Part shown: positions 1-64,000 of the stretch, piece by piece
Layout: each line of letters opens with the position of its first letter
How positions within the stretch are numbered: the stretch's first letter is position 1
Assembly (NCBI RefSeq): GCF_000246985.2
Contig: NC_022084.1
Coordinates: 1,823,224-1,887,223 of the forward strand
Length of the DNA: 64,000 nucleotides
Source of the DNA: Thermococcus litoralis DSM 5473
GTDB taxonomy: Archaea; Methanobacteriota_B; Thermococci; Thermococcales; Thermococcaceae
Reading direction: 5' to 3'
The notes under the pieces: generated by a model
What the model saw: only the letters and a program-made list of their open reading frames with translations
Databases searched by the model: none
Told to the model about the DNA's origin: nothing
Position numbers and translations under genes: made by a program

Positions 1-192
1 GGAGTTGCGCTCTATATAGCTGAAGGTCTGTGGTTCCTCTTCAAAGTGCTGGTGCTTTATGTTCTAGCAGTAACGCTGGTCAGGACATCCTTCGCGAGGT
101 TCAGGATAGAGCAGGCATCGAGGATCTTTTGGGTATATGTGAACATAATAGCCCTGCTTGGACTTTTACTGATATGGGCGGAGGTGATGTGA
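1..192 (+). CDS. NuoH-like membrane subunit of a hydrogenase-type complex (partial, C-terminal end)
   Basis: The window opens inside this gene and the last 63 codons are visible. The frame holds two hydrophobic stretches (residues about 10-25 and 47-60) around a basic segment with RTSFARFRIEQ, the sort of arginine-rich loop found near the C-terminus of NuoH/MbhM proteins. These anchor the hydrogenase module in the membrane in Mbh, Mbx and formate hydrogenlyase complexes. It ends in TGA one base before the next start, whose GGAGGTGATG ribosome binding site lies inside this gene, so the two are translationally linked. NuoH followed by a NuoI-like ferredoxin is the MbhM-MbhN order. Which complex this is cannot be decided from the fragment. 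Confidence 0.7.
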   Translation, partial: GVALYIAEGLWFLFKVLVLYVLAVTLVRTSFARFRIEQASRIFWVYVNIIALLGLLLIWAEVM

Positions 193-193
193 A

Positions 194-651
194 ATGCCAA
201 CAAAAGCAATGTTCCTAATGATAAAACAGATGCTTCAGAGGCCGTTCACAAACCCATTTCCAGTAAAGCACGCTCCAAAAGACGTAACATCGCTCATTAA
301 AAAGATCCAAAAAGGGGAAGTAAAAATATATCCCCCCGTCCCTGTTCCAGAAGGATTTAGAGGGAAGCTGCACTACGATCCCGAGAGATGCATTGGGTGC
401 AGGCTGTGTATAATGGTGTGCCCTGCAAACGCCATGGAATGGATCCCGGAGCTTAGGAAAATAAGGCACTATGTTTCCCGCTGTATGTTCTGTGCTCTCT
501 GTGTAGACGTCTGTCCAGGTAAAAAGTTCCCAGGAGAAGAAAAGCTGTAAAGGCACTATCCATGAGCGATGAATTCCTCATTGCTGATTACGACAAGTAC
601 AGTGACAACCTTATAGAAGAACCTCCCGAAGCTAGGGAAAAAGGTATTTAA
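194..651 (+). pseudogene. MbhN/NuoI-like 2x[4Fe-4S] ferredoxin subunit, broken by a one-base frameshift
   Basis: The first frame (194-550) has two complete CxxCxxCxxxCP motifs (CIGCRLCIMVCP and CMFCALCVDVCP), the polyferredoxin that wires electrons to the catalytic subunits of Mbh/Mbx/Fhl-type complexes. It stops at 548-550. The next frame then continues with MSDEFLIADYDKYSDN (from 562) to a stop at 649-651, which resembles the normal C-terminal tail of MbhN proteins. Adding one base near 540-546 joins the two into a 152-residue protein of usual length. The strong GGAGGTGATG at 180-189 sets the start. Either the last third is lost or the base is a sequencing error; the iron-sulfur domain survives in both cases. 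Confidence 0.75.
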
Positions 652-674
652 TTACCTTTTCTTTATTCTTTACC

Positions 675-1393
675 ATGATACTCGTCGGAACATGTGGTTT
701 TTGTGAGGCCAAGAAGAGATATTTTGAAGACTTCAGCACTGTGGAAGTTCAGCAAACTTTTTACAAGATCTTACAGGAAAAGACCCTCCAAAAATGGGGA
801 AAAGAGGCCCCGGAAGATTTTGTGTTTTCTATTAAGGGATTTCAGGGTATAACACATCCTCCAAACAGTCCCATTTGGAGACGGAGTAATGTAAAGCTGT
901 CTGGGAATGTAGGATTGCTAAGACCAACAGAGGAGGTTTTTAAATACTGGGAGCTTACACTTAAAGAAGCTGAGGTGTTAGGAGCAAGGTTTATCCTGAT
1001 TCAGCTTCCCAAAAGCTTTAAAGAAAGTGAAGAGAGCTTTGCTAATGCAGAGAAATTCTTTGAGCAGATAGAGAGAAAAGAGTTTGAAATTGCAGTTGAA
1101 CTTAGAGGCTGGAGTGAAAGGGGATAAAGAAATTCGTTAGGGAGTTTGATCTCATCGATGTCGCAGACCCTACAATATGGGAACCCACTCATGGGGGAGT
1201 GATCAATTACTACCGCCTTCACGGAGCTTATCAGGAAGGAAGGATAATATACAAACACAAATACAGTGAAGAAGAGTTAAGGGCGATAGCCAAAAAAGTC
1301 AAAGAGTGGAACGAGGCAGAGAGCTACGTTTACTTCAACAACGTCTATATGTGCGACGATGCCAAGCGTTTTATCCAAATCCTGGCTTTCTAA
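675..1393 (+). pseudogene. DUF72 (YecE-like) TIM-barrel protein, frameshifted
   Basis: The N-terminal part (675-1127) begins MILVGTCGFCEAKKRYFEDF, the typical opening of DUF72 proteins, and includes the FSIKGFQGITH segment. It stops just after RGW. The rest of the family (VREFDLIDVADPT, YYRLHG, YVYFNN) is found one frame over from 1124 to 1393. Adding one G to the GGGG run at 1120-1123 restores a 239-residue DUF72 protein of normal length. The function of DUF72 is not established. There is no strong ribosome binding site; a TATA-like AATTACCTTTTC lies upstream, so the transcript may be nearly leaderless. Confidence 0.85.
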
Positions 1394-1411
1394 TTTTTAC
1401 TTTTTTCTTTT
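1391..1411 (+). terminator. T-rich run after the DUF72 gene
   Basis: Two or three runs of T directly follow the stop codon (TTTTTAC then TTTTTT then TTTT). Thermococcales terminators are usually plain T-runs without a required hairpin. This is inferred from position and composition only. Confidence 0.45.
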
Positions 1412-1416
1412 GAAAG

Positions 1417-1436
1417 CCTCGCCCTTTATGGCGGGG
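1417..1436. other. GC-rich hairpin, transposon-end-like
   Basis: CCTCGCC, a six-base loop and GGCGGGG form a seven-pair stem (one G-T). Hairpins of this form, followed by GGATGAAG, resemble the subterminal hairpins of archaeal IS200/IS605-type elements. No transposase of that family is left here, so this would be a relic. The assignment rests on resemblance only. Confidence 0.35.
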
Positions 1437-1529
1437 GATGAAGTAATCGAAAGACCAGCCTCGGGGCGGAAAGCACTACACCAAAACACTTAAATACTAA
1501 ACCATACTACTAAATACTGGGGGAGTTAC

Positions 1530-1685
1530 GTGGGAGTAATAACCATCTCCGTTGATGATGAAGTCGAGAAGAAATTCAGAGAACTCGTGGAGAAAAAATA
1601 CGGGAAAATCAGAGGGGCTTTAGGTGTTGCGGTAACCGAAGCAATGAAACTCTGGATTAAAAAAGTCGAAAGCGAGGAAAAATGA
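1530..1685 (+). CDS. Small ribbon-helix-helix type protein, 51 aa
   Basis: A GTG start at 1530, with GGGGGAG seven bases upstream, opens a 51-residue frame beginning VGVITISVDDEVEKKF and ending in KLWIKKVESEEK. A short beta strand with alternating hydrophobic residues followed by two helices fits the MetJ/Arc/CopG DNA-binding fold, as in many VapB antitoxins. No toxin gene follows. An AT-rich promoter (CACTTAAATACTAAA, about 1486-1500) precedes it. It sits between two GC-rich hairpins, so it may belong to a decayed mobile element. Function is inferred from fold only. Confidence 0.6.
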   Translation: MGVITISVDDEVEKKFRELVEKKYGKIRGALGVAVTEAMKLWIKKVESEEK

Positions 1686-1699
1686 AACGAGCAGTAACC

Positions 1700-2016
1700 C
1701 TGACCTCCTCCCCGCCGTGAACGGTGAGGGTTCCAACGAGCTAACCCCTTGCCAGTGGCAGGGAAGTTTACGGGCGACTCATTCCCTACTCGGCGTTACC
1801 GCCTTTCGGTTCAGCCCGAGGGCACGGTCTTGTGCCCGTTACCCCTACCGCAAGCAGTTCGGGGTTATGGTTTCAGAGGCTAAACCTTCAATCTTTGACA
1901 GCTCTAAAGGGCAGTTCTTCAAGGACGCCTGTCGGTGTCTAAACCACTCCAAGCGGAGTGGTAACGCGAAACCCCTCATCTCATCGGGTTATTAAATTTG
2001 GCCTCTTCGAGGCCTC
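1700..2016. ncRNA. GC-rich, hairpin-dense segment: candidate structured RNA (possibly a relic TnpB-element end)
   Basis: This stretch is visibly richer in G+C than its surroundings and carries several clean inverted repeats: CCCCGCCG/CGGTGAGG (1710-1729, one mismatch), TGCCA/TGGCA (1750-1760), GGGCAC/GTGCCC (1820-1837), ACCACTCC/GGAGTGGT (1943-1962) and GGCCTC/GAGGCC (2000-2014). High GC with many perfect stems is the mark of structural RNA in an AT-biased hyperthermophile. The 92-codon frame through it (1717-1995) has no ribosome binding site and no recognisable domain, and I do not call it a gene. On the minus strand, CCGTTCACGGCGGGGAGG near 1710 resembles the right end of archaeal IS605/TnpB elements, where omega RNA ends. 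Strand and identity are open. Confidence 0.45.
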
Positions 2017-2053
2017 ATTACTTTGTAGGAGTTTAAAAGGGTTTCTATTTGAG

Positions 2054-2922
2054 GGGCGTGTTTAGTTTCACCCCCTGTTATTTAAACAGTATTTGACTCT
2101 GAGGAGGATTTTCAGACCATAACACATTACCCCAAGCAAAATTCGGGTTACAGTAGTCTTTTTCAGAAAACAGGGGATCCTACTGCCAAACCACGTTGTA
2201 AACGCACCCCAGAACCCCTCATGAGGATTCCTATACCTGTACTCTTCTTCAGAAAACACTCTATCTCTCTTCTTACTACCAAAACCACCTGGAAGGTTCT
2301 TAGTCTTCTTAACAATCGGCCGATAACCCTTTTCCACCACAGTGTTCAGAACTTTCTTTGAATCATAAGCCCCATCAGCATAAAAATTCCCAGAACCCTC
2401 CGGCAGGAGTTCAATCAGCTCGTTCTCAGAAGTCGTGATCTTCACAGCAACCGGATACAGTAAACCTGGCAGGATTCTCGTTATTGCCTGAACTTCTATT
2501 CTGTCCTTTTTTTATTTGTGATAATGGTTGAGTCTGCTTGAGTGCTGGCGTAGGGTAATTTCTGGAGTTTTTTCAGGAGGTGGTTTTTCAGTTCTTCGAG
2601 GTTCAGTTTTTTCTCCCAGTTGTGGAGGGTTGAGTAGTGAATGTTTGCTCCGAAGAATTTTCTGCCGTAGTGCTGGGCGTCTCTGAGGGGTAGGTTGTAG
2701 TATTGTTTAAAGAGGAGTATTGCCAGTATTGTTTTTACTGGAAATTTTTTGGATTTTGGTAGGTTCTTCAGCTTTCCTTCTGATTCGAAGTCTGCTAAAA
2801 CGTCGAGGATTATGAATGCCACGCTTTCAGGGTCTTTGAGTCTGTGATCCCATCTGGGGATCACGACAACCACCTGAAAGAATTCAGCAAAAACCCTAAT
2901 AAAGGTTACTATAAACACGCCC
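2054..2922 (-). mobile_element. Insertion sequence copy 1, 869 bp, DDE transposase with internal frameshift
   Basis: The ends were fixed by comparison with a second copy at 23253-24121 of the same length and about 99 percent identity. Terminal inverted repeats are GGGCGTGTTTA (left, 2054) and its complement (right, ending 2922). No clear target duplication is visible. The element carries one transposase in two overlapping frames. Its right end lies 12 bases from the promoter AACCTTTTTAAAT of the next gene, and its left end is near a TTTAAAAGGG box. The few differences between copies suggest recent movement. Confidence 0.9.
2068..2864 (-). CDS. IS4/IS5-like DDE transposase made by -1 frameshifting (copy 1)
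   Basis: Frame one runs from a GTG at 2864 (AGGTGG six bases upstream; the frame stays open further upstream) to a stop at 2496, and has the first acidic motif QADSTIIT. It ends at a run of seven A's followed by GG. The -1 frame continues directly (KKDRIEVQAITRILPGLL) to 2068 and holds the second Asp (YADGAYDSKK) and the R-x3-E motif (RNPHE). Joined, the product is 265 residues, so both frames are needed for a full DDE site. The other copy keeps the same A7 and the same split, which argues for programmed slippage rather than error. Exact family is uncertain. Confidence 0.8.
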
Positions 2923-2933
2923 TTCAAATGAGC

Positions 2934-2946
2934 AACCTTTTTAAAT
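2934..2946 (+). promoter_or_regulatory. BRE/TATA promoter of the UPF0200 gene
   Basis: AACCTTTTTAAAT lies about 27-39 bases before the start codon, the spacing expected for a short-leader archaeal transcript. It lies 12 bases outside the right end of the insertion sequence, so the promoter itself was spared. Confidence 0.6.
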
Positions 2947-2972
2947 CAATTAGCTTTAGATGGGTGTGGGCA

Positions 2973-3545
2973 ATGATAATCTGTATAGTAGGAATGCCTG
3001 GTTCTGGGAAAGGCCAGATAGTGAAAATTTTTGGAAAGTACGGAGTGCCTCACGTTTCTATGGGGGATATTGTGAGGGAAGAAGCTGATAAGAGAGGGAT
3101 CCCAAGAACTCCCGAAGGTATGAACAGTGTGAGCATTCAGCTTAGGCAGGAGCTTGGGGACAATGCCGTGGCAAAATTAACGATCCCAAAGGTAAAAGAA
3201 CTACTAAAGAAGTACAAGGCAGTTATAATCGACGGAGTGAGGTCTCTAGATGAAATTCAGACGTTTAAAGATGCGTTTCCAGAGGAAGAGATAATCATCA
3301 TAGCTGTACACTCTTCGCCAAGAAAAAGATTCGAGAGGCTTAGCAGAAGAGGGAGAAGCGACGATCCAAAAACATGGAGTGAATTTGAGGCCAGAGACTG
3401 GAAAGAGCTCAAGTTTGGAATTGGAAGCGTTATGGCTTTGGCGGACTACTTAATAGTGAATGAAAACCACATAGCAGAATACAAAAGAGAGATAGAGAGA
3501 CTCGCGGAGAAACTTGGACTAAAAAGCAACAGAGCTACCTCTTGA
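2973..3545 (+). CDS. UPF0200 family P-loop nucleotide kinase-like protein, 190 aa
   Basis: The protein opens [15 protein letters not shown], a Walker A loop, followed by [12 protein letters not shown] and [11 protein letters not shown], as in adenylate/dephospho-CoA-kinase-like folds. UPF0200 proteins are often labelled dephospho-CoA kinase, but the substrate is unproven here. The ATG at 2973 is preferred over an upstream in-frame ATG at 2844 because that lies inside the insertion sequence; GGGTGTGGG precedes the chosen start and the Walker A strand begins at once. The 3' end overlaps the polymerase gene tail-to-tail by 11 bases. Confidence 0.85.
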
Positions 3546-6500
3546 GCCATGCATCTAAGCCGGTTTGTTTTGAGCTTTGATACCTTAAATCCTCCTTTCT
3601 GTATCCAAACGCTTCGAGTATCCTAAGTACTGCCGGCAAAACTTGGTTTTCTATGTAGTAGTCCGGATCGTACTTGTGTTTTCTAGGATCGTATTCTGTA
3701 AGTAAAATTACCCTATCGCTTATCTTTCCGCTCCCTTTGAGAACGATATAGCTTATTATTGTGCCCGGTTTCACTTTTATCCCTCTTGCGGCAAGTCTTT
3801 TTGCTATCGCGACATGAGGGCCAATGGCTTTGTAGTCCTTTAAATCCCTGGTAATCTGCTCATGGATAACAAGCTTTTCAAGTGGAACCCTGTATTTTGC
3901 TATTTTCTCTACAACATCTCTAACAACTTCTACAGCTTTTTCAACACTTCCCTCTTTAAGTATAGCCTCTAAAACCTTTGCCTGAGTCTCCTTAGCTATC
4001 TCACTCCAATCTCTCCTTACTACTTCCAAGCCCCTTGTTGTTATCCTGCCCTCTTCATCTATGACTGCATAGCGCTTTTTTGTAACAAAGAATCCTCTCA
4101 AGTAAAAGCCCTCATACTCAAGCTCAAGCAGACCTGGAAGTTTGGAGTTTATGTAGTTTAGGAATTCCTTGGCTTTCTTTTTAATGAGTTCAGGCTTTTC
4201 CCCGGGTATTGTGGCATAAAAGCCGTCAGTATTGTGTACCAGGATGTTGTTTGCAAAGAACCTATGCGTCTCTTCGACTTCAATGTCATAAACGTAACCC
4301 TCGTATGGTATCTCTTCGACTTTTTTCACATGCACAAGATCAAAGCCAAAATCTATGGTATTCCTTTTTACCCTCGCTGATTTTAAATGTTCTAAAAGTC
4401 TCTTCTGCTTTCTCTCGATTAAAAAGCCTATCCTTTCAGCAAAACGCCACTTATTTTTGATCCTTAGATGCTTTGAGTAGGTTCCAGTAGAAACACCATT
4501 GTAGCGATTTGGAGTAGTCTCAGCAAATATTGAATTTGAAATTCCAACAATCCACAGAAGCTTCCTTACTTCCCTTAGAAAGTCAGCATCAATGTTTGTT
4601 AGCCTGATCTCTGGAACTCCCTTCCTGATAGTTACAGTACCATCAGCTGAAAACAGTCCTCGTAGAAATGCCTCTATGTAAGTAACCGGAAGCTCATACA
4701 TGAACTCTGGAATTTTTCGTCTTCCTTTTTCGTCCTTAAAGTGCCTTTTCATAAACTTTACAAGGCTCTTTGCCAAGATGTTGAAGTCCCCTTTCTCGTT
4801 TTTTGGGTAATAGTTTGAGATTACTCCATAAGTTTTTAGGGGTTCCAGAAGTTTTTGCTTTATCTCTTCTGCATCTTTGCCTGTTGAAAGTCCAAGATAA
4901 TACTCTGCCCAACGAGAATCTCCACCCCAGTTTCCATCTCCTACAATCAATCCTACGAGCTCCCAGAATTTTACTGCTATTTCGCTAGTTTTGGTATTCT
5001 CATCCTTTAACGGTGCATTTGGGCATATGAGCGATTTTACTGCTTTGCCTAATTCAAAAGGCTTTACTTCCTTTAGTCTTTCCCCGATTTTTTTGGCAGT
5101 TTTCGTTTTTGACGTGTTTAGATAGCCTATGAGAGAATGATCCTCAGTAACATCTATATACCAGCTGTTGGTCAGCCAGATGCGGAACATTCTTTTATTC
5201 GCTCTGTGCCTCATCACGTAGGGGACGGGCTTCCAGACAAGCTTTCCGTCATCGTCCAGAGTTAGTGCTTCAACACCTTCGAGAATGCAGTATTCTTTTT
5301 CGCCAATGCTGTAGTCCACCTTAGAGAAAAGATCCTTTATTTTCACAAATCTAATCTTTCCGTTTTGCCTTATTATGATCTCACTTTCTCCTGAGACACT
5401 GTCCGCATAAAGAACCTTAAAGCCGAACTTTTCCTCTATTTCTCTTATCGTCATCTCTATGTAGTGTCTCCCCCATGCGGTAACGCTTTCAGCACATTCC
5501 TTCGAGTACCATCTTGCCTTAGGATACCCCATATAGCCGTAATAGCTGTTGTGAGCATAGAGCAAACCAAAACCAACAAGAAAGTTCTCGTTATCCTCAA
5601 CGCTTAGGTCATAGACATACCCTTCATAGTCCTTTTCTTTAACACTTTTGACTCTGTCAAGGACAATATCTCCATTAATGAAGAACTCCAAGAGCTTGGC
5701 TTTCTCCCTGTTAAGTTTTCCAGAGTCAACAAGCTCTTTAAATTTCTTGAACGTCATGTTCTTTTGGAACTCTTTTCCAAACACGTCCCTAAGGATCTCT
5801 TTGGGAATTAAGTTAGAGTAGTATGTGTTTTTCTCCCTAGACGTTTGTGGAAATTGCAGGTCTTCATTTATATACACTCTATAGACCCCACTGTCAAAGC
5901 CTATCTTTACAGAGGATATTCCCAAAGAGTTCAGCAAGAACACAAGCTGATTTGCAAGGAGCTCGCTTTTTGTTGAGAGCCTAAACCTTTTTGATGGATG
6001 TATATCTCCATCGCCTGTAAAATACGCCTCTAAAAATGACCACCGTACCGGTTCGGGAGAGGTGAGTATAACAGAAGGAATTCTCTTGTTTTCGGCTAAT
6101 GCTCCACAGAGGCATTTCATAACTAAGTATGCCATCTTCTTTGATATACTTACGCAATTTCTGTCAACTCTAACCTTGCCAAAGAATTTTTCTGCAACAT
6201 TTTTCATGCTCTCAAGAACATTAGGGTCCTCATTGTAAAGCTTCACCGAATAACTGATACCACCAGTTTTATTTTTTTGTGCACCTGCATAGCCCTCACT
6301 AACATAGTAACCTAGGAGCTTCCCAAAATCCTCATCGACTTTGAGAATACAATTCGTTCTAAAGCCATTGAGAGTTCCAATTTTCCATTCTTCGAGCTCT
6401 TTTTGTGGGAAGTAAGATATAAAATCCTTGATCTCGTTGAACATTACTAAATACTCTCTCTTGTTTCCGTTGTACTTAACGCTTCCAGCAAGCTTCTCGT

Positions 6501-8643
6501 AAAGTTGTTTATATTTCTTTAATCTCTCCCAGTCAGTAACTTCATATCCGCGGGGCAGTAGTTTGATAAGGCCTAGTTTTTCGAGATGGAACAAATAGCG
6601 ATTAAATGTTCTTATCCTTCTATTTTCTTCTCCAAACATCCACCTTAAAGTTCTCAGCATTCCTTTAAAGAAGTTCTTTCTGCCCTTGGCTGAAATCGTC
6701 ATCACAATGTCGGCTGTTTCTTCCTCGGAAAGATCTGAGATTAACTCGGGAATGTTTATGCTTACCCCTTTTTCATTGAGTTTAATTTTCTTTGGTGCTA
6801 CAATAAGGTCACCTTCTTTTATCCCATCTCCAGAAACTTCCTTTATTTCTCCATTTCTAACTGTAAACAGACTATGGCCAGCAGTTATGTTAATTTTTCT
6901 ACCAGAGCTAAGCTGAATCTCATAAGCTTTCCCTTTATACTTATGTCTTATGAGGGCTTTGACTTTTTTGACTTCACTTTCTTTGATTTTTTTGTTGAAT
7001 GAGAATGCAAAAAGGTTGTTTACTTCGAGAACTTCAGTATTCTCTACTGTTTTAACGTTTTCCTTCTGTTTTTCCATGTAAGAGTTTATAAACTCGCCAA
7101 TTTTCACGAATTTTATTTCTCCATTTTCAATTATTGGTAACCACTCGTTGGGTAAGATGCTGTTTGCAAGCAATTTAATAGCCCTTTGCCTATAATCGAG
7201 CATTTTCTTTTCGATCGGGTCAATTGTGGATTTCATTTTCTTCTTTATATCTTGCCTCATTGCAATTAAGTCCCCGAGTATGGAGGGAATAAAGCCCGGA
7301 AAGTCCTTGCAGAACCTATATCCTACTATCGGAGCAACATCGTAATTCTTACAGCCCTCTTTTTCAAGGGTATCTGGGGATACGTTGTGAGTAACTATTA
7401 TTGAAGGGTACAGACTGCGGAAATCCAAATAAATGATATTTTCCCACAAACCTTTTTCTGGCTCTTTTACATATCCTCCCAGGTAAGTTGTTCTTAAGCG
7501 CCGTTTATACTCTTCCTCATCAGGTTTGTTCGGTGCAAGTTCATTCCTCGCGTATGCCACCCTTAAAAGATACCACTCCACGAGGTTGCCGGTGCTTGAT
7601 CTCGAGACGTCCCATACACTTTGACCTATCAGCTTTGCCAGCTCAGCTTCCATGGGGAAGAATTCCTTCCCGAGCTCATACGTTGCCCTAGCATCTTCCA
7701 TTGAGTACTGGGCTAGTTTTTTCATGCTTTCTTCTGTTTCCCATATAGCGGCAATTTCCTCTGCTCCTAATTTGCTTTTGGTTTTTCCTAAAACTGCTTC
7801 ATAAACTGCCTCAAGCGTATACGTTGGGAGGTTTATCGTCCTTCGCACAACTGGGAAAAGATCAAAGTGGATTCTACCCTTGATTTCCACAGCAAAACTA
7901 TCACCCATCCTCTGAATCTTGGGTTCGGGATGTTCTTTGTCCCTTCCTAAGACAAGCCGAACTCCCAGCTTTTCTGCCCGTTTTATGAGATACGGCAAAT
8001 CAAAATTGTCCCCATTGTAAGTTATTATCACATCGGGGTCTTTTTCTTTAACAACTTGAACAAAACGCTTTATCATTTCTCTTTCATTGGACACAACATC
8101 GACATACGGCAAATCGATATTTTTCCATGTGATTACTCTGGCCTCTTCTTCATCGGCATAACTAATCATTATTATCTCGCCCTTTCCAAATTCATCTCCC
8201 TCATGATAAAACGTTTCAATATCAAAGGCAAGGAGCTTAAGCTCCTCGTCTCCCTCCATGGGAATCAAGCCCTTGTCTATGAGATAACGCTTGGCAAAGG
8301 GTATGTCATATTCGTAAATGTCAACCACAGCTGGATGTTCCCTTATTTTGCCCCGCATAGCTGGAACGTCTTGGGGATGCTCGAAAATGAGCTTCCAGAC
8401 TTCAACTTCCCTTCCCAAAAATTTTTTCCTGACTTTCACTGCATCGAGCACTCTCACAGTTTTTCCATGTCTCTCGCCCTTTATTGCCTTTATCTCCTCA
8501 ATAGCGGAGTCATCTTTGAGAAGAGCATATATATAGGGCTGAAAATGAGGGTCAAGTTCTATTTTAAACTCCCCGTTCTCTTTCTTAAAAATTCGGATTA
8601 TAGGCTTGCCATCTTTTGTTATGTAATCAGTGTCCAGTATCAT
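3535..8643 (-). CDS. pol: Family B DNA polymerase precursor with two inteins (Vent-type), 1702 aa
   Basis: The reading frame gives a 1702-residue precursor that splices to 774 residues (494 + 49 + 231). Exonuclease motifs FDIET and YNGDNFD, palm motif [10 protein letters not shown] (motif A), [12 protein letters not shown] (motif B) and YAD-TDG (motif C) are all present; inteins interrupt motifs B and C at the usual conserved positions. It is the replicative/repair polymerase with 3'-5' proofreading. The start at 8643 ([13 protein letters not shown]) follows GGTGGT; an in-frame extension to 8754 lacks support and would run into the divergent gene. Sequence and intein lengths match what is known of the T. 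litoralis enzyme. Confidence 0.99.
4231..5400 (-). other. Intein 2 (pol-c site, 390 aa) with LAGLIDADG homing endonuclease
   Basis: It begins SVSGESE after extein VLYAD and ends ILVHN before TDGFYA, giving a 390-residue intein with Ser at the N-terminal junction, His-Asn at its end and Thr as the +1 residue. [12 protein letters not shown] and [11 protein letters not shown] are the two LAGLIDADG motifs. This matches PI-TliI, the classic splicing and homing enzyme. The insertion point is the catalytic YADTDG motif, so unspliced polymerase should be inactive. Confidence 0.97.
5548..7161 (-). other. Intein 1 (pol-b site, 538 aa) with LAGLIDADG homing endonuclease
   Basis: It begins with Ser (SILPNEW) after extein KLLAN and ends AHN before SYYGYMG, so splice-site residues Ser, His-Asn and downstream Ser are all present. 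The length is exactly 538 codons. Two LAGLIDADG-type helices are seen ([10 protein letters not shown] and [11 protein letters not shown]), both with acidic catalytic residues, so the nuclease looks intact. It matches the element known as PI-TliII. It sits in polymerase motif B. Confidence 0.97.
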
Positions 8644-8692
8644 AAATACCACCAGATATAAACTGGAGTTCAAATTAAATAAAAGTTCCGCC

Positions 8693-8704
8693 AAATTTTT
8701 AAAC
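8693..8704 (+). promoter_or_regulatory. TATA promoter of the m5C methyltransferase gene
   Basis: AAATTTTTAAAC lies about 21-32 bases before the ATG at 8725 and no ribosome binding site is seen, so the transcript is probably leaderless. The divergent polymerase gene starts about 80 bases away and has its own GGTGGT site. Confidence 0.6.
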
Positions 8705-8724
8705 CCCCATCCAAATCGAAAATC

Positions 8725-10077
8725 ATGGAGTTGTTCTACAGAATAACCCTTCACGAACTCATTGCAGATATACTGACCCTCATAGAGGAGCGTGAGCTTT
8801 CATCAAAAAATGCTTTGGAGAGAGTTTTCAAGAGGGTTAGCGGGAAGGACAGAGAAAGGGCGAGAGGTTTGGCTCATGCTTACGTTTTTGAAATTGAAAA
8901 ATGGAGGAAGAAAATAGATTTTATCGCGAATTCTCTCCTCAAAGGAACCAGAATCGAGGATCTCGACCTCTACCTTGCGAACCTTCTTAGGATTGGTATA
9001 TTTGAAATGAAGTTTAAGGGTGTTAATCCAGCAATAGCCACTGATTCAGTGGTTAGAGTTGTAAAGGAAAAATATGACTTAAACAGAGCAAAATTTGTAA
9101 ATGCTGTTCTCAGAGAGACAGAAAAATTCGATCTGGAAAAAGCTCTAAAAAAGCTTAAAGAAAAGGATAGGATAGAGTATCTAAGCGTAAAATTTTCCCA
9201 TCCACGCTGGTATGTTGAATACGTAATTGACCTTCTCGGCTATGAAAGTGCGATAAGACTCTTGCTGAGCAATAACAGACCTCAAAGATACTACGTTAGA
9301 GTCAATCCATTAAAAACTGACATAGACAAACTTGCGGAATATTTGGAAGAACATGGCGTTAGAACGGCAAGAACCCCAGTTGATGACGTTCTAAAGATTT
9401 TGGAATACGAAACACCTATAACCCGCTTGGATTGGTATAAAGAAGGCTATTTTGTTATTCAAGACCTTGCTAGTGCTTATGTTGCCCACGTCCTTGCTCC
9501 TGAAAAAGGTGAGAGGGTTTTAGATCTTGCCGCTGCCCCGGGAAGCAAAACCTTCCACGTGGCCCATTTAATGGAAAATACTGGAAAGATAGTTGCCGTT
9601 GATTATTCCGCCGAAAGGCTCCAAAAAATGAAGGCAAAAATGAAAGTTCTTGGCGTCAAAAACGTCAAACTTGTGCACGCAGATGGGATGAAATTTAAAG
9701 ATAAAGAGCCATTTGACAAGATAATTCTCGATGCTCCCTGCTCTTCTTCTGGAACATACAGACAATTCCCGGAAGTTAAATGGCGCTTTGATGAGAAAAA
9801 GATAAAGAAGGTTATTCAGGTTCAAAAAGCTATGATAAGAAACGCTTACAAAAATCTAAGAGAAGGCGGGGAAATGACATATTCCACGTGCTCAATAAGA
9901 GTCGATGAAAATGAGGAGAACATAAAGTACGCCATGAATAAGGTAGGTTTTGAGCTTGTCGATTATCCATTCTCATGGGGAGAGAAGGGGGTCACTGAGA
10001 TTGGAGATAAGGTTTTTAGGAGTTTCACTCATTTACACGACTGTAACAGCTTTTTCATTGCAAAATTGAAAAAATAA
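8725..10077 (+). CDS. Fmu/RsmB-type RNA cytosine-C5 methyltransferase with NusB-like N-terminal domain, 450 aa
   Basis: Residues 1-130 or so are all-helical and resemble the NusB-like RNA-binding domain. The C-terminal part is a NOL1/NOP2/Sun methyltransferase: SAM-binding [11 protein letters not shown], then [10 protein letters not shown] (motif IV, PC) and [14 protein letters not shown] (motif VI, TC), the two cysteines used in m5C formation. Length equals that of archaeal Fmu homologues (450). The substrate, rRNA or tRNA, cannot be read from sequence. It is a stand-alone gene, divergent from the polymerase and convergent with the next gene, only three bases apart. Confidence 0.92.
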
Positions 10078-10080
10078 AAA

Positions 10081-11136
10081 TTAAGACTCTATTTCTTGGA
10101 TGGCACTTTCTAATAGGCTTATCACATCTCTCTCATAAAGATACGCTCTTCTTACTGCATAAACTCTGGGTAAAGGCACATACTGTTTCCAAATCTTTGC
10201 CCTTATGCTCTCAAGATCATCAGTGTGCCAAGCATAGAGCATCTGCTCGGTCGCATTAAGGTGGAGTTCCAACGCCTTTTTTAAAGTTTCATTACTGACC
10301 CCAATTTCCTCCGCTTTTGCATATAGCGCTGCAAACTGATCGTATTTGTTAAAAAAGTACTTGCTCCAGATCTGGATCATCATTATGTAACTCCTTTTAT
10401 CCGCCTTTCCTTTACCCCCAATAAATTTCAAGTCGTCAATGAATGCGAAAGTGTCTACCGAGTAATCATCCTCGTCAGCTATTTGAAATACCAGGGTTAT
10501 TACTTTTCCTCTATACTTACTTACATCTAGACTCGCTGTGTAGATTGATGTGACTTCATTAATATCGACGGTTGGGTCTGGAGATGTATAGTTTTGAATT
10601 CCATCCCCCACATACGGTATATTCCCATTAGGCAAAAGAGCCATGTCTTTAGTAGAACCATCGGGTAATATAACATATGCCCTAAAGAAATCCCTATACT
10701 CATCCACACAACATGGAATCTCATTCGAACCAAAGAGCCACTTGAAAGACAAGGTTTTGGCATTAGCAGGAACTTTTAGCTTAATGGTTAAAGTTGCGAC
10801 GTCATTTATTTCAGTTCCAAACACTGGGTGTCCATTCGGTACTGAGATTCCTCCTGTTGATCCAATGTTGCCGTTAACTGCGTTACTTGCGATTCCAGAA
10901 CTTAAAATTACGTATGAATTTCCCTCTATTGGGAATTCCAGCTTGTCAATATTGGATATAAAAATTTGACCATCCCCTCCTTCAAAAGTAGCACTTACGA
11001 GAGTATTCCTGGAATCCTTACTTAGAATAGCAAGAGCTTCTTGTTTTGCATCCCTTGTTAGAGATTGAGCAGTTGTAAAACCCCCTACACCAGCTAAAAA
11101 CAAAAACACAATTCCTAGGGTTATCAACTTTTTCAA
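10081..11136 (-). CDS. Secreted protein, choice-of-anchor-L-like domain, about 351 aa
   Basis: A signal peptide is clear (KKLITLGIVFLFLAGVGGFTTAQS). The following domain has the LSFKWLFGSNEIPC...FFRAYVI pattern seen in choice-of-anchor-L proteins, and ends with DTFAFIDDLKF. A helical segment of about 110 residues follows, with no membrane anchor or sorting motif. I prefer the TTG at 11136, since GGAAGGTG sits at ideal spacing and the signal peptide then begins MKKL; a GTG at 11145 is also open. A secreted or surface role is inferred; activity is unknown. Confidence 0.7.
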   Translation of the reverse strand: MKKLITLGIVFLFLAGVGGFTTAQSLTRDAKQEALAILSKDSRNTLVSATFEGGDGQIFISNIDKLEFPIEGNSYVILSSGIASNAVNGNIGSTGGISVPNGHPVFGTEINDVATLTIKLKVPANAKTLSFKWLFGSNEIPCCVDEYRDFFRAYVILPDGSTKDMALLPNGNIPYVGDGIQNYTSPDPTVDINEVTSIYTASLDVSKYRGKVITLVFQIADEDDYSVDTFAFIDDLKFIGGKGKADKRSYIMMIQIWSKYFFNKYDQFAALYAKAEEIGVSNETLKKALELHLNATEQMLYAWHTDDLESIRAKIWKQYVPLPRVYAVRRAYLYERDVISLLESAIQEIES

Positions 11137-11258
11137 TTCGCACACCTTCCATGCTTCTTTAGTCTAATTTAGAACCTGAAAGTATTTAGGTAATTGGTCA
11201 TTACCCCTTTTAAATTCAACAAAAATCTCCAAAAGAAGGTATAATGAGATAAACAACG

Positions 11259-11876
11259 CTATGGAAGTGGCTTTCTCTTCACAGGCCCGTTAGGATACTC
11301 TTCCTCAAAAATCTCCGCCGTAAAACGGTAAACTTCTGTATCTTCATCCAACCAGCAGTCCGGTGGAAGGCCTGCCTTCCAGCATGTTTCACTCAAGAAT
11401 TCCTCTTCATCCCATCCCCATTCAATAGGAACTTGAGGAAGCAAAAGCCCGCTGTAAATCCCCTTTTTAATGATAAGCCCATCCCTTCCAACCTTTATCT
11501 TTTTAGGTCTCTCGTGAGGAGGCCCCTCTACCGGCTCTGGAGGAGTTAGAACACTGACTTCTATCGTTAGATTATCAAGTTCGTCAAGTGTTACGGGAGG
11601 AAATCGCGGATCATCAACAGCTGCATAAATAGCAGCTTTTATAGTTGCTCTGACTAAGGGATATATTGGATATGGGAAACCTATGCACCCACGTAATGCC
11701 TGCGTAGGGAGAACACCTACCCTGTTAAGAGTTACAAAAACTCCCATTTTTTCCCAAAGTTCTGGAGGAGTGTCCTTAGGAGGCTCTATTTCCTTACCAG
11801 ACTTCAAGTACTCCTCTATGGCTTTTCTGGCAAGCCTAACTAGAAATTCTCCCCACTCATCTTTTATCTTATACAT
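11259..11876 (-). CDS. AMMECR1 family protein, 205 aa
   Basis: The sequence has the family signature ALRGCIGFPYPIYPL and VDDPRFPPVTLDEL, and ends with ETCWKAGLPPDCWLDEDTEVY and AEIFEEEYPNGPVKRK. It is full length. Bacterial and archaeal relatives are found with MEMO and radical SAM partners (AmmeMemoRadiSam), but neither is visible in this window. Function is unproven. The ATG at 11876 is chosen over 11903 because GGTG lies at the right distance and related proteins begin MYKIKDEWGEFL. Confidence 0.9.
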   Translation of the reverse strand: MYKIKDEWGEFLVRLARKAIEEYLKSGKEIEPPKDTPPELWEKMGVFVTLNRVGVLPTQALRGCIGFPYPIYPLVRATIKAAIYAAVDDPRFPPVTLDELDNLTIEVSVLTPPEPVEGPPHERPKKIKVGRDGLIIKKGIYSGLLLPQVPIEWGWDEEEFLSETCWKAGLPPDCWLDEDTEVYRFTAEIFEEEYPNGPVKRKPLP

Positions 11877-11972
11877 CTCTCTCACCAATACTCTTTTGTT
11901 CATTGGGTAAAATAAGGCTTTCCACCGTTAAGCTTAAAAAATCGTCGATTCTAATTTAGCCAGGTGTCGAAA

Positions 11973-12284
11973 ATGGGAGTGATTATTGAATTTGTCATTG
12001 TTCCGTTGGGAGAACTAAGCTTAAGCAAATATATCGCCCATGTAGTAAAGCTTTTAGAGGGGAAGAGAGTAAAATATCAATTGACTCCTATGGGCACAAT
12101 CATTGAAGTCCCAACTCTCAGAGAGGGTCTAAAGATAGTTGAAGAGGCTCATGAAGCAATGTTTGCACTAGGTGCAAAGAGAGTTTCAACAACGATAAGA
12201 ATTGATGACAGAAGGGACAAGGATAGAAAAATGGAGGATAAGGTAAAATCAGTTTTTGAGAAAGTCCGGGGGGATAAAGATTAA
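11973..12284 (+). CDS. MTH1187/DUF77 family thiamine-binding-like protein, 103 aa
   Basis: The protein has the compact MTH1187/YkoF-type fold: GVIIEFVIVPLGE, then YQLTPMGTIIEVPTL and AHEAMFALGAKRVSTTIRIDDRRDK. Family members bind thiamine or a related small molecule; the role here is unknown. Start at 11973 follows AGGTG with six-base spacing. Its end overlaps the following DUF373 gene, so they form one transcription unit on the plus strand (11.97-14.45 kb). Confidence 0.9.
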   Translation: MGVIIEFVIVPLGELSLSKYIAHVVKLLEGKRVKYQLTPMGTIIEVPTLREGLKIVEEAHEAMFALGAKRVSTTIRIDDRRDKDRKMEDKVKSVFEKVRGDKD

Positions 12285-13419
12285 AGTATTGGTGCTTGCC
12301 ATCGATAGAGATGATGATTTTGGAAAAAAAGCTGGGGTTAGTGGACCTGTTATTGGAAGGGATGCATGTATAGATGCCGCTCTGAAACTTAGCCTTGCCG
12401 ATCCTGAAGACAGCGATGCCAACGTTTTATATGCTGCAGTAAAGCTATACGACGAGCTCAAAGAAAGGGGAGAATTTGAAGATGTTGAAGTAGCACTCAT
12501 TACAGGGCATCCAGATGTAGGTGTTAAGAGCGATCTGGAACTACAAAAACAGTTAGAAGAGGTTCTTAAGCGTTTTCCCGCTGATGGAGTTATACCAGTG
12601 ACAGATGGAGCAGAAGATGAGCAAATATTCCCCATAATAACTTCAAGAATTCCTATCATAAGCACTCGCAGGGTTGTAGTAAAACAAAGCGAAAGCATTG
12701 AGACAACGTATTACATTCTGTATCGCTATCTAAAAGAAATCTTAAGTGATCCTGAAGCAGCAAAAATATTCTTTGGACTCCCTGGAATGATATTACTTAT
12801 TTATGGCATTGCCCGGTTGCTTTCTATAAAATATCAACAGAGTGTTGCAATAATTTCGTCAACCGTTACCGGGTTAATACTCTTTCTCATAGGAGGATAC
12901 TTCTTCGCAAAGGCTTTCCGAATAAGAGAAGTTCTAGGGAACTTCCTAACCAAGGGATTTATACAGTTTGTTTCTGCTGTTGCAGCAATATTCGTCCTCT
13001 TCGCTGGAGCAGTGAACGCTTATCTTAACTTAGAAAGCATTGCACTCCAATTAACCGGTAGGTATCCTGGGACGGAGCTCTTAGGAGCAGTTATCTTTCT
13101 AAATGCCATAAACACCCCATTTATCGTTTCACTGGGCGTTTTAATGATAGGCAAGATCGTTCATTCTTACCTGAGAAGGGATTACCATATATGGTATTAC
13201 ATAAGCGGCATTTTGCTGTTGCCGGCATTGTGGATAACAATTGACGTTACTACACTCTATGCCCTCTCAATAGTATCCTTTGCTTCAATTGAATTCCTGA
13301 AGAAAGGGCTCATAGCAATTGCCGATATAGCCCTTGCAACCCTTGTCGGAATGTATCTAAGGGATAAAGTAAGAGGATGGGAGAAAGTTGAAACTGAGAG
13401 AAGCACTCCGGGAGTATGA
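12256..13419 (+). CDS. DUF373 family membrane protein, up to 387 aa
   Basis: An N-terminal soluble part (VLVLAIDRDDDFGKKAG, GRDACIDAALKLSLADPEDSDAN) is followed by four or more hydrophobic segments from about residue 170 to the end. That is the usual DUF373 layout; the function is unknown. The start is unclear: TTG at 12256 has a poor ribosome binding site, whereas GGGGGGAT lies just before an ATT at 12280 where related proteins begin (IKVLVLAIDRD), and a TTG follows at 12289. A rare ATT or a nearby TTG start is possible. It overlaps the genes on both sides. Confidence 0.85.
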   Translation: MRKSGGIKIKVLVLAIDRDDDFGKKAGVSGPVIGRDACIDAALKLSLADPEDSDANVLYAAVKLYDELKERGEFEDVEVALITGHPDVGVKSDLELQKQLEEVLKRFPADGVIPVTDGAEDEQIFPIITSRIPIISTRRVVVKQSESIETTYYILYRYLKEILSDPEAAKIFFGLPGMILLIYGIARLLSIKYQQSVAIISSTVTGLILFLIGGYFFAKAFRIREVLGNFLTKGFIQFVSAVAAIFVLFAGAVNAYLNLESIALQLTGRYPGTELLGAVIFLNAINTPFIVSLGVLMIGKIVHSYLRRDYHIWYYISGILLLPALWITIDVTTLYALSIVSFASIEFLKKGLIAIADIALATLVGMYLRDKVRGWEKVETERSTPGV

Positions 13420-14452
13420 AAAAATAAAAGAAGATGTCAAAAAACAAAGACAAAAAATAGCGGAAAAATACACAAAGACCTCTAAGGAGATTGTCTCAAA
13501 AATTCTCAAAAATCTTGAGAAGCTTGAGCAGAAAGAGTTGCCCAAAAAGGTTGACCCCCGATTAGCAAGAATTGTAGAGGTTGAGAAGGAGAGATACATA
13601 ACTGCACTTCGAAATATGGTGAAAAAGATAGAAAACATTGAAGATGTCAAAAAGATACTGCCAGAAATCTCCAAGTTTCATGTTGCTCATGGGCGGCATT
13701 TACTCTTGGTCTTTGAGAAGGAAGTGTACGAAATAAACGCCCTTTTAAAGTCCCTATCTAAGGAGTATTCCGCATACCTTGAAGAAATAAATAAAGTTGG
13801 TATTGAAAACGTGAAGGCTAAAGAGCTGCTAAAAGAATTGGAAGATCTTAAAAGCCACATAAAAGAAGAGGAACGTTCAAAAGAAAATCTCATGACGCAG
13901 TTAAAAAGGCTTCAGGAACAGATTGAGGAGCTCGAAAATAAGCCAGAGTTTAAAGCCCTTAAAGAATCAGAAGAAAAGCTCAGAAGAGAAATATCGCAAA
14001 AAGAAATAAAGATCCGTTCTAAGGTTTCCAAGCTTCAAAAACCAATAAAAAGAATGAGAATGCCAGATGCGACTGCGAGAGAATTTTTAAAGGATTCTGC
14101 CTATGCCATTCATCATCCAGAAGAGTTTCTAAAGTTGCTCGATAAAATTAAAGACAATCTTGACAAAAAGTATAAGAAAACTGCAGAATGGGCTAAGACA
14201 AATTTGGTAAAGGAGTCTCAAGAGCTAAATGCCATGAAAGAAAGATTAACAAAAATCGAAGAGAAACTCTCAACTTTCATAGGTGAAGAAGAAGCCAAAA
14301 AACGGGAAATTGAGGAGCTAAAGAAAAAAATCCAAGAAAAGGAAGAGAAAATAAGGTCGTTCAAGAAGCAGATACATGAGCTAGAGGAAGAGCTTAGAAA
14401 AAGCATTTCAAAACTTGAACGCATCTTGGGAGAAAAAATCGAGAGGAGTTAA
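13388..14452 (+). CDS. Long coiled-coil protein, 354 aa, function unknown
   Basis: A TTG at 13388 with GGATGGGAG upstream starts a protein very rich in Lys and Glu. Heptad-like coiled coils fill residues about 5-60, 110-215 and 270-350. There is a less charged middle (about 215-260) with MPDATAREFLKDSAYAIHHPEEF. No signal peptide or membrane segment is seen. It overlaps the DUF373 gene by 32 bases and shares its transcript, so it may work with that membrane protein. It is not SMC or Rad50: no nucleotide-binding loop is present. Confidence 0.8.
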   Translation: MKLREALREYEKIKEDVKKQRQKIAEKYTKTSKEIVSKILKNLEKLEQKELPKKVDPRLARIVEVEKERYITALRNMVKKIENIEDVKKILPEISKFHVAHGRHLLLVFEKEVYEINALLKSLSKEYSAYLEEINKVGIENVKAKELLKELEDLKSHIKEEERSKENLMTQLKRLQEQIEELENKPEFKALKESEEKLRREISQKEIKIRSKVSKLQKPIKRMRMPDATAREFLKDSAYAIHHPEEFLKLLDKIKDNLDKKYKKTAEWAKTNLVKESQELNAMKERLTKIEEKLSTFIGEEEAKKREIEELKKKIQEKEEKIRSFKKQIHELEEELRKSISKLERILGEKIERS

Positions 14453-14494
14453 AGTTTTTATATTTTTAGGATTACCTAATTCTGGGTGGTGAAA

Positions 14495-15340
14495 ATGATA
14501 AAGATTGACAGGCTGAGATTCGGAACAGCCGGAATACCTCTTTCAACACCAAAGCCCTCAACGATCTCTGGCATAGAACAGGTTAGAAAGCTTGGCTTAG
14601 ATGCAATGGAGCTTGAGTTTGTGAGAGGAGTTAATATAAAACCCGAAATGGCCAAAAAAATAAAATATGTCGCACAAAAGAACGATGTTCTTCTCACGGC
14701 ACATGCGCCTTATTACATAAACCTAAACGCAACAGAGAAAGCGAAAGTAGAAGCAAGCAAAAGGAGGATAATCCAGAGTGCCGAGCGTTTGCACGAGGCT
14801 GGAGGCTGGAGTGTGGTGTTCCACGCAGGTTATTACTTAAAACAAGATCCATCTAAGGTTTATGAGAAAATTAAGAACGAAATAAAGGACATTGTGAGAG
14901 TTTTACAGGACAAAGGAATAGACGTGTGGATAAGGCCAGAGCTGACTGGAAAGCCAACCCAGTTTGGAAGCCTCCAAGAAATAATAAAGCTAAGCCAGGA
15001 TGTTGAACAAGTTTTACCAGCCATAGATTTCGCCCATTGCCATGCGAGAAACAAAGGAAAGTACAACAGTGCTGAAGAGTGGAGGGAGATACTGTCACTC
15101 ATCGAGAAGGAACTTGGAAGAGAGGCTTTAGATAACATGCATATTCACATAAGTGGAATAAACTACTCCGAAAAGGGTGAGAGGAACCATTTGAACCTGC
15201 AGGAAAGCGATATGAAGTGGGAGGATTTGCTAAGGGTTTTAAAAGAGTTCAGGGTCAAAGGAGTCGTTATAAGCGAGAGCCCCAACATAGAGGGCGATGC
15301 TCTGTTAATGAAGAAAAAATATGAGGAGATCAAAGTTTAG
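14495..15340 (+). CDS. nfo: Endonuclease IV family AP endonuclease (TIM barrel), 281 aa
   Basis: Metal ligands of the endonuclease IV/xylose-isomerase-like barrel are visible in order: HAPYYINL, VFHAGYY, RPELTG, DFAHCHARN, HIHISG and SESPN. It should cut DNA at abasic sites in base-excision repair. The start at 14495 follows GGTGGTG; a GTG at 14486 overlaps that motif. Its last 11 bases overlap the convergent aminotransferase gene. A TTTTTATATTTTTAGG box before it (about 14455-14470) is a likely promoter, separate from the coiled-coil gene. Confidence 0.88.
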   Translation: MIKIDRLRFGTAGIPLSTPKPSTISGIEQVRKLGLDAMELEFVRGVNIKPEMAKKIKYVAQKNDVLLTAHAPYYINLNATEKAKVEASKRRIIQSAERLHEAGGWSVVFHAGYYLKQDPSKVYEKIKNEIKDIVRVLQDKGIDVWIRPELTGKPTQFGSLQEIIKLSQDVEQVLPAIDFAHCHARNKGKYNSAEEWREILSLIEKELGREALDNMHIHISGINYSEKGERNHLNLQESDMKWEDLLRVLKEFRVKGVVISESPNIEGDALLMKKKYEEIKV

Positions 15341-16526
15341 AAAGATAATCCACGAGGGAATTCAAAAATATCTCAACATCCTCCATTTCGTTGTACAAGT
15401 GAGGAGAAGCCCGTATACCGTAATGACCCAACGCTCCCCTGTGACTGACCTTTATTCCTTCAGCGATCATCTGTTGGTAAATTTCTTCTTCTTTCTCATA
15501 GCTCAAGCCTGTTTTTATTGTAACTATTGCCGAGTTTTCCCAGTTTTCGTTACCAATAACCTCTAACCCCAAGCTCAGAGCTTCATCTCTAATCTTTCCT
15601 GCGAGCTTGGTGTTGTGCTTCTCAATTTTCTCTATGTTTAGGGCATTTATCAACTCAAGGGCTCCCCAGAGAGCTGTTGCCATAAGGTAAGGCGGACCAC
15701 CACCAAAGTCAAGCTTTCTCGCATCGTTTTTAAGCTCGAATTTTCCCCAAGGATTCTTTTCGGGCATTCCCCACCACGATGACCACTCTCCCATAGGGGG
15801 CTTCATATTCAACAGTCCGGCTAGTGGGGAGGCTTCTTCGATAAGTTCATTGGAGATATACATAATCCCAGAACCAATAGAGGGGTTAAGTAACCACTTC
15901 TCACCCCCAGCAACAAAGGCATCGACTCCTTCTCTTTCTGGATATAATACCAAACCACCAGCATGCTGAACAGCATCCGCTATGAGCCATGCCCCATGCT
16001 CGTGGGCAATTTTGGATATTTCCTTTAGGTTCATCCTTTGGCCCGAGATCCACTGGACACTGCTCCCGATTACTGCAAAGGTGCTATCATCTACAGCTTT
16101 CTCAACATCTTCAATGAAGTACCAGCCACCTCTGTTTTTGACAATCCTGAGCTCCAGACGGTGCTTTTTTGCATAGCTTTTAAGAAGACAGGCGAGTGAG
16201 GGGAACTCCATATCAAAGGAGACAATATTCATGCCCTTTCTCGGCTCCAGCGATAAGAGTAATCTCTTCAGCCCCTCTGTTGTCTGGATTGTTAGGGTTA
16301 GATTCTCTTTGCTGGTATGAAAAAGCTTTGCTCCCTCTTCGAGGACTTTTTCCATGATCTCTCTGTCTAAAAAGTCCACCGAGTCAGCCCCTTCCTTGAA
16401 ATCTACCAAATAAGACGAAAAATCCATAATTCTTTTGAGAGCAGTTAAGGGCAAAAATCCAGCACTTGCCGTGTTCAAATAAGCTTTAAAATTCTTTAAT
16501 CCGGGAAAGAGATGTTTAATGCTCAT
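15330..16526 (-). CDS. Class V aminotransferase / cysteine-desulfurase-like protein, 398 aa
   Basis: PLP enzyme of fold type I: LNTASAGFLP at the N-terminus, WLIADAVQHAGGLVL with the PLP-contacting Asp, and AGGEKWLLNP with the Schiff-base Lys. A catalytic loop Cys typical of NifS/SufS is not obvious (the region reads RASPHLYNEMED), so a true cysteine desulfurase is doubtful; isopenicillin-epimerase-like or other lyase activity fits as well. It is likely co-transcribed with the peptidase gene upstream, with nine bases between. Confidence 0.8.
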   Translation of the reverse strand: MSIKHLFPGLKNFKAYLNTASAGFLPLTALKRIMDFSSYLVDFKEGADSVDFLDREIMEKVLEEGAKLFHTSKENLTLTIQTTEGLKRLLLSLEPRKGMNIVSFDMEFPSLACLLKSYAKKHRLELRIVKNRGGWYFIEDVEKAVDDSTFAVIGSSVQWISGQRMNLKEISKIAHEHGAWLIADAVQHAGGLVLYPEREGVDAFVAGGEKWLLNPSIGSGIMYISNELIEEASPLAGLLNMKPPMGEWSSWWGMPEKNPWGKFELKNDARKLDFGGGPPYLMATALWGALELINALNIEKIEKHNTKLAGKIRDEALSLGLEVIGNENWENSAIVTIKTGLSYEKEEEIYQQMIAEGIKVSHRGALGHYGIRASPHLYNEMEDVEIFLNSLVDYLSKL

Positions 16527-16535
16527 GCTTCCACC

Positions 16536-17624
16536 TCAGCTTTTTTCTAACCTTCCATACTTTTCCATTATTTTTATGAGCTCTTCTTTGGGAAGAGCGT
16601 AGCGGATGTGATTGTCTCTTCCGCTCATGGTCTTTGCCTGGAGAAGGGAGTTAATTATCGCCTCTTCAATGGCCTCAGCTGTAGCTTTAAAGAGGGGTGA
16701 CAGGATGCTATCAGGGAGTGCTTTTATGCTTAGTGGATCTTTTTGGTAGTGTTTTACCCTTTGGGCAGTCGAAAAGGCAAAAACTATATCTCCGCTTCCA
16801 TTGTATGCATAACCCCCAGTTCTTGCCAACCCTAAGGTGCCCCTCTTGGCAATCCTATAGAGTTGTCTCGAAGTTAGGGGAGCATCGGTTGCAACAACAA
16901 TTATTATGCTTCCTTTCCCTTCTCCCCCTTTTCCGGGCCAGTCTTTCAGCTCCAGCCCTACGGGGACTCCAGCTATCGTTAAATCCTCTCTTTTACCAAA
17001 ATTACTCAAAACCAAAGCTCCAACGGTGTATTTTCTCCCCTCAATATGCACAACCCTAGAAGAAGAGCCAATACCTCCCTTAAACTCGAAGGCACTCATC
17101 CCAGTTCCAGCGCCAACGGCACCTTCTTCAAAGTCTTCTTTTGCGTTTTCAATTGCTTCAAATATGTGCTCTCTTTTGACGTGCTTACCTCTGATGTCAT
17201 TTAGGTAGGAGTCGTTACATTCCATGACCACTGGATTAACTGAACCTGTACTCACTCCTATGTCCTCATTTTGCTCAAGCATGTAATCTATAAGGGCATC
17301 AGCAGCAGTGCCGATGCTTAGAGTGTTAGTTAGTATTATCGGCGTCTCAAGGGTTCCCAGTTCTTGCACTTGAACTAAGCCAACTGGTTTGGCGTAACCG
17401 TTCATAACGAAAACATTTGCCAGAAGCTTTTCCTTATAGATATTCCCATTATGGGGGATTATCGCTGTCACTCCCGTTCTTACAGGCCCTTTACCCGGGA
17501 TAAGTTTTCCTTCGCCTTGGATTAGCGTGACGTGACCAACTTTGACGCCTTTAACATCACTTATTGAGTTTTTCTTTCCATGTTCAGAAACTCCAATTTT
17601 GATGCCAAGTTCAGGAGCTTTCAT
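16536..17624 (-). CDS. P1/DmpA family (S58) aminopeptidase-like protein, 362 aa
   Basis: An Ntn-type self-cleaving family: ISDVKGVKVGHVTL, PVRTGVTAIIPHNGN, and the processing-site region VGAGTGMSAFEFKGGIGSSSRVV. The cleavage nucleophile is expected in the GGIGSSSR stretch. Relatives are D-/beta-aminopeptidases; the substrate here is unknown. Start at 17624 (MKAPELGIKIG) follows GGTGGT; a longer open frame to 17780 has no such signal. It is divergent from the CobA-type gene. Confidence 0.88.
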   Translation of the reverse strand: MKAPELGIKIGVSEHGKKNSISDVKGVKVGHVTLIQGEGKLIPGKGPVRTGVTAIIPHNGNIYKEKLLANVFVMNGYAKPVGLVQVQELGTLETPIILTNTLSIGTAADALIDYMLEQNEDIGVSTGSVNPVVMECNDSYLNDIRGKHVKREHIFEAIENAKEDFEEGAVGAGTGMSAFEFKGGIGSSSRVVHIEGRKYTVGALVLSNFGKREDLTIAGVPVGLELKDWPGKGGEGKGSIIIVVATDAPLTSRQLYRIAKRGTLGLARTGGYAYNGSGDIVFAFSTAQRVKHYQKDPLSIKALPDSILSPLFKATAEAIEEAIINSLLQAKTMSGRDNHIRYALPKEELIKIMEKYGRLEKS

Positions 17625-17712
17625 ACAGACCACCAATAAGAATACGCCCGAAAAATAAAAGCTCTTCCGCAATGGATAAATACTCCAACACCAAGTTTCT
17701 TTGGTGACTAAA

Positions 17713-18243
17713 ATGGTTGACTGGAAAGAGAAACTCGGGTTGGTACACATATACACAGGAAACGGAAAAGGAAAAACCACAGCTGCCTTTGGCTTAGCAT
17801 TAAGAATGCTTGGAAACGGAGGAAGGGTTATTATGATACAATTTTTGAAATCAGTTAATGTCTATGGCGAACAGAGAAAAGCCCAAGAATGCGGGGTTGT
17901 TGTTGAATCCTATGGTTTACCAAAGTTCGTTCACGGAAAACCTGAGCCAGAAGAGATTGAAGCTGCAAAAAAAGCATTAGAAAGAGCTAAGGAAGTTGTT
18001 AAAAGTGGCAAATGGGATCTCGTAATTCTAGACGAAATATGTGTAGCTTTGGGATTTAAGATGATAAAAATCGAAGAGGTTAAAGAGCTCATAAAAGAAA
18101 AAGCTCCAAATACTGAACTTGTCCTAACAGGCAGATATTGTCCGGTAGAGCTTTATGAATTAGCAGACTATATAACGGAAATGAGGGAAATAAAACATCC
18201 CTATACTAAGGGAGTGGTTGCCAGAAAGGGTGTAGAGTACTAA
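17713..18243 (+). CDS. cobO: Cob(I)alamin/cob(I)yrinate adenosyltransferase, CobA/BtuR type, 176 aa
   Basis: P-loop GNGKGKTTAAFGLALR near the N-terminus, MIQFLK, DLVILDEICVALGF and VLTGRYCP are the CobA/BtuR signature in order. The enzyme adds the adenosyl group to the cobalt of corrinoids. Start at 17713 is set by GGTG at 17702-17705. No other cobalamin gene is beside it; salvage of imported corrinoid is a reasonable inference. Confidence 0.92.
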   Translation: MVDWKEKLGLVHIYTGNGKGKTTAAFGLALRMLGNGGRVIMIQFLKSVNVYGEQRKAQECGVVVESYGLPKFVHGKPEPEEIEAAKKALERAKEVVKSGKWDLVILDEICVALGFKMIKIEEVKELIKEKAPNTELVLTGRYCPVELYELADYITEMREIKHPYTKGVVARKGVEY

Positions 18244-18332
18244 AAGAACCGAAAAGGTTTTAATAACCAATGTGCAATATATGGTGGGAAAATTTTAGTT
18301 ACGAATTCTTACTTAAATTGGAGGTGATGGAA

Positions 18333-18587
18333 ATGAGCGAGGAAAGGATCCAACAGATTATCCAAGTTCTGAAAGAGCAGGTTGTTCAGGATACGATCGT
18401 CCCGAGGAATATTAGGAGGGCTGCTGAACAAGCAATTGAAGCCCTAATGGATGCCAGCAAAGATCCAACCGTGAGAGCCGCGGATGCTATCGCTATTCTT
18501 GAGGAGATTAGCGAGGATCCAAACATGCCAATGCACACGAGAACTATAATCTGGGAAGTATTGGGCGCTTTGGAGCAGATTAAATGA
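18333..18587 (+). CDS. UPF0147 family protein, 84 aa
   Basis: A small all-helical archaeal protein of the UPF0147 family: LKEQVVQDTIVPRNIRRAAE, DASKDPTVRAADAI and EDPNMPMHTRTIIWEVLG are the conserved blocks. Function is unknown. A GGAGGTGATGG before the ATG at 18333 sets the start. AAAGGTTTTAATAACC at about 18254-18269 is a probable promoter, giving a leader of about 40 bases. It overlaps the convergent aldolase by eight bases. Confidence 0.9.
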   Translation: MSEERIQQIIQVLKEQVVQDTIVPRNIRRAAEQAIEALMDASKDPTVRAADAIAILEEISEDPNMPMHTRTIIWEVLGALEQIK

Positions 18588-19152
18588 TTTGCTTGCCTTT
18601 TTCTTTTAGATACCATAGCTTTGCACTTTCTTCTACCAATTCCGCTTTGTAATAAGCTTCCCTTAAGCTTTTTCCGACGGTTACTATTCCATGATTCTGC
18701 AAAATAACTGCATCATAATGTTCTAGATACTTTGCAGTCTCTTTAGCCAATTCCCAGCTCCCAGCTGGTTTGAACTCAGCTATGGGAATCTTTTTTAGAT
18801 ATATCTCAGCCTCGGGTGTTATTATGGGGAGTTCTTCACTAAGCAACGTAGATGCAACTATCGAATAAGGGGGATGGAGATGGACTATAGCTCTTATATC
18901 CCCTCTCCGCTTGTAGCTTTCAACATGAAGCTTCCATTCTGAAGAAGGCTTTACTAAGCTTAGAACGTTCCCATCAAGGTCAATCACGGCTATTTGCTCT
19001 TGCGTAAGTTCATCCATAACAGACCCAGTTGCCTTTATGAAGACTTTTCCGTTAAAAAGAACACTTAAATTGCCTCCAAATGCCGCGGTTAGCCCTCTTT
19101 CGTGAGCTAGTTTGGAGTACCTAACAAGCATCTCCTTAACAATTCTGCTCAT
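18580..19152 (-). CDS. Class II aldolase/adducin family, L-fuculose-phosphate-aldolase-like, 190 aa
   Basis: Motifs GGNLSV, ATGSVMDEL, IVHLHPPYS (two metal His), PAGSWELA and ILQNHGIVTVG (third His) are all in place, so a zinc aldolase is expected. The family covers fuculose- and rhamnulose-phosphate aldolases and similar enzymes. The true substrate is not evident. The start overlaps the stop of the upstream zinc-ribbon gene by four bases (ATGA), so the two are translationally coupled. Confidence 0.85.
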   Translation of the reverse strand: MSRIVKEMLVRYSKLAHERGLTAAFGGNLSVLFNGKVFIKATGSVMDELTQEQIAVIDLDGNVLSLVKPSSEWKLHVESYKRRGDIRAIVHLHPPYSIVASTLLSEELPIITPEAEIYLKKIPIAEFKPAGSWELAKETAKYLEHYDAVILQNHGIVTVGKSLREAYYKAELVEESAKLWYLKEKGKQII

Positions 19153-19733
19153 TTTTTCACCACCTTTACCCCAAAGCCGCAGGAGCTACAGTAGGCAACA
19201 TCTTTCTGCCACACAAGTCCATCAGCTCCACATACAGGGCACACTTCAAGTTTACCGCTTTCTTTCCATGCATCATAGGTTTTCTCACTTATTACAAGGA
19301 AGATATCCCCATTTTCCTTTTCAAAATATCCCAAAACAGGAATGCTCTTTAGTTCAAAGGTCTCTGCGTCTATTATAACAGGCTCTAAACCAATGTTTCC
19401 TTCAAATTCGAGGTCATTAGCCGGTATTATATCAACTATGTAAGCATTGAGTGTTTTGTCGTAATACATCATGAGCTGCAGGGCATCGCTTAAATCTCCG
19501 GAGGAAGAGAATACATCCACGGTTATGTACTTTGCAGATGGGATCAAAAGGGCGAGAACGTATTTAGAGCGGAATAGGGCAAGTCCCCTTCCCAAACACA
19601 CCTCTTCGAGACCAAGAGAGACCAATATTTTTCGAAGACTCTCTCCATCCGGGATTTCCTTTTCTTGTAATATTTGATCTTTAATTTTTTCGGCAAGGGG
19701 CATCGCGAGCATTATCGGTTCGTAGATTATCAT
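19149..19733 (-). CDS. Uncharacterised protein with C-terminal zinc ribbon, 194 aa
   Basis: Residues 1-150 have no family I recognise. The C-terminus has CPVCGADG and CSSCGFG, four cysteines spaced as in a zinc ribbon. The start at 19733 follows GGTGAGAG. It is coupled to the aldolase gene downstream, so a related role (substrate recognition or regulation) is possible but only inferred. Confidence 0.75.
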   Translation of the reverse strand: MIIYEPIMLAMPLAEKIKDQILQEKEIPDGESLRKILVSLGLEEVCLGRGLALFRSKYVLALLIPSAKYITVDVFSSSGDLSDALQLMMYYDKTLNAYIVDIIPANDLEFEGNIGLEPVIIDAETFELKSIPVLGYFEKENGDIFLVISEKTYDAWKESGKLEVCPVCGADGLVWQKDVAYCSSCGFGVKVVKK

Positions 19734-19841
19734 CGCTCTCACCACAAGAACTAGGAGGGTTTGTTTTTTAAGCCTTTATTATAGTGGAAAAACAAAAACA
19801 TAGTGTCCAAAATCAGAAACAAAAAATGAAAAATATTAAAC

Positions 19842-21153
19842 TTAGGTCCTAAATAAAATGTTTATAAACCAAAGAACTATTCCTGGCTTTAGAATTATGA
19901 CGATTATTGCTATCACTTGCAACACGATAAATGGTATCACTGCCCGGTAAATTTCATCCATTGAGACTTCTTCAATGGCTCCTTTAAAGTAGTAGAGTCC
20001 AAGCCCCACTGGAGGAGTTAGATATGACACTAGGAGCATTGAGGTAAATGCTACACCCCACCATAAGGGATCGTATCCTAGCCCAGTTACTGCTGGAGTT
20101 AATATTGGAGTCATGATCATGATGATGGAAACTGGATCCACGAACATTCCAAGGAAGAAGATTAGGGCCAGTGAGAATACTAGCACAGTGATCTTTGCCG
20201 CTGGGAGAGAGAGGAGCAGGTCGACCACTAACTTTTTCCCACCTATTCCACTGAAAACTGAACTAAATGCCGAACCACCTGCCATTATCCAGCATGCCAT
20301 TGAGGTGACTTTTAAAGTGACAATCAAGGCTTCGTCTATGACCTTCTTGGTTAACTTGCCCCCTTAAGAAGACGTACACCAAACTTAGGAATGCTCCAAC
20401 ACCAGAAGCCTCTGTTGGTGTTGCTATTCCTGTAAATATTGAACCTAAAACTCCAAATATTATAGCAAGCGGCCCAATGAGATACTTAAGCGAAGCTATT
20501 TTTTCCTTAAGTGTAATCTCCCCAGCTTCAAACACTGGTACTTTGTCCTTGTTTAAGTGGCTCCACACTAGTACGTAAATACTGAATATGATAGCCATTA
20601 CCGTCCCAACTCCAAGTCCTCCGGCAAAGAGCTTTCCTACAGACACTCCTGCAACAGAACCATAAACGATCATGTTAAAGCTCGGCGGAACAACTTGTGG
20701 TAATGTACCTGCTGCCAATATTGAACCTATGGCAAGTTTTTTGTCGTATCCGTGTCTAACCATGAGAGGGTATATAATAAGTGCCAAGCTGGCTATTGCT
20801 GCTGCTATGACTCCTGACATTGCTCCAATTGTATAACCCAGAATAATTGCTATTACCGCTAAAGAACCTCTTATTCTACCCAAAAGCTTATAGAACGTAG
20901 TAAACAATTCATCCGCAATCCCACTTTTTTCAAGAACTGCAGACATGAACACAAACAAGGGCAACGCCACAAGAGCCCAATTATTCATCAGGCTCCATAT
21001 TCCTTGAAACGTAACATATAAACCATTCCATCCCCAGAAGATCAGTCCAAACACTATCGACGTGAAGAACAACGCAAAAGCTACGGGGATATTCAACAAT
21101 ATAAGCCCAAATAGGAACAGGAACATTACAAACGGCATAAGGGTACTAGCCAT
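19842..21153 (-). pseudogene. dctM: TRAP transporter large permease DctM, broken by a one-base frameshift
   Basis: The upstream frame (21153-20263) has the first seven or so membrane spans (IPVAFALFFTSIVFG, TIGAMSGVIAAAIASLALI, GTLPQVVPPS). After VYVFLRG it runs off. The next frame (from about 20355 down to 19842) continues KLTKKVIDEALIVTLK and the remaining spans to MFVDPVSIIMIMTPILTP. Removing one base at the CCCCC run (20359-20363, plus strand) restores a 436-residue DctM, the normal length. The DctQ and DctP genes beside it are intact, so a sequencing slip is plausible; if real, the transporter is dead. Confidence 0.88.
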
Positions 21154-21643
21154 GTTGATTCACCTCCCATTGTTTAATCTTTTCTAGCAACATTGGGATG
21201 GTCTGGAGCGTTATGAGAACTACCGATATTACTGCGACCCACTTAAACCACCATATGGGAGGCGCAAAAACTATTCCCAAACTAGAATCTACTTCTCTGA
21301 TCATGAAAGATCTCCATGCGATAGGAGCTCCAACCAAAATCAATATTATTCCGCTTACCATAACTACTCCAATATCTATGATATCAAGCACTTTCCTAAC
21401 CCTTTCTGGCACTTTTCTGTAAACTATGTCCACTGAGACATGACCGCCTTCATGCAGAGTATATGCCCCACCTAATGTGAAAAGGATTCCATAGAGCCAT
21501 ACTGAGACGAATATTGCACGAGAGTCTGCCATGTTAAGAAAGTATCTTGTAGCTACTTCGTAAACCACTACAAATGTTATCAGTAAGGTGGAATACATAA
21601 TAAAAAAAGAAAGTTTGGAATTAAGCCTACTTATTGGATCCAC
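21146..21643 (-). CDS. dctQ: TRAP transporter small permease DctQ, 165 aa
   Basis: Four hydrophobic spans with the DctQ pattern (FVVVYEVATRYFLN near the first span, LHEGGHVSVDIVYRKVPERVRK between spans 2 and 3). It forms the membrane complex with DctM, receiving substrate from DctP, driven by a sodium or proton gradient. GTG start at 21643 with GAGGTGG upstream. It overlaps dctM by eight bases and follows dctP by 22. Confidence 0.9.
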   Translation of the reverse strand: MDPISRLNSKLSFFIMYSTLLITFVVVYEVATRYFLNMADSRAIFVSVWLYGILFTLGGAYTLHEGGHVSVDIVYRKVPERVRKVLDIIDIGVVMVSGIILILVGAPIAWRSFMIREVDSSLGIVFAPPIWWFKWVAVISVVLITLQTIPMLLEKIKQWEVNQHG

Positions 21644-21665
21644 GGTCAGCCACCTCTTTTGAGCT

Positions 21666-22787
21666 TTATCCTAATGCAGCTTCCAATGCATTGGCCCACT
21701 CTTCGTATCCTAAGTCTCTCCAAACCTTAACAAGTCTCTTAACGTATTCTTGGGCTTCTGGACTCTTCTTAGCATACTCTATGTGGAGTTGTACAGCAGT
21801 TTCAATTATCTTCTGGTTGTCTTCAGGTGGTAGCTTAACAAGGGTTGCCCCTGCATCAATCCATTTTTGTCTGTATTCTCTGTTCAATGTATTAACATAG
21901 TAGCTGCCCCAGAGATATGTCTCCATGTTGGCCACTTTAATAATTTCTTTAAGGTCGTCTGGAAGTTTGTTCCATACCTCGGGGTTTACGATCAAGAATG
22001 CATGTACTGCAGCTTCACTGTGCAAGTTTACACCTTTTGTAGGCTCCACAATATATTTAGCCACTTCGTGGAAGCCCATCTTGTAATCTGCCGCATAGTC
22101 TGTCCACTCAAGCCCGTCTATAGTTCCAAGTTGAAGGGCTTGATAGAGCTCACCAGATGCCATCATCATAGCTTGGGCACCGAGAGTGTTGTAAAATACT
22201 GCAGCTAGACCTGAAGATCTTAGTATCATACCTTTGACATCATCTAGCTTGGTTATGGGCTTAGTTGACACTAGAATTTCCGGTTCTCCATAGATCATGG
22301 GGCCGATATATACTACACCGAACTTTTCAAAGCTCTTTTGAACAAGGTCTTCAACGGCCTTTACTTGATAGAAGAGTTCATATGGGTTTGAGATAGGTCC
22401 GGGTTTACCTCCCGCAAGAGCCAATACTGGGTCTTGAGAAGCTAAATAGCTGCTGTAAAAGATTGCTATGTCAACTACACCGTTAGCAGTTGAGTCCACA
22501 ATCTCAGTCACTGGGAAACCAAGTTCTCCAGCCTGATAAACTTCAATCTTTATTCTGCCATTGGACATTTTTTCGACTTCATCGGCGAAATGTTGAGCTA
22601 TTTCAAACCCTGGATCACCTGCTAAATAGAACGTAGCCATTTTGAGCTCATACGTTTCTGCTGGAGCACTAGTTTGGGCTCCTGTGGCTTGAGTTTCTCC
22701 TCCAATACACCCTGCCACTAAAGACAGGGTCACCAAAGCAATCAATCCAAACGCCAAATTTTTCCCAAAAGAGATTCTTTGCAACAT
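21666..22787 (-). CDS. dctP: TRAP transporter substrate-binding lipoprotein DctP, 373 aa
   Basis: Signal sequence ending in the lipobox LVAGC, then a Thr/Ala-rich linker, so the protein is lipid-anchored outside. The DctP fold follows: AQHFADEVEKMSNGRIKIEVY, then the Arg segment GMILRSSG that binds the substrate carboxylate, and LGTIDGLEWTD. Carboxylic acids are the usual ligands; which one is unknown. The ATG at 22787 has GGAGGG seven bases ahead. A TATA box lies on the minus strand at about 22831-22845. Confidence 0.92.
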   Translation of the reverse strand: MLQRISFGKNLAFGLIALVTLSLVAGCIGGETQATGAQTSAPAETYELKMATFYLAGDPGFEIAQHFADEVEKMSNGRIKIEVYQAGELGFPVTEIVDSTANGVVDIAIFYSSYLASQDPVLALAGGKPGPISNPYELFYQVKAVEDLVQKSFEKFGVVYIGPMIYGEPEILVSTKPITKLDDVKGMILRSSGLAAVFYNTLGAQAMMMASGELYQALQLGTIDGLEWTDYAADYKMGFHEVAKYIVEPTKGVNLHSEAAVHAFLIVNPEVWNKLPDDLKEIIKVANMETYLWGSYYVNTLNREYRQKWIDAGATLVKLPPEDNQKIIETAVQLHIEYAKKSPEAQEYVKRLVKVWRDLGYEEWANALEAALG

Positions 22788-22808
22788 ATTTAAACCCTCC
22801 AATAGATT

Positions 22809-22867
22809 TTCGTCATATTGTTGTTATTACTAAGTATTTAACCCTTTTTGCATACTTGTTCGTCATA
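22809..22867 (-). promoter_or_regulatory. dctPQM promoter flanked by a direct repeat
   Basis: TTCGTCATA occurs at 22809-22817 and again at 22859-22867, 50 bases apart, with the minus-strand TATA box GGTTAAATAC between them. Two copies on the same face of the helix (about five turns) look like an operator pair, inferred only from the repeat. No regulator gene is adjacent. Confidence 0.35.
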
Positions 22868-23109
22868 ACGTCGAGGATATTTTTATTTACTTTTAAATTT
22901 TGTCACAATTTTTGTAAAATATTTAGTGCCAATCAAATATTTGATAAATATCAAAGCAAATTGAGCTCAAGTGTAGATTATAAATAAAGTACTAACAAAA
23001 ATGACAGATCTATTAAAAAACTTTTCAAAACTCACAAATGAATTAAAACATTTTGCATGATATTTGTAAGTGTGACAAGGACTTCAAACAAACTAAAAAG
23101 GAATTTTGG
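22868..23109. other. AT-rich intergenic stretch without a gene
   Basis: Between the dctP promoter and tRNA-Leu the sequence is strongly AT-rich with many short A and T runs and no open frame of note. I see no hairpin or RNA motif in it. Confidence 0.6.
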
Positions 23110-23194
23110 TGCGGGGGCGGGGATTTGAACCCCGGAACCCCTACGGGAGTGGATCTTGAGTCCACCGCCTTTGACCAGGCTCGGCAACCCCCGC
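23110..23194 (-). tRNA. tRNA-Leu (anticodon CAA)
   Basis: Seven-pair acceptor GCGGGGG/CCCCCGC, a D-arm, anticodon stem GTGGA/TCCAC around loop CTCAAGA (anticodon CAA), a long variable arm typical of leucine, and a T-arm with GGTTCAAATCC. No intron is present and CCA is not encoded. A TATA box (GTTTTTAAAAC, minus strand, around 23229-23240) lies upstream, between the gene and the second insertion sequence. Confidence 0.97.
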
Positions 23195-23252
23195 GCTTGG
23201 AGTTTCATTTCTCTATACACCAATTCGGTTTTAAAAACCTTGTGGTCTCAAA

Positions 23253-24121
23253 GGGCGTGTTTAGTTTCACCCCCTGTTATTTAAACAGTATTTGACTCTG
23301 AGGAGGATTTTCAGACCATAACACATTACCCCAAGCAAAATTCGGGTTACAGTAGTCTTTTTCAGAAAACAGGGGATTCTACTGCCAAACCAAGTTGTAA
23401 ACGCACCCCAGAACCCCTCATGAGGATTCCTATACCTGTACTCTTCTTCAGAAAACACTCTATCTCTCTTCTTACTACCAAAACCACCTGGAGGGTTCTT
23501 AGTTTTCTTAACAATCGGCCGATAACCCTTTTCCACCACAGTGTTCAGAACTTTCTTTGAATCATAAGCCCCATCAGCATAAAAATTCCCAGAACCCTCC
23601 GGCAGGAGTTCAATCAGCTCGTTCTCAGAAGTCGTGATCTTCACAGCAACCGGATACAGTAAACCCGGCAGGATTCTCGTTATTGCCTGAACTTCTATCC
23701 TGTCCTTTTTTTATTTGTGATAATGGTTGAGTCTGCTTGAGTGCTGGCGTAGGGTAATTTCTGGAGTTTTTTCAGGAGGTGGTTTGTCAGTTCTTCGAGG
23801 TTCAGCTTTTTCTCCCAGTTGTGGAGGGTTGAGTAGTGAATGTTTGCTCCGAAGAATTTTCTGCCGTAGTGCTGGGCGTCTCTGAGGGGTAGGTTGTAGT
23901 ATTGTTTAAAGAGGAGTATTGCCAGTATTGTTTTTACTGGAAATTTTTTGGATTTTGGTAGGTTCTTCAGCTTTCCTTCTGATTCGAAGTCTGCTAAAAC
24001 GTCGAGGATTATGAATGCCACGCTTTCAGGGTCTTTGAGTCTGTGATCCCATCTGGGGATCACGACAACCACCTGAAAGAATTCAGCAAAAACCCTAATA
24101 AAGGTTACTATAAACACGCCC
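23253..24121 (-). mobile_element. Insertion sequence copy 2, 869 bp, near-identical to copy 1
   Basis: Same length, orientation, inverted repeats (GGGCGTGTTTA) and A7 frameshift site as the copy at 2054-2922, with about eight or nine base differences. It lies between the tRNA-Leu promoter and the eS6 promoter; the right end is 11 bases from AACCTTTTTAAAT. No target duplication is obvious. Two such young copies within 22 kb show the element was active recently. Confidence 0.9.
23267..24063 (-). CDS. IS4/IS5-like DDE transposase made by -1 frameshifting (copy 2)
   Basis: As in copy 1: frame one from GTG 24063 to a stop at 23695, then -1 slippage on the seven A's and continuation to 23267, giving 265 residues with motifs QADSTIIT, YADGAYDSKK and RNPHE. 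The few changes relative to copy 1 keep both frames open (for example Lys to Thr in the first frame; Leu to Pro near KNPPGG). The conserved break argues that the frameshift is functional. Confidence 0.8.
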
Positions 24122-24131
24122 TTGTTGAAGA

Positions 24132-24144
24132 AACCTTTTTAAAT
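24132..24144 (+). promoter_or_regulatory. Promoter of the eS6-aIF2gamma cluster
   Basis: AACCTTTTTAAAT, identical to the box before the UPF0200 gene, lies about 75-85 bases before the eS6 start, so the transcript should have a leader of about 50 bases ending in GGAGGTGGGAGG. Confidence 0.55.
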
Positions 24145-24217
24145 GAAGCCGCTTAGCCCATGGTGGACAAGGGGTTTACCCAATGAATCCCGCTAATGAA
24201 AGTGGAGGTGGGAGGAA

Positions 24218-24598
24218 ATGGCAACATTTAAGCTTGTAATATCCGATCCAAAGAGTGGTATCGCAAAGCAGGTCGAAATTACTGGAGCTGAGGCAGATAA
24301 GTTGATTGGACTTAGAATAGGAGACGAAATAGAGGCTAAGGAGTTAGGGCTTAATTTGAGTGAAATCTTTGGAAGTGAAATTCCAGCAGATGTTAAGCTT
24401 AAAATAACCGGTGGAACTGACAAAGATGGCTTCCCAATGAGGCCTGACGTTCATGGGCCAAGAAGGGTTAGAATTCTCCTTTCAAGAGGTCCTGGATTTA
24501 GGCCTCAAGAGAGGGGAGAAAGGAGGAAGAAAACCGTTAGGGGCAACACAATAAGCCCCGAAATTGCTCAAATAAACGTTAAAATTGTCTATCCATGA
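24218..24598 (+). CDS. rps6e: Small ribosomal subunit protein eS6, 126 aa
   Basis: Begins [13 protein letters not shown] and contains [17 protein letters not shown] and the basic [17 protein letters not shown], all diagnostic of eS6. It is the short archaeal form, without the eukaryotic C-terminal extension. GGAGGTGGGAGG precedes the ATG. It is followed by aIF2gamma in the usual archaeal order. Confidence 0.98.
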
Positions 24599-24706
24599 AC
24601 CTTCCTTCTCCATTCTTTAATCTTTAATTGTCATCGATTAATTTAAAAGTCCTTGTGGTAAGGTTAATAAGGGAGAATAAACCCTTAATTTTGGAGGCGA
24701 GGAAAA

Positions 24707-25939
24707 ATGGCAAAGAAGAAGTTTAAGCAGGCTGAGGTTAATATCGGTATGGTCGGTCACGTTGATCACGGTAAGACAACACTAACAAAAGCTCTAACCG
24801 GAATTTGGACTGACACACATAGCGAGGAGCTTAGAAGGGGTATCACAATTAAGATAGGTTTTGCCGATGCTGAAATAAGAAAGTGTCCAAGCTGTGGAAG
24901 GTATTCTACTTCTCCAAAATGTCCATACTGTGGTGCTGAAACTGAGTTCGAGAGGAGAGTTTCTTTTATAGACGCTCCGGGCCACGAGGCTTTGATGACC
25001 ACAATGCTGGCTGGGGCTTCTTTGATGGATGGTGCAGTTTTGGTTATTGCCGCAAATGAGCCGTGCCCAAGACCTCAAACGAGAGAGCACTTAATGGCAT
25101 TGCAGATAGTAGGAAACAAGAACATAATAATCGCCCAAAACAAGATTGAGCTCGTAACGAAGGAACAAGCCATGGAAAACTACAGACAGATCAAGGAGTT
25201 CATCAAGGGCACTGTAGCGGAAAATGCTCCCATAATTCCAATCTCCGCCCTTCACGGAGCAAACATAGACGTGCTGATAAAGGCTATAGAGGACTTCATT
25301 CCAACACCCAAAAGGGATCCAAACAAACCTCCAAGAATGCTCGTTTTGAGAAGTTTTGACGTCAATAAACCTGGAACTCCTCCCGAAAAGCTTGTTGGTG
25401 GGGTTATTGGGGGTTCAATTATTCAAGGAAAGCTCAAAGTTGGAGATGAGATCGAAATAAGACCCGGGGTTCCCTATGAGGAGCATGGAAGGATAAAATA
25501 TGAGCCCATAACCACTGAGATAGTCTCCCTCCAAGCGGGCGGAAGATTTGTAGAGGAGGCATACCCCGGTGGATTGGTGGGAGTTGGCACTAAGCTTGAT
25601 CCCTTCTTGACTAAGGGAGATTTAATGGCAGGTAATGTTGTCGGAAAGCCAGGAAAGCTTCCACCGGTTTGGCAGGATCTTAGGTTAGAAGTGCACCTCC
25701 TTGAAAGGGTAGTTGGGACAGAAGAAGAACTTAAAGTAGAGCCGATAAAGAGGAAGGAAATACTCCTCCTCAACGTAGGGACAGCAAGAACAATGGGTCT
25801 CGTAACTGGATTAAGCAAAGACGAGATTGAACTCAAGCTCCAAATCCCGATATGTGCAGAGCCTGGAGAAAGAGTTGCAATTAGCAGACAGGTAGGCTCA
25901 AGGTGGAGACTTATCGGCTATGGCTTCATAAGGGAGTGA
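24707..25939 (+). CDS. eif2g: Translation initiation factor aIF2 gamma subunit, 410 aa
   Basis: GTPase motifs [10 protein letters not shown] (G1), [10 protein letters not shown] (switch 1), DAPGHE (G3) and AQNKIE (G4) are clear. A zinc knuckle CPSCG...CPYCG is inserted after switch 1, as in aIF2gamma/eIF2gamma. Domains II and III follow. It binds Met-tRNAi and GTP within the heterotrimeric factor. A TTTTGGAGGCGAGG leader precedes the start. Confidence 0.98.
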
Positions 25940-25963
25940 TTCTTTCCCTTTTTTGGTGATTTT

Positions 25964-26371
25964 ATGAGGAAGTGGATTGTTATTCCAGACACGAATTTTC
26001 TTTTAATCCCCGGTCAGTTTGGAGTTGATATAGTGGGCGAGCTTCATAGAATCCTCGATGTGAAGTTTGAGATCCTCATTCCGAACGTTGTTCTTGACGA
26101 ACTCAGTGTAATAGAACGCAAGGTCAAAGGAAAAGATCTCATAGCTGTTAGAATGGCCAAAAGACTGGCTGAAAAGTTCAATATTGTGGAGATAGGCAGA
26201 TTTGGAGAAAAACCTATAGACCAGCAGATACTTGAGTTTGCACTAAAAACCCCAAATGTGATAGTATGCACCAATGACAAAGCATTAAAGAGAAAGCTCC
26301 GCAAAAACGGCATTCCTGTGGTCTATTTGCGACAAAAAAAGATTCTTGAGCTTGAAGGCATGCTCTCCTAA
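25964..26371 (+). CDS. PIN domain protein (Fcf1-like), 135 aa
   Basis: PIN nuclease acids are present: VIPDTNFLLIP (first Asp), VLDELSVIE (Glu), and VCTNDKALKRKLRKNGIPVVYLR (late Asp). This form, with the ending GIPVVYLRQKK, matches the Fcf1/Utp24-type archaeal PIN proteins and not the VapC toxins, and no antitoxin is adjacent. It follows aIF2gamma by 24 bases, a conserved place that suggests a role in RNA processing (inference). Confidence 0.88.
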   Translation: MRKWIVIPDTNFLLIPGQFGVDIVGELHRILDVKFEILIPNVVLDELSVIERKVKGKDLIAVRMAKRLAEKFNIVEIGRFGEKPIDQQILEFALKTPNVIVCTNDKALKRKLRKNGIPVVYLRQKKILELEGMLS

Positions 26372-26425
26372 GGCGGAGAAAGGTATATAACTACGTTTTA
26401 CCTTAACTCGGCTTAGGTGTTAAAT

Positions 26426-29400
26426 ATGCCCTATGTAGAGAGACTAGAGATGAAAGGTTTCAAATCATATGGAAACAGAAAGGTTGTAGTTCCTTTTTCT
26501 CGTGGGTTCACAGCGATAGTTGGTGCCAATGGAAGCGGCAAAAGCAATATCGGTGATGCTATTCTCTTTGTTCTCGGAGGTTTATCGGCGAAGGCAATGC
26601 GTGCAACAAGGATAAGTGACCTAATATTTGCCGGTACGAGGGAAGAACAGCCGGCCAAATATGCCGAGGTTGCGATATATTTCAACAACGAAGATAGAGG
26701 ATTTCCAATAGATGAGGACGAAGTAGTCATAAAGCGGCGCGTCTATCCAGACGGGAGAAGTGTTTACTGGCTTAACGGAAAGAGAACCAGCAGAAGTGAT
26801 ATCCTCGATTTGTTGAGCGCTGCAATGATATCTCCCGATGGCTACAACCTAGTTCTCCAAGGTGACATAACCAAGTTCATTAAAATGAGCCCAACTGAGA
26901 GGAGAATGATAATAGACGAGATTTCGGGAGTAGCGGAATACGATGAGAAGAAAAAGAAAGCTCTGGAAGAACTAAGGCAAGCAGAAGAGAACTTAGCTAG
27001 GGTTGATCTTCTAATTAGGGAAGTGAAAACACAGCTCGACAAGCTCGAAAAAGAAAGGAACGATGCTTTAAGGTACTTAGACCTAAAAGAAAAGCTGGAG
27101 ATAGCCAGGACAACTTTGCTTGTGGGAGAAGTGAAAAGACTTGAGAATTTAATTGCAGAAAGCCAGAAAAGAGACAAGGAAATCGAAGAAGAAATAAATG
27201 AGATCAGCAAAAAGCTGGAAGAGATTGCAAAGGAAATAATCGAAAAGGAAAGAACCCTTAACCAGATTGAAAGAGAGCTCGAAGAGAAAAGTGAAGATGG
27301 CATTCTTGAAGTAACGAGGAAGATAAGTGAAGTTAATTCCAAAATAGAGCTGGCAAAGAGAAACATTGAGATAGCGAATAGAGAAATTGAAGAAAGTCAA
27401 AGAAGGCTCGTGAAAACGAAGGAAGAGCTTAAGGCAGTTTCTGAGGAAATTGAAAAGAGCAAATCTGCAATAGAAAGATGGAAAAAGAGGAAAGAAAAGC
27501 TTCTCAAAGACATAAAGGAAAAAGAGAAAGAAAGGAATGAACTGGTTCTAAAGCTGGCAGAAATAGACAAAAACTTCTCAATAGCTAAGGAGGAATTCGA
27601 CAAAGTTGAAAAAGAACTTGAAGACTCAAAAAAGGAGTACTACCTCAAAGAAAGTGAAATCGAAAAGATGAACGATGAGATAGAGAGAATCAAGACCAAA
27701 AATGCTCAATACTCTGCAAAAAGATTGGCACTTAAGAGTAAGATTGAGGAAACCAGAAAGGAAATCGAAAAGAAAAAAGCCGAGCTGTCAGAAGTAGAGG
27801 GTAAGATGGAAAAAATCACCAGCAGGCTGAGAAGACTTGAGAAGGAGCTCGAAGAAAAGCAGCAAAAGCTGGAGAAAATCCTTCCCGAGATTAAAAAAGT
27901 AAATGAAGAACTTATAAAAGCCGAGGCGCAAAGAGAAATCAGCGGCAATAGGACACTTGAGGCATTGAAGAAAGTGAACATCCCCGGAATTTACGGCTCT
28001 CTGGCGGAGCTTATAAAGGTCAAGGATGAGAGCTACCTCACTGCTGTTGAAGTCGCCCTCGGTTCTCATGCTGACAACGTGGTTGTTGAGGATGATAAAG
28101 TTGCAGAGAAAGCAATAACTTTCCTCAAGAAAAACAAGCTTGGAAGACTCACGTTTCTTCCATTAAATAAAATAAAGCCGCGCAAACTTACTGAGACTTC
28201 AAAGGGCACCTCCGTTATGGACGTTATTGAATACAATCCGAAATTCAGAAACGCTGTTTCATTTGCCGTTGGGGATACTTTGATAGTCACCGATATGAAT
28301 GAAGCCAGAGAGGTTGGAATTGGAAAGGTTAGAATGGTTACCCTTGAGGGGGAGCTCTTAGAGAGAAGTGGCGCAATTGTCGGAGGTTATTACAGACCAA
28401 AGGCGAAGCTTGGGATAAATACCGATGAAATAAAGAAACGTTTGGAGGCTCTGGAAAGAGAGAAAGACTCTCTGGAGTCCCAGATAAATGCTCTCAAAAT
28501 TGAGCAGAAGGGATTGGAAAGAGAGTTATTTGAGCTGAGAATGAAAAAGAGCGACCTTTCAAAAGATCTCCAGGTTCTCCAAAAGGAAATGGATAGACTG
28601 CTCAATGAAGATAATGCCCTAAAAGAGGAAATCGAAGAAGGTGAAAGGAGAATAAAAGAGCTTGAAGGATTGATTCATCAGACAAAAGGTGAGCTCGCGA
28701 AGCTCAGCGGAAGAATAGAGAGACTTGAGAAGAAGAGGGAAAAGCTGAGAAAAGCACTCGACAACCCAGAGGCAAGAGAACTTAACCAGAAGATAAGGGA
28801 AGTAGAGCACGAGCTCAGTGCCCTTAGAGAGGAGCTCAGCAAAGTTGAATCAAAGCTTGAAAACCTCGATATTAGGATTAACGAAGAGCTAATTCCAAGA
28901 AAAGCTGATCTGGAGGAAGAGATTGAAGGGCTTATAAACAGAATAAACGCCTTCAAGGCCAGCATAAGCAAAAACGAAGAAGACATTGCCAAACTGCAAG
29001 AAGAGCTTAAGAGGCTACAAGAGGCAGAGGAGGAAGTGAAAGAGGAGCTTAAGCATCTTAGGGATGAAAGAGAAAAACTTAGGGAGGAAATCTCGCAGTT
29101 AAGAGAAAAGAAGGAGGAGCTCAGAGATACCCTGCAAAAACTCAGAATTGAGGCAAATTCACTCAAGATAAGAATCGCTCAATACGAAGCCCAGCTCCAG
29201 GAGAAGAACAGAGAGCTTAAGCATCATGACGTTAAGCTTGTTAAAGAAATCCCACTCGACTTGGAGAAGCTCAGAGAGGAAATAGATGAGATGGAAGAGG
29301 AAATTAGAAGGCTTGAGCCTGTGAACATGAAAGCAATTGAAGATTATGAAGTTGTAGAGAGGCGTTACCTTGAGCTCAGATCAAAGAGAGAAAGACTTGA

Positions 29401-29956
29401 GGCGGAAAAAGACAGCATCGTCGAGTTCATAAATGAAATAGAGGCGCAGAAAAAGAACGTCTTCATGAGAACGCTGAATGCCATTGCAAAGAACTTTTCA
29501 GAGCTGTTTGCAAAGCTTTCCCCCGGCGGAGAGGCTAGGTTAATACTCGAAAATCCCGAGGATCCCTTCAGCGGTGGACTGGACATAGAGGCAAAGCCAG
29601 CTGGAAAGGAAGTAAAGAGAATAGAGGCAATGAGCGGTGGAGAAAAGGCATTGACAGCATTGGCTTTTGTCTTTGCAATTCAGCACTTTAAGCCAGCCCC
29701 GTTCTATCTCTTTGACGAAATCGATGCCCATCTTGACGATGCAAACGTAAAGAGGGTCGCTGATCTAATAAAAGAAGCCTCTAAAGACAGCCAGTTCATA
29801 GTAATAACCCTCAGAGACGTCATGATGGCTAATGCGGACAAGATAATAGGGGTATCAATGCGCAACGGAATTTCAAGGGTTGTAAGCCTAAGCTTGGAGA
29901 AAGCGATGGAATACTTAGAGAAGGCAAGGGCGAAGAATGCAAACGCCGCAATCTAG
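26426..29956 (+). CDS. smc: Chromosome segregation protein SMC, 1176 aa
   Basis: Full-length SMC: N-terminal head with Walker A GANGSGKSNIGDA, a long coiled coil, a hinge at about 500-660 (IYGSLAELIKVKDESY ... EGELLERSGAIVGGYY), a returning coil, and a C-terminal head with the ABC signature MSGGEKALTALAF and Walker B FYLFDEIDAHLDD. It organises the chromosome together with ScpA, encoded next. Start at 26426 (MPYVERLEMKGFKSYG) follows AGGTG. Confidence 0.98.
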   Translation: MPYVERLEMKGFKSYGNRKVVVPFSRGFTAIVGANGSGKSNIGDAILFVLGGLSAKAMRATRISDLIFAGTREEQPAKYAEVAIYFNNEDRGFPIDEDEVVIKRRVYPDGRSVYWLNGKRTSRSDILDLLSAAMISPDGYNLVLQGDITKFIKMSPTERRMIIDEISGVAEYDEKKKKALEELRQAEENLARVDLLIREVKTQLDKLEKERNDALRYLDLKEKLEIARTTLLVGEVKRLENLIAESQKRDKEIEEEINEISKKLEEIAKEIIEKERTLNQIERELEEKSEDGILEVTRKISEVNSKIELAKRNIEIANREIEESQRRLVKTKEELKAVSEEIEKSKSAIERWKKRKEKLLKDIKEKEKERNELVLKLAEIDKNFSIAKEEFDKVEKELEDSKKEYYLKESEIEKMNDEIERIKTKNAQYSAKRLALKSKIEETRKEIEKKKAELSEVEGKMEKITSRLRRLEKELEEKQQKLEKILPEIKKVNEELIKAEAQREISGNRTLEALKKVNIPGIYGSLAELIKVKDESYLTAVEVALGSHADNVVVEDDKVAEKAITFLKKNKLGRLTFLPLNKIKPRKLTETSKGTSVMDVIEYNPKFRNAVSFAVGDTLIVTDMNEAREVGIGKVRMVTLEGELLERSGAIVGGYYRPKAKLGINTDEIKKRLEALEREKDSLESQINALKIEQKGLERELFELRMKKSDLSKDLQVLQKEMDRLLNEDNALKEEIEEGERRIKELEGLIHQTKGELAKLSGRIERLEKKREKLRKALDNPEARELNQKIREVEHELSALREELSKVESKLENLDIRINEELIPRKADLEEEIEGLINRINAFKASISKNEEDIAKLQEELKRLQEAEEEVKEELKHLRDEREKLREEISQLREKKEELRDTLQKLRIEANSLKIRIAQYEAQLQEKNRELKHHDVKLVKEIPLDLEKLREEIDEMEEEIRRLEPVNMKAIEDYEVVERRYLELRSKRERLEAEKDSIVEFINEIEAQKKNVFMRTLNAIAKNFSELFAKLSPGGEARLILENPEDPFSGGLDIEAKPAGKEVKRIEAMSGGEKALTALAFVFAIQHFKPAPFYLFDEIDAHLDDANVKRVADLIKEASKDSQFIVITLRDVMMANADKIIGVSMRNGISRVVSLSLEKAMEYLEKARAKNANAAI

Positions 29957-29966
29957 GTGAAAGAAA

Positions 29967-30617
29967 ATGGAACACAAAAGAGAGGAAGAGATAACCCCCA
30001 TTGACATCCTCCTCCAGCTCGTCACAATGGGTAAGGTAGACCCTTGGAACATAGACATAGTTGATCTCACAGAGAAGTACATCGAGAGGATTAGGGAGAT
30101 GCAGGATCTCGACTTAAGGATATCTGCCAGAGCTATTCTAGCTGCTTCCATCCTCCTTAGGATGAAAACTGAAGCTCTGCTTTACGGTAATGAGGAAGAG
30201 GAAGAAGAGAAGGAAGAAGAAAGGATAAGGGTTGAAGTGGAACCTTATGTACCTCCTTTGAGAAGAGTGGAGCGCTATTATACGCTTGACGATCTCATTG
30301 AAGCCCTCATGGATGCACTGGAAGAGGCAGAAAAGAAAAAACCCAGGAAGAAAAAGAAAGTTGAGATTGAAGAAGAGATATTCGTTGTTGATGACTTCAG
30401 AGTGGACATAGAGAAGCACGTGAACAGGCTTTATGCAATAGTCAAAGAGCTCTACGAAGAAACAAAGGAGAAAATATCCTTCTGGGAGCTGATATTTGAC
30501 CCAACTCCTAAGATAATAGCAAGAACATTCCTTTACTTGCTGTTTTTAGCAAACATGGGAAAAGTCGAGCTTATTCAAGAGGAACCCTTTGGGGAGATAT
30601 TCGTAATTCCCACATAA
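29967..30617 (+). CDS. scpA: Kleisin ScpA, 216 aa
   Basis: N-terminal ITPIDILLQLVTMGKVDPWNIDIVDLTEKY and SARAILAASILLRMKTEALL are the kleisin head-binding helices; a charged Glu/Lys-rich linker follows, then a winged-helix end (FWELIFDPTPKIIARTFLYLLFLANMGKVEL). It closes the SMC ring. Ten bases from smc; a GGTG just before the ATG. The last 43 bases overlap, tail to tail, the gene on the other strand. Confidence 0.95.
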   Translation: MEHKREEEITPIDILLQLVTMGKVDPWNIDIVDLTEKYIERIREMQDLDLRISARAILAASILLRMKTEALLYGNEEEEEEKEEERIRVEVEPYVPPLRRVERYYTLDDLIEALMDALEEAEKKKPRKKKKVEIEEEIFVVDDFRVDIEKHVNRLYAIVKELYEETKEKISFWELIFDPTPKIIARTFLYLLFLANMGKVELIQEEPFGEIFVIPT

Positions 30618-31039
30618 TCCCTCTCTTTCCTTTTTGCAGGCCTGAGTGTTATGGCTAGCAAAGGTTCTTCTTCTCCCACATAGATAACTCTCTTCTCCCT
30701 GTTTATGTAGAAGTAAAAGGTGCCATCGGGAATTTCCTTTAAAAATTTCCTTGGAGTTGTTTTCTTTGCAATCTTTTTGTCTCCCCAAAATACGCACTCG
30801 TAGGTTTCTTCAATGTCTTTGACTTTCTCAAAAATTTCTTCAGTAGGGAGTTTTCTCCATTCCAGTTTGGAGCACACGAGAGACTTTCTTTTATCCGTGA
30901 ATATAACGATCTTATCATTAACCTCAATTTTTTCTGCTCCTTTAATGAAATCCAAAAGAGTCGAGTAAATTTTTTCATATCTTCTGCTTTTTGAAAGGCG
31001 TTTGATTATTCTCTCCTTGGCATGGTTTGTGAGCAGCAT
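30575..31039 (-). CDS. Uncharacterised protein, 154 aa
   Basis: Begins MLLTNHAKERIIKRLSKSRRYEK and is rich in Lys, Glu and aromatic residues; no family is recognised and no signal peptide or membrane span is seen. The ATG at 31039 follows GGTG and a TATA-like ATTAAAATTTTTC. A longer open frame reaching 31180 runs through the tRNA-Met gene and is rejected. The overlap of 43 bases with scpA is long for this genome. Confidence 0.6.
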   Translation of the reverse strand: MLLTNHAKERIIKRLSKSRRYEKIYSTLLDFIKGAEKIEVNDKIVIFTDKRKSLVCSKLEWRKLPTEEIFEKVKDIEETYECVFWGDKKIAKKTTPRKFLKEIPDGTFYFYINREKRVIYVGEEEPLLAITLRPAKRKERDYVGITNISPKGSS

Positions 31040-31065
31040 AAGAACACCAAGAAAAATTTTAATGG

Positions 31066-31170
31066 TGCCGGGGGCGGGCTTTGAACCCGCGACCTCCCGG
31101 TTTCCCAGGCTCCCCCGAAGGGGAGCAGCCCTATGAGCCGGGCGCTCTGACCAGGCTGAGCCACCCCGGC
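31066..31170 (-). tRNA. Elongator tRNA-Met (anticodon CAT) with a 30-base intron
   Basis: Acceptor GCCGGGG/CCCCGGC, D-arm, anticodon stem CCCGG/CCGGG with loop CTCATAA once spliced, and T-arm GGGTTCAAAGCCC. A 30-base intron at 31102-31131 sits after the base 3' of the anticodon (position 37) and has its own stem (GGCTGCTCCCC/GGGGGAGCC), the usual bulge-helix-bulge layout cut by the archaeal splicing endonuclease. A minus-strand TATA box (GATTTAAAAAC) lies about 30-40 bases upstream. Its exon 1/intron junction is complementary to the guide of the C/D box sRNA at 37977-38030. Confidence 0.97.
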
Positions 31171-31220
31171 ACTTCCGCATATACCTCTTTGTACTTTGTT
31201 TTTAAATCTTTCGCCGTTTA

Positions 31221-31976
31221 TTAAATAACTTCAAGTATGAGCTTAAGGAGTCTCTTATCATTTACCGCTATTATGTTGAGCTTTTCCCTTGCATCTAATC
31301 TAAACTTTATTTCCTCTCCGCTATCGTCGGTTATAATAGCTCCAGCTTCTTTTGCGATTATGTAACCTGCTGCTATGTCTGTCGGCCTTACATAGTTCCT
31401 TATGTCTATTACACCGTCTAGAGAACCTCTAGCGAGATAAGCAAGCTCAACTGCTATAGCACCTAAAACCCTCGTTCTCTTAACTTTTTCAACAAGCCTC
31501 GCTCCCCTACCTCTTGTGTAGAAGCTTATTGAGATGGACTTTTCATTTAAATGCCTAACTCGTATTCTCTCCCCGTTTAGATAGGCTCCCTCACCGGGAA
31601 TTCCTTCATAAACGTTCTTTGTGATGAACTCGTAAATCATAGCATAGACGGGTTTTTCATTTTTGAAAACTGCAAAGCTGAATCCAAAGATAGGGATGCC
31701 TTGGATAAAGTTGAAAGAACCATCGATGGGGTCGACAACAATAGTGTATTCACTTCCAGCCTCTATGTTCCCAATCTCCTCACTTACTACGTTTACGCCA
31801 AGGGGTCTGAGATACTCCAGAACAACGTCTTCTGCAACTTTATCTACGAGTTTAGTTTTGTCCCCGCTCGGGCTAAACCCGATGAATTCTCCAGCCTTCT
31901 TTGTTCCAAAGAGAGGCATTACTTCTCTTTCAATATCCTTTGCGAGATTTAGGGCTATTTCATTCCATTCATACAT
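31221..31976 (-). CDS. Inositol monophosphatase / fructose-1,6-bisphosphatase family, 251 aa
   Basis: Metal-binding motifs of the family: EEIGNIEAG (Glu of the EE pair), VDPIDGSFNFIQG (DPIDGT-type motif) and RPTDIAAGYIIAKEAGAIITDD. Archaeal members hydrolyse both inositol-1-phosphate and fructose-1,6-bisphosphate (class IV FBPase). Start at 31976; the neighbour upstream ends at 31979, so it is in one operon with the DUF63 gene. Confidence 0.92.
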   Translation of the reverse strand: MYEWNEIALNLAKDIEREVMPLFGTKKAGEFIGFSPSGDKTKLVDKVAEDVVLEYLRPLGVNVVSEEIGNIEAGSEYTIVVDPIDGSFNFIQGIPIFGFSFAVFKNEKPVYAMIYEFITKNVYEGIPGEGAYLNGERIRVRHLNEKSISISFYTRGRGARLVEKVKRTRVLGAIAVELAYLARGSLDGVIDIRNYVRPTDIAAGYIIAKEAGAIITDDSGEEIKFRLDAREKLNIIAVNDKRLLKLILEVI

Positions 31977-31978
31977 AT

Positions 31979-32785
31979 CTAAACCCCCATAAGCATTCTC
32001 AAAAGATTTCTCGTTCCAGGGGCAAAGCCGAGGATAAACATTACCATCTTTATAAAATCCATAAGCTCCTTCTCGCTTTCGCTCTCCTGAAGCTCTTCCA
32101 TCAGGTAGAGGGCGACTATTAAAACGGAAAACTTCAAAAGGTACATAACTGCGGCAGTTCCGGTTAGACTCATGAGGTACCTCGGCAGCACGTGCTGCTC
32201 CCAGTAGCCGAGAAAATCAACCCCTACAAACGTTGTCGTTGCATCGTAGAAGTGGGCATAGAAAAGGTAGGAGTTTTCTCTCACGAGCCTTATCCTCTTG
32301 GAAAGGAGATAAACCACAGCCAGGGCAAGCGATGCAAAGGGTATGAAGTACTTTAAAACTTCGAAGTTAAAGCTTACTTTGTCCAGATTAAAAAGCAGGA
32401 GCAGAACTTCCCCACCAACGAGGGTCCATCCAAAGTAAAGGAAAACTTTTCTCCAGTCTTCAAAGAATTTGTGGGTTATTAAAAGAGCGGAGAAGGTTAT
32501 TGCAAACACGAGAAAATATATACCCGGCGTAACTGTGAGATAAGTCCTAGGTATTATCGTCGCATCTGTAAGAGCCCTCCCAAAGGCGCCCAGAATCATG
32601 TAGGGGATTAAAGCCCTAAAGAACGCGTTGTCATATTTTATGCCAAGTTTTTTAAGAACCTTGTAAACCCCAAGGGCCGCCAATCCAAGAATTATTGCAT
32701 ATGTAAGGGTGTTCACAACGTTGTAGCCTTGATTATACCTTATTGGGTCTATGAAATATCTCTGAAAGATCTCTCCAATACCCAT
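31979..32785 (-). CDS. DUF63 family membrane protein, 268 aa
   Basis: Polytopic protein with seven to eight hydrophobic spans; N-terminal GEIFQRYFIDPIRYNQGYNVVNTLTYA and RALIPYMILGAFGRALTDA are characteristic of DUF63. Function unknown. GGTGATTAAATG leads into the start. It precedes the phosphatase gene by two bases and is divergent from the G1P dehydrogenase. Confidence 0.88.
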   Translation of the reverse strand: MGIGEIFQRYFIDPIRYNQGYNVVNTLTYAIILGLAALGVYKVLKKLGIKYDNAFFRALIPYMILGAFGRALTDATIIPRTYLTVTPGIYFLVFAITFSALLITHKFFEDWRKVFLYFGWTLVGGEVLLLLFNLDKVSFNFEVLKYFIPFASLALAVVYLLSKRIRLVRENSYLFYAHFYDATTTFVGVDFLGYWEQHVLPRYLMSLTGTAAVMYLLKFSVLIVALYLMEELQESESEKELMDFIKMVMFILGFAPGTRNLLRMLMGV

Positions 32786-32879
32786 TTAATCACCTGAATG
32801 AATATTCCGGGATTAGTTAAAACTTTTTCCTCCAATTATTTTTTAAGCTCTGAGGGAGAAGAATAGAAGGGGGATGATC

Positions 32880-33920
32880 ATGCATTTAATGGAGCTACCA
32901 AGGGAGGTTCTTCTTGGTGAAAACCTTAAGGATAAGGTTAGCCAAGTTGCCAAGCGGCTCAAATTGGGTGAAAAGGCTCTAATTCTCTACGGTCCAAAAA
33001 CTAAGGAAATCGCCGGAAAAGATGTGGAAAAGCATTTAAAGGATTTTTTTGAAGTAGAGGGCCTGATAGTGAAGGAAGCTTCAATGAAGGAAGTTGAAAA
33101 GACCCTCAACGTGATACGGAATGAGGGCATAAACTGGGTTATCGGTGTTGGAGGAGGAAGTATAATAGATGTAGCAAAGCTGGCTTCTTTTAAGGCCGAT
33201 ATTCCCTTCATAAGCTTTCCTACAACTGCTTCTCACGATGGCATTGCAAGCGCAAACGCTTCAATAAAGGATCTCGGCACCAAAACCTCAGTGAAGGCTC
33301 GACCCCCTGTAGCGATTATTGCAGATGTTGAGGTTATAAAAACCGCTCCCTATAGGTACCTTGCAGCTGGAGTTGGTGATATGATAAGCAACCTCACAGC
33401 GGTAAAGGACTGGGAGCTGGCCCATAAAATTAAGGGAGAATATTTCAGTGAATACGCTGCTTCGCTTTCTCTTATGAGCGCAAAGATGGTTATCAAGAAC
33501 GCTGACATTATACGATTGGGCAACGAGGAAAGCGTGAGAAAGGTGATAAAGGGATTGATCTCAAGCGGTGTAGCAATGAGTATAGCCGGTTCCTCCAGAC
33601 CTGCAAGCGGTGCGGAACATCTTTTCAGCCATGCATTGGATGCAATAGCTCCAAAGCCTGCCCTTCATGGAGAGCAGTGTGGGGTGGGAACAATAATAAT
33701 GGCTTATCTGCATGGCCTTAAGTGGCAAAAGATTAGGGAAACCTTAAAGAAGGTTGGGGCACCTACTAATGCATACGAGTTGGGGATTGATCCAGAGTAC
33801 ATTGTGGAGGCATTAACAATAGCCCACACAATTAGGCCCGAGAGGTACACGATTTTGGGTAAAGATGGCCTCACAAGGGAGGCGGCTGAGAAAGCGGCTA
33901 AAATAACGGGTGTAATATGA
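32880..33920 (+). CDS. egsA: sn-Glycerol-1-phosphate dehydrogenase, 346 aa
   Basis: IGVGGGSIIDVAKLASF is the dinucleotide-binding glycine loop; SFPTTASHDGIASANAS and HLFSHALDAIAP...HGEQCGVG carry the metal ligands (Asp and two His). It makes G1P from DHAP, setting the stereochemistry of archaeal membrane lipids. The ATG at 32880 is six bases after GGGGG; the ATG at 32874 directly abuts it and is unlikely. Confidence 0.97.
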   Translation: MHLMELPREVLLGENLKDKVSQVAKRLKLGEKALILYGPKTKEIAGKDVEKHLKDFFEVEGLIVKEASMKEVEKTLNVIRNEGINWVIGVGGGSIIDVAKLASFKADIPFISFPTTASHDGIASANASIKDLGTKTSVKARPPVAIIADVEVIKTAPYRYLAAGVGDMISNLTAVKDWELAHKIKGEYFSEYAASLSLMSAKMVIKNADIIRLGNEESVRKVIKGLISSGVAMSIAGSSRPASGAEHLFSHALDAIAPKPALHGEQCGVGTIIMAYLHGLKWQKIRETLKKVGAPTNAYELGIDPEYIVEALTIAHTIRPERYTILGKDGLTREAAEKAAKITGVI

Positions 33921-33944
33921 TTATCCTTCATAGGAGGTGTTAAA

Positions 33945-34373
33945 ATGGTAATCACGCTGGTTGGAGAAAAGCTTGCAAAACCCGGGGCAGAGTTCATCTA
34001 TTACGGCCCAGCAGATCCATGTAAAAGCTGCAGATTGGCAAGGGTCTGTGTAGGCAACCTCGAACCTGGAAGGAGGTACAAAGTTGTAAGGGTCAGAAAC
34101 ATAGAGCACTCCTGTCCCCTCCATGAGGGGAAAGTAAGAGTGGTAGAAGTAGTGGAACCGGCAATAGAAATAGCAATAGAGCCAAGAATTGCAATAGTCG
34201 GATCAAAGATAAAGCTGAGCTTTGTGGATTGCAGTGATCCGGAGAAGCAAAACCTTGTTAGACCCGAGGGGCTTTTTGAAGGTGATAGTGTCAAAATTCT
34301 TGAAATTCTTGGGGATTTTGAATGTGATGGGAAAAAATACAAACTTGCCCGTGTTATGCGGGAAAAAGAGTGA
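33945..34373 (+). CDS. UPF0179 family protein, 142 aa
   Basis: A conserved archaeal family of unknown function. Four cysteines in [20 protein letters not shown] and HSCPLHEG could bind a metal or iron-sulfur cluster; the remainder is beta-rich. It follows egsA by 24 bases with an AGGAGGTG site, so it is probably in the same transcript. It ends directly against the convergent pxpC. Confidence 0.88.
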
Positions 34374-35375
34374 CTACCTCTTCTTTTCTACTTTTGTGAA
34401 GGCTATTAGCTCTTCTTCAAACACTTTCAATTTGTAAGCCCTCAGCTTCCCGAGGAGGAACATCTTTATGGCCTCCATGATTGTCTCGCGTCTTTTCAAA
34501 TTCTTTTGAGCCTCTTCAACGCTAACGGCTCTAAATTTGAGCTTTCCTCCCGGCCTTGTTTGAGCTACTTTTGGAACATCTATCCTAGCAACAACTCCAA
34601 TCTTTGCATATCCTCCAGTTGTTTGTCTATCAGCGAGCATTATTATCGGCTTGCCACTTTTTGGGACTTGAATAGAGCCGAGGGGAATGGCATCGGTGAT
34701 TATATCGGCACCTTTTTCCGAGTGCTCTATTGCCGGCCCTTCTAGGCGATACCCCATCCTATCGGACTCAGCTGTTACTTCATAAGTTGAGCTCAGGAAT
34801 GTTTTAATGCCTTCCTCTGTAAAGTGCTCCTCTTGTGGCCCTAAAATCACCATAACTTCACTCTCGTTCGAATATTTCGGCACAAACTCCTTCGGAAGCT
34901 TTTTGCCTTCCTTTTCGGTTAAAATTGCGTAGCCCAAGCTTAGAGTATCCCCGCTTTTCAATGCCCTGCCAAAGTTTGCCCTTATATAGGTGGAGCAGCT
35001 GCCAAGAATTGGCTCACACTTTATCCCTCCGGCAAAGGCTATGTAGCCGTACATGCCACTTTTTAGAGTTCCTACCTCCAACACATCGCCCCTCTTTGCC
35101 CAGTAGCTCTCCCAGGGGTTAATAGGGATGCCGTTTAGTTTTGCATCAACATCTCCTCCTATGGCGAAAACCGCTGAAAAATGAAACCTTATGGTTGGTC
35201 CCCTCAGGACAAATTCAAGCAGAGGTGTATTATCCTCATTCCCTACGAGATAGTTTGCCAATCTGGCAGAGACCTCATCCATAACCCCACTTACCGGCAC
35301 TCCGAACTTTTGATAGCCTGTTCTTCCCAAGTCTTGGATTGTCATTAGCGAAGGAACGTTAACAAGCTCTATCAT
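34374..35375 (-). CDS. pxpC: 5-Oxoprolinase subunit C (biotin-dependent carboxyltransferase/KipA family), 333 aa
   Basis: LMTIQDLGRTGYQKFGVPVSGVMD at the N-terminus and SDRMGYRLEGP, GAIPLGSIQVP-type and ADRQTTGGYAKIG motifs identify the KipA/PxpC family. With PxpA and PxpB it opens 5-oxoproline to glutamate using ATP. Its start lies within the last 17 bases of pxpB, showing tight coupling. Confidence 0.9.
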   Translation of the reverse strand: MIELVNVPSLMTIQDLGRTGYQKFGVPVSGVMDEVSARLANYLVGNEDNTPLLEFVLRGPTIRFHFSAVFAIGGDVDAKLNGIPINPWESYWAKRGDVLEVGTLKSGMYGYIAFAGGIKCEPILGSCSTYIRANFGRALKSGDTLSLGYAILTEKEGKKLPKEFVPKYSNESEVMVILGPQEEHFTEEGIKTFLSSTYEVTAESDRMGYRLEGPAIEHSEKGADIITDAIPLGSIQVPKSGKPIIMLADRQTTGGYAKIGVVARIDVPKVAQTRPGGKLKFRAVSVEEAQKNLKRRETIMEAIKMFLLGKLRAYKLKVFEEELIAFTKVEKKR

Positions 35376-36063
35376 TGTTCTCGCCCCATTCTTGCTTATA
35401 AATCTCCCAGAACTCTTCGTCACTTATAGGCACAAACTTAACGTAATCTCCAGCCTTTACTATACTTGGCGGGCTTTTAGAAGGATCAAAGGTTTTCAAG
35501 GGTGTTCTTCCAATTAAGCGCCATCCTCCAGGGCTTTCTATGGCATACCATCCCGTTTGCTTCCCAGCTATGCCCACACTCCCGGCTGGAACTTTTAAGC
35601 GCGGCTTCTCAAGCCTTGGTGTTGCAATCCTCTCGTCCATCCCGCCAAGATAAGCAAACCCTGGTAGAAATCCAAGCATATAAACTCTATAGAGGGGCTT
35701 TGAGTGTATCTCAATGACTTCCTCAACCGTTAGTCCATTGTACTCCGCAACGAACTCTATGTCCGGGCCGAACTCTCCTCCATAGGCAACAGGTATCTCG
35801 ATGATTCTCTTTTTCTCCTCTCTGGACTCCGCAGAAAGGAAGGGCTTTACGGCTTCGAGAACTTCAGAGTATGAGACTTTGAGGGGGTCGTAGTAGATAT
35901 AAACGCTTGTGTAAGTTGGCACAACTTCAATGAGCCACTCTGGAGCTGCTTCCTCAATTGCTTCCGCAACGGCATGGACTTTTTTATTAACCTCTTCATC
36001 GATTTCATCGCCAAAAATTATTGCTATGGCTGAATCGCCAGCCGGTTTAAAAATTGGAAACAT
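35359..36063 (-). CDS. pxpB: 5-Oxoprolinase subunit B (KipI family), 234 aa
   Basis: Motifs PAGDSAIAIIFGDEID, YRVYMLGFLPGFAYLGGMDERIATPRL and VPAGSVGIAGKQTGWYAIESPGGWRLIGRTPL are the KipI/PxpB signature. It pairs with PxpC. Start at 36063 after AGGTG. Six bases upstream is the stop of the VapC-like gene, so the toxin-antitoxin pair and pxpBC lie on one strand without a gap. Confidence 0.92.
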   Translation of the reverse strand: MFPIFKPAGDSAIAIIFGDEIDEEVNKKVHAVAEAIEEAAPEWLIEVVPTYTSVYIYYDPLKVSYSEVLEAVKPFLSAESREEKKRIIEIPVAYGGEFGPDIEFVAEYNGLTVEEVIEIHSKPLYRVYMLGFLPGFAYLGGMDERIATPRLEKPRLKVPAGSVGIAGKQTGWYAIESPGGWRLIGRTPLKTFDPSKSPPSIVKAGDYVKFVPISDEEFWEIYKQEWGENNDRAC

Positions 36064-36068
36064 AGAAA

Positions 36069-36446
36069 TCACCTATAGTCAGGTTTTAGAATATTCAGCC
36101 CAGAAATCTTTTCAAAATGCCTTGTGTTGTAGGTTACAATTGTTAGTCCATTTCGTAGTGCAGTGGCGGCTATTAATGCATCAGCAATACCTACTTGGTA
36201 ATCTCTTCGAAGCTCGCCCCCGAGGATTGCTATCTCTTCGTCAAGTGGAATTACATTAAAGTGGGATAGAAATCTCAGTATCTTCTCTTTTTTAACGACG
36301 TCTCTGGTTTCTTTTCCTGAAAATATCTCTGCGATTGTTATTGTCGAAATGTGTATCCCTTCCTTCGAGATTTTTAGTAAAAATTCCTTTGATCCAGCTA
36401 CTCCTCGAAGGATATCAATTATTATGTCAGTATCCACTAGATACAT
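36069..36446 (-). CDS. VapC-like PIN domain toxin, 125 aa
   Basis: PIN acids are visible: MYLVDTDIIIDILRG (Asp), ITIAEIFSG (Glu), VGIADALIAATALRNGLTIVTYN (Asp, and the family ending TYNTRHF). It is of VapC length and begins inside the end of the antitoxin gene. Expected action is RNA cleavage when released by the antitoxin. Its position between pxpA and pxpB is unusual. Confidence 0.9.
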   Translation of the reverse strand: MYLVDTDIIIDILRGVAGSKEFLLKISKEGIHISTITIAEIFSGKETRDVVKKEKILRFLSHFNVIPLDEEIAILGGELRRDYQVGIADALIAATALRNGLTIVTYNTRHFEKISGLNILKPDYR

Positions 36447-36627
36447 CTCGATCCCACTCTTTTCTAAGCTTTTTGAGATCTATTTTCTCACGTATAATCC
36501 CAAATACTTCTTCAATGTCTTTTTCGAGTTCATCTATTATGACTAGCTTGACTTTCTTTGGAGCTTTTACCTTCTTCACTGGCTTAAATACTCCATTTTC
36601 ATATATGGCATCAACAATGTTCGGCAT
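36427..36627 (-). CDS. DUF104-type antitoxin for the VapC-like toxin, 66 aa
   Basis: VDAIYENGVFKPVKKV is the N-terminal motif of the DUF104/AF2212 antitoxin family (beta strands), with a charged C-terminal helix ending SGY. It overlaps the toxin gene by 20 bases. The upstream region (36628-36681) has TTAATAATGAATC, a weak promoter candidate, so it may have its own transcript. Confidence 0.88.
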   Translation of the reverse strand: MPNIVDAIYENGVFKPVKKVKAPKKVKLVIIDELEKDIEEVFGIIREKIDLKKLRKEWDRDVSSGY

Positions 36628-36681
36628 ATTCCTTCCCCGCAGATGTTATTGTGTTGATTCATTATTAAACTTTTCAGGAGC

Positions 36682-37446
36682 CTAAACAAACTTTCCCATA
36701 GGAACGACTTTCACTCCCTCTTCTTCGAGGCGCTTTCTTATGTATGCTGTTATCTCAACAGCTTGAGGATTGTCTCCATGAACGCAGATTGTGTCCGCTT
36801 TGAGCTCAACCCATTCGCCGTTAATAGCTTTAACACCCCCGTCTTTGACCATTGAGATTACTCTCTCGGCTATAAGCTCTTTATCATGAATAACTGCTCC
36901 CGGCTTTCTTCTTGAGACGAGGGTTCCATCTGGATTGTATGCCCTATCGGCGAACACTTCGTGGGCTACTTTTAGCCCCATCTCTTCTGCAATCTCCAAT
37001 GGCTTTGACATTGAGAGCCCAACGAAAATAAGCTTCTTGTCGAAATCTGCAATTCCCTCTAGGATTCCCCTTGCAAGCTCTTCGTCTTTAACCAGAGCGT
37101 TGTAAAGTGCTCCATGGGGCTTAACGTGCTGGAGCTCCAGCCCTTCGGCCTTCACGAACGCATATAATGCCCCGACCTGGTAGAGAATGTAGTTCCTTGC
37201 CTCCTCCCTCGTTATGTCCATGTACCTCCTTCCAAAACCCATTAAGTCTGGATAACCCGGATGTGCCCCAACAGCGACGTTCAGCTCTTTGGCAAGTGTT
37301 ACAGTTCTTCTCATTACCATTGGATCGCCAGCATGCCAGCCGCATGCAACGTTTGCCGATGTTATGTACTTCATAACCTCTTCATCAAGACCCAGCTTAT
37401 ACCTCCCAAAGCTTTCACCAAGGTCAGAGTTGAGGTCTACTCTCAT
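36682..37446 (-). CDS. pxpA: 5-Oxoprolinase subunit A (LamB/YcsF family), 254 aa
   Basis: [52 protein letters not shown] and [13 protein letters not shown] are all family motifs with metal- or substrate-binding His and Asp. It is the ring-opening subunit. Start at 37446 after GGTGGTGG. It is first in a pxpA-vapBC-pxpBC order on the minus strand, 54 bases before the antitoxin. Confidence 0.93.
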
Positions 37447-37506
37447 TGTTTCCACCACCCAATAATAAAGCGATAACCCTTTAACCCTTTTCTCCAATTA
37501 CACACC

Positions 37507-37992
37507 ATGCTTGTTATAGACGCTGCAATATTCATTCAAGGGGTTGATGTTGAAGGTGTTACAAGCCCAAAGGTGCTTGAAGAGATTAAAGACCCGGAAT
37601 CCAAGGTATTCATTGAAAGCTTGATTAGTGCGGGAAAGGTTAAGGTTCTCGTCCCCTCAAGGGGGAGCATAGAGGCTGTTAAGAAGAAAGCTTTAGAGAG
37701 TGGGGAGCTTGGAGAGTTAAGCGAAGCAGATATTGAAATCTTGGCCTTAGCTTATGAACTCAAGGGAGAGATTTTTACCGATGACTACAACCTTCAAAAC
37801 ATTGCAACACTTCTCGGCTTAAAGTTTAGAACGCTGAAGCGTGGAATAAAAAAGGTCATAAAATGGCGCTACGTCTGCATTGGGTGTGGGAGAAAGTTCA
37901 AAACTCAACTGCCAAAAAACATATGTCCCGACTGCGGGAGTAAGGTTAGATTACTCCCAAAAAAGAAGAGAAAGAAGCGTCAGCGCTCATAG
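37507..37992 (+). CDS. nob1: Nob1 endonuclease (PIN domain plus zinc ribbon), 161 aa
   Basis: [13 protein letters not shown] and [14 protein letters not shown] plus [12 protein letters not shown] give the PIN active-site Asp/Glu; a zinc ribbon CIGCGRKF...CPDCGSKVR follows, and a Lys/Arg-rich tail. It makes the mature 3' end of 16S rRNA. The start follows a short TATA-like TAACCCTTTTCTCC and lacks a clear ribosome binding site. The last 16 bases overlap the antisense C/D box sRNA. Confidence 0.93.
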
Positions 37993-38030
37993 GGTTCTTC
38001 ATCACTCCGCCAGAGTTTCTCATCATCCGC
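37977..38030 (-). ncRNA. C/D box sRNA candidate, predicted guide for C34 of pre-tRNA-Met
   Basis: In order on the minus strand: terminal GCG, box C ATGATGA (38026-38020), a nine-to-ten-base spacer, box D' CGGA (one mismatch), box C' GTGATGA, a 15-base guide region, box D CTGA (37983-37980) and terminal CGC. Guide bases CCCTATGAGC, ending two bases from box D, are complementary to GCTCATAGGG at the exon 1/intron junction of the tRNA-Met gene in this window. The fifth base upstream of box D lies opposite anticodon C34, the position methylated under the standard rule. A TATA box lies 25-30 bases upstream (38053-38064). C34 methylation of elongator tRNA-Met by a C/D guide is known in other archaea. 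Confidence 0.7.
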
Positions 38031-38052
38031 CTCTCTTAACTACTCCTGATTA

Positions 38053-38064
38053 CCTTTATAACTT
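38053..38064 (-). promoter_or_regulatory. TATA promoter of the C/D box sRNA
   Basis: On the minus strand CCGGAAAGTTATAAAGG, a purine-rich BRE followed by a TATA box, is centred about 26-30 bases before the first base of the sRNA, the right distance for a transcript that begins at its terminal stem. Confidence 0.6.
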
Positions 38065-38095
38065 TCCGGAATTATTGTACAATTAACTAAACTCC

Positions 38096-38542
38096 TCAAC
38101 CCCTAAGCGTTGCTATTAACCTTTTCTCATTTAGCAGCAGATTAATAGCATCTTTAACATCCTTAACCACTATATCACTTGCCAGCAATGCCTCGACACT
38201 GGCTCCTTCTTCCCCTATTACGCATATGGCAAGCTCGGCATTCTCAAGCATTCTGACGTCGTTATTGCCGTTGCCAACTCCAATGTAGGGTTCATATTTT
38301 AATGCTTTCTGGAGCTTTTCGTTGCCATCTTTGACCTTTTCTATTTTAACCTTCATGCCCTTAAACTCGTCTTCCAGAGTCCCAAATGTATCGGAGCTTA
38401 GAACAACGATCTCGTATTTTTCGCCAAGTTTCCTTAAAAGCTCCTTTACCTCTTCCCTTACTTTTCCTTCAAGGCCTAGTGTTCCATTTAAGTCAAATAT
38501 AACTGTTCGTGCGGTTATCCTTCCATAGTTTGGAATCTCCAT
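38096..38542 (-). CDS. HAD superfamily phosphatase-like protein, 148 aa
   Basis: VIFDLNGTLGLEG resembles the HAD motif I DxDGT, but the second acidic residue is Asn (DLNGT), so phosphotransfer may be changed. VVLSSDTFGT (motif II) and GNGNNDVRMLENAELAICV (motif IV) follow. Small, capless type. Start at 38542 after GGTGG. Substrate unknown. Confidence 0.82.
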   Translation of the reverse strand: MEIPNYGRITARTVIFDLNGTLGLEGKVREEVKELLRKLGEKYEIVVLSSDTFGTLEDEFKGMKVKIEKVKDGNEKLQKALKYEPYIGVGNGNNDVRMLENAELAICVIGEEGASVEALLASDIVVKDVKDAINLLLNEKRLIATLRG

Positions 38543-38612
38543 TCTGTCCACCAGGGAAGTTTAGCAAAAATGCTTAAAACTTTGTTCTCAACATCCAAGT
38601 GGTGGAAGAGTT

Positions 38613-39137
38613 GTGAGAGTGGCATGGGGAATCAGTGGGGCTGGGCACTTGCTTCTGGAAAGTATTGAGGTACTAGAAAAATTAAAGGACAAGCATGAGA
38701 TCAAAATATTCCTATCCTCGGCTGGAGAAGAGGTAGCCAGAATGTATGGAGTTCTCGAAAGGATAGGAAGCTTTCCTCTCGTTAGGGAATCCAAACAGGG
38801 GCATTCGTTTCCTTCATGTGGCGCTTTTAATCTGGGTAAATTTGACGTCTTTGTAATATCCCCCGCAACTTCAAACACGGTTGCAAAGATAAGATTGGGC
38901 ATAGCAGACTCTTTGCTTTCATGCTGTGCATCTCAAGCCTTGAAAAGTAGAGTGCCGTTAATACTAATCCCAACAGATTCCAAGCCAGTTGTGGAAACCA
39001 AAGCCCCTAACGGGGAAATCTTTAAAATCTATCCGCGCAAAATTGATCTTGAGCATCTCGAAGCGTTAAGAAAAGAAGGGGTAGTAGTTCTTGATCACCC
39101 TTACGATGTGGAAAAAGCTTTAGAGCGGTTTTTGTGA
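38613..39137 (+). CDS. Archaeoflavoprotein-like FMN-binding protein, 174 aa
   Basis: VAWGISGAGHLLLES is the N-terminal loop of the flavoprotein (HFCD/UbiX/Dfp) fold; PATSNTVAKIRLGIADSLLS is the typical PAT(S/A)NT motif, and LILIPTDSKPVVETKAPNG follows. It should bind FMN in a redox or prenyl-transfer role; AfpA-type electron transfer is the nearest known function. GTG start at 38613 after GGTGG. Confidence 0.82.
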   Translation: MRVAWGISGAGHLLLESIEVLEKLKDKHEIKIFLSSAGEEVARMYGVLERIGSFPLVRESKQGHSFPSCGAFNLGKFDVFVISPATSNTVAKIRLGIADSLLSCCASQALKSRVPLILIPTDSKPVVETKAPNGEIFKIYPRKIDLEHLEALRKEGVVVLDHPYDVEKALERFL

Positions 39138-41157
39138 ACATAGTAGAATTTTCCATCTTTTGTTACTGTTACGTAGTCTGGGGTGTATTTTGGACCATAA
39201 TAGAGGTTGTGTCCATCCAGTCTGTACCATAAAGCTCTTGCCGCTTCGAGCTTGTTAAGTTCATCTAAAACGCTCAAGTTCCCTTCCTTTACCATCTCCA
39301 GCAACCTCTGCACATATTGCTCGCTTATGTTGAAAGTCACGTAGGAGGCAAAGAACTCATATCCTGTGATCAGCTCTTCCATGAGGTTTTTGTAGGGATA
39401 CGCTGGGGTTACAGATATATTAAAGCGCTTGTAAAAATCCTCCACTGCAGTAACATCGGGTCTGTAAGGAAGTATCCCAAGAACCATCATCTCTACCGTA
39501 TCGTCATAGTATCTCCTAAACCAATCCCGATCATATGGATAAAAAAGGTCCTCATTTGATATGTAAGGATCTTTTCCAAGGACGTAAAGGGCTCTATAGT
39601 TGCTTCCGACCAAAAGGGGCACATCCCATATCACTATTATCTCTGAGTGATCGAGCTTCCATCCGCTAATGCTTGCCGGAATCTGAAGTGCCCACGCTTT
39701 GAGGTTGAAGTCCATGAAAAGGTTGTTCATGAGAACAACTTGAGTCTCTCCATCGTAACCACATATGCCTGATCTTAGGGTTTTTATTACGGGCAAATCG
39801 TAGGAGTGGACGTAGCTGTTTACAAAATAGGCTATGTGTAGGGGGGTTATGGAGTAAAAAGGCAAAGGTTTGTTGTAAAATCGGAAGAAGTCTTCTTTAG
39901 CTCTTTCATAAAAGAATTTCATGGCTTCTCCCATCTTAATCTTCCCATACCTATCAAACCCCAAATCCGGATAAATGATCTTGTATATATGGAGGGGTTT
40001 GTAAGTAGCCGCTGATCGCCATATGTGCTCCAGCTCTTTCCTGCTGTAAGGATGGGCATTCTGAAACCATTCGCCGCTTCCATCAAATTTTATCTCAAAA
40101 ATTTCTGGGTAGTGGGAAAACTCCACTCGGATTGAATTGGAATTCCCATGATAATCCCTCCCTTTTATCGTTATGTTATACTCCCCCCATTCCAGGGGAA
40201 ACTCTATTATTGAGCTGTAGGTAAGGGATTGCGTTTTAATGTTGACTTTGTATTCCTTCTCCTCCACATTAATAACGAGCTCCTTCGGGGATTCACATTG
40301 TCCCTTATTGTAAACGCAACTTTAACTTTCTCCCCTTCACTTTCTATAGTTCCCCATATTTTAGGAGCTTTCTTATCGCTTTTCTGCTCTTTTTGAAAAA
40401 CTTCCCAACTGAGATTTACCTTAGTGATTTCAAATCTCGCCGAGTTTTCTATGAACCACTCCCTAAAGGTTTGGTTGGTGATTAGGTAGCTCTCTATTGA
40501 GCCAAGGCTTTCAAGAAATTCTTCTATCTCATAAGGCTCGAATCCATCTATTATTCCATTCATGTTGTCTATAGCGTTTTTCACGTCAGGGGGAAGTTCA
40601 TAGAGGGCCATGTGAAGATCCTTTATTAGGGCAATATAATTCTGCAACGTACGGGCGGCGTAGATGTTTTGAGAGTTTTCTATGCCGTTTCTAATCCTAG
40701 GTGGCAACTGGTTGTAAGTTTCAAGGAATTCGCTTACCTGATCCTCAAATATTGTTACCTTCTTAGAGAATTCCTCAAGCGTATAGGGGCTTTCTGAAAA
40801 AAGAAAACGAATCATGTCATCTCTTAGGGGGTATGAAACTTCTTCAAGAACTCTGCTGACCCTTTCGCTTAAATTTGCGAGGAGAATTAAGTTGTCGGTC
40901 TCTACTTCATCAAGCAGTGTACTCCTGTATTTGTAGAGAGGGTATATTTTATTTGCTATGTCTTTCTCTTCTTCGCTTAACTTCCCATCATCAAGAAACC
41001 CCAGCTTTGAGGCAATCTCATATATCTCCTGGTCTCTTTGGGTGATCTGTTGCGGAGGAGGCTGTACAGCTCTCATGCTCCAGAAAAGGAGGATTAAATA
41101 CGCCAAGAAGAGTCCAATGAGAATTTTTTTGGCATCAACAACAAATTTTTTCCCCAT
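39101..41157 (-). pseudogene. Large membrane-anchored extracellular protein, about 685 aa, frameshifted
   Basis: The upstream frame (41157-40207) starts with an uncleaved signal anchor ([17 protein letters not shown]), then a helical outer domain. After VAFTIRDNVNP it loses frame. The next frame, from about 40287 to 39101, continues KELVINVEEKEYKVNIKTQ and a larger domain with a YYDDTVEMMVLG region. Adding one base to GGGG at 40287-40290 gives a single 685-residue protein. No family is recognised. It is divergent from nikR. A sequencing slip or real decay are both possible. Confidence 0.78.
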
Positions 41158-41209
41158 GTTTTATCATTATCTCTCAATGCTTATCTACTTTTCTTTTGCC
41201 AAAATTTAA

Positions 41210-41222
41210 ATATCTGGGATAT
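41210..41222. promoter_or_regulatory. Inverted repeat before nikR
   Basis: ATATCTGGGATAT is a five-base inverted repeat with a three-base spacer, 22 bases before the nikR start and overlapping its probable TATA region (AATTTAAATATC). It could be an operator for autoregulation; this is an inference from position. Confidence 0.3.
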
Positions 41223-41243
41223 AAAAATACAGTGGTGATTGTA

Positions 41244-41660
41244 GTGAGGATAATCCGTTTTGGTGTCTCGATGCCGGAAGATCTCCTAGAAAAGTTTGAT
41301 GCCATTATAGAGGAAAAGGGATACGCTAACAGAAGTGAGGCTATTAGGGATTTGGTGAGGGATTTCATAGTTAGACACGAGTGGGAGGAAGGGGATAAGG
41401 AAGTTGCCGGAACTATAACCATTGTTTACAACCATGATGAGGCCGATGTGGTGAAAGAACTCCTTGACATGCAGCACGATTATGTGAATGAAATTATCTC
41501 AAGCCTTCACGTTCATATGGACGAGCACAATTGCCTCGAGGTCATTGTAGTTAAGGGAAAAGCTAGCAGGATAAAGAGAATAGCCGAGAGGCTAATTAGC
41601 CTGAAAGGGGTAAAGCATGGAAAGCTAGTCATGACCACTACGGGCAGAGAACTGGTATGA
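41244..41660 (+). CDS. nikR: Nickel-responsive regulator NikR, 138 aa
   Basis: N-terminal ribbon-helix-helix ([39 protein letters not shown]) and the ACT-like nickel domain with [22 protein letters not shown], containing the His-x13-His-x-His and Cys ligands. Length equals known NikR proteins. GTG start at 41244 after GGTGAT. It probably controls nickel uptake for the hydrogenases; no nickel transporter is adjacent. Confidence 0.95.
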
Positions 41661-41664
41661 AAAA

Positions 41665-41677
41665 GCTTATAAATTTC
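41665..41677 (+). promoter_or_regulatory. TATA promoter of tRNA-Thr
   Basis: AGCTTATAAATTT is centred about 30 bases before the tRNA 5' end, immediately after nikR. Confidence 0.6.
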
Positions 41678-41701
41678 TCTTTTATCATCACACTTGGGTG
41701 T

Positions 41702-41778
41702 GCCGGGGTAGCCTAGCTCGGTAGGGCGGCGGACTCGTAATCCGCAGGTCCCGGGTTCAAATCCCGGTCCCGGCTCCA
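41702..41778 (+). tRNA. tRNA-Thr (anticodon CGT), CCA encoded
   Basis: Acceptor GCCGGGG/TCCCGGC, anticodon stem GCGGA/TCCGC with loop CTCGTAA (anticodon CGT), T-arm GGGTTCAAATCCC. Discriminator T at 41775, and CCA follows at 41776-41778. No intron. Confidence 0.97.
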
Positions 41779-41862
41779 TATCCTCGTTTCTTATCTTTGA
41801 ATCTATGCGGTGATAATCTTTAATTATATCTTTGAATCTATGTAGATACGGGTAGCTAGTGG

Positions 41863-43098
41863 ATGAAGTTGGATCCTAGTTTATGTATATTGTGCAGAGG
41901 CCGAGGATGGTGCGGCCTTGCATACTGCCCCGCAATAGCAAGAGCTCGGGCCACTTTACGAATTAGGCGCTCTGTTTCTTCAAAAGTTATTGAAGGTTCA
42001 ACGCCTCCATCGGTCTTTGTTGGTAGAATTGGTTATCCATACGTGAGAATAGGACCGGCGACACCTCCCTTGATGGGGGATACGAGCGTTTTTGATTTTC
42101 CTGAGATGTGGATTAATAGAAAAATAGAGGATATTCTCGAATATCGCTGGAGCCTGATCACGGGGATCAAAATAGCAAACGTCAAAAAGCCGGAAGACAG
42201 ACTTATAGAGGAGTTAAGACTTTTGGCCATGAGTTCCAAGCCCGTTGATATTGAACTTGCCCTTAAAAAACCACCGAGGCCTTTCATGACGTTCAGTGAG
42301 CAAGAGCCACCGCAGGGACCACGATCGCCCCTTGCAAACATGAAGGTCATTGGAAATCCCTCAATTCCAAGGCCTGTAGAGAAAGTCTATGATGATACAG
42401 ATTTGCCGGCATTTGATGCCGTTGTTAGCCTTTATGAATCGGGATTACCTGTTTCATATATACAGAAGATATTCAGCACCGGTGCATTTGGAATTAAAAA
42501 ACAGAGAAGACTCGTCCCCACAAGGTGGAGCATTACTGCCGTGGATAGCGTGCTCTGTAAAAAGCTCATCAAGGAGATAAAAGAATACAATCCACTAAAT
42601 GAGATCCTTGTGTTTAGATATCGAGTTCACGAGAATCTCTTTATTGCCATTTTATACCCAGCAAAATGGAGTTATGAATGGATGGAGGCTTGGTGGCCCG
42701 GCTCCACTTGGAATCCAGGTTTGGATAATGTTGTTATCGAAGGGGATTACGAGGATTACCACGGGAGGACAAGCTATCCAAGCATAGGTGGCTGTTACTA
42801 CGCAAGCATGCTTGCGACTCTCGAATATCTGAAGAGAATAAAACGGCAAGCCACTGCGATACTTCTTAGAGAGATTTATCCCGGCTTTAAGATACCAGTT
42901 GGTGTATGGTTTGTTAGGGAAAGCGTTAGGGCAATGTTTAATTCTCCACCTGTTTTGAAGACAGACAGCCTAGATGAAGTTTTGGAGTTTTTAGAAAAAG
43001 AAACAAAGCTTAGAAGTAATAGATGGTTCTCTTCTTCAGTGCTCTTGAGAAGAATACGATTCACTAGACCCATTGACGAGTTTTTGAAGAAAGATTGA
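41863..43098 (+). CDS. Nre family DNA repair protein, 411 aa
   Basis: An N-terminal zinc-binding cluster (CILCRGRGWCGLAYCP) followed by the family blocks SVFVGRIGYPYVRIGP, PFMTFSEQEPPQGPRSPLA and RRLVPTRWSITAVDS marks the archaeal Nre proteins, linked to DNA-damage repair with PCNA. Many Nre proteins end in a PCNA-binding peptide; here the tail is RPIDEFLKKD and lacks a clear one. It begins 85 bases after tRNA-Thr. Confidence 0.88.
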   Translation: MKLDPSLCILCRGRGWCGLAYCPAIARARATLRIRRSVSSKVIEGSTPPSVFVGRIGYPYVRIGPATPPLMGDTSVFDFPEMWINRKIEDILEYRWSLITGIKIANVKKPEDRLIEELRLLAMSSKPVDIELALKKPPRPFMTFSEQEPPQGPRSPLANMKVIGNPSIPRPVEKVYDDTDLPAFDAVVSLYESGLPVSYIQKIFSTGAFGIKKQRRLVPTRWSITAVDSVLCKKLIKEIKEYNPLNEILVFRYRVHENLFIAILYPAKWSYEWMEAWWPGSTWNPGLDNVVIEGDYEDYHGRTSYPSIGGCYYASMLATLEYLKRIKRQATAILLREIYPGFKIPVGVWFVRESVRAMFNSPPVLKTDSLDEVLEFLEKETKLRSNRWFSSSVLLRRIRFTRPIDEFLKKD

Positions 43099-43554
43099 GA
43101 GAGCAAGAGATAGATGGCAAAGTGTTATAGCTTTGTTTAGTTAGTATATGGGGTCAAATCGGAGCTAATCATGGTTTAAACATCTAAAAAGCGTTTTTAT
43201 TAAATCCTTACGATAAGTATCTAAATGTTTTATAAATATAAAACTACTTTGTTTCATGTTATCTTTCAAACTTTGACTCGAATTTTTTACTTTTAATGAT
43301 TTTTAATATAATACAATTTAAAATAGTATTATAGTTGATAAAACTTAGAGTAACATAACTTTAAAACATTAAATTGCACGTAAATTACATTTTATTAAAG
43401 TAAAATTTTGCAAATTTTTACCTAATGCAAAAATAATAAAACTTACTAATCATACATTTAGCTTTTCGTGACACTCACTTCTGTTTTGGAGTTGATGTAC
43501 ACTATTAGATATGCTTTTAAACTCCTGATGTGTTATAATATGAGGTGATAAGAC
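43099..43554. other. Strongly AT-rich intergenic region
   Basis: About 450 bases with many A/T runs and no plausible gene. Several TATA-like boxes occur (for example TTTTATAAATATAAAA near 43230), and TATGCTTTTAAACTCC at about 43511 likely drives the next gene. Composition unlike the neighbours suggests a foreign or decayed stretch. Confidence 0.55.
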
Positions 43555-43896
43555 GTGTTGGACATACTCGGTTTTATTTTCTATGCTGGAGCTTCGCTTG
43601 TTATCCTATTTATAGCAGCGTTTTCGGGAGGTATATCAAGAATACTGGCCCTCCCAGCAGCGCTTGGATACATACTACTGGCCTTTTGGTCAATAGAGCA
43701 GGCAAGTTCTGATATAATGAGAAAGGACAGGAAGAGAGATGCGAGAATGATACTCCTCTTGAACATAGTCTCCTTTGGATTAGGGGCGTTGTCCTTCTAC
43801 ATCTACATGAACAGTATAGTTACGCCAATACTGTTGCTTGGACCAGCGTTCGTGATTGGCCTCTGGAGATCCCTGCGGGAAAATAAAGGGCCTTGA
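43555..43896 (+). CDS. Small membrane protein, 113 aa, DUF996-like
   Basis: Four hydrophobic spans with short loops, a basic loop (IMRKDRKRDARM) between the second and third, and a cytoplasmic ending SLRENKGP. It resembles DUF996-type proteins weakly. GTG start after GAGGTGAT. Function unknown. Confidence 0.65.
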   Translation: MLDILGFIFYAGASLVILFIAAFSGGISRILALPAALGYILLAFWSIEQASSDIMRKDRKRDARMILLLNIVSFGLGALSFYIYMNSIVTPILLLGPAFVIGLWRSLRENKGP

Positions 43897-44008
43897 AATT
43901 TTTCGCTTTTCTTTGTTTTTGATGTTCTTCTTTGTGCACGAGTTTTGGATATAATGTGCCTTATATGACAATTATGTATAGTGGTAAAAATAACAAACGT
44001 TAAAAAGA

Positions 44009-44152
44009 ATGCCGACGATAATCCTAACGGTGGGACACGTGGGAGCTGACAACCTCATAAGGAGCCAAAAGCTATTTCTAGGGTTGACACCATGGGAAAA
44101 AGATGAAATTCTGAAACCTTTTAGGTGGTATTACTCAAAACTTCGGAGGTGA
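44009..44152 (+). CDS. Small open frame, 47 aa, possibly a gene remnant
   Basis: An ATG at 44009 begins MPTIILTVGHVGADN and ends RWYYSKLRR five bases before the next start. It has no convincing ribosome binding site (AAAG only) but codon use looks protein-like, and its C-terminal aromatic/basic character is ordered. It could be the tail of a longer lost gene. Confidence 0.35.
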   Translation: MPTIILTVGHVGADNLIRSQKLFLGLTPWEKDEILKPFRWYYSKLRR

Positions 44153-44157
44153 GTGAC

Positions 44158-44511
44158 ATGGAGTCAAAAAATACGGGTTTTTTCGAAATTAGCACTAAAT
44201 ATCCCTCTCTTGTACCCCTAGCGGTGGAAATACTAAAAGTCAAGGCTAAGGAGGCATGTATAACTAGAAGCAACCTTCGTCCATTTATTAGGGAAAATCA
44301 GAAGACGAGAGAACTTGAGCTTGTAATTCCAGTTACATCCCTTTCAAAACTTGAAAAGTGTGTGCTAGAAGCTGTGGGATTCCCAAAAAGACCAGTCCGA
44401 GTTGGAGATACCATGATTATAGCTATTGTTGTAGGCTCATTTGAACTTGGTCAACTTGATCAGGAGTTAATGCAGATGCTCCGCACGCTTTATTATACGC
44501 TGACATGTTGA
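44158..44511 (+). CDS. Uncharacterised protein, 117 aa
   Basis: Begins MESKNTGFFEISTKYPS after GGAGGTG with good spacing. The sequence alternates helices and strands with one hydrophobic strand (DTMIIAIVVGSFEL) and a Cys at the very end. No family recognised. It stands within the AT-rich region. Confidence 0.6.
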   Translation: MESKNTGFFEISTKYPSLVPLAVEILKVKAKEACITRSNLRPFIRENQKTRELELVIPVTSLSKLEKCVLEAVGFPKRPVRVGDTMIIAIVVGSFELGQLDQELMQMLRTLYYTLTC

Positions 44512-44950
44512 ATATTTATTAATTATTACCACTTGTCGTTGTAAAGGGAAAAATTAATGATAACTCCGGCTTATACAAGAACAACTCCCCAAACATTGTG
44601 AAACCATGTTTCTAGGGCAAACGCCCTAATGCAGGCACAAACTTCCATTTATACAACTTTAAGTCGTAAAAAATTTGTGTTTTGTAATTCACAAAAATAA
44701 TAATGTTAAACTTTCTATTAAATTTTAAATAATAAGCAACTTATAATAGTAATAAATTTATTTTTTATTTTTGTGTTTTTCAAATTGTAATATATTGTAA
44801 ATATCACCAACTCACTTTATAGTAACAAATTCGAGTAAAAGTTGAAGATAAAGTAGGCACATCCTTTTCAAAAATACCACTTAAAGTAGTAAAGAATTCC
44901 GGAGGGTATTTATACTATAATGACGCTAAAATCTTCCGGGGGGAAGAGAC
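44512..44950. other. AT-rich intergenic region with one hairpin
   Basis: No gene seen. TAGGGC-AAAC-GCCCTA at 44613-44628 is the only clear stem and could terminate or mark a small RNA. A TATA box (GGTATTTATACTATAA, about 44906-44921) near the right end drives the zinc-finger gene. Confidence 0.5.
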
Positions 44951-45091
44951 ATGGAAAATACCCAAATGTTCGTGTGTCCCTTCTGCGGTTACAAGGCAAA
45001 AAGCTTAGAGGAACTAAAGCAACATATTCTTGAAAAACACACGCTGAATAGAGAAGATGTGAGAGGTATTAGATTCATTCAAAAATATTAA
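44951..45091 (+). CDS. Small C2H2-type zinc-finger protein, 46 aa
   Basis: The frame reads MENTQMFVCPFCGYKAKSLEELKQH followed by ILEKH: Cys-x2-Cys-x12-His-x4-His, a complete C2H2 finger. GGGGGGAAG lies at the right distance before the ATG, and a TATA box is 30 bases further up. Single-finger proteins of this size occur across archaea; DNA or protein binding is expected, with no known target. Confidence 0.75.
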   Translation: MENTQMFVCPFCGYKAKSLEELKQHILEKHTLNREDVRGIRFIQKY

Positions 45092-45126
45092 AAGCATCTT
45101 CTTGCTTTTTATTTATGGTGGTGCCT

Positions 45127-45582
45127 ATGTTCAAAATAGTTGAGAGAAAAATCGGATGGCACAAAGACTTTGACAGCTCCCATTTCTTGGCTTTGCCTTA
45201 TGAGAGCAAATGCCTTAGAATTCACGGGCATACTTATAATGTTGACGTGGAGATATGGGGAGAGCTAAACGAAAACGGCATGATATTCGACTTTAACCAT
45301 TTGAGCAATCTTATAAAGCTCCTCGATCATAAAATACTCATCAGTGAATACTGGGTAACTGACAAGAGGGATGGATACGTTGTTGTGGAAAAAAACGGCA
45401 AACATTTGGAGCTTCCTGAAAATGAAGTTGTAATCCTCAACAAGCCAAACGTGACAGCCGAGTATATTGCGGAGTGGTTTGCCGAGAGGATAGCGGAAAA
45501 AGCGGGGGAGAACGTGAAGAAGATAAAGGTGAGGATTTGGGAGGATCCGAGGAGTTATGCCGAAATTACATTGAGTGTTTAA
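45127..45582 (+). CDS. 6-Pyruvoyltetrahydropterin synthase family protein (QueD-like), 151 aa
   Basis: Zinc ligands are present: FDSSHFLALP (His) and LRIHGHTYNVDVEIWGE (two His). FDFNHLSNLIKLLDHKIL is the family core, and the C-terminal VRIWEDPRSYAEITL contains the Glu for the pterin. The usual catalytic Cys seems replaced by Glu/Ser-type residues around ALPYESKCLR (Cys present). It may serve queuosine/archaeosine or tetrahydrofolate/pterin synthesis. Start at 45127 after GGTGG. Confidence 0.85.
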   Translation: MFKIVERKIGWHKDFDSSHFLALPYESKCLRIHGHTYNVDVEIWGELNENGMIFDFNHLSNLIKLLDHKILISEYWVTDKRDGYVVVEKNGKHLELPENEVVILNKPNVTAEYIAEWFAERIAEKAGENVKKIKVRIWEDPRSYAEITLSV

Positions 45583-45638
45583 GTATTCTTACCTAAAAAG
45601 TTAAGTTACCCTGCTCCATAATTTAGGGGGTGGTTGAG

Positions 45639-46061
45639 ATGAAGTTTTCAAGGGGTAGAAACTTTCTGTTTAGAATACCTGAAGGAAAGGAGTTTTTGAG
45701 TGCTGTAAATGAATTTGCAAAAAAGCACAACGTGTTGATTGGAACTATCAGTGCAATTGGAACCCTCAAAAATCCAAAAATCGGATATTTTGAAGAGGAG
45801 AAGGGACAATACAAGGTAATTGAGTTAGAAGGAACCTACGAACTGGTATCTGCCTTGGGAAATATAAGCATAAAAGACGATGAGCCCTTTGCCCATATTC
45901 ACGTGAGTCTAGGTGATAAAGAGGGAAAACTATTTGGCGGCCACTTGATTGAGGGGGAAGTTTTTGTCGCTGAAGTTTACATTCAGGAGCTCCTTGGTGA
46001 ACCTCTAATAAGAAAGCCCCGAGAAAATGGGTTGGCTCTATGGGATGCTGAAGAAGAGTGA
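45639..46061 (+). CDS. PPC domain (DUF296) protein, 140 aa
   Basis: Conserved PPC motifs: NFLFRIPEGKEFLSAVNEFAKK, GTISAIGTLKNPKIGYF and PFAHIHVSLGDKEGKLFGGHL (HxHxxL-type). In plants the domain sits in AT-hook proteins; stand-alone prokaryotic forms have unknown roles. GGGGGTGG precedes the ATG at 45639. Confidence 0.9.
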   Translation: MKFSRGRNFLFRIPEGKEFLSAVNEFAKKHNVLIGTISAIGTLKNPKIGYFEEEKGQYKVIELEGTYELVSALGNISIKDDEPFAHIHVSLGDKEGKLFGGHLIEGEVFVAEVYIQELLGEPLIRKPRENGLALWDAEEE

Positions 46062-46149
46062 AACAAATATCAAATTTTCTTTCTTATTCTATTTCGCTGT
46101 ATCTCCACTTTGAGTAAAGTATTTAAGGATCCATGATGATGTAAATACC

Positions 46150-46380
46150 ATGACAAGAGTGTTTAAAGTTAAAGCCAAAATAAGTCAAGAAGTTCCCGAA
46201 TTTGGAAAGGGGGTCAGGTATGTATCTCTGCTTGTGCTGGCAGATGACGAAAGTGATGTAAAAGTCTTTGCAGAGAAATATTTCCAAGAAGAAGGCCTCA
46301 AGAAGGAAAATGTTGAAATTTTAGATATAGAAGAGATAAAATTCAAAAAAGGAGGGGTTCTGGGAGTAATTATCGGATAA
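46150..46380 (+). CDS. Uncharacterised small protein, 76 aa
   Basis: Begins MTRVFKVKAKISQEVPEFGKG; an alpha/beta layout with an acidic middle. It has some resemblance to the 50S LX-type fold (VFKVKAKI, then EDAL-like helix) but not enough to assign. A TATA box (GTATTTAAGG, about 46117-46126) is about 25-30 bases ahead and there is no ribosome binding site, so a leaderless message is likely. Confidence 0.65.
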   Translation: MTRVFKVKAKISQEVPEFGKGVRYVSLLVLADDESDVKVFAEKYFQEEGLKKENVEILDIEEIKFKKGGVLGVIIG

Positions 46381-46623
46381 TATGGTGGTTGAAAAATTAA
46401 ATAATGTCTTGATTTGTGTTCAATAAAACTAATAGACTATTCTAAAGGACTTTCTTTGTTGAATTACCAATTAGAAAGATTTACTCTGGCATATTTCTAA
46501 TCATGACTATAGACGCATGGTTATAGGTGGATGAAAGCCATACTGTGTTCTTAGAAATTTTAGAATAGTGATTTTTAGAAAAACTATTTAGGCACTAGAT
46601 GTAGTTTAGTTGGAGGTGGGAAA

Positions 46624-47415
46624 ATGAAACCGATCATTGGAATTGTGGCTTCCTTTGACTGGGAAACCGGTGCCCTTACCATAAACGACACTTACGTCAA
46701 AAGGATTAGAGAAGCCGGTGGGATACCTGTTGCAATTCCACCGCTTTTGGGAATAACAGATGTTATCGAGGCGATAGATGGGCTTATAATTCCCGAAGGT
46801 CCTGATATTCACCCAAAGTACTATGGGGACACTCTCTCTGATAAAATAGAATGGCTTGATATACAGAGGGATGAATTTGAACTTACATTAATTAAAGCCG
46901 CCTTAGAGAAAGATTTGCCCATGCTGGGAATAGGTAGGGGAGCACAGGCGATAAATGTTGCCCTAGGAGGTAGTTTGTATCAAGACGTTAGCGAAATCCC
47001 AAAAGCCATAAGGCACAATTGGCTTAAAAACGGAAAATTCTTGGTACATCCCGCTGCAAAGGTTCATGAAGTGAGGATAAAGCTGGATTCTCTGCTCTTT
47101 GAGATACTTAGGGAAAACCTGAATGTTGAGTCCACGAGCGAGGTTTTTATAGGGGTTAACAGCTTCCATCACCAGGCTATTAAGAAACTTGGAAATGATG
47201 TAAAACCGGTGGCATATGCAGAGGATGGAATAATAGAGGCCATTGAAGTGGAAGGAAGGTTTGCAATAGGAGTTCAGTGGCTGGCTGAGTACCTTGACGA
47301 GATGGAACCACTTTTTAGGGCTCTTGTAAAGAAAGCTCTTGAATACAAAAAGAAAAAACTTGGCCTTCTAGATCCTAAAAACAATTCAATAGATCTCCCC
47401 GTGGAGGAGCTGTAA
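46624..47415 (+). CDS. Class I glutamine-amidotransferase-like (peptidase C26) protein lacking the catalytic Cys, 263 aa
   Basis: The fold is that of gamma-glutamyl hydrolases such as PuuD: IPEGPDIHPKYYG, MLGIGRGAQAINVALGGSLYQD, the late His block VNSFHHQAIKKLG, and VEGRFAIGVQWLAEY (HPE-like site here VQWLAE). In active members the elbow is GICRG; here codon GGT gives Gly, a one-base change from TGT. Without the nucleophile it should not hydrolyse glutamine, so a binding or regulatory role is possible. Start after GGAGGTGGG. The end overlaps the next gene by 30 bases, tail to tail. Confidence 0.85.
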   Translation: MKPIIGIVASFDWETGALTINDTYVKRIREAGGIPVAIPPLLGITDVIEAIDGLIIPEGPDIHPKYYGDTLSDKIEWLDIQRDEFELTLIKAALEKDLPMLGIGRGAQAINVALGGSLYQDVSEIPKAIRHNWLKNGKFLVHPAAKVHEVRIKLDSLLFEILRENLNVESTSEVFIGVNSFHHQAIKKLGNDVKPVAYAEDGIIEAIEVEGRFAIGVQWLAEYLDEMEPLFRALVKKALEYKKKKLGLLDPKNNSIDLPVEEL

Positions 47416-48249
47416 TACCAGATGAGAACCATCGCAGCTGGGGTAGGAATAATAACCCTCTCTGCAGGAGCCGAAGGTTATGCCTCTCGCTTCTATCTTT
47501 TTTCTCGCCTCCTCTAGAATCTTAAATCTTATGTCTTTTGGCAGGTAATAATAACCACCTATTCTTTCCCCTTTCTTGTAAAGGGGTGCGAGCTTTTTCA
47601 TTAGCTCAGGGAGCTTTGCCTCCATTCTCTTCCAAGAATCCGCTCGGAGTTTTAAAGTTGACACAGTTATGTGGGACACAAAGCTCAATGCATCAAGGGT
47701 CTCATCAAAGTCCTCCCAAGTGTAAAAAGGTATTATCGGGTCGATTCGAGCGTAGACAGGAATACCTTCCTTCTTTGCTTTTTTCAATGCCTTGATTCTT
47801 TCCCTCGGCAAGGGTGCGTTTGACTCTAGAAGTTTCGCTTTTTCCTCATCTACCGTGGTGACTGTGATTCCAACAGCGCACTTCAGGGTTCTCAAAATGT
47901 CCAAATCTCTCTCGAATAAGTTAGATTTCGTCAAAATTAAGCATGGGATATCGTATCTCTTGAAGAGTTCAAGCACCTTTCGGGTTATTCCCAAATCCTT
48001 GTCTATTGTTGGATAAGGGTCTGAAGAGTAGGAGAGGGCTACTATAAATTTCCTGTTAAATTTTCGGAGTTCCCTTTCTAGGTTTGGGAGGAGGTTTTCT
48101 TTTATCCTCACTTTAAAGGCCCTAGGAATGTAAGAAGTTATGTAGCAGTAAACACATGCATGATCACAGCCCGTGTAAATGTTAAGGGTATACTTAAAGG
48201 GGCATGTGCAGAGCTTTGACTTCCAAGGATCGAAGGGCCTTATGTACAT
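47386..48249 (-). CDS. SPL family radical SAM protein, 287 aa
   Basis: Cluster motif CDHACVYC (CxxxCxxC) binds the 4Fe-4S that cleaves SAM. LSYSSDPYPTIDKDLGITRK, ILTKSNLFERD and IDPIIPFYTWEDF are the spore-photoproduct-lyase-like blocks. Two Cys pairs near the start and end (CTCPFK, GSCREG) may hold a further site. A TATA box (AAATTTTTAAAT) overlaps the in-frame ATG at 48273, so the true start is probably the ATG at 48249 on a leaderless transcript. Confidence 0.85.
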   Translation of the reverse strand: MYIRPFDPWKSKLCTCPFKYTLNIYTGCDHACVYCYITSYIPRAFKVRIKENLLPNLERELRKFNRKFIVALSYSSDPYPTIDKDLGITRKVLELFKRYDIPCLILTKSNLFERDLDILRTLKCAVGITVTTVDEEKAKLLESNAPLPRERIKALKKAKKEGIPVYARIDPIIPFYTWEDFDETLDALSFVSHITVSTLKLRADSWKRMEAKLPELMKKLAPLYKKGERIGGYYYLPKDIRFKILEEARKKIEARGITFGSCREGYYSYPSCDGSHLVLQLLHGEIY

Positions 48250-48308
48250 ACACCATAGGTTCACAAAAGACATTTAAAAATTTCCTGCCATTCTATGGTG
48301 GTGGTTTT

Positions 48309-48707
48309 ATGAAAGGAAAGGTTAGGTGGATAGGGGATTCCAAATTTGAAGCGCTTACAGAAGAAGGTGGAAAGATACTGTTCGGGGAGAAAGGCATATC
48401 GCCGATGAAGACACTCCTTCTCAGCGTGGCTGGATGTACGGCCATAGATGTAGTGATGATACTCCAAAAGATGCGCGAGCCTCTTGAGGATCTTGAGGTT
48501 GAAATAAGCGGAGAACGGAGAGAAGAACATCCAAAAATTTACACTAAAGTTCACATCCACTATAAAATCTATGGGAATGTAAATGAGGAAAAAGCGAAGA
48601 GGGCTATAGAGCTTAGCCAAGAAAAGTACTGCTCCGCTTCAGCCCATCTCAAGCTCAGCGGGACGGAAGTTACTTACTCTTATGAGATTATTAGGGAAAA
48701 AGTTTAA
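48309..48707 (+). CDS. OsmC family protein, 132 aa
   Basis: Core motifs GISPMKTLLLSVAGCTAIDVVMIL (peroxidatic Cys in SVAGC) and KAIELSQEKYCSASAHLK-type block (KYCS, second Cys) are both present. OsmC/Ohr proteins reduce organic peroxides using thiols. Start at 48309 after GGTGGTGG; the promoter TTTAAAAATTTCC region is shared, as a near-palindrome, with the divergent SPL gene. Confidence 0.92.
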   Translation: MKGKVRWIGDSKFEALTEEGGKILFGEKGISPMKTLLLSVAGCTAIDVVMILQKMREPLEDLEVEISGERREEHPKIYTKVHIHYKIYGNVNEEKAKRAIELSQEKYCSASAHLKLSGTEVTYSYEIIREKV

Positions 48708-48740
48708 GTCTCTTTTTCCAATTATATTATGGTGAATTGG

Positions 48741-49025
48741 ATGAGAGGAGAACTTATCAGGGTTTTAAGTGCTGTTGAAGAGAAGGCTAACGAGCTTAAG
48801 ATGGATGGATTCGAGCCGGATTTGGTGCTCTTTGGAAAGGAAGCTTACGAGTTTTTAAAAGCACAGGTCAACGAGGAGTTTGGGGGAGAGGATGCAGTTT
48901 CTGAAATTTCCGGACTCAAAGTTAAGGTTGTCGAGGAATTTGGGGAAGATGCCGTTGTAATTGACTCAAAAGTCCTTGGTTTGGGTCTTGGAGGGGCAAA
49001 AAGAGTTAAGATTATCAAAGACTAA
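48741..49025 (+). CDS. DUF1884 protein, family 4 (A-domain) encapsulin-like, 94 aa
   Basis: MRGELIRVLSAVEEKANELKMD, VLFGKEAYEFLKAQ, VSEISGLKVKVVEEFGEDAVVIDSKVLGLGLGG: this is the DUF1884 family, which occurs in Thermococcales and has been reported as a truncated, A-domain-only HK97-fold encapsulin (family 4). The length of about 95 residues fits. It follows the OsmC gene by 33 bases on the same strand. Start at 48741 after GGTG. Assembly into a shell is not shown by sequence. Confidence 0.7.
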   Translation: MRGELIRVLSAVEEKANELKMDGFEPDLVLFGKEAYEFLKAQVNEEFGGEDAVSEISGLKVKVVEEFGEDAVVIDSKVLGLGLGGAKRVKIIKD

Positions 49026-49911
49026 GGGAGTAGCCGCTTAAGATTAGCAAGCCAAGTGAAACCGCCATTATGTCTGCCAAGCTTCCAGGGTTTCTTAGGT
49101 CCTTCTTTTCCCTTAAGAATTCATCAAACTCTTCAAGAGTGAGTTTTCCGGAAAGGGTTTCTTTTGCTTTCTTTTGGACGAGCTTCGCCTCCTCAACTCC
49201 GGCTTTTCTTACGATTAGAGTGTCTATATGGCGAGAGAGAAGCTCTAGAAATGCTTTGATAGTGGCTTCTTCAAGTGAAAGTCTTGAGGTTAGCTCTTTA
49301 AGCCTGTAAAAAGTTGAATAGCTAATCCTATAACCTGTGAGCCATTCCTTAAAAATTAATTCCCTCTCGCTTGAAATTTCGGCAAGTTTTTTGAGGTTTA
49401 TTTCATCTCTGAGAAGCTCTTCAAAGGAGGCATCGTCGTAAACGTCATATTTTACACCTCTCTTAATTCCTTTTGGGTTTGCGGTTCTTATGGCTTTGTA
49501 AAACTCTACACTGTCTTGGGGGGAGGAGAATGCAATAAGCTTCTTAGCCTCTTCTTCTGCATCAATGCTCCCTGCCCAAGTTAGTGCGATTGCAAATGGA
49601 ACCTCGAGGGTGACTATTCCAAAATTGGGGTTTGAGTTTTGGGCTTTCCTGGAGTTTTCAATGGCTTTTCTTATCAGCGCTCCTATTCCAACTTCTGCTG
49701 GTGAAATTTTGCCTTTCCTAATTAATTCTCCCTTCTCTGCAGCCTCAAAAAGAACATCCATGACAGCTGTATGGGCAAAAAGGAAATGGTACAGAGTAAG
49801 GTCTTCAAAGTCTCTATATCGGTTTACGTTCCCCGGCTTGGGTATTGTTGCTTCGAGCAGAGAGCCGAGGGAAAAGGCCTTGACGACTCTCCACTTGTCC
49901 ATAGCCATCAT
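49015..49911 (-). CDS. Triphosphoribosyl-dephospho-CoA synthase (CitG/MdcB)-like, 298 aa
   Basis: TIPKPGNVNRYRDFEDLTLYHFL is the CitG signature, and RNPGSLADIMAVSLG the C-terminal motif. Classical CitG makes the prosthetic group precursor for citrate or malonate lyase. No such lyase is nearby, so a different ATP-dependent ribosyl-transfer role is likely. It overlaps the end of the DUF4097-like gene by four bases and is last in a four-gene operon. Confidence 0.88.
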   Translation of the reverse strand: MMAMDKWRVVKAFSLGSLLEATIPKPGNVNRYRDFEDLTLYHFLFAHTAVMDVLFEAAEKGELIRKGKISPAEVGIGALIRKAIENSRKAQNSNPNFGIVTLEVPFAIALTWAGSIDAEEEAKKLIAFSSPQDSVEFYKAIRTANPKGIKRGVKYDVYDDASFEELLRDEINLKKLAEISSERELIFKEWLTGYRISYSTFYRLKELTSRLSLEEATIKAFLELLSRHIDTLIVRKAGVEEAKLVQKKAKETLSGKLTLEEFDEFLREKKDLRNPGSLADIMAVSLGLLILSGYSLSL

Positions 49912-50768
49912 TCCACGACTATTTTTCCAATGAAGTTTTTGACTATCAGTTTTAATGTTTTCTCCCCGCTTTCAAATCCCTTGTTTATGGTTAGTGAAGT
50001 TAGAGAGCCTTCAATCATGGGGACTACCTTGGTGCCAGCTGGAGGAGAAATGTTGATCTCTCCGCTTCCCCTGTATATTCCAATTTGGGAACAGTACTCC
50101 TCATTTTCCGGGCATCTCTCCAGTTCTACTTCCATATCCCCAATGAAGTTCCTCGCAACGAGTGAGCTAAATGCCCCTGAAATTGTGACGTCACCAACAA
50201 CATTGTCCAATGTAAGCGAAGAAATTTCTCCCAAATCAACCTTCACGTCTCCAACTGTGTTCCTTAGGGCTAAGGATGTTATCTTACTATCTCCGACTTT
50301 TACTAAGAGTTTTCCATTTTCGTACTCTCCACACTCGGCACATGAAATTCTCAAGGTCTCGCCTTCTTCTATCTTCACCGGCAGATTGCTTAGAACCTCT
50401 ATCCCATTTGTTCCATGTTCTACTGTTATCTCTGCGGCAATGTTCTCTATTACTATCTCCGAGGAGTTAAATTTTCCAAGTGTCTTTATCTCTCCGGCAT
50501 CTTTGAAGGAAAATCTCCATGAATAGTATGAGCCAGGAGCTACGAGGAATAGCGCCAGATATAAGATAAAGACTAACGCTAAGGTTGTTCTTGCAGTTTT
50601 GTTCTTGATTAGCACATAAAGCCCTGCAACGATGAGTACTACTCCCCAGAATGCCTTTTTGATGTAGGGAGCATATGGAAGAAGGTAGTTGTACACCTCT
50701 GGTCTAATGCTTTTTAAAAGAATCAACAGACCCAAAAAGGTTAAAAATAACCCAAGAAGCTTTTTCAT
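49908..50768 (-). CDS. Membrane protein with DUF4097-like beta-solenoid domain, 286 aa
   Basis: Three membrane spans within the first about 90 residues, then a repeating beta region (SSEIVIENIAAEITVEHG, SLALRNTVGDVKVDLG, SLTLDNVVGDVTISG, SLVARNFIGDMEVEL), the toastrack/DUF4097 style. It lies between PspC genes and the CitG-like gene. By analogy with bacterial PspC-DUF4097 pairs it may report on membrane stress. Confidence 0.75.
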   Translation of the reverse strand: MKKLLGLFLTFLGLLILLKSIRPEVYNYLLPYAPYIKKAFWGVVLIVAGLYVLIKNKTARTTLALVFILYLALFLVAPGSYYSWRFSFKDAGEIKTLGKFNSSEIVIENIAAEITVEHGTNGIEVLSNLPVKIEEGETLRISCAECGEYENGKLLVKVGDSKITSLALRNTVGDVKVDLGEISSLTLDNVVGDVTISGAFSSLVARNFIGDMEVELERCPENEEYCSQIGIYRGSGEINISPPAGTKVVPMIEGSLTSLTINKGFESGEKTLKLIVKNFIGKIVVE

Positions 50769-50771
50769 TTC

Positions 50772-51215
50772 TCATCCCCTCGCTATCAGGTATAGACCGA
50801 GTAAGAGGATAAGCAATGCAACTATCTCTCTCAGTCCGAAGATTGGAAACGGTATGAAAACCTTTAAGAGGAGCACTGCCCCTAAAAGGACAAGAGCGAT
50901 TCCAAAAAGCTTTGTGTCGTCTTTTTTCTCTACTTTTGGAGCTTTTTTGGTCAGTTCTTCAACTTTTTCTCCAGCCTCTTCAGCTAGCTTTTCGATCTTT
51001 TCTGGAATTTTTTCTGCAGTTACTGCTTCTTCCTCTTCTTCGGGCATAACTATAGCCATTAGGAAATACGCCAGGATGAAAACTGGCTCAACGAGGCAGA
51101 GAAGGATGAAGAGTACCCTCACTATAGTTGGATCAACGTCGATATATTCGGCTATTCCTCCAAGAACTCCCAAAAATATTTTATTCTTTTTACTCCTCTT
51201 GAGCCTCTTTTCCAC
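50772..51215 (-). CDS. PspC domain protein, 147 aa
   Basis: PspC core KIFLGVLGGIAEYIDVDPTIVRVLFILLCL, followed by a second span, an acidic linker and two further C-terminal spans. GTG start after GGAGGTG; overlaps the upstream PspC gene by 26 bases. PspC proteins take part in membrane-stress sensing in bacteria; the archaeal role is inferred. Confidence 0.88.
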   Translation of the reverse strand: MEKRLKRSKKNKIFLGVLGGIAEYIDVDPTIVRVLFILLCLVEPVFILAYFLMAIVMPEEEEEAVTAEKIPEKIEKLAEEAGEKVEELTKKAPKVEKKDDTKLFGIALVLLGAVLLLKVFIPFPIFGLREIVALLILLLGLYLIARG

Positions 51216-51420
51216 TTAACTCACCTCCATTTTCAGGTTCTTCAGGTATTACAATAGCTAAAAGAAGGTATAGCAATATTGCAGTTCCCACACTTCCCAG
51301 GAGCAGGATTATAAAGAGTATCCTGACAAGGGTAGGGTCTACGTTAAAGTATTCCCCCAATCCCCCACAAACTCCGAAGAGCATTCTGTTCTTTCTACTT
51401 CTGTAGAGCCTCCTTTCCAT
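51190..51420 (-). CDS. PspC domain protein, short form, 76 aa
   Basis: One PspC domain (NRMLFGVCGGLGEYFNVDPTLVRILFIILLL) with two spans and an acidic tail. It is very similar to the next gene's N-terminus, suggesting tandem duplication. Start after GGAGG (on the minus strand). First gene of the operon; its promoter box, ATTAAAATTATATAGG, lies at about 51465-51480. Confidence 0.88.
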   Translation of the reverse strand: MERRLYRSRKNRMLFGVCGGLGEYFNVDPTLVRILFIILLLGSVGTAILLYLLLAIVIPEEPENGGELSGKEAQEE

Positions 51421-51490
51421 GTAAGCCCCTCCTTTGCTATGGCTATTTATGATTGGGCATTCACCTATATAATTTTAATCTTCTACCAGT

Positions 51491-51503
51491 GTAGTGGCAC
51501 TAC
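51491..51503. promoter_or_regulatory. Short palindrome in the PspC / phosphoglycerate mutase divergent promoter
   Basis: GTAGTGGCACTAC is a six-base inverted repeat around one G. It lies about 10-25 bases upstream of the PspC TATA box and 55 bases upstream of the mutase box (TTTATACC). An operator is possible, from position only. Confidence 0.3.
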
Positions 51504-51595
51504 GAGTTTCAATGGTCAAAAGGAAAACTGCTGTTGCTCATCCTTGAACAGAAAGAGCTTTATACCAGTTCACCAACAATTTTTAGGTGAACCTA

Positions 51596-52306
51596 ATGAG
51601 CAAACTTATACTAATAAGACATGGTGAAAGTCTGTGGAATAAGCTAAACCTTTTTACAGGCTGGGTTGATGTGCCTTTGAGCGAAAGGGGAATTGAGGAA
51701 GCTTTAAAGGCTGGGGAACTTCTAAAAGAGTGGAAGATAGATGTGGTATTTACCTCAGAACTTGTCAGAGCAATTCAGACTGCAATGCTCGTTATGAGCA
51801 AAAACACCTCCGGCGTTCCAAAGATAGAGCATGAAAACGGAAAAATGAAAGACTGGGGTATAGTATATGGAGAACACGGGAAAAATTACGTCCCCGTTTA
51901 TAAGTCGTGGCACCTCAATGAGCGCTATTACGGCAAACTGCAGGGTTTTAACAAGGATGAGGCAAAGAAAATCTACGGAGAAGAGCAGGTTTTGTTGTGG
52001 AGGAGAAGCTACGACATAGCCCCACCTGGAGGGGAGAGTCTTAAGGACACTGCCGAGAGGACAATTCCTTATTTTAAAGAAAAGATAATCCCGGAGCTTG
52101 AAAAGGGAAAAAACGTACTTGTCTCTGCCCATGGAAACAGCTTACGCTCAATAGTCATGCACATAGAAAAGCTAACTAAAGAGCAGGTTTTGAAGCTTAA
52201 CATCCCTACCGGAGTGCCGCTTATTTATGAGTACTCTGAAGGAAAACTTGAAAGGGTAGGCTATCTCTATGAGTGGGGCTATGATAAGAGCCTTCACATA
52301 GAATAA
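51596..52306 (+). CDS. gpmA: 2,3-Bisphosphoglycerate-dependent phosphoglycerate mutase, 236 aa
   Basis: LILIRHGESLWNKLNLFTGWVDVPLSERG has the catalytic His; ERYYGKLQGFNKDEAK and VLVSAHGNSLRSIVMHIEKL complete the active site (second His). Cofactor-dependent mutases are uncommon in archaea, where the independent (apgM) type is usual, so lateral gain is likely. Start at 51596 after AGGTG. Confidence 0.92.
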   Translation: MSKLILIRHGESLWNKLNLFTGWVDVPLSERGIEEALKAGELLKEWKIDVVFTSELVRAIQTAMLVMSKNTSGVPKIEHENGKMKDWGIVYGEHGKNYVPVYKSWHLNERYYGKLQGFNKDEAKKIYGEEQVLLWRRSYDIAPPGGESLKDTAERTIPYFKEKIIPELEKGKNVLVSAHGNSLRSIVMHIEKLTKEQVLKLNIPTGVPLIYEYSEGKLERVGYLYEWGYDKSLHIE

Positions 52307-52330
52307 AAGGTAAGAAGAAGGCGATCGTGA

Positions 52331-52474
52331 TCAAATTATTTCGACTTCAAATCCTACAACTTCTATCCCTAACTTCCTTCTCGCTATTTCGAGGGCTTTC
52401 TCTACTTTGCTAACCACAACTATCTCCTCTTCGGGAATGGAATTCCTCTTGTAGTAGACTATTCTCGCGAGCAT
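52331..52474 (-). CDS. Small uncharacterised protein, 47 aa
   Basis: ATG at 52474 with GAGGTG at ideal spacing opens MLARIVYYKRNSIPEEEIVVV and ends ARRKLGIEVVGFEVEII. Codon pattern and ribosome binding site are convincing; no family recognised. The TGM site 52490-52506 lies 16 bases before its start, in the expected 5' leader, and it ends 24 bases from the convergent phosphoglycerate mutase gene. Confidence 0.65.
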   Translation of the reverse strand: MLARIVYYKRNSIPEEEIVVVSKVEKALEIARRKLGIEVVGFEVEII

Positions 52475-52489
52475 GCTTTTCACCTCTTG

Positions 52490-52506
52490 TATCACTTTGA
52501 GTGATA
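52490..52506. promoter_or_regulatory. Thermococcales glycolytic motif (TATCAC-N5-GTGATA)
   Basis: A perfect inverted repeat TATCAC-TTTGA-GTGATA. This is the site bound by the sugar regulator Tgr/TrmBL1, which represses glycolytic and activates gluconeogenic genes depending on position. For the 47-residue gene (minus strand, TATA box about 52540-52550) it lies downstream of the start point, a repressing place. For the JAMM gene (plus strand) it lies upstream of the same TATA box, an activating place. Confidence 0.75.
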
Positions 52507-52617
52507 ATACAGGAATACCAAATCTTGATGATTGTAAACATATTTATAAGCTTTTCTGCACTGATTTATTCATTGATGAACAAAAAAGATTTAAAGACCT
52601 GAGGAAAAGAAGCACTC

Positions 52618-53019
52618 ATGAGGAGTCTTTTTATAAAACGTGCACATTTGAAGGAAATTCTAACCAAGGCCAGAGAGAGCAAAGTTGAAATATGCGGATT
52701 TTTGATAGGGACGATGAAAGGGGAAGATGCCTTTGTGGACTATGTGGTCTTTGCAGAGAATCGGTTAAATTCTCCAGTAGGCTTTGAAATAGACCCTTTG
52801 GAAACGCTCAAAGTTCTTGAAAAAGCTGAAGAGGAAGGAAAGGAAGTCATTGGGATATTTCACTCCCACCTTAACTGTCCCCCATATCCCTCTCCTAGGG
52901 ATTTGAAAGGCATGGACTTGTGGAGAAACATATGGTTGATAGTAAATAACACTGGAGAATATAGGGCATTTGTTCTCGAAAACGGCCAGATAAAAGAAAT
53001 TAATGTTGAAGTAATTTAG
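52618..53019 (+). CDS. JAMM/MPN metalloprotease, 133 aa
   Basis: JAMM motif: KVEICGFLIG (Glu), then GIFHSHLNCPPYPSPRDLKG (H-x-H-x7-S-x2-D). This is the desampylase/RPN11-like fold that cuts ubiquitin-like proteins from targets. A TATA box (CATATTTATAAGC) lies about 65-75 bases ahead. The end overlaps the convergent mobB gene by four bases. Confidence 0.9.
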   Translation: MRSLFIKRAHLKEILTKARESKVEICGFLIGTMKGEDAFVDYVVFAENRLNSPVGFEIDPLETLKVLEKAEEEGKEVIGIFHSHLNCPPYPSPRDLKGMDLWRNIWLIVNNTGEYRAFVLENGQIKEINVEVI

Positions 53020-53747
53020 TCTTCGATTATAATCTCTATTTTCCTCCCCTCTTTGTATCCTTTCATGGCGGAGAGCATGCCTTTAATGGTCTTTTCAACA
53101 AGCTCCTGAACCCAGTCTTTCATTGGAAGCTCCTTCCCATCAACCCTAACGATGACCTTTGGTTTTGAACTCAATACGACACAATCCTCTGTGCTCTTTT
53201 CGCCTTTTACTATGAGCTTTGCCATCTCGTAACAGTCAAGCCCACACAATCCACAGTTAATATTCGGCAGCATAAACGCTTTTTCCTCTATTACATCTGC
53301 CAGCCTTTCGGGATTTTCAAGAGGGTTTATTACCTCAAGCCCTTCAATGCTTTTGGCTTCGCTTGATATAACACCGCTAACGGCTATCGCAAGCCCATCG
53401 TTTAATACTTTCACTTCCTCTTCACTTTTGGCACATATTATCTTAGGCAAATGCTTGGCATCTTTGAAGCCCTCAAGGAGGAGGAAATCAACCTCTGGTA
53501 TTGCGGATAATAGGGCATTTAAGTCCTTTGCCTCAAAAAGGAGGGCATCTGTGTCTTGAGCCCTCACAATTACATAATCAGTTACTCTTTTTAATTTCCA
53601 GGTGTCACTGTCCTTTCTATCAAAGTTCGTGTGCATGCTCTTTGCTATTCCCACTTTGTATCCTCTTTTCTTGAGCTCTCTTGCGACTCTCTCTACCGTG
53701 GTTGTCTTCCCGCTCTTTTTAAACCCTACAAACGCAACTGCCCTCAT
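53016..53747 (-). CDS. mobB: Molybdopterin-guanine dinucleotide biosynthesis protein B with an added Fe-S motif, 243 aa
   Basis: P-loop FVGFKKSGKTTTVER, MHTNFDRKDSDTWKLK and FLLLEGFKD are MobB motifs. A C-terminal extension with NCGLCGLDCYEMAK looks like a 4Fe-4S or metal site, as in other archaeal MobB proteins. It provides the pterin cofactor for Mo/W enzymes such as ferredoxin oxidoreductases or formate dehydrogenase. Start at 53747, six bases after the stop of the LSm gene; operon. Confidence 0.92.
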   Translation of the reverse strand: MRAVAFVGFKKSGKTTTVERVARELKKRGYKVGIAKSMHTNFDRKDSDTWKLKRVTDYVIVRAQDTDALLFEAKDLNALLSAIPEVDFLLLEGFKDAKHLPKIICAKSEEEVKVLNDGLAIAVSGVISSEAKSIEGLEVINPLENPERLADVIEEKAFMLPNINCGLCGLDCYEMAKLIVKGEKSTEDCVVLSSKPKVIVRVDGKELPMKDWVQELVEKTIKGMLSAMKGYKEGRKIEIIIED

Positions 53748-53752
53748 TTTTA

Positions 53753-53974
53753 TCACTCTAAGAGCATTATCCAGTTTATGTCATCTATCTTTACCACCAA
53801 GGCTTTTCCCCGGTTGCCCACCACATCGGCAACGTTCTCTAAGACTATTACCTCCTCATCAAAATCTTTTAGCACTCCAGTAAAAGAATGATCTCCGCTG
53901 ACTGCTAAGGCTACGCGTTTACCTTTCCACGTTTCGAGGGTTTTGTCCAGCAAAAGTGGTTTTTCTTCGGTCAT
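53753..53974 (-). CDS. LSm-family protein, 73 aa
   Basis: Sm1-like LETWKGKRVALAVSGDHSFTGVLKDFDEEVIVLENV and Sm2-like KALVVKIDDINWIMLLE. Size is typical of SmAPs. It should form a ring that binds RNA; which RNA is unknown. Upstream of mobB with five bases between. Confidence 0.85.
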   Translation of the reverse strand: MTEEKPLLLDKTLETWKGKRVALAVSGDHSFTGVLKDFDEEVIVLENVADVVGNRGKALVVKIDDINWIMLLE

Positions 53975-54033
53975 GTTCCCACCTATACAAAAAGACTATA
54001 AATGACTTTTAGCCTTTTCCATCTGGTGGTCAC

Positions 54034-54855
54034 ATGAGGTTGGTCACAAGGAATGAAGTTGTGAAAGAAGCCTTCTTAAACGAGCTTAAGAGGGAAGGAA
54101 TCAAGTTTGCTGTTATGGAAAGACTTGGGTACGAGGCATTTATTGGCTACATGATTGAAGGGACACTGGAGGAGATAAACAACGCTATAAGCTCTTTTGA
54201 AGGTGAAGAAAAGGAGATTCTTCTTGAGGGCTTTCTCACGTTTAAGGAGCAGATAAACCATGCCCTTGAGCATCTTAAGGAGGGTGAAGAAATAGAGCAT
54301 CTCCTTCAAGAGGGCTACTGGATGGGGGACGTTCTTGATCAGCTGTTTAAAAACGATGCAGTCGTCGTTGAAGAGAACAAGGCAAGGTTAAAAGAAAACG
54401 TTGATGTTACAAAACTCAAATTCCAGTTCAGGTTCCCGTATCAAATTGCAAAAAACCTTGAGAAAATTGAGAAGATAGCGAAGCAGTTTGCGTTTGTTGA
54501 CCTTGTCCCCGAGTATGAGATAGAGATTAGGGAGCTCGAAATAGAAAAAATCAACCGAGCTATGCACATAGCCGCGAAGTACTTTGAAGAAGAGATGATT
54601 ATGGGGGCTTATTTTGCCCTTATCTCAAGAGGGATAGTTGCGAACGAGATATTAAATGCCCTTGGTAACGAGAAAGTCCCCAAAGAAGACTTAACCATGG
54701 CGTTTCTCAAAGCAATGCCCATGGAGATACCCACCGAAAAGGGCACCATGATAATAAACGTGATGAATGGAAAGGCATTTGAAGAAATTTTGAGAATGCT
54801 GGAGAAGGAAGGGCGAATAGACATAAAGGGTGGGAAGGTTAGGAAGCTGAGGTAG
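54034..54855 (+). CDS. Uncharacterised protein, 273 aa
   Basis: Begins MRLVTRNEVVKEAFLNELKREG after GGTGG. A mostly helical, acidic soluble protein with segments FQFRFPYQIAKNLEKIEKIAKQFAFVDLVPEYE and MIMGAYFALISRGIVANEILNALG. No domain recognised. Its last 17 bases overlap the convergent membrane gene. Confidence 0.65.
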   Translation: MRLVTRNEVVKEAFLNELKREGIKFAVMERLGYEAFIGYMIEGTLEEINNAISSFEGEEKEILLEGFLTFKEQINHALEHLKEGEEIEHLLQEGYWMGDVLDQLFKNDAVVVEENKARLKENVDVTKLKFQFRFPYQIAKNLEKIEKIAKQFAFVDLVPEYEIEIRELEIEKINRAMHIAAKYFEEEMIMGAYFALISRGIVANEILNALGNEKVPKEDLTMAFLKAMPMEIPTEKGTMIINVMNGKAFEEILRMLEKEGRIDIKGGKVRKLR

Positions 54856-55162
54856 TGCTCTCTGAAGGCAGCAGTACTAGGCCCAGGAGCATTAAAATCC
54901 CACCAACTCTGCTGGTTAAAATAAGGGCAATTATTGCCGGAACTAAAAGCTTATCTTTTGCCTTTTTGTATTCTTTGTTTTCAATGAGCTCAACACATTC
55001 TTCTGATCTTTTGAATATCCAATAGCCGAGGATAGCGAACGGTATTGCGAGCAAAATCCCTATTATCGTGAGCAAAAGGAGAACTGCTATGAGGAAGGGC
55101 TCTATGACACTTAAAATCCCACCAACTTTGATAAGGGTCTTAGCCATCTCCACATCGGCCAT
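54839..55162 (-). CDS. Small membrane protein, 107 aa
   Basis: Two or three hydrophobic spans (LIAVLLLLTIIGILLAIPFAILGYWIF and VPAIIALILTSRVGGILMLLGLV) around a charged loop. It resembles DUF4064-type proteins only loosely. Function unknown. It may be read with the AIR-synthase-like gene, 32 bases upstream. Confidence 0.65.
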   Translation of the reverse strand: MADVEMAKTLIKVGGILSVIEPFLIAVLLLLTIIGILLAIPFAILGYWIFKRSEECVELIENKEYKKAKDKLLVPAIIALILTSRVGGILMLLGLVLLPSESTTSAS

Positions 55163-55194
55163 GTAACCACCATAAATAGTAAGAAAAAAGACCT

Positions 55195-56184
55195 TTAAAA
55201 GATTTTCCAGATTTCGTCTGTTTCTGGTCTTTTTAGTGGGGTCTCCTTTCCATCTTTCACAAGAACCTTTGTATTCTTGTCTTCCAGGAACTCTCCAACT
55301 ATTGCCGCCTCAATGCCCTCTTTTTGTATTGCGTTTACGATTTTTTTGGCTTTCTCCTTTGGTGCCGCGATTAAAAGAGAGCCTGAGCTTATCAGAGCAA
55401 GAGGGTCTAAGTTGAAGTATTCGCACAGCTTTTCGGTTTCTTCTGCTATGGGAATCTTATCGTGGTAAACCCTAAATCCCAGTCCAGCGGCGTCTGCCAT
55501 CTCGTGGAATCCATTGGCTATTCCTCCCTCTGTGGGATCATGCATAGCATGAACCCCAATTTCTGCAGCGATTAATGCCTCTTTTACCACACTGATTTTC
55601 TCAAGGAATCTCTTTGCTCTCTCTACTAGCTCATCTCCAAATACCTTTCTTAGCTCTTCCTCCCTTTCGCTCGCTATGATTGAGGTTCCTTCGATTCCAG
55701 CGCCTTTGGTCAAGATTATGGCATCTCCAGCCTTTGCACCGTTTGATCTCACAAGTTTCTCCCTTTTGACTTCGCCAAGCATTGTTCCAATGACTATAGG
55801 CCTGTTTAGTCCAATCGTCACTTCTGTGTGACCTCCGACTATTGAAATGCCAAGCTTTTCAGCACTCCTATGCATGTCTTCCATTATTTCCTTGAGGAGG
55901 TTCTCATCGGCATTTTCCGGCAACAGGATTGTTGCCAAGAACCATCTCGGCTTGGCTCCAAACGTTGCAACGTCGTTTGCGTTCACATTTATTGCGTAAA
56001 AGCCTATATGCTTCTCCGCCCCCGTTATGGGATCGCTTGATGCAACGAGAACCTTCTCCCCAAAGTCGATTGCAGCCGCATCAATGCCCACACCAGATTT
56101 TATTATAACTCTCTCATCCTCAACCCCTAGAAGATTAAAGACAATTTTTTCAAGCACTTCTGGAGGAACTTTTCCTGGAAGCAT
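55195..56184 (-). CDS. AIR synthase-related (PurM/HypE-like) protein, 329 aa
   Basis: PurM-fold blocks: GIDAAAIDFGEKVLVASSDPITGAEKHIG, AINVNANDVATFGAKPRWFL, GGHTEVT and AMHDPTEGGIANGFHEMADAA. HypE ends in a PRIC cysteine tail used in hydrogenase maturation; this protein ends DEIWKIF, so it is not standard HypE. Probably an ATP-using enzyme of unknown substrate. Confidence 0.85.
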   Translation of the reverse strand: MLPGKVPPEVLEKIVFNLLGVEDERVIIKSGVGIDAAAIDFGEKVLVASSDPITGAEKHIGFYAINVNANDVATFGAKPRWFLATILLPENADENLLKEIMEDMHRSAEKLGISIVGGHTEVTIGLNRPIVIGTMLGEVKREKLVRSNGAKAGDAIILTKGAGIEGTSIIASEREEELRKVFGDELVERAKRFLEKISVVKEALIAAEIGVHAMHDPTEGGIANGFHEMADAAGLGFRVYHDKIPIAEETEKLCEYFNLDPLALISSGSLLIAAPKEKAKKIVNAIQKEGIEAAIVGEFLEDKNTKVLVKDGKETPLKRPETDEIWKIF

Positions 56185-56239
56185 TTTTCATCCCCATCAA
56201 AGTGAGACAGAAAAGATAAAAAGATTGCTGAGGAGGGTG

Positions 56240-57409
56240 TTAAACAAGCTTCTTTTCCTTCAGCACTTTTTCCATTCTGTCCATTGCTTCCTCAAGTTTT
56301 TCGTACGCTGTGGCGTAGCTTATCCTCACATAGCCTTCTCCGGCCTGCCCAAATGCGCTTCCAGGAACTACAACCACTTTTGCTTCTTTTATCATCAGCT
56401 CACTGAACTCCTTGCTGCTCAAACCGGTATCTTTAATCCTTGGGAAGATGTAAAAGGCTCCCTTTGGCTTAACCGTTGGCAGACCCATCTCGTTCAGCCT
56501 CTTCCAAACAAGGTTTCTTCTCCTCTCATATTCTCTGCGCATCTCCTCTACCGCTTGCCAGCTTCTTTCGTCCCTTAGGGCTTTTGCAGCCGCATACTGG
56601 ATAAAGGTTACGGGGCAAGTTGCATTGTACATTTGGAAGCGAACCATTTTTTCCACAACCCATTCTGGGGCAGCTAAAAAGCCCAAGCGCCATCCGGTCA
56701 TTGCGAAGGTCTTTGAGAACCCGTTCATGGTTATTGTCCTCTCAAACATGCCGTCCAGAGAAGCAATGCTGTAGTTTTTGACCCCATCGTAGACAAAATA
56801 CTCATAAACTTCATCGCTTAAGATCATTAGATCGTGCTCAACTGCAAAGTCCGCTATCTCTTCGAGGTCTTTCTTCGTTAATACTGCTCCCGTGGGATTG
56901 TTTGGAGTGTTTATTATTAAAGCCCTTGTTTTTGGGGTCACGTATTTTTCGAGCTCATCGACACTTAGGCGGAACTCGTTTTCCTCATAAGTGGGAACCT
57001 CAACGGGCTTTCCTCCCGCTAGAATAACTGCAGGGGCGTAGCTAACGAACATTGGGGAGGGAATGAGAACTTCCTCGTTGTCTTTCAAGAAGGTTGCAAG
57101 TCCCATTAGAATCTGCTGGTTAGTGCCAACTGTTATCATTATTTGGGTTTTTGGATCTGCGTCAATTCCATTATGCTTTTTGAACTTCTCTGCAACTGCC
57201 TCTCTAAGCTCCAAAATCCCTATATTTGGGCTATAGTGCGTTAGTCCTTTATCAAGGGCTTCCTTTGCGTATTCCTTTATGTGTTCTGGCGTGTCAAAGT
57301 CTGGCTCTCCAATTCCAAGTGAAATTATTCCCTCAATGCCTTGGGCAAGATCAAAAAGCTTTCTTATTTCAGAAGGGTTCACCATCTCAAGCCTATCGCT
57401 CAGCGCCAT
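56240..57409 (-). CDS. Aromatic aminotransferase (class I), 389 aa
   Basis: Fold-type I PLP enzyme; NTPNNPTGAVLTK, DEVYEYFVYDG, TMNGFSKTFAMTGWRLGF (Schiff-base Lys in SKT) and VRISYATAYEKLEEAM. It is very similar to what I recall of the Pyrococcus aromatic aminotransferase, beginning MALSDRLE. The ATG at 57409 follows GGTGA. It transfers amino groups from Phe, Tyr or Trp to 2-oxoglutarate. Confidence 0.88.
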   Translation of the reverse strand: MALSDRLEMVNPSEIRKLFDLAQGIEGIISLGIGEPDFDTPEHIKEYAKEALDKGLTHYSPNIGILELREAVAEKFKKHNGIDADPKTQIMITVGTNQQILMGLATFLKDNEEVLIPSPMFVSYAPAVILAGGKPVEVPTYEENEFRLSVDELEKYVTPKTRALIINTPNNPTGAVLTKKDLEEIADFAVEHDLMILSDEVYEYFVYDGVKNYSIASLDGMFERTITMNGFSKTFAMTGWRLGFLAAPEWVVEKMVRFQMYNATCPVTFIQYAAAKALRDERSWQAVEEMRREYERRRNLVWKRLNEMGLPTVKPKGAFYIFPRIKDTGLSSKEFSELMIKEAKVVVVPGSAFGQAGEGYVRISYATAYEKLEEAMDRMEKVLKEKKLV

Positions 57410-57488
57410 AATCTTCACCAGTGAGATTTCTCCTTGATGTTTATAATTTTACCGACATGAAATATTTGGCAACGATGAATAGAATAGC

Positions 57489-59090
57489 TCACTGATATAC
57501 AACAAAGTTCTCCAAAACCAGGGCATCGAGCCTGGCTTTTTTGAAAGTTTTCAGGGCATCCTCTGGAGAGCAAACTATCGGCTCCCCATGCATGTTAAAG
57601 CTCGTGTTTAGAACCATGCCAACGCCCGTTTCTGCTTCAAAGTGTTTTATTATGTTGTAGTAGCGCGGATTATCCTCCTTAAGAAGAGTTTGGGGTCTTG
57701 TTGTTTTATCAACGTGTACAACCGCTGGGGCTTCATCAATCATTCTTTCCGTTGCCTTGTAGCTCATTGTCATGAACTTGTTTGGATAAGGCTCCTTGAG
57801 GTAGTCTTCAATTCTCTCCTCCAGCATTGAAGGGGCAAACGGCTGGAAGACGTCTCTGTTTAATGGTACGTTGAGCTTTTTTACAACATCTTTGCTTCTT
57901 GGGTCTGCGAGGATGGAGCGGTTGCCTAGGGCTCTTGGACCGTATTCCATTCTTCCTTGGAAAAAGCCCACCATTTTGCCTTCAAGAAGCATTTCTGCAA
58001 CAAATCCCTCTACGTCTTCGCGATATTCAAATTTCAGACTCTCTGCCCTTAAGAGGGCTTCAATTTTGCCTTCATCGTAGGAAGGCCCCAAGTAAACATG
58101 CTCAAGCTTAAAGGGCTTCCATTTCCTATCGAGCCTTTCAAACTGGGCTTTGACGAAGGCTGCAGCACCAAAAGCTAATCCAGAATCATCCATTGCTGGA
58201 AATACCCATAGGTCGGGGAAATGCCTCCTCAAAACTGCATTTGCCTTGACGTTTTGTGCAACTCCCCCAGCGTAGGCAAGTTTTAAGTTATAACTTTTAA
58301 GTTTTAACCCAAGCTCGTCGATAATCTTTTCAAGATGCGCTTGAGCAGAGGCGGCTATCTCTATTGCCCTCTTTTGAAGTTCTCCATCCAGCTTGCCTCT
58401 CTTCATTTCCTGGGCGATTTCTTTAGCCTTAGATAGAGGATAGTTGAAAACTTCGGCGAGCCTTTTTGTAGCCTCAATCCCAACTACTTTCAGCTTGTTC
58501 TCAAAGCTCAGCCCGTTAAGTTCTATTATATGGGAGAGATCGTAAGTTGGCTTACCATAGGCTGCCAAGCTCATGACTTTTCCTTCATGTCTCATCGGTT
58601 TAAAGCCCAAAAGTTCAGTAACCGATGCATAGAAATCTCCGAGAGAGTCTAAATAGGTGCTCTGGGCTATTCTTATCATCTCACCATCTCTTGCCACATA
58701 AATGGAAGAGCTTAGTCCATCTCCTGCGGCATCTATACTTAACGCCAACGCTTTTCCCCAACCAGAGGTGAAATAAGCAGAAGAAGCGTGGGCAAGGTGA
58801 TGTTCAACAAAAAGAACTTTCTTCTTGAAATCTTTACCAAATATGGATTTGAGATTTCTCTCAAGCTCTAACAATCTCGATTGCTTCCTGAAAATACCCG
58901 CTACCGCTATTACCTCCACCTCTTCCGGATATACTTCTCCCATTTCTAAGACTTTCTTTATGCTCAGCTCTGGAAATCCACGGTACTTTTTTATCCGGTT
59001 TAATCTCTCTTCGTTTACGGCATAGATTTCTTCTCCCTTGAACAGCACTGCTCCTGCATCGTGTCCATCGTGCACTCCAAGTACAATCAT
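57489..59090 (-). CDS. Carbamoyltransferase (NodU/CmcH family), 533 aa
   Basis: N-terminal GVHDGHDAGAVLF and HHLAHASSAYFTSG (His-rich site), LSIDAAGDG; C-terminal YrdC-like/Kae1-like part with GRMEYGPRALGNRSILADPR, FQPFAPSML and LNTSFNMHGEPIVCSPEDAL. It uses carbamoyl phosphate and ATP to carbamoylate a hydroxyl, as in antibiotic or Nod-factor synthesis; the acceptor here is unknown. Standard length. It is divergent from the cupin gene. Confidence 0.93.
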   Translation of the reverse strand: MIVLGVHDGHDAGAVLFKGEEIYAVNEERLNRIKKYRGFPELSIKKVLEMGEVYPEEVEVIAVAGIFRKQSRLLELERNLKSIFGKDFKKKVLFVEHHLAHASSAYFTSGWGKALALSIDAAGDGLSSSIYVARDGEMIRIAQSTYLDSLGDFYASVTELLGFKPMRHEGKVMSLAAYGKPTYDLSHIIELNGLSFENKLKVVGIEATKRLAEVFNYPLSKAKEIAQEMKRGKLDGELQKRAIEIAASAQAHLEKIIDELGLKLKSYNLKLAYAGGVAQNVKANAVLRRHFPDLWVFPAMDDSGLAFGAAAFVKAQFERLDRKWKPFKLEHVYLGPSYDEGKIEALLRAESLKFEYREDVEGFVAEMLLEGKMVGFFQGRMEYGPRALGNRSILADPRSKDVVKKLNVPLNRDVFQPFAPSMLEERIEDYLKEPYPNKFMTMSYKATERMIDEAPAVVHVDKTTRPQTLLKEDNPRYYNIIKHFEAETGVGMVLNTSFNMHGEPIVCSPEDALKTFKKARLDALVLENFVVYQ

Positions 59091-59151
59091 GTTTGGGGAT
59101 TAAATGAAGGATTTTTAAACATAACTTCGGAATGTACAGTTGGGGATTGAA

Positions 59152-59496
59152 ATGAGGGCAGAGATCAGGGAGTTTATTGATAGGGGCACGTATAGGAAGG
59201 CACCGCTGTTTGAGGGTGAACTCCCGAAAGGCAGCTACGCCCAGATAGTTGAGATAAAGCCAAAGCAAACCGTTCCAAAGCATTATCATGAGAGGCAGTA
59301 CGAGCTCTTTTACATAATCAGCGGTGAGGCAAAGCTGGGTATCGGGGAAAAGGAATACGAAGCCAAACCAGGGGATATATACCTTGTAAAGCCAAAGACA
59401 CTTCACTGGGTCGTAAACGAAAGGGAGGAACCATTTAAGCTCTTTGTAGTGAAGCTCAACTACTTTGGAGAAGACAGCGTCTGGCTGAGTGATTAA
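59152..59496 (+). CDS. Cupin domain protein, 114 aa
   Basis: Cupin motif 1 PKHYHERQYELFYIISGEAKLGIG (two His, Gln/Glu) and motif 2 PGDIYLVKPKTLHWVVN. Metal binding fits; sugar epimerase, dioxygenase or binding roles are open. It overlaps the TTG/ATG of the next gene at its stop, and a TTTTTAAAC TATA box is about 30 bases ahead. Confidence 0.88.
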   Translation: MRAEIREFIDRGTYRKAPLFEGELPKGSYAQIVEIKPKQTVPKHYHERQYELFYIISGEAKLGIGEKEYEAKPGDIYLVKPKTLHWVVNEREEPFKLFVVKLNYFGEDSVWLSD

Positions 59497-59497
59497 C

Positions 59498-59917
59498 ATG
59501 GGAAGAGTAAGGAAGGAAAAGGCAGAAATGTTCCTCCTATCTCCGGAATCATGGTACCTTGTGGTTTATTTTAATGAAAAACTTGAGTACCTTTACATAC
59601 CCTCATCCAATAAACCAGACTTAGAAAGACTTGGATATCTTCTGGCGGCTTTTAAGCTGTTTAATATCCCTTATTTGCTTTTTGGAGTTCATGGGGAGGA
59701 TATTTTTGAGCTTGGGGATGATTTCGAAGAAAGATTGAAAGAAGAGTTTGGTGTGAATATTGATGAGAACATCCTTGCCAAAGAATTTAAGAGCTCACTT
59801 AGGAGCATCGAGAATTTAAAGACATTTTATGAAAAGCTCGGGTTTTTTGAAGACCTTGAGGAGCTTGAAGATCTAAGAAGGCTGTACGAGGAGTACCTGA
59901 AAAAGAGGAGAAAATGA
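59498..59917 (+). CDS. Uncharacterised protein, 139 aa
   Basis: Begins MGRVRKEKAEMFLLSPESWYLV after GAGTGAT at the stop of the cupin gene. Soluble, alpha/beta at first and helical at the end (ending YEEYLKKRRK). No family recognised. Coupled to the cupin gene. Confidence 0.65.
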   Translation: MGRVRKEKAEMFLLSPESWYLVVYFNEKLEYLYIPSSNKPDLERLGYLLAAFKLFNIPYLLFGVHGEDIFELGDDFEERLKEEFGVNIDENILAKEFKSSLRSIENLKTFYEKLGFFEDLEELEDLRRLYEEYLKKRRK

Positions 59918-59962
59918 ACAGCTAAGCGAAAAATTCTTTAAACCTTCTTTTTATCTAAGAGC

Positions 59963-60838
59963 ATGAACATTTACGAAATGCTTGCTTTAATAGGCACTGG
60001 GCTAGTCCTTCGGAGGATAATAAAATCTGAGAAGCCTTTTGCTCACTTGAATAAGTTTGCATCCCAGGTGCTTTTAACATTCTATGTCTTTTCAAACGTT
60101 GCCTCGAAGGATATCGCCTATCTCGTGGAAATCAAGATTGTGTTCTTGTATGTCTTCTTAGTCATTGCCCTCAGTCTTGGGGCGTCTTTCCTCTATGCGA
60201 GGTTTTTTGTAGAGGATAAGAAGTGGCAAGGAGCTTTGATGATACTCTCAACGTATCCAAATACAGTCGCAATGGGATTCCCGATAGCGAGCCTGTTTTT
60301 AGATGATTTAACTCCTGCAATTATCTATGCAAGTACGAATACTTTAATAGTCCTTCCAATAGCGACGTTCGTTGCTGCACATTATTCGAGTGGAAAAGCC
60401 TCGCTTAGAGAAAGCATCATAAGAGCGCTCAGATTTCCACCCACCAGTGCCAACATACTTGCCCTCACTCTTGTACTGCTTAGGATTAGGCTTCCCCCTC
60501 AACTGCTGAGCGGAATGAACAAACTCGGTTGGTGGAGCATTCCCCTAATCCTGATTTATTTCGGCTCTCGCATAAACCTCCAGAAGTTTGAATGGAGAAA
60601 GCTTCTTGAAGTAGGGACGTTTAGAATAGCTATACCGTTTGTTTTTGTAGTTTTAACCCTAAAAACAAGCCCTGAAATATTCTATGCGGTGCTGGTTGAG
60701 GCATCGATGCCTCCTGCAATAATGGCAAATGCCATTTTAGCCCACTACAGACTCAGAGAGGAAGAGGGAATAGGTGTTACGATCGTGTTAACGATAATGA
60801 CTTTGATTCTGTTTTTGGTGCTTAGAACTTTGACTTAG
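59963..60838 (+). CDS. AEC (auxin efflux carrier) family transporter, 291 aa
   Basis: About nine membrane spans; FASQVLLTFYVFSNVASKDI, TYPNTVAMGFPIASLFL (family NT-G-GxP loop) and EASMPPAIMANAILAHYRL (second crossing) are AEC motifs. Export or uptake of organic anions is typical. No ribosome binding site; the TATA box (CTTTAAACC) is about 25 bases before the ATG. Confidence 0.85.
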   Translation: MNIYEMLALIGTGLVLRRIIKSEKPFAHLNKFASQVLLTFYVFSNVASKDIAYLVEIKIVFLYVFLVIALSLGASFLYARFFVEDKKWQGALMILSTYPNTVAMGFPIASLFLDDLTPAIIYASTNTLIVLPIATFVAAHYSSGKASLRESIIRALRFPPTSANILALTLVLLRIRLPPQLLSGMNKLGWWSIPLILIYFGSRINLQKFEWRKLLEVGTFRIAIPFVFVVLTLKTSPEIFYAVLVEASMPPAIMANAILAHYRLREEEGIGVTIVLTIMTLILFLVLRTLT

Positions 60839-60944
60839 GCTTCTACTACTAGCTACCTTCGTTGTCATTTTGTCGATTTTTCTTCCAAAAACTTTAAATA
60901 TCTTTCAAAGCTCTTTGGTTTGTACTTTCAAGAGGTGCAGAAAA

Positions 60945-62395
60945 ATGAGCGTAGTTTGGACGACACTTGTTTTGTACATGGGAGCAATGCTAGGAGTTTC
61001 AGCGTATGCAAGGAAGTACATTAAAACCTCGGCCGACTTTTTGGTGGCCGGGAGAAGGCTTGGATTAGCATTAACTACCGCAACTCTGGCAGCCACTCAC
61101 TATGGTGGTGGCTTTCATCCTTGGAGGAGCTAGCTGGGGAGCCACCTACGGGTTAGGAGGAATTTGGTACGGTTTTGCCTGCGGCCTGGGGCTTCTTCTC
61201 TTGGGGGTTGACCCTTGCAAAGCCTATGCGTGCTTTGGCCTTGTACACAGTCCCAGACGTCTTGGAGATGCGCTATAAGAGTAAAGCAATAAGGCTTTTG
61301 GCAGCAACGCTATCGCTTTTAGCCCTTGTGGGCATACTTGGAGCGCAGGTGTGGGCAGCATCGGCAGTGTTTGAAGCCATAGGATTGCCGGGAACTGCTG
61401 GAGCAGTATTTGCCACGTTAATTTTCATAGCCTACACTGCCTTCTCAGGGTTATGGGCTGTGGCATTGACAGATTTTATCCAAATAATACTTGGTAGCAT
61501 TGGCGTTTTGGTTGCAGTGGTTCTTGGGTTGAGCAAAGTAGGCGGATTTGAAGGCTTAAAAGTGAGTCTTTCATCAATCCCAAATCTGCCTCAAGCAAGC
61601 GGAGAATACTTCAACTTCATGTCACTTGGGGTTTCACTCTTTGCCCTAACGTTAGCAGCGACGGTCATGTATACTCTAATAGGGCAGGACTTTTACCAGA
61701 GGCTCTTTGCATCAAAGGACGAGAAAACCGCAAGGATGGGAGCAATTTACAGTGGAATCTTGCTTATGGGTTTGTCATTTCTTCCAGCTCTTGCAGGGAT
61801 GCTTGCATTGGCTCTTTCGAGTGATCCTCAAGCGATAATAGATTCGCCAAAGACTGCAGTGCCGAAACTAGTGATCACAGTGTTTGGAAGCGGAGTGGGA
61901 GCGATATTCGTAGCTGCAATCCTCGCTGCAGTGATGAGTACGGCCGATTCCTTATTATCAGCAGCAACCTCTCACGTAGTTAAAGACTTTTACCAGAGCT
62001 TTATAGAACCAGAAGCAGAGGATAAAAAGTTGCTAAAGCTTTCAATAGTGACTACAATAGTCATAGGCATTTTGGCACTTGTGGCAGCGCTTACGATTCA
62101 GGGAATAGTTGAGCTTCTCATATACTCCTACGACATCTATACCTCGGGAGTCTTCGTGCCACTGATACTCGGAATCTACTGGAAGAGGGCTACGAAGGAA
62201 GGAGCTTTACTTGGAATGATAGCGGGTTCATTAACGGCGGTTGTTGGAATAACCGGGATAGTGAGCTTCAGCTACTGGGAGTACATTTACGTAAGTGGTG
62301 CACTCGTCTCAGCAGTTGTCATGGTGCTTGTTAGCCTTTTGACTTCTGCAGAACCTGTGGATAGGGAATTTGAAAAGGCTTTTGAGCTTTCTTAA
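60945..62395 (+). pseudogene. Sodium:solute symporter (SSS family), two frameshifts
   Basis: The N-terminus (60945-61111) has YARKYIKTSADFLVAGRRLG and ATHYGGGF. It then needs one base removed near 61111-61120 to read ILGGASWGATYGLGG, and a second base removed from the GGGGG at 61203-61207 to join LTLAKPMRALALYTVPDVLEMRY through to the end. With both, 482 residues result, the normal SSS length, and the later part is unbroken (STADSLLSAATSHVVKDF). Two errors in 100 bases suggest sequence trouble or a decaying gene. GAGGTG precedes the ATG. Confidence 0.85.
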
Positions 62396-62396
62396 G

Positions 62397-62410
62397 CTCT
62401 TTCCTTTTTT
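62397..62410 (+). terminator. T-rich run after the symporter
   Basis: CTCTTTCCTTTTTT directly after the stop codon is a plausible archaeal T-run terminator. Evidence is composition and place. Confidence 0.4.
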
Positions 62411-62440
62411 CGTCATTTTCGACTTCTTTATTCTAAAGCA

Positions 62441-62460
62441 GTGTCAGAGAAACCTGACAC
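62441..62460. promoter_or_regulatory. Seven-pair inverted repeat before the membrane/nuclease-like gene
   Basis: GTGTCAG-AGAAAC-CTGACAC is a perfect seven-pair stem 84 bases before the next start, upstream of its TATA region (TTTTTATAAGTAG, about 62504-62516). It may be an operator or a terminator stem; no partner is known. Confidence 0.35.
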
Positions 62461-62543
62461 CCCACAACTTATCCCCGACAGTATCCGTCTAAAGAGTAGT
62501 AATTTTTATAAGTAGAAATTTTAAAAATTATTACGGTGGTTAA

Positions 62544-63551
62544 ATGAAAAGAACAGCCGGTGTGGTTTTTATTTTCCTGCTATTCGGATTAGTTGTAAAC
62601 CCAGCACTAGCCACCAAGGATGCAACTCAGCACAGTAATGAAACAGATAGTTCAACCGTATACCATGTTAGTGTGCAGGGAATCTCTTTTGTGGTTTTTG
62701 CGTTTCCTGGAGAAGATGGAAAAGTTCCCACTAAGGGGGAAGTCATCTCAATGCTTGAAAGCTATCTTAATGGGAGTTCCCTTAGTGGATACTATGCCTC
62801 CACGTTGGAACTGAACGGCTACCCGAGCTCCTCGAAAGCTCCCATAATGCCCCAATTTGCTTTGCCCCCTTTGCCGGTAGAAATTCCTGCAATTGCTGTG
62901 GGAGGCACTACGCTTATCCTTATTGGAGTACCTGCTCTAATTGCTCTGGTGTTGATAATTGAGTACAGAGACGACATTGAGGACAAGGTTAAAAACGAAT
63001 ACGAGAAAATTAAAAACACAAGATATAGCATTGAGATCAGAGAAGTCAGCAACACTTTTAGAAAGAGATCCTTCAAAACTACTGGAAGAATAGCTCTCAG
63101 TGCAAGCACCATTGAAGTGCTCCTGCGAAACTCTACAATACCCTCCCTTGAGCCAGCGGTAAGTACTCTGAAAAAAGGAAACTTTGTTCATTTCATCGAT
63201 CACATGCTCCCAGCAATAGCTGGGGAGCTCGTGGCAGTACAGGTTATACAGGAAAAATACAAGGGTAAAATTGTAGTAGTAAGCAAAAATGGAAAAGCTG
63301 GGCCTGATTTCAGAGTAGAGCTCCCCTCAGAAGAAGTTCCATGGGAAGCCAAAGGCAAGTGGTGGAGAAGCCCGAACGGGCAGCTTAAGAGAGGATATTG
63401 TCAGATACAAAGATACACGGAAGAGAAAAGAGGCTATGTTTCGGTTCTAGTAATACTGGAAAAATTGAAAGAGGTACTCAACAGTGATCCAAGCGTCATC
63501 TTCATAGGATGGTATGATAGAAGTGGGCTTGTGGATTGCTCAAAGTATTGA
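62544..63551 (+). CDS. Membrane protein with PD-(D/E)xK-like C-terminal domain, 335 aa
   Basis: A signal peptide (MKRTAGVVFIFLLFGLVVNPALA), an outer domain of about 85 residues, one long span (IAVGGTTLILIGVPALIALVLIIEY, about 116-142), then a basic linker and a cytoplasmic C-terminal domain. That domain shows GELVAVQVIQ, then GPDF and, ten residues on, WEAKG, the order of a PD-(D/E)xK nuclease core. No family is recognised. ACGGTGG leads to the ATG. The next gene begins ten bases later. Confidence 0.6.
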   Translation: MKRTAGVVFIFLLFGLVVNPALATKDATQHSNETDSSTVYHVSVQGISFVVFAFPGEDGKVPTKGEVISMLESYLNGSSLSGYYASTLELNGYPSSSKAPIMPQFALPPLPVEIPAIAVGGTTLILIGVPALIALVLIIEYRDDIEDKVKNEYEKIKNTRYSIEIREVSNTFRKRSFKTTGRIALSASTIEVLLRNSTIPSLEPAVSTLKKGNFVHFIDHMLPAIAGELVAVQVIQEKYKGKIVVVSKNGKAGPDFRVELPSEEVPWEAKGKWWRSPNGQLKRGYCQIQRYTEEKRGYVSVLVILEKLKEVLNSDPSVIFIGWYDRSGLVDCSKY

Positions 63552-63561
63552 GGTGATGTTG

Positions 63562-64000
63562 ATGGAGGATTTTAAAGCGCTCGCCGAGGGGCTTTTTAAG
63601 GCCGCCGCTGAGCTCTCGGCAGAAATTAAAAGGGGCAAGCCCTACACCAGAGAAGACCTTGAGGATCTGGAGTATTTCATCAACGCCGCCGTCCTCTACT
63701 ATTTTTCCACTGGAGATTATGAGAGGGTTTTAGAGTGTGGTAGGCTCTATCAGGAGGTTGAGATATACTTAAAAGAGTTGGACGAGAGTATTCCTGCCTT
63801 TTTAAAGAAATTCCTTGCATATGAGAGATTCAAGCGCGCAAAATACCTCGCCGAAGTATCGAAGCTCATCCTTGCCGGAAAGCCCATTCCGTGGAAGCTC
63901 ATGAAGCACTTCCAGAAGGTTGTCGGAACTGCCAAGTCCAAAGACACCGAGTTTAGAGCCTTCCTCCTCGCCGCGAGGAGGGTTCTGAACTACCAGCTCA
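63562..64000 (+). CDS. Uncharacterised protein, cut by the window edge
   Basis: ATG at 63562 after AGGTGAT opens an unbroken frame to the window edge (146 codons). MEDFKALAEGLFKAAAELSAE starts a helical protein with repeats of aromatic and charged residues resembling TPR-like helices (YFINAAVLYYFSTGDYERVLECGRLYQ). No named family. Codon use is richer in GCC and CTC than its neighbour. Probably co-transcribed with the membrane gene. Confidence 0.65.
   Translation, partial: MEDFKALAEGLFKAAAELSAEIKRGKPYTREDLEDLEYFINAAVLYYFSTGDYERVLECGRLYQEVEIYLKELDESIPAFLKKFLAYERFKRAKYLAEVSKLILAGKPIPWKLMKHFQKVVGTAKSKDTEFRAFLLAARRVLNYQL

Follow-up and report, generated by a model that had tools for sequence, protein, structure and literature searches.

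A predicted sR41-family box C/D RNA of Thermococcus litoralis whose guide pairs across the exon/intron border of elongator pre-tRNA-Met

The window analysed here, a stretch of 64,000 nucleotides from Thermococcus litoralis DSM 5473, carries on its minus strand (37977-38030) a box C/D guide sRNA of the Rfam family sR41 (RF01126), which is conserved in Thermococcaceae. We are highly confident that this sRNA, transcribed from a promoter of its own, directs the 2'-O-methylation of C34 in the precursor of elongator tRNA-Met, whose gene lies in the same window. As far as sequences can tell, the strongest evidence that the guide would read the tRNA precursor is a covariation, in three states, between the guide and the first bases of the tRNA intron. 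This covariation, and the apparent hand-over of the guide to a second RNA in a sister genus, are what adds to knowledge; the remainder is an ordinary component of the cell. In the mechanism that we propose, the sRNA would be transcribed against the 3' end of nob1 and would form an RNP with L7Ae, Nop5 and fibrillarin. Pairing of the D guide with bases 31 to 37 of elongator tRNA-Met and with the first three bases of the intron would then allow the 2'-O-methyl group to be set on C34 prior to intron removal. For T. litoralis, we infer that the sRNA is transcribed, that the RNP assembles and that C34 is methylated.

The sRNA gene and its boxes

The original prediction, made from the sequence alone, had placed boxes C, C' and D and a terminal GCG/CGC stem on the minus strand, and all of them were found again by direct reading: box C (ATGATGA) at 38026-38020, box C' (GTGATGA) at 38005-37999, box D (CTGA) at 37983-37980, and three pairs of terminal stem between 38030-38028 and 37979-37977. 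Box D' had been called imperfect, and reads indeed CGGA (38009-38006, minus strand) instead of the consensus CUGA; among relatives, several have CTGA and others CGGA. Box D' is often degenerate in known C/D RNAs, hence the mismatch is not disqualifying. With its boxes C, C' and D, its length of 54 nt (the archaeal range being approximately 50-60) and its short terminal stem, the RNA looks like a usual archaeal box C/D sRNA. The covariance-model search, which had been proposed as a check, gave 61 bits with RF01126, for a gathering cut-off of 54; the match spans 37978-38030, covers the full 53 positions of the model, and has an E value of 1.9e-11 for the whole window. The window RNA is therefore a member of an existing Rfam family, of a known kind and with a known type of function.

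A TATA box at the proper distance had also been announced. The TATA-like element TTATAAAG (38061-38054, minus strand) ends 24 nt ahead of the sRNA and may act as its promoter; upstream of it lies CGGAAAG (38062-38068, same strand), and GGAAAGTTAAAAGG, or a near variant of it, is found at the equivalent upstream place in most relatives of the same genus.

Pairing with pre-tRNA-Met and covariation with the intron

The target gene, an intron-containing tRNA with a CAT anticodon, is located at 31066-31170 on the minus strand and was detected by Rfam (tRNA model, 53.9 bits); ARAGORN, used in its bacterial setting, missed it. The cloverleaf reading would place a 30-nt intron at 31102-31131, that is at the canonical 37/38 position. 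Two other CAT genes, both intronless, are present elsewhere in the genome, one of the initiator type and one of the Ile type, so that by elimination the window gene should be the elongator tRNA-Met.

The D guide CCCTATGAGC (37985-37994, minus strand), which occupies positions +2 to +11 from box D, forms ten consecutive Watson-Crick pairs with the precursor, three of them in the intron. The paired stretch, GCTCATAGGG (31129-31138, minus strand), consists of G31 to A37 followed by intron bases 1 to 3, with C34 at 31135. Guide base 37988, fifth from box D, faces C34, at the distance from box D that is the rule for targets of C/D RNAs, and the same register (+5 opposite C34) is seen in 52 of 52 genomes. 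The pairing across the exon/intron border that had been predicted is thus confirmed, tRNA gene included. In the window, GCTCATAGGG occurs exactly twice, once in the tRNA and once opposite the guide (37985-37994), for an expected number of 0.10, and two copies were found in 0 of 100 shuffles. Computed on isolated duplexes, without proteins, the pairing energy of the 13-nt guide is -19.7 kcal/mol for the stretch in the precursor and about -10.4 to -10.7 kcal/mol for the spliced tRNA-Met, the initiator tRNA or tRNA-Ile(CAU). These three tRNAs have GCTCATA in common, and seven pairs (G31 to A37) remain after splicing. As the other three of the ten pairs depend on the intron, all three tRNAs would be poor substrates.

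Searches for the family were conducted in 94 Thermococcaceae genomes. With box D relaxed to CNGA, the guide followed by a box-D-like sequence was matched in 90 of the 94, a few of the hits being extra, unrelated sites. To reach f2 (genus g7) and f3 (genus g8), families of the same class that stand further away, we used a pattern in which the bases upstream of TATGAG were free; the searches for the guides and tRNAs of these two families left positions +9 to +11 open. Wherever both RNAs were read (52 genomes), all ten pairs of the +2 to +11 duplex were kept, with the intron/guide triplets GGG/CCC in 47 genomes, AGT/ACT in 3 and AGC/GCT in 2; genomes are not independent events here, and what is observed amounts to three states, with a +9 change that is possibly common to g7 and g8 and a different +11 base in each state. 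The guides, borne within C/D RNAs, are ACTTATGAG in g7 and GCTTATGAG in g8; tRNA-Met introns start with AGT in g7 and with AGC in g8. For g8, the target expected from the altered guides was set down before the tRNAs were located; for g7, the prediction and the tRNA genes were obtained at the same time. The tRNA-Met genes of g8 were located with a tRNA model, intron patterns having given no tRNA in this genus.

The proposed role of the gene as C34 guide gains support from this duplex, perfect in all 52 genomes, and from the covariation; action before splicing, also proposed from the start, is supported by the fact that intron start and guide changed in step in two lineages, on both sides of the splice site. 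We take this as evidence, at the level of sequence, that an archaeal guide reads the precursor rather than the mature tRNA. If so, the intron would be what distinguishes elongator tRNA-Met from the two other CAU tRNAs.

Mature tRNA, rRNA and nob1 mRNA as alternatives

It could be imagined that mature tRNA-Met is the main substrate of the guide, the pairing with the intron being a by-product of a conserved splice-site sequence. The seven pairs that survive splicing, and the constraint that the BHB splice motif also exerts on the intron start, would fit such a scheme; however, the guide bases at +9 to +11 change one by one with their intron partners across the three variants, a pattern that a conserved splice site would not by itself produce, and splicing costs the duplex about 9 kcal/mol. 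We regard this possibility as very unlikely. An even smaller probability goes to an RNA devoted mainly to rRNA methylation (in 23S, at the equivalent of G1950, as proposed for Pyrococcus sR41), with an incidental match to the tRNA. The idea draws on the 23S target suggested for an RNA called 'sR41' (PMC2584109), but no run of consecutive Watson-Crick matches between the D guide and 16S/23S exceeds 6 (7 with a longer query), and the tRNA duplex covaries. On the D' side, the longest Watson-Crick match to 16S/23S of the window C-to-C' segment, where the D' guide GAAACTCTGG is found (38010-38019, minus strand), is 7. Fourteen different C-to-C' segments were collected from 23 relatives out of 32, those that fitted the parsing pattern, and none of the 14 reached 9 or more pairs with 16S or 23S of T. 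litoralis, the longest match being 8; random 12-mers commonly reach 6 to 8. Candidate rRNA targets for both the D and D' guides were thus sought, and none was convincing. The core of the D guide is invariant within the family, unlike the D' segment. The D' guide of the window RNA appears to be target-less, and we read the RNA as a single-purpose guide. The 23S target of PMC2584109 seems unsupported by the present matches. In that paper, the Pyrococcus 'sR41' is an orphan possibly targeting 23S rRNA, and 'sR49' is the tRNA-Met guide; the conflict may come down to a difference in naming, the sR41 of the paper being another RNA of the same name.

The sRNA also overlaps, in antisense, the end of nob1 (37507-37992, plus strand; PIN-domain RNase with a zinc ribbon, PIN_6 60.5 bits), as had been stated: the nob1 stop codon is at 37990-37992, and the sense strand ends with CGT CAG CGC TCA TAG. 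Within 37977-37992, the last four codons and the stop are complementary to box D and to the guide, so that the nob1 mRNA bears the tRNA target sequence. The synteny check that had been suggested covered 26 genomes in which both nob1 and the sRNA were read: 21 of them, over six genera, have the same overlap (13 nt when measured from box D), and in the 5 others the two genes are apart or in tandem. The overlap is an old shared arrangement rather than a peculiarity of the T. litoralis genome. Its conservation could point to an antisense regulator of nob1, the C/D fold merely stabilising the transcript. Nevertheless, the sRNA is retained where it is located elsewhere or does not overlap nob1, and its conservation is centred on the guide that matches the tRNA. 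Moreover, 16 of 17 antisense snoRNAs of T. kodakarensis overlap the 3' end of a gene (PMC4247193), so that such a position is usual there for antisense C/D RNAs. Common descent suffices to explain the overlap, and we give hardly any credence to a regulatory transcript. Since GCTCATAGGG spans the last codon and the stop of the nob1 mRNA, it is conceivable that the sRNP also binds this mRNA or methylates it at the final serine codon, which would couple a nuclease of ribosome maturation to the supply of this tRNA guide, but we hold this to be highly improbable.

Known guides and a probable hand-over in a sister genus

Guidance of C34 methylation in elongator tRNA-Met had been called established in other archaea, and the literature agrees: the haloarchaeal (Haloferax) sR-tMet is cited as the identified guide of the mark, on experimental grounds (Joardar 2011), in PMC4033218 and PMC6601510; for Pyrococcus and further archaea, a separate C/D RNA had been predicted to guide this methylation, with the comment that it has to take place ahead of splicing (PMC2584109, PMC7994747). 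The window RNA matches the Pyrococcus C/D sRNA of RF01126 over its whole length and has the same boxes and the same D guide, CCCTATGAG; the D' segment is not conserved. Haloarchaeal sR-tMet (RF02163) shares with it the guide CCCTATGAG and the target nucleotide, as well as, according to the literature, the precursor target, but differs by a D'-C' hairpin and a CCGA box D. With the RF02163 model, the window RNA obtained 31 of the required 50 bits, at a looser threshold and with CCCUAUGAG as the aligned guide, and falls outside the family. Judged by its guide, which is the one expected for C34 of an intron-containing tRNA-Met, it would nonetheless work like sR-tMet. Patterns for the haloarchaeal tRNA-Met intron gave only the complement of the sRNA itself and unrelated sites. 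The C/D RNA of the tRNA-Trp intron (C34/U39) is likewise a case of C/D-guided wobble methylation before splicing, except that its guide is inside the intron and not in a separate gene. In human, C34 of elongator tRNA-Met also has C/D guides, SNORD97 and SCARNA97 (PMC6601510), with the difference that these eukaryotic guides are two and cooperate.

The pairing also bears on a report of Cm34 in P. furiosus tRNA-Met, where the modification was assigned to the initiator (PMC7668247). The mark itself speaks for our reading, its assignment to the initiator against it. The initiator could form only seven pairs with this guide, and the elongator would be expected; the assignment merits a second look.

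In the large sister genus g4, all 45 loci examined have at the equivalent place an RNA with the sR41 frame, in which box D is never preceded by TATGAG. At each of the 45 loci, a second C/D RNA starts directly downstream of this sR41 orthologue and bears the tRNA-Met guide, followed by a box D that reads CCGA in 43 loci and CTGA in 2. An apparent loss of the guide in g4 was an artefact of the strict pattern first used (TGATGA...CTGA), and relaxing box D to CNGA recovered it. The absence of the Met guide from the sR41 orthologue would thus not mean that the function was lost, since the neighbouring RNA bears the guide. At one locus, where neither RNA reaches an Rfam cut-off, the first matches sR41 best (33.1 bits) and the second sR-tMet (31.6 bits); with its hairpin, the second RNA is also nearer to RF02163 in form. 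The D' segment of the first RNA has up to 12 bases matching 23S. Three genomes filed in g4 (G047, G053 and G064) retain the sR41 type. A tandem duplication followed by a division of labour would be a likely history of these loci. As far as the literature that we examined shows, the main primary papers being outside that scope, the hand-over has not been described. The Rfam family sR41 is here given a target, and a single guide sequence is seen to be borne at the same locus by two different RNA scaffolds.

Some observations on tandem arrangements were made on the side. An example of the g4 tandem lies at L126:1387-1519; its second RNA (L126:1451-1519) has a D' guide, TCCAAGACGGG, with an 8-base match in 23S (CCGTCTTG), which may be a second target. 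In genus g3 (L004 and L023, just ahead of position 1501), a further C/D half-unit, with guide GGGACTGGCC and CTGA, abuts sR41; the GGACTGGCC-CTGA guide of this half-unit is also present in the first RNA of 23 g4 genomes and has no rRNA match over 8 bases. The sR41 and sR42 of T. kodakarensis (PMC9014305) were considered as a tandem pair of this sort and rejected, as their coordinates and spacing do not fit.

Elsewhere in the window, two adjacent short ORFs at 36069-36627 (minus strand) resemble, judging by their translations, a PIN-domain toxin and its antitoxin, and the stretch 1689-1839 (minus strand) matches the HgcC RNA family at 31.7 bits, below the threshold of 50.

Follow-up and report, generated by a model that had tools for sequence, protein, structure and literature searches.

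A putative Tgr/TrmBL1 operator conserved upstream of an orphan gene for a 47-residue protein in Thermococcus litoralis and other Thermococcaceae

The Tgr regulon was described in a 2014 review as the largest then known in archaea (PMC4158304). In the ChIP-seq and in vitro transcription results reported for P. furiosus (PMC4706686), TrmBL1 was bound during gluconeogenic but not glycolytic growth; a TGM (TATCAC-N5-GTGATA) located downstream of the TATA box gave repression in vitro on 9 of 9 templates, and 2 of 3 upstream TGMs gave activation in vitro. We have analysed a window of 64,000 nucleotides from Thermococcus litoralis DSM 5473 that carries a TGM next to a small gene, here called gene A. 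The locus resembles the Tgr/TrmBL1 regulon of Thermococcus and Pyrococcus in the palindrome itself, in the presence of a regulator orthologue and in the location of the site downstream of a TATA box, which is also its place at repressed sugar genes, and differs from it in its target, an orphan protein of 47 residues that none of the nine g3 genomes searched encodes. The small gene, the divergent JAMM gene and the convergent phosphoglycerate mutase gene are laid out as in a preliminary description of this DNA. The features of the locus, with positions counted along the window, are as follows.

51596 to 52306, plus strand: gene for 2,3-bisphosphoglycerate-dependent phosphoglycerate mutase, convergent with gene A and without a TGM of its own
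52331 to 52474, minus strand: gene A, orphan protein MLARIVYY...FEVEII of 47 residues, predicted beta-beta-alpha-beta (orthologues, dN/dS, structure model)
52480 to 52486, minus strand: likely Shine-Dalgarno sequence of gene A, GAGGTGA, read from the sequence
52490 to 52506, no strand assigned: TGM, predicted Tgr/TrmBL1 operator, TATCACTTTGAGTGATA; the start codon of gene A is 15 nt away
52543 to 52550, minus strand: TATA box of gene A, CTTATAAA; the TGM starts 44 nt downstream of the TATA start
52571 to 52580, minus strand: conserved element with consensus TTCATYRATG, here TTCATCAATG; it starts 30 nt upstream of the gene A TATA box
52588 to 52596, plus strand: TATA-like box of the JAMM gene, GATTTAAAG, with its core at -29 from the ATG
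52618 to 53019, plus strand: gene for a JAMM1-type metalloprotease (Prok-JAB); its place beside the TGM is probably that of a bystander (family match, gene order)

Candidate sites were scored by the number of half-site bases, out of 12, that match TATCAC-N5-GTGATA, and the reversed pattern served as the control. The sequence at 52490-52506 matches at 12 of 12 half-site bases, with TTTGA as the spacer, so that the exact palindrome is present where the preliminary description had placed it. Exact matches were found at 2 places in the T. litoralis genome (2,215,172 bp, a single contig), compared with 0 for the reversed control, and at 166 places in 94 Thermococcaceae genomes, compared with 4 for the control; 19 of the 166 are located at gene A. 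The other exact TGM of T. litoralis is directly 5' of the gene for a 4-alpha-glucanotransferase, the protein of which is identical over 493 residues to PDB 1k1w, the Thermococcus litoralis enzyme. When up to 2 mismatches were allowed, the TGM was not enriched: the 64-kb window had 2 matches, with 1.38 expected, and the genome had 63, compared with 79 for the reversed control. A single loose match therefore has no weight, whereas the exact match does. The genome also has one-mismatch TGMs 5' of three genes (L007, L008 and L009), which, from their N-terminal residues, we take to resemble fructose-1,6-bisphosphatase, glyceraldehyde-3-phosphate ferredoxin oxidoreductase and enolase. As a separate observation, one and the same 17-mer occurs at 532924 and 1139002 (L003 and L005), within near-identical sequence resembling a sugar transporter ATPase gene; such near-identity suggests that a segment near TrmB-type genes has been duplicated.

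Orthologues of gene A, 47-49 residues in length, are present in 61 of the 94 Thermococcaceae genomes, and in 56 of these at least 10 of the 12 half-site bases were matched within 60 nt upstream of the gene (12 in 19 genomes, 11 in 25, 10 in 12, 9 in 2 and 7 in 3), although the 61 genomes are related, and the counts do not amount to 61 independent events. The reversed pattern scored at most 9 in these upstream regions, in 1 of 61, and base shuffles reached a score of 10 in 0.26% of cases. Conservation of the site, which the preliminary description had proposed as a check, is thus apparent across the family. Five half-site columns are invariant in all 56 of the 56 TGMs at gene A, while the spacer takes 35 different forms, and the distance from TGM to start codon is mostly 15-16 nt. 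These data bear on the view that the palindrome arose by chance, or else as a by-product of other constraints, such as those on the ribosome-binding site or promoter. The loose-match counts for the window and the genome would agree with that view, as would genome G047, in which the TGM match (9/12) overlaps the ribosome-binding site. However, the 166 exact places compared with 4, the invariant half-site bases around 35 spacers, and a site that in almost every genome stands clear of the ribosome-binding site all argue against it, and on the strength of this conservation we consider a chance origin very unlikely indeed. Three genomes (G078, G087 and G037) have a gene A without a TGM (7/12) yet keep Tgr, which counts against a universal rule. 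A coupling of TGM loss to loss of Tgr was rejected on the same three genomes.

Gene A is, from its pattern of substitution, a real coding gene under purifying selection: dN/dS was 0.10 or less in 11 of the 12 pairs tested, 2 of these without any amino-acid change, and was 0.48 in the remaining pair, a close one. A profile search of 115 genomes of the phylum at E 0.001 matched gene A in 62 genomes, all within the Thermococcaceae, one of the matches being a broken copy in G088. Among 25 Thermococcaceae genomes that mostly have no match to gene A, this copy, a broken remnant of the gene (L147, G088:C261), was the sole convincing find. A scan of contigs gave 8 loci, all of them metagenome-assembled Thermococcales. 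Our literature search, which did not extend to the primary Tgr and TGM papers (Kanai 2007; van de Werken 2006), found no paper on gene A, and the gene may already be listed in those two.

No family of Pfam or NCBIfam was matched by the 47-residue protein of the window (P0001). Among 52 members of the gene A family, matches to Pfam were weak and scattered, the best (0.00071) being found in 3 members, and those to PHROGs were likewise weak and scattered. A short helical match to FtsH chains (E 0.0024), in which no stretch passed alone, was taken as chance. The structure model for the protein, with a mean pLDDT of 95, predicts a beta-beta-alpha-beta arrangement. A Foldseek search with this model gave no match at E 0.001, and the best score in a fold comparison (VIA), Z 6.0, was not discriminating. 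By the latter comparison the modelled protein may resemble T7 Gp2, phage Dmd, an archaeal 50S ribosomal protein and YkzG in overall fold (Z 4.7-6.0), but we found no sequence relation to any of the four, and none was matched by Foldseek at E 0.001. The arrangement is a common one, and it implies no function for gene A. Nor could function be assigned from operon partners: gene A looks single, and its downstream neighbours differ from locus to locus, most of them being encoded on the other strand. One of these neighbours, phosphoglycerate mutase, is next downstream of gene A in 11 of 61 loci, and by this gene order its adjacency is incidental. The 200 nt upstream of the phosphoglycerate mutase gene contain no TGM (best score 8/12), and the gene was accordingly ruled out as a TGM target.

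The neighbour on the other side is the JAMM gene, whose protein matches JAMM1 (PDB 5lda/5ld9; PF14464, Prok-JAB) over its length at E 5.8e-37. The preliminary description had proposed that a single TGM could repress gene A and activate the JAMM gene; on such a model Tgr would have both effects under gluconeogenic growth. There is some basis for this proposal in the divergent orientation of the pair, which places the TGM upstream of the JAMM gene, and this arrangement is kept in 15 of the 17 listed loci in which gene A and the JAMM gene are directly divergent. Also, activation in P. furiosus has been ascribed to upstream sites at distances of up to 156 bp, and repression on one side with activation on the other to a single TrmBL1 site (PMC4706686). 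Yet the JAMM genes located away from gene A carry no such site: among those without an adjacent gene A, 0 of 27 reached 10 of 12 TGM bases within 250 nt. The usual gene order in genus g4 is MobB, JAMM, and then two divergent genes, B and A, with the TGM between B and A; where the order is JAMM-B-A, 0 of 29 JAMM genes had a TGM within 250 nt. Conversely, in the 12 gene A loci without a JAMM gene in the 3-kb stretch, the TGM score was at least 10 in 11 and was 9 in one, and 4 of the genomes concerned (G019, G035, G042 and G068) have no JAMM match anywhere in the genome. Since the TGM is found at gene A where the JAMM gene is lacking, and is missing at the JAMM gene where gene A does not lie beside it, the site belongs to gene A and not to the JAMM gene.

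Gene B, which lies between the JAMM gene and gene A in most g4 genomes (L085, L095, L092 and similar loci) and is present together with gene A in 40 of 61 loci, encodes a 49-residue paralogue of the gene A protein, with a profile comparison at E 8.5e-7 and the same predicted order of strands and helix. It differs from gene A in that it adjoins the JAMM gene, has its own TATA box and is without a TGM (1 of 48 rows reaches 10/12). Gene B and the JAMM gene have a short divergent promoter region in common. In the genus of the window gene B is missing, so that gene A is directly opposite the JAMM gene, and for this reason the JAMM gene comes to adjoin the TGM.

The JAMM gene also differs from what the two-gene proposal would predict in having a TATA-like box of its own. 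By pattern, this box is located at -29 in 9 of 10 loci of genus g1 and at -29 to -31 in 33 of 34 g4 loci, and by its position the JAMM transcript is probably leaderless or near-leaderless. The AT box at 52543-52550 can therefore be assigned to gene A, and from the TGM to the TATA-like box of the JAMM gene is a distance of about 80 nt, within which the TATA box of gene A falls. The JAMM gene, which shows no sign of TGM control, was rejected as a TGM target on its own TATA-like box and on gene order (0/27, 0/29), and we regard control of both genes from the one site as improbable. Of the two-way model, then, repression of gene A retains sequence support, and extends far more widely than had been claimed (56 of 61 genomes), while activation of the JAMM gene and an AT box common to both genes are not supported; there is likewise no sign here that sugar control reaches protein deconjugation, since the JAMM gene is not tied to the TGM.

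With the site assigned to gene A, its position relative to the TATA box can be compared between genera. The TGM follows the TATA start at exactly 44 nt in all 13 loci of genera g1 and g5, at 22-26 nt in 41 of the 42 g4 loci, and at 43 nt in one g2 locus. Between the longer spacing, which is that of the genus of the window, and the shorter one there is a difference of about 21 bp, or two DNA turns; helical phase is apparently kept, as though the side of the DNA on which the site falls were important. With a distance of about 44 nt, the TGM in the genus of the window probably lies past the transcription start, which makes the geometry of repression less standard. The promoter of gene A may also carry a site for a second regulator, as is suggested by the TTCATYRATG element on the far side of the TATA box. 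Near gene A this consensus was matched at 10 of 10 positions in 22 of 60 loci and at 9 in 18 of 60, although not in every case 30 nt before the TATA start; 2.2% of shuffles reached 9, and none was listed at 10. In the T. litoralis genome the element followed by a TATA-like run 14-24 nt on occurs once, at gene A.

A Tgr/TrmBL1 orthologue is encoded in most of the 94 Thermococcaceae genomes. In T. litoralis it is P0003, a protein of 341 residues with Tyr49-Asp50, beside which lie genes that, from their sequence, we take to be those for glycogen synthase and an amylase. The traits of P0003 match those listed for Tgr in the 2014 review (PMC4158304). By sequence, then, the site is, as had been suggested earlier, of the type bound by Tgr/TrmBL1, and the genome encodes the orthologue. 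The conservation of the site, its linkage to gene A and the coding nature of that gene are likewise direct readings of the sequences compared.

The genome encodes three full-length TrmB-type proteins, and the TGM could in principle be used by another member of the TrmB family, in which case the signal would not be the maltotriose of Tgr; the candidates are TrmB itself, the third paralogue (near triosephosphate isomerase) and some other regulator. A TGM-like operator at the T. kodakarensis RuBisCO gene is indeed reported to be outside Tgr control (PMC12628685). On the other side, the perfect TGM is the established site of Tgr/TrmBL1, the site reported for TrmB is TACTN3AGTA (PMC4158304), and the only other perfect TGM of this genome precedes the gene for a sugar enzyme, 4-alpha-glucanotransferase. 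Use of the site by a different regulator thus seems unlikely to us.

We conclude that the TGM is, with good probability, the Tgr (TrmBL1) operator of gene A, through which the gene would be repressed in the absence of maltodextrins and released on sugar. By analogy with the P. furiosus rule, we infer Tgr binding, repression and sugar induction of gene A; with the TGM downstream of its TATA box, a gene repressed when sugar is lacking and induced by maltodextrins is the best supported outcome. Without maltodextrins, Tgr on the TGM just downstream of the TATA box would block RNA polymerase. On binding sugar, Tgr would free the TGM, and gene A, as a single-gene transcription unit, would be expressed along with the glycolytic enzymes; the JAMM gene would be transcribed from its own promoter, apart from the TGM.

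As to what the product of gene A does, its weak neighbours in fold space (T7 Gp2, Dmd, the archaeal 50S protein and YkzG) have many protein-binding proteins among them; this gives a reason to guess, though no support for the guess, that the product is a small protein-binding modulator. Tentatively, gene A may encode a lineage-specific, sugar-induced microprotein that acts post-transcriptionally in the switch between glycolysis and gluconeogenesis, with the TGM and the TTCATYRATG element as its inputs; it might, for example, bind and modulate an enzyme, RNA polymerase or the ribosome.

The JAMM case illustrates the risk of taking a divergently transcribed neighbour for a regulatory target, a question that genomes in which the two genes are apart can resolve. 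The genus g3, from which gene A is absent, we take to be Pyrococcus, and for that reason ChIP-seq in P. furiosus could not reveal gene A. An orphan gene thus carries one of the most conserved putative Tgr operators across Thermococcus, and is missing where binding was mapped genome-wide. If gene A does respond to sugar, it would offer a way into the question of how archaea control central carbon metabolism post-transcriptionally.
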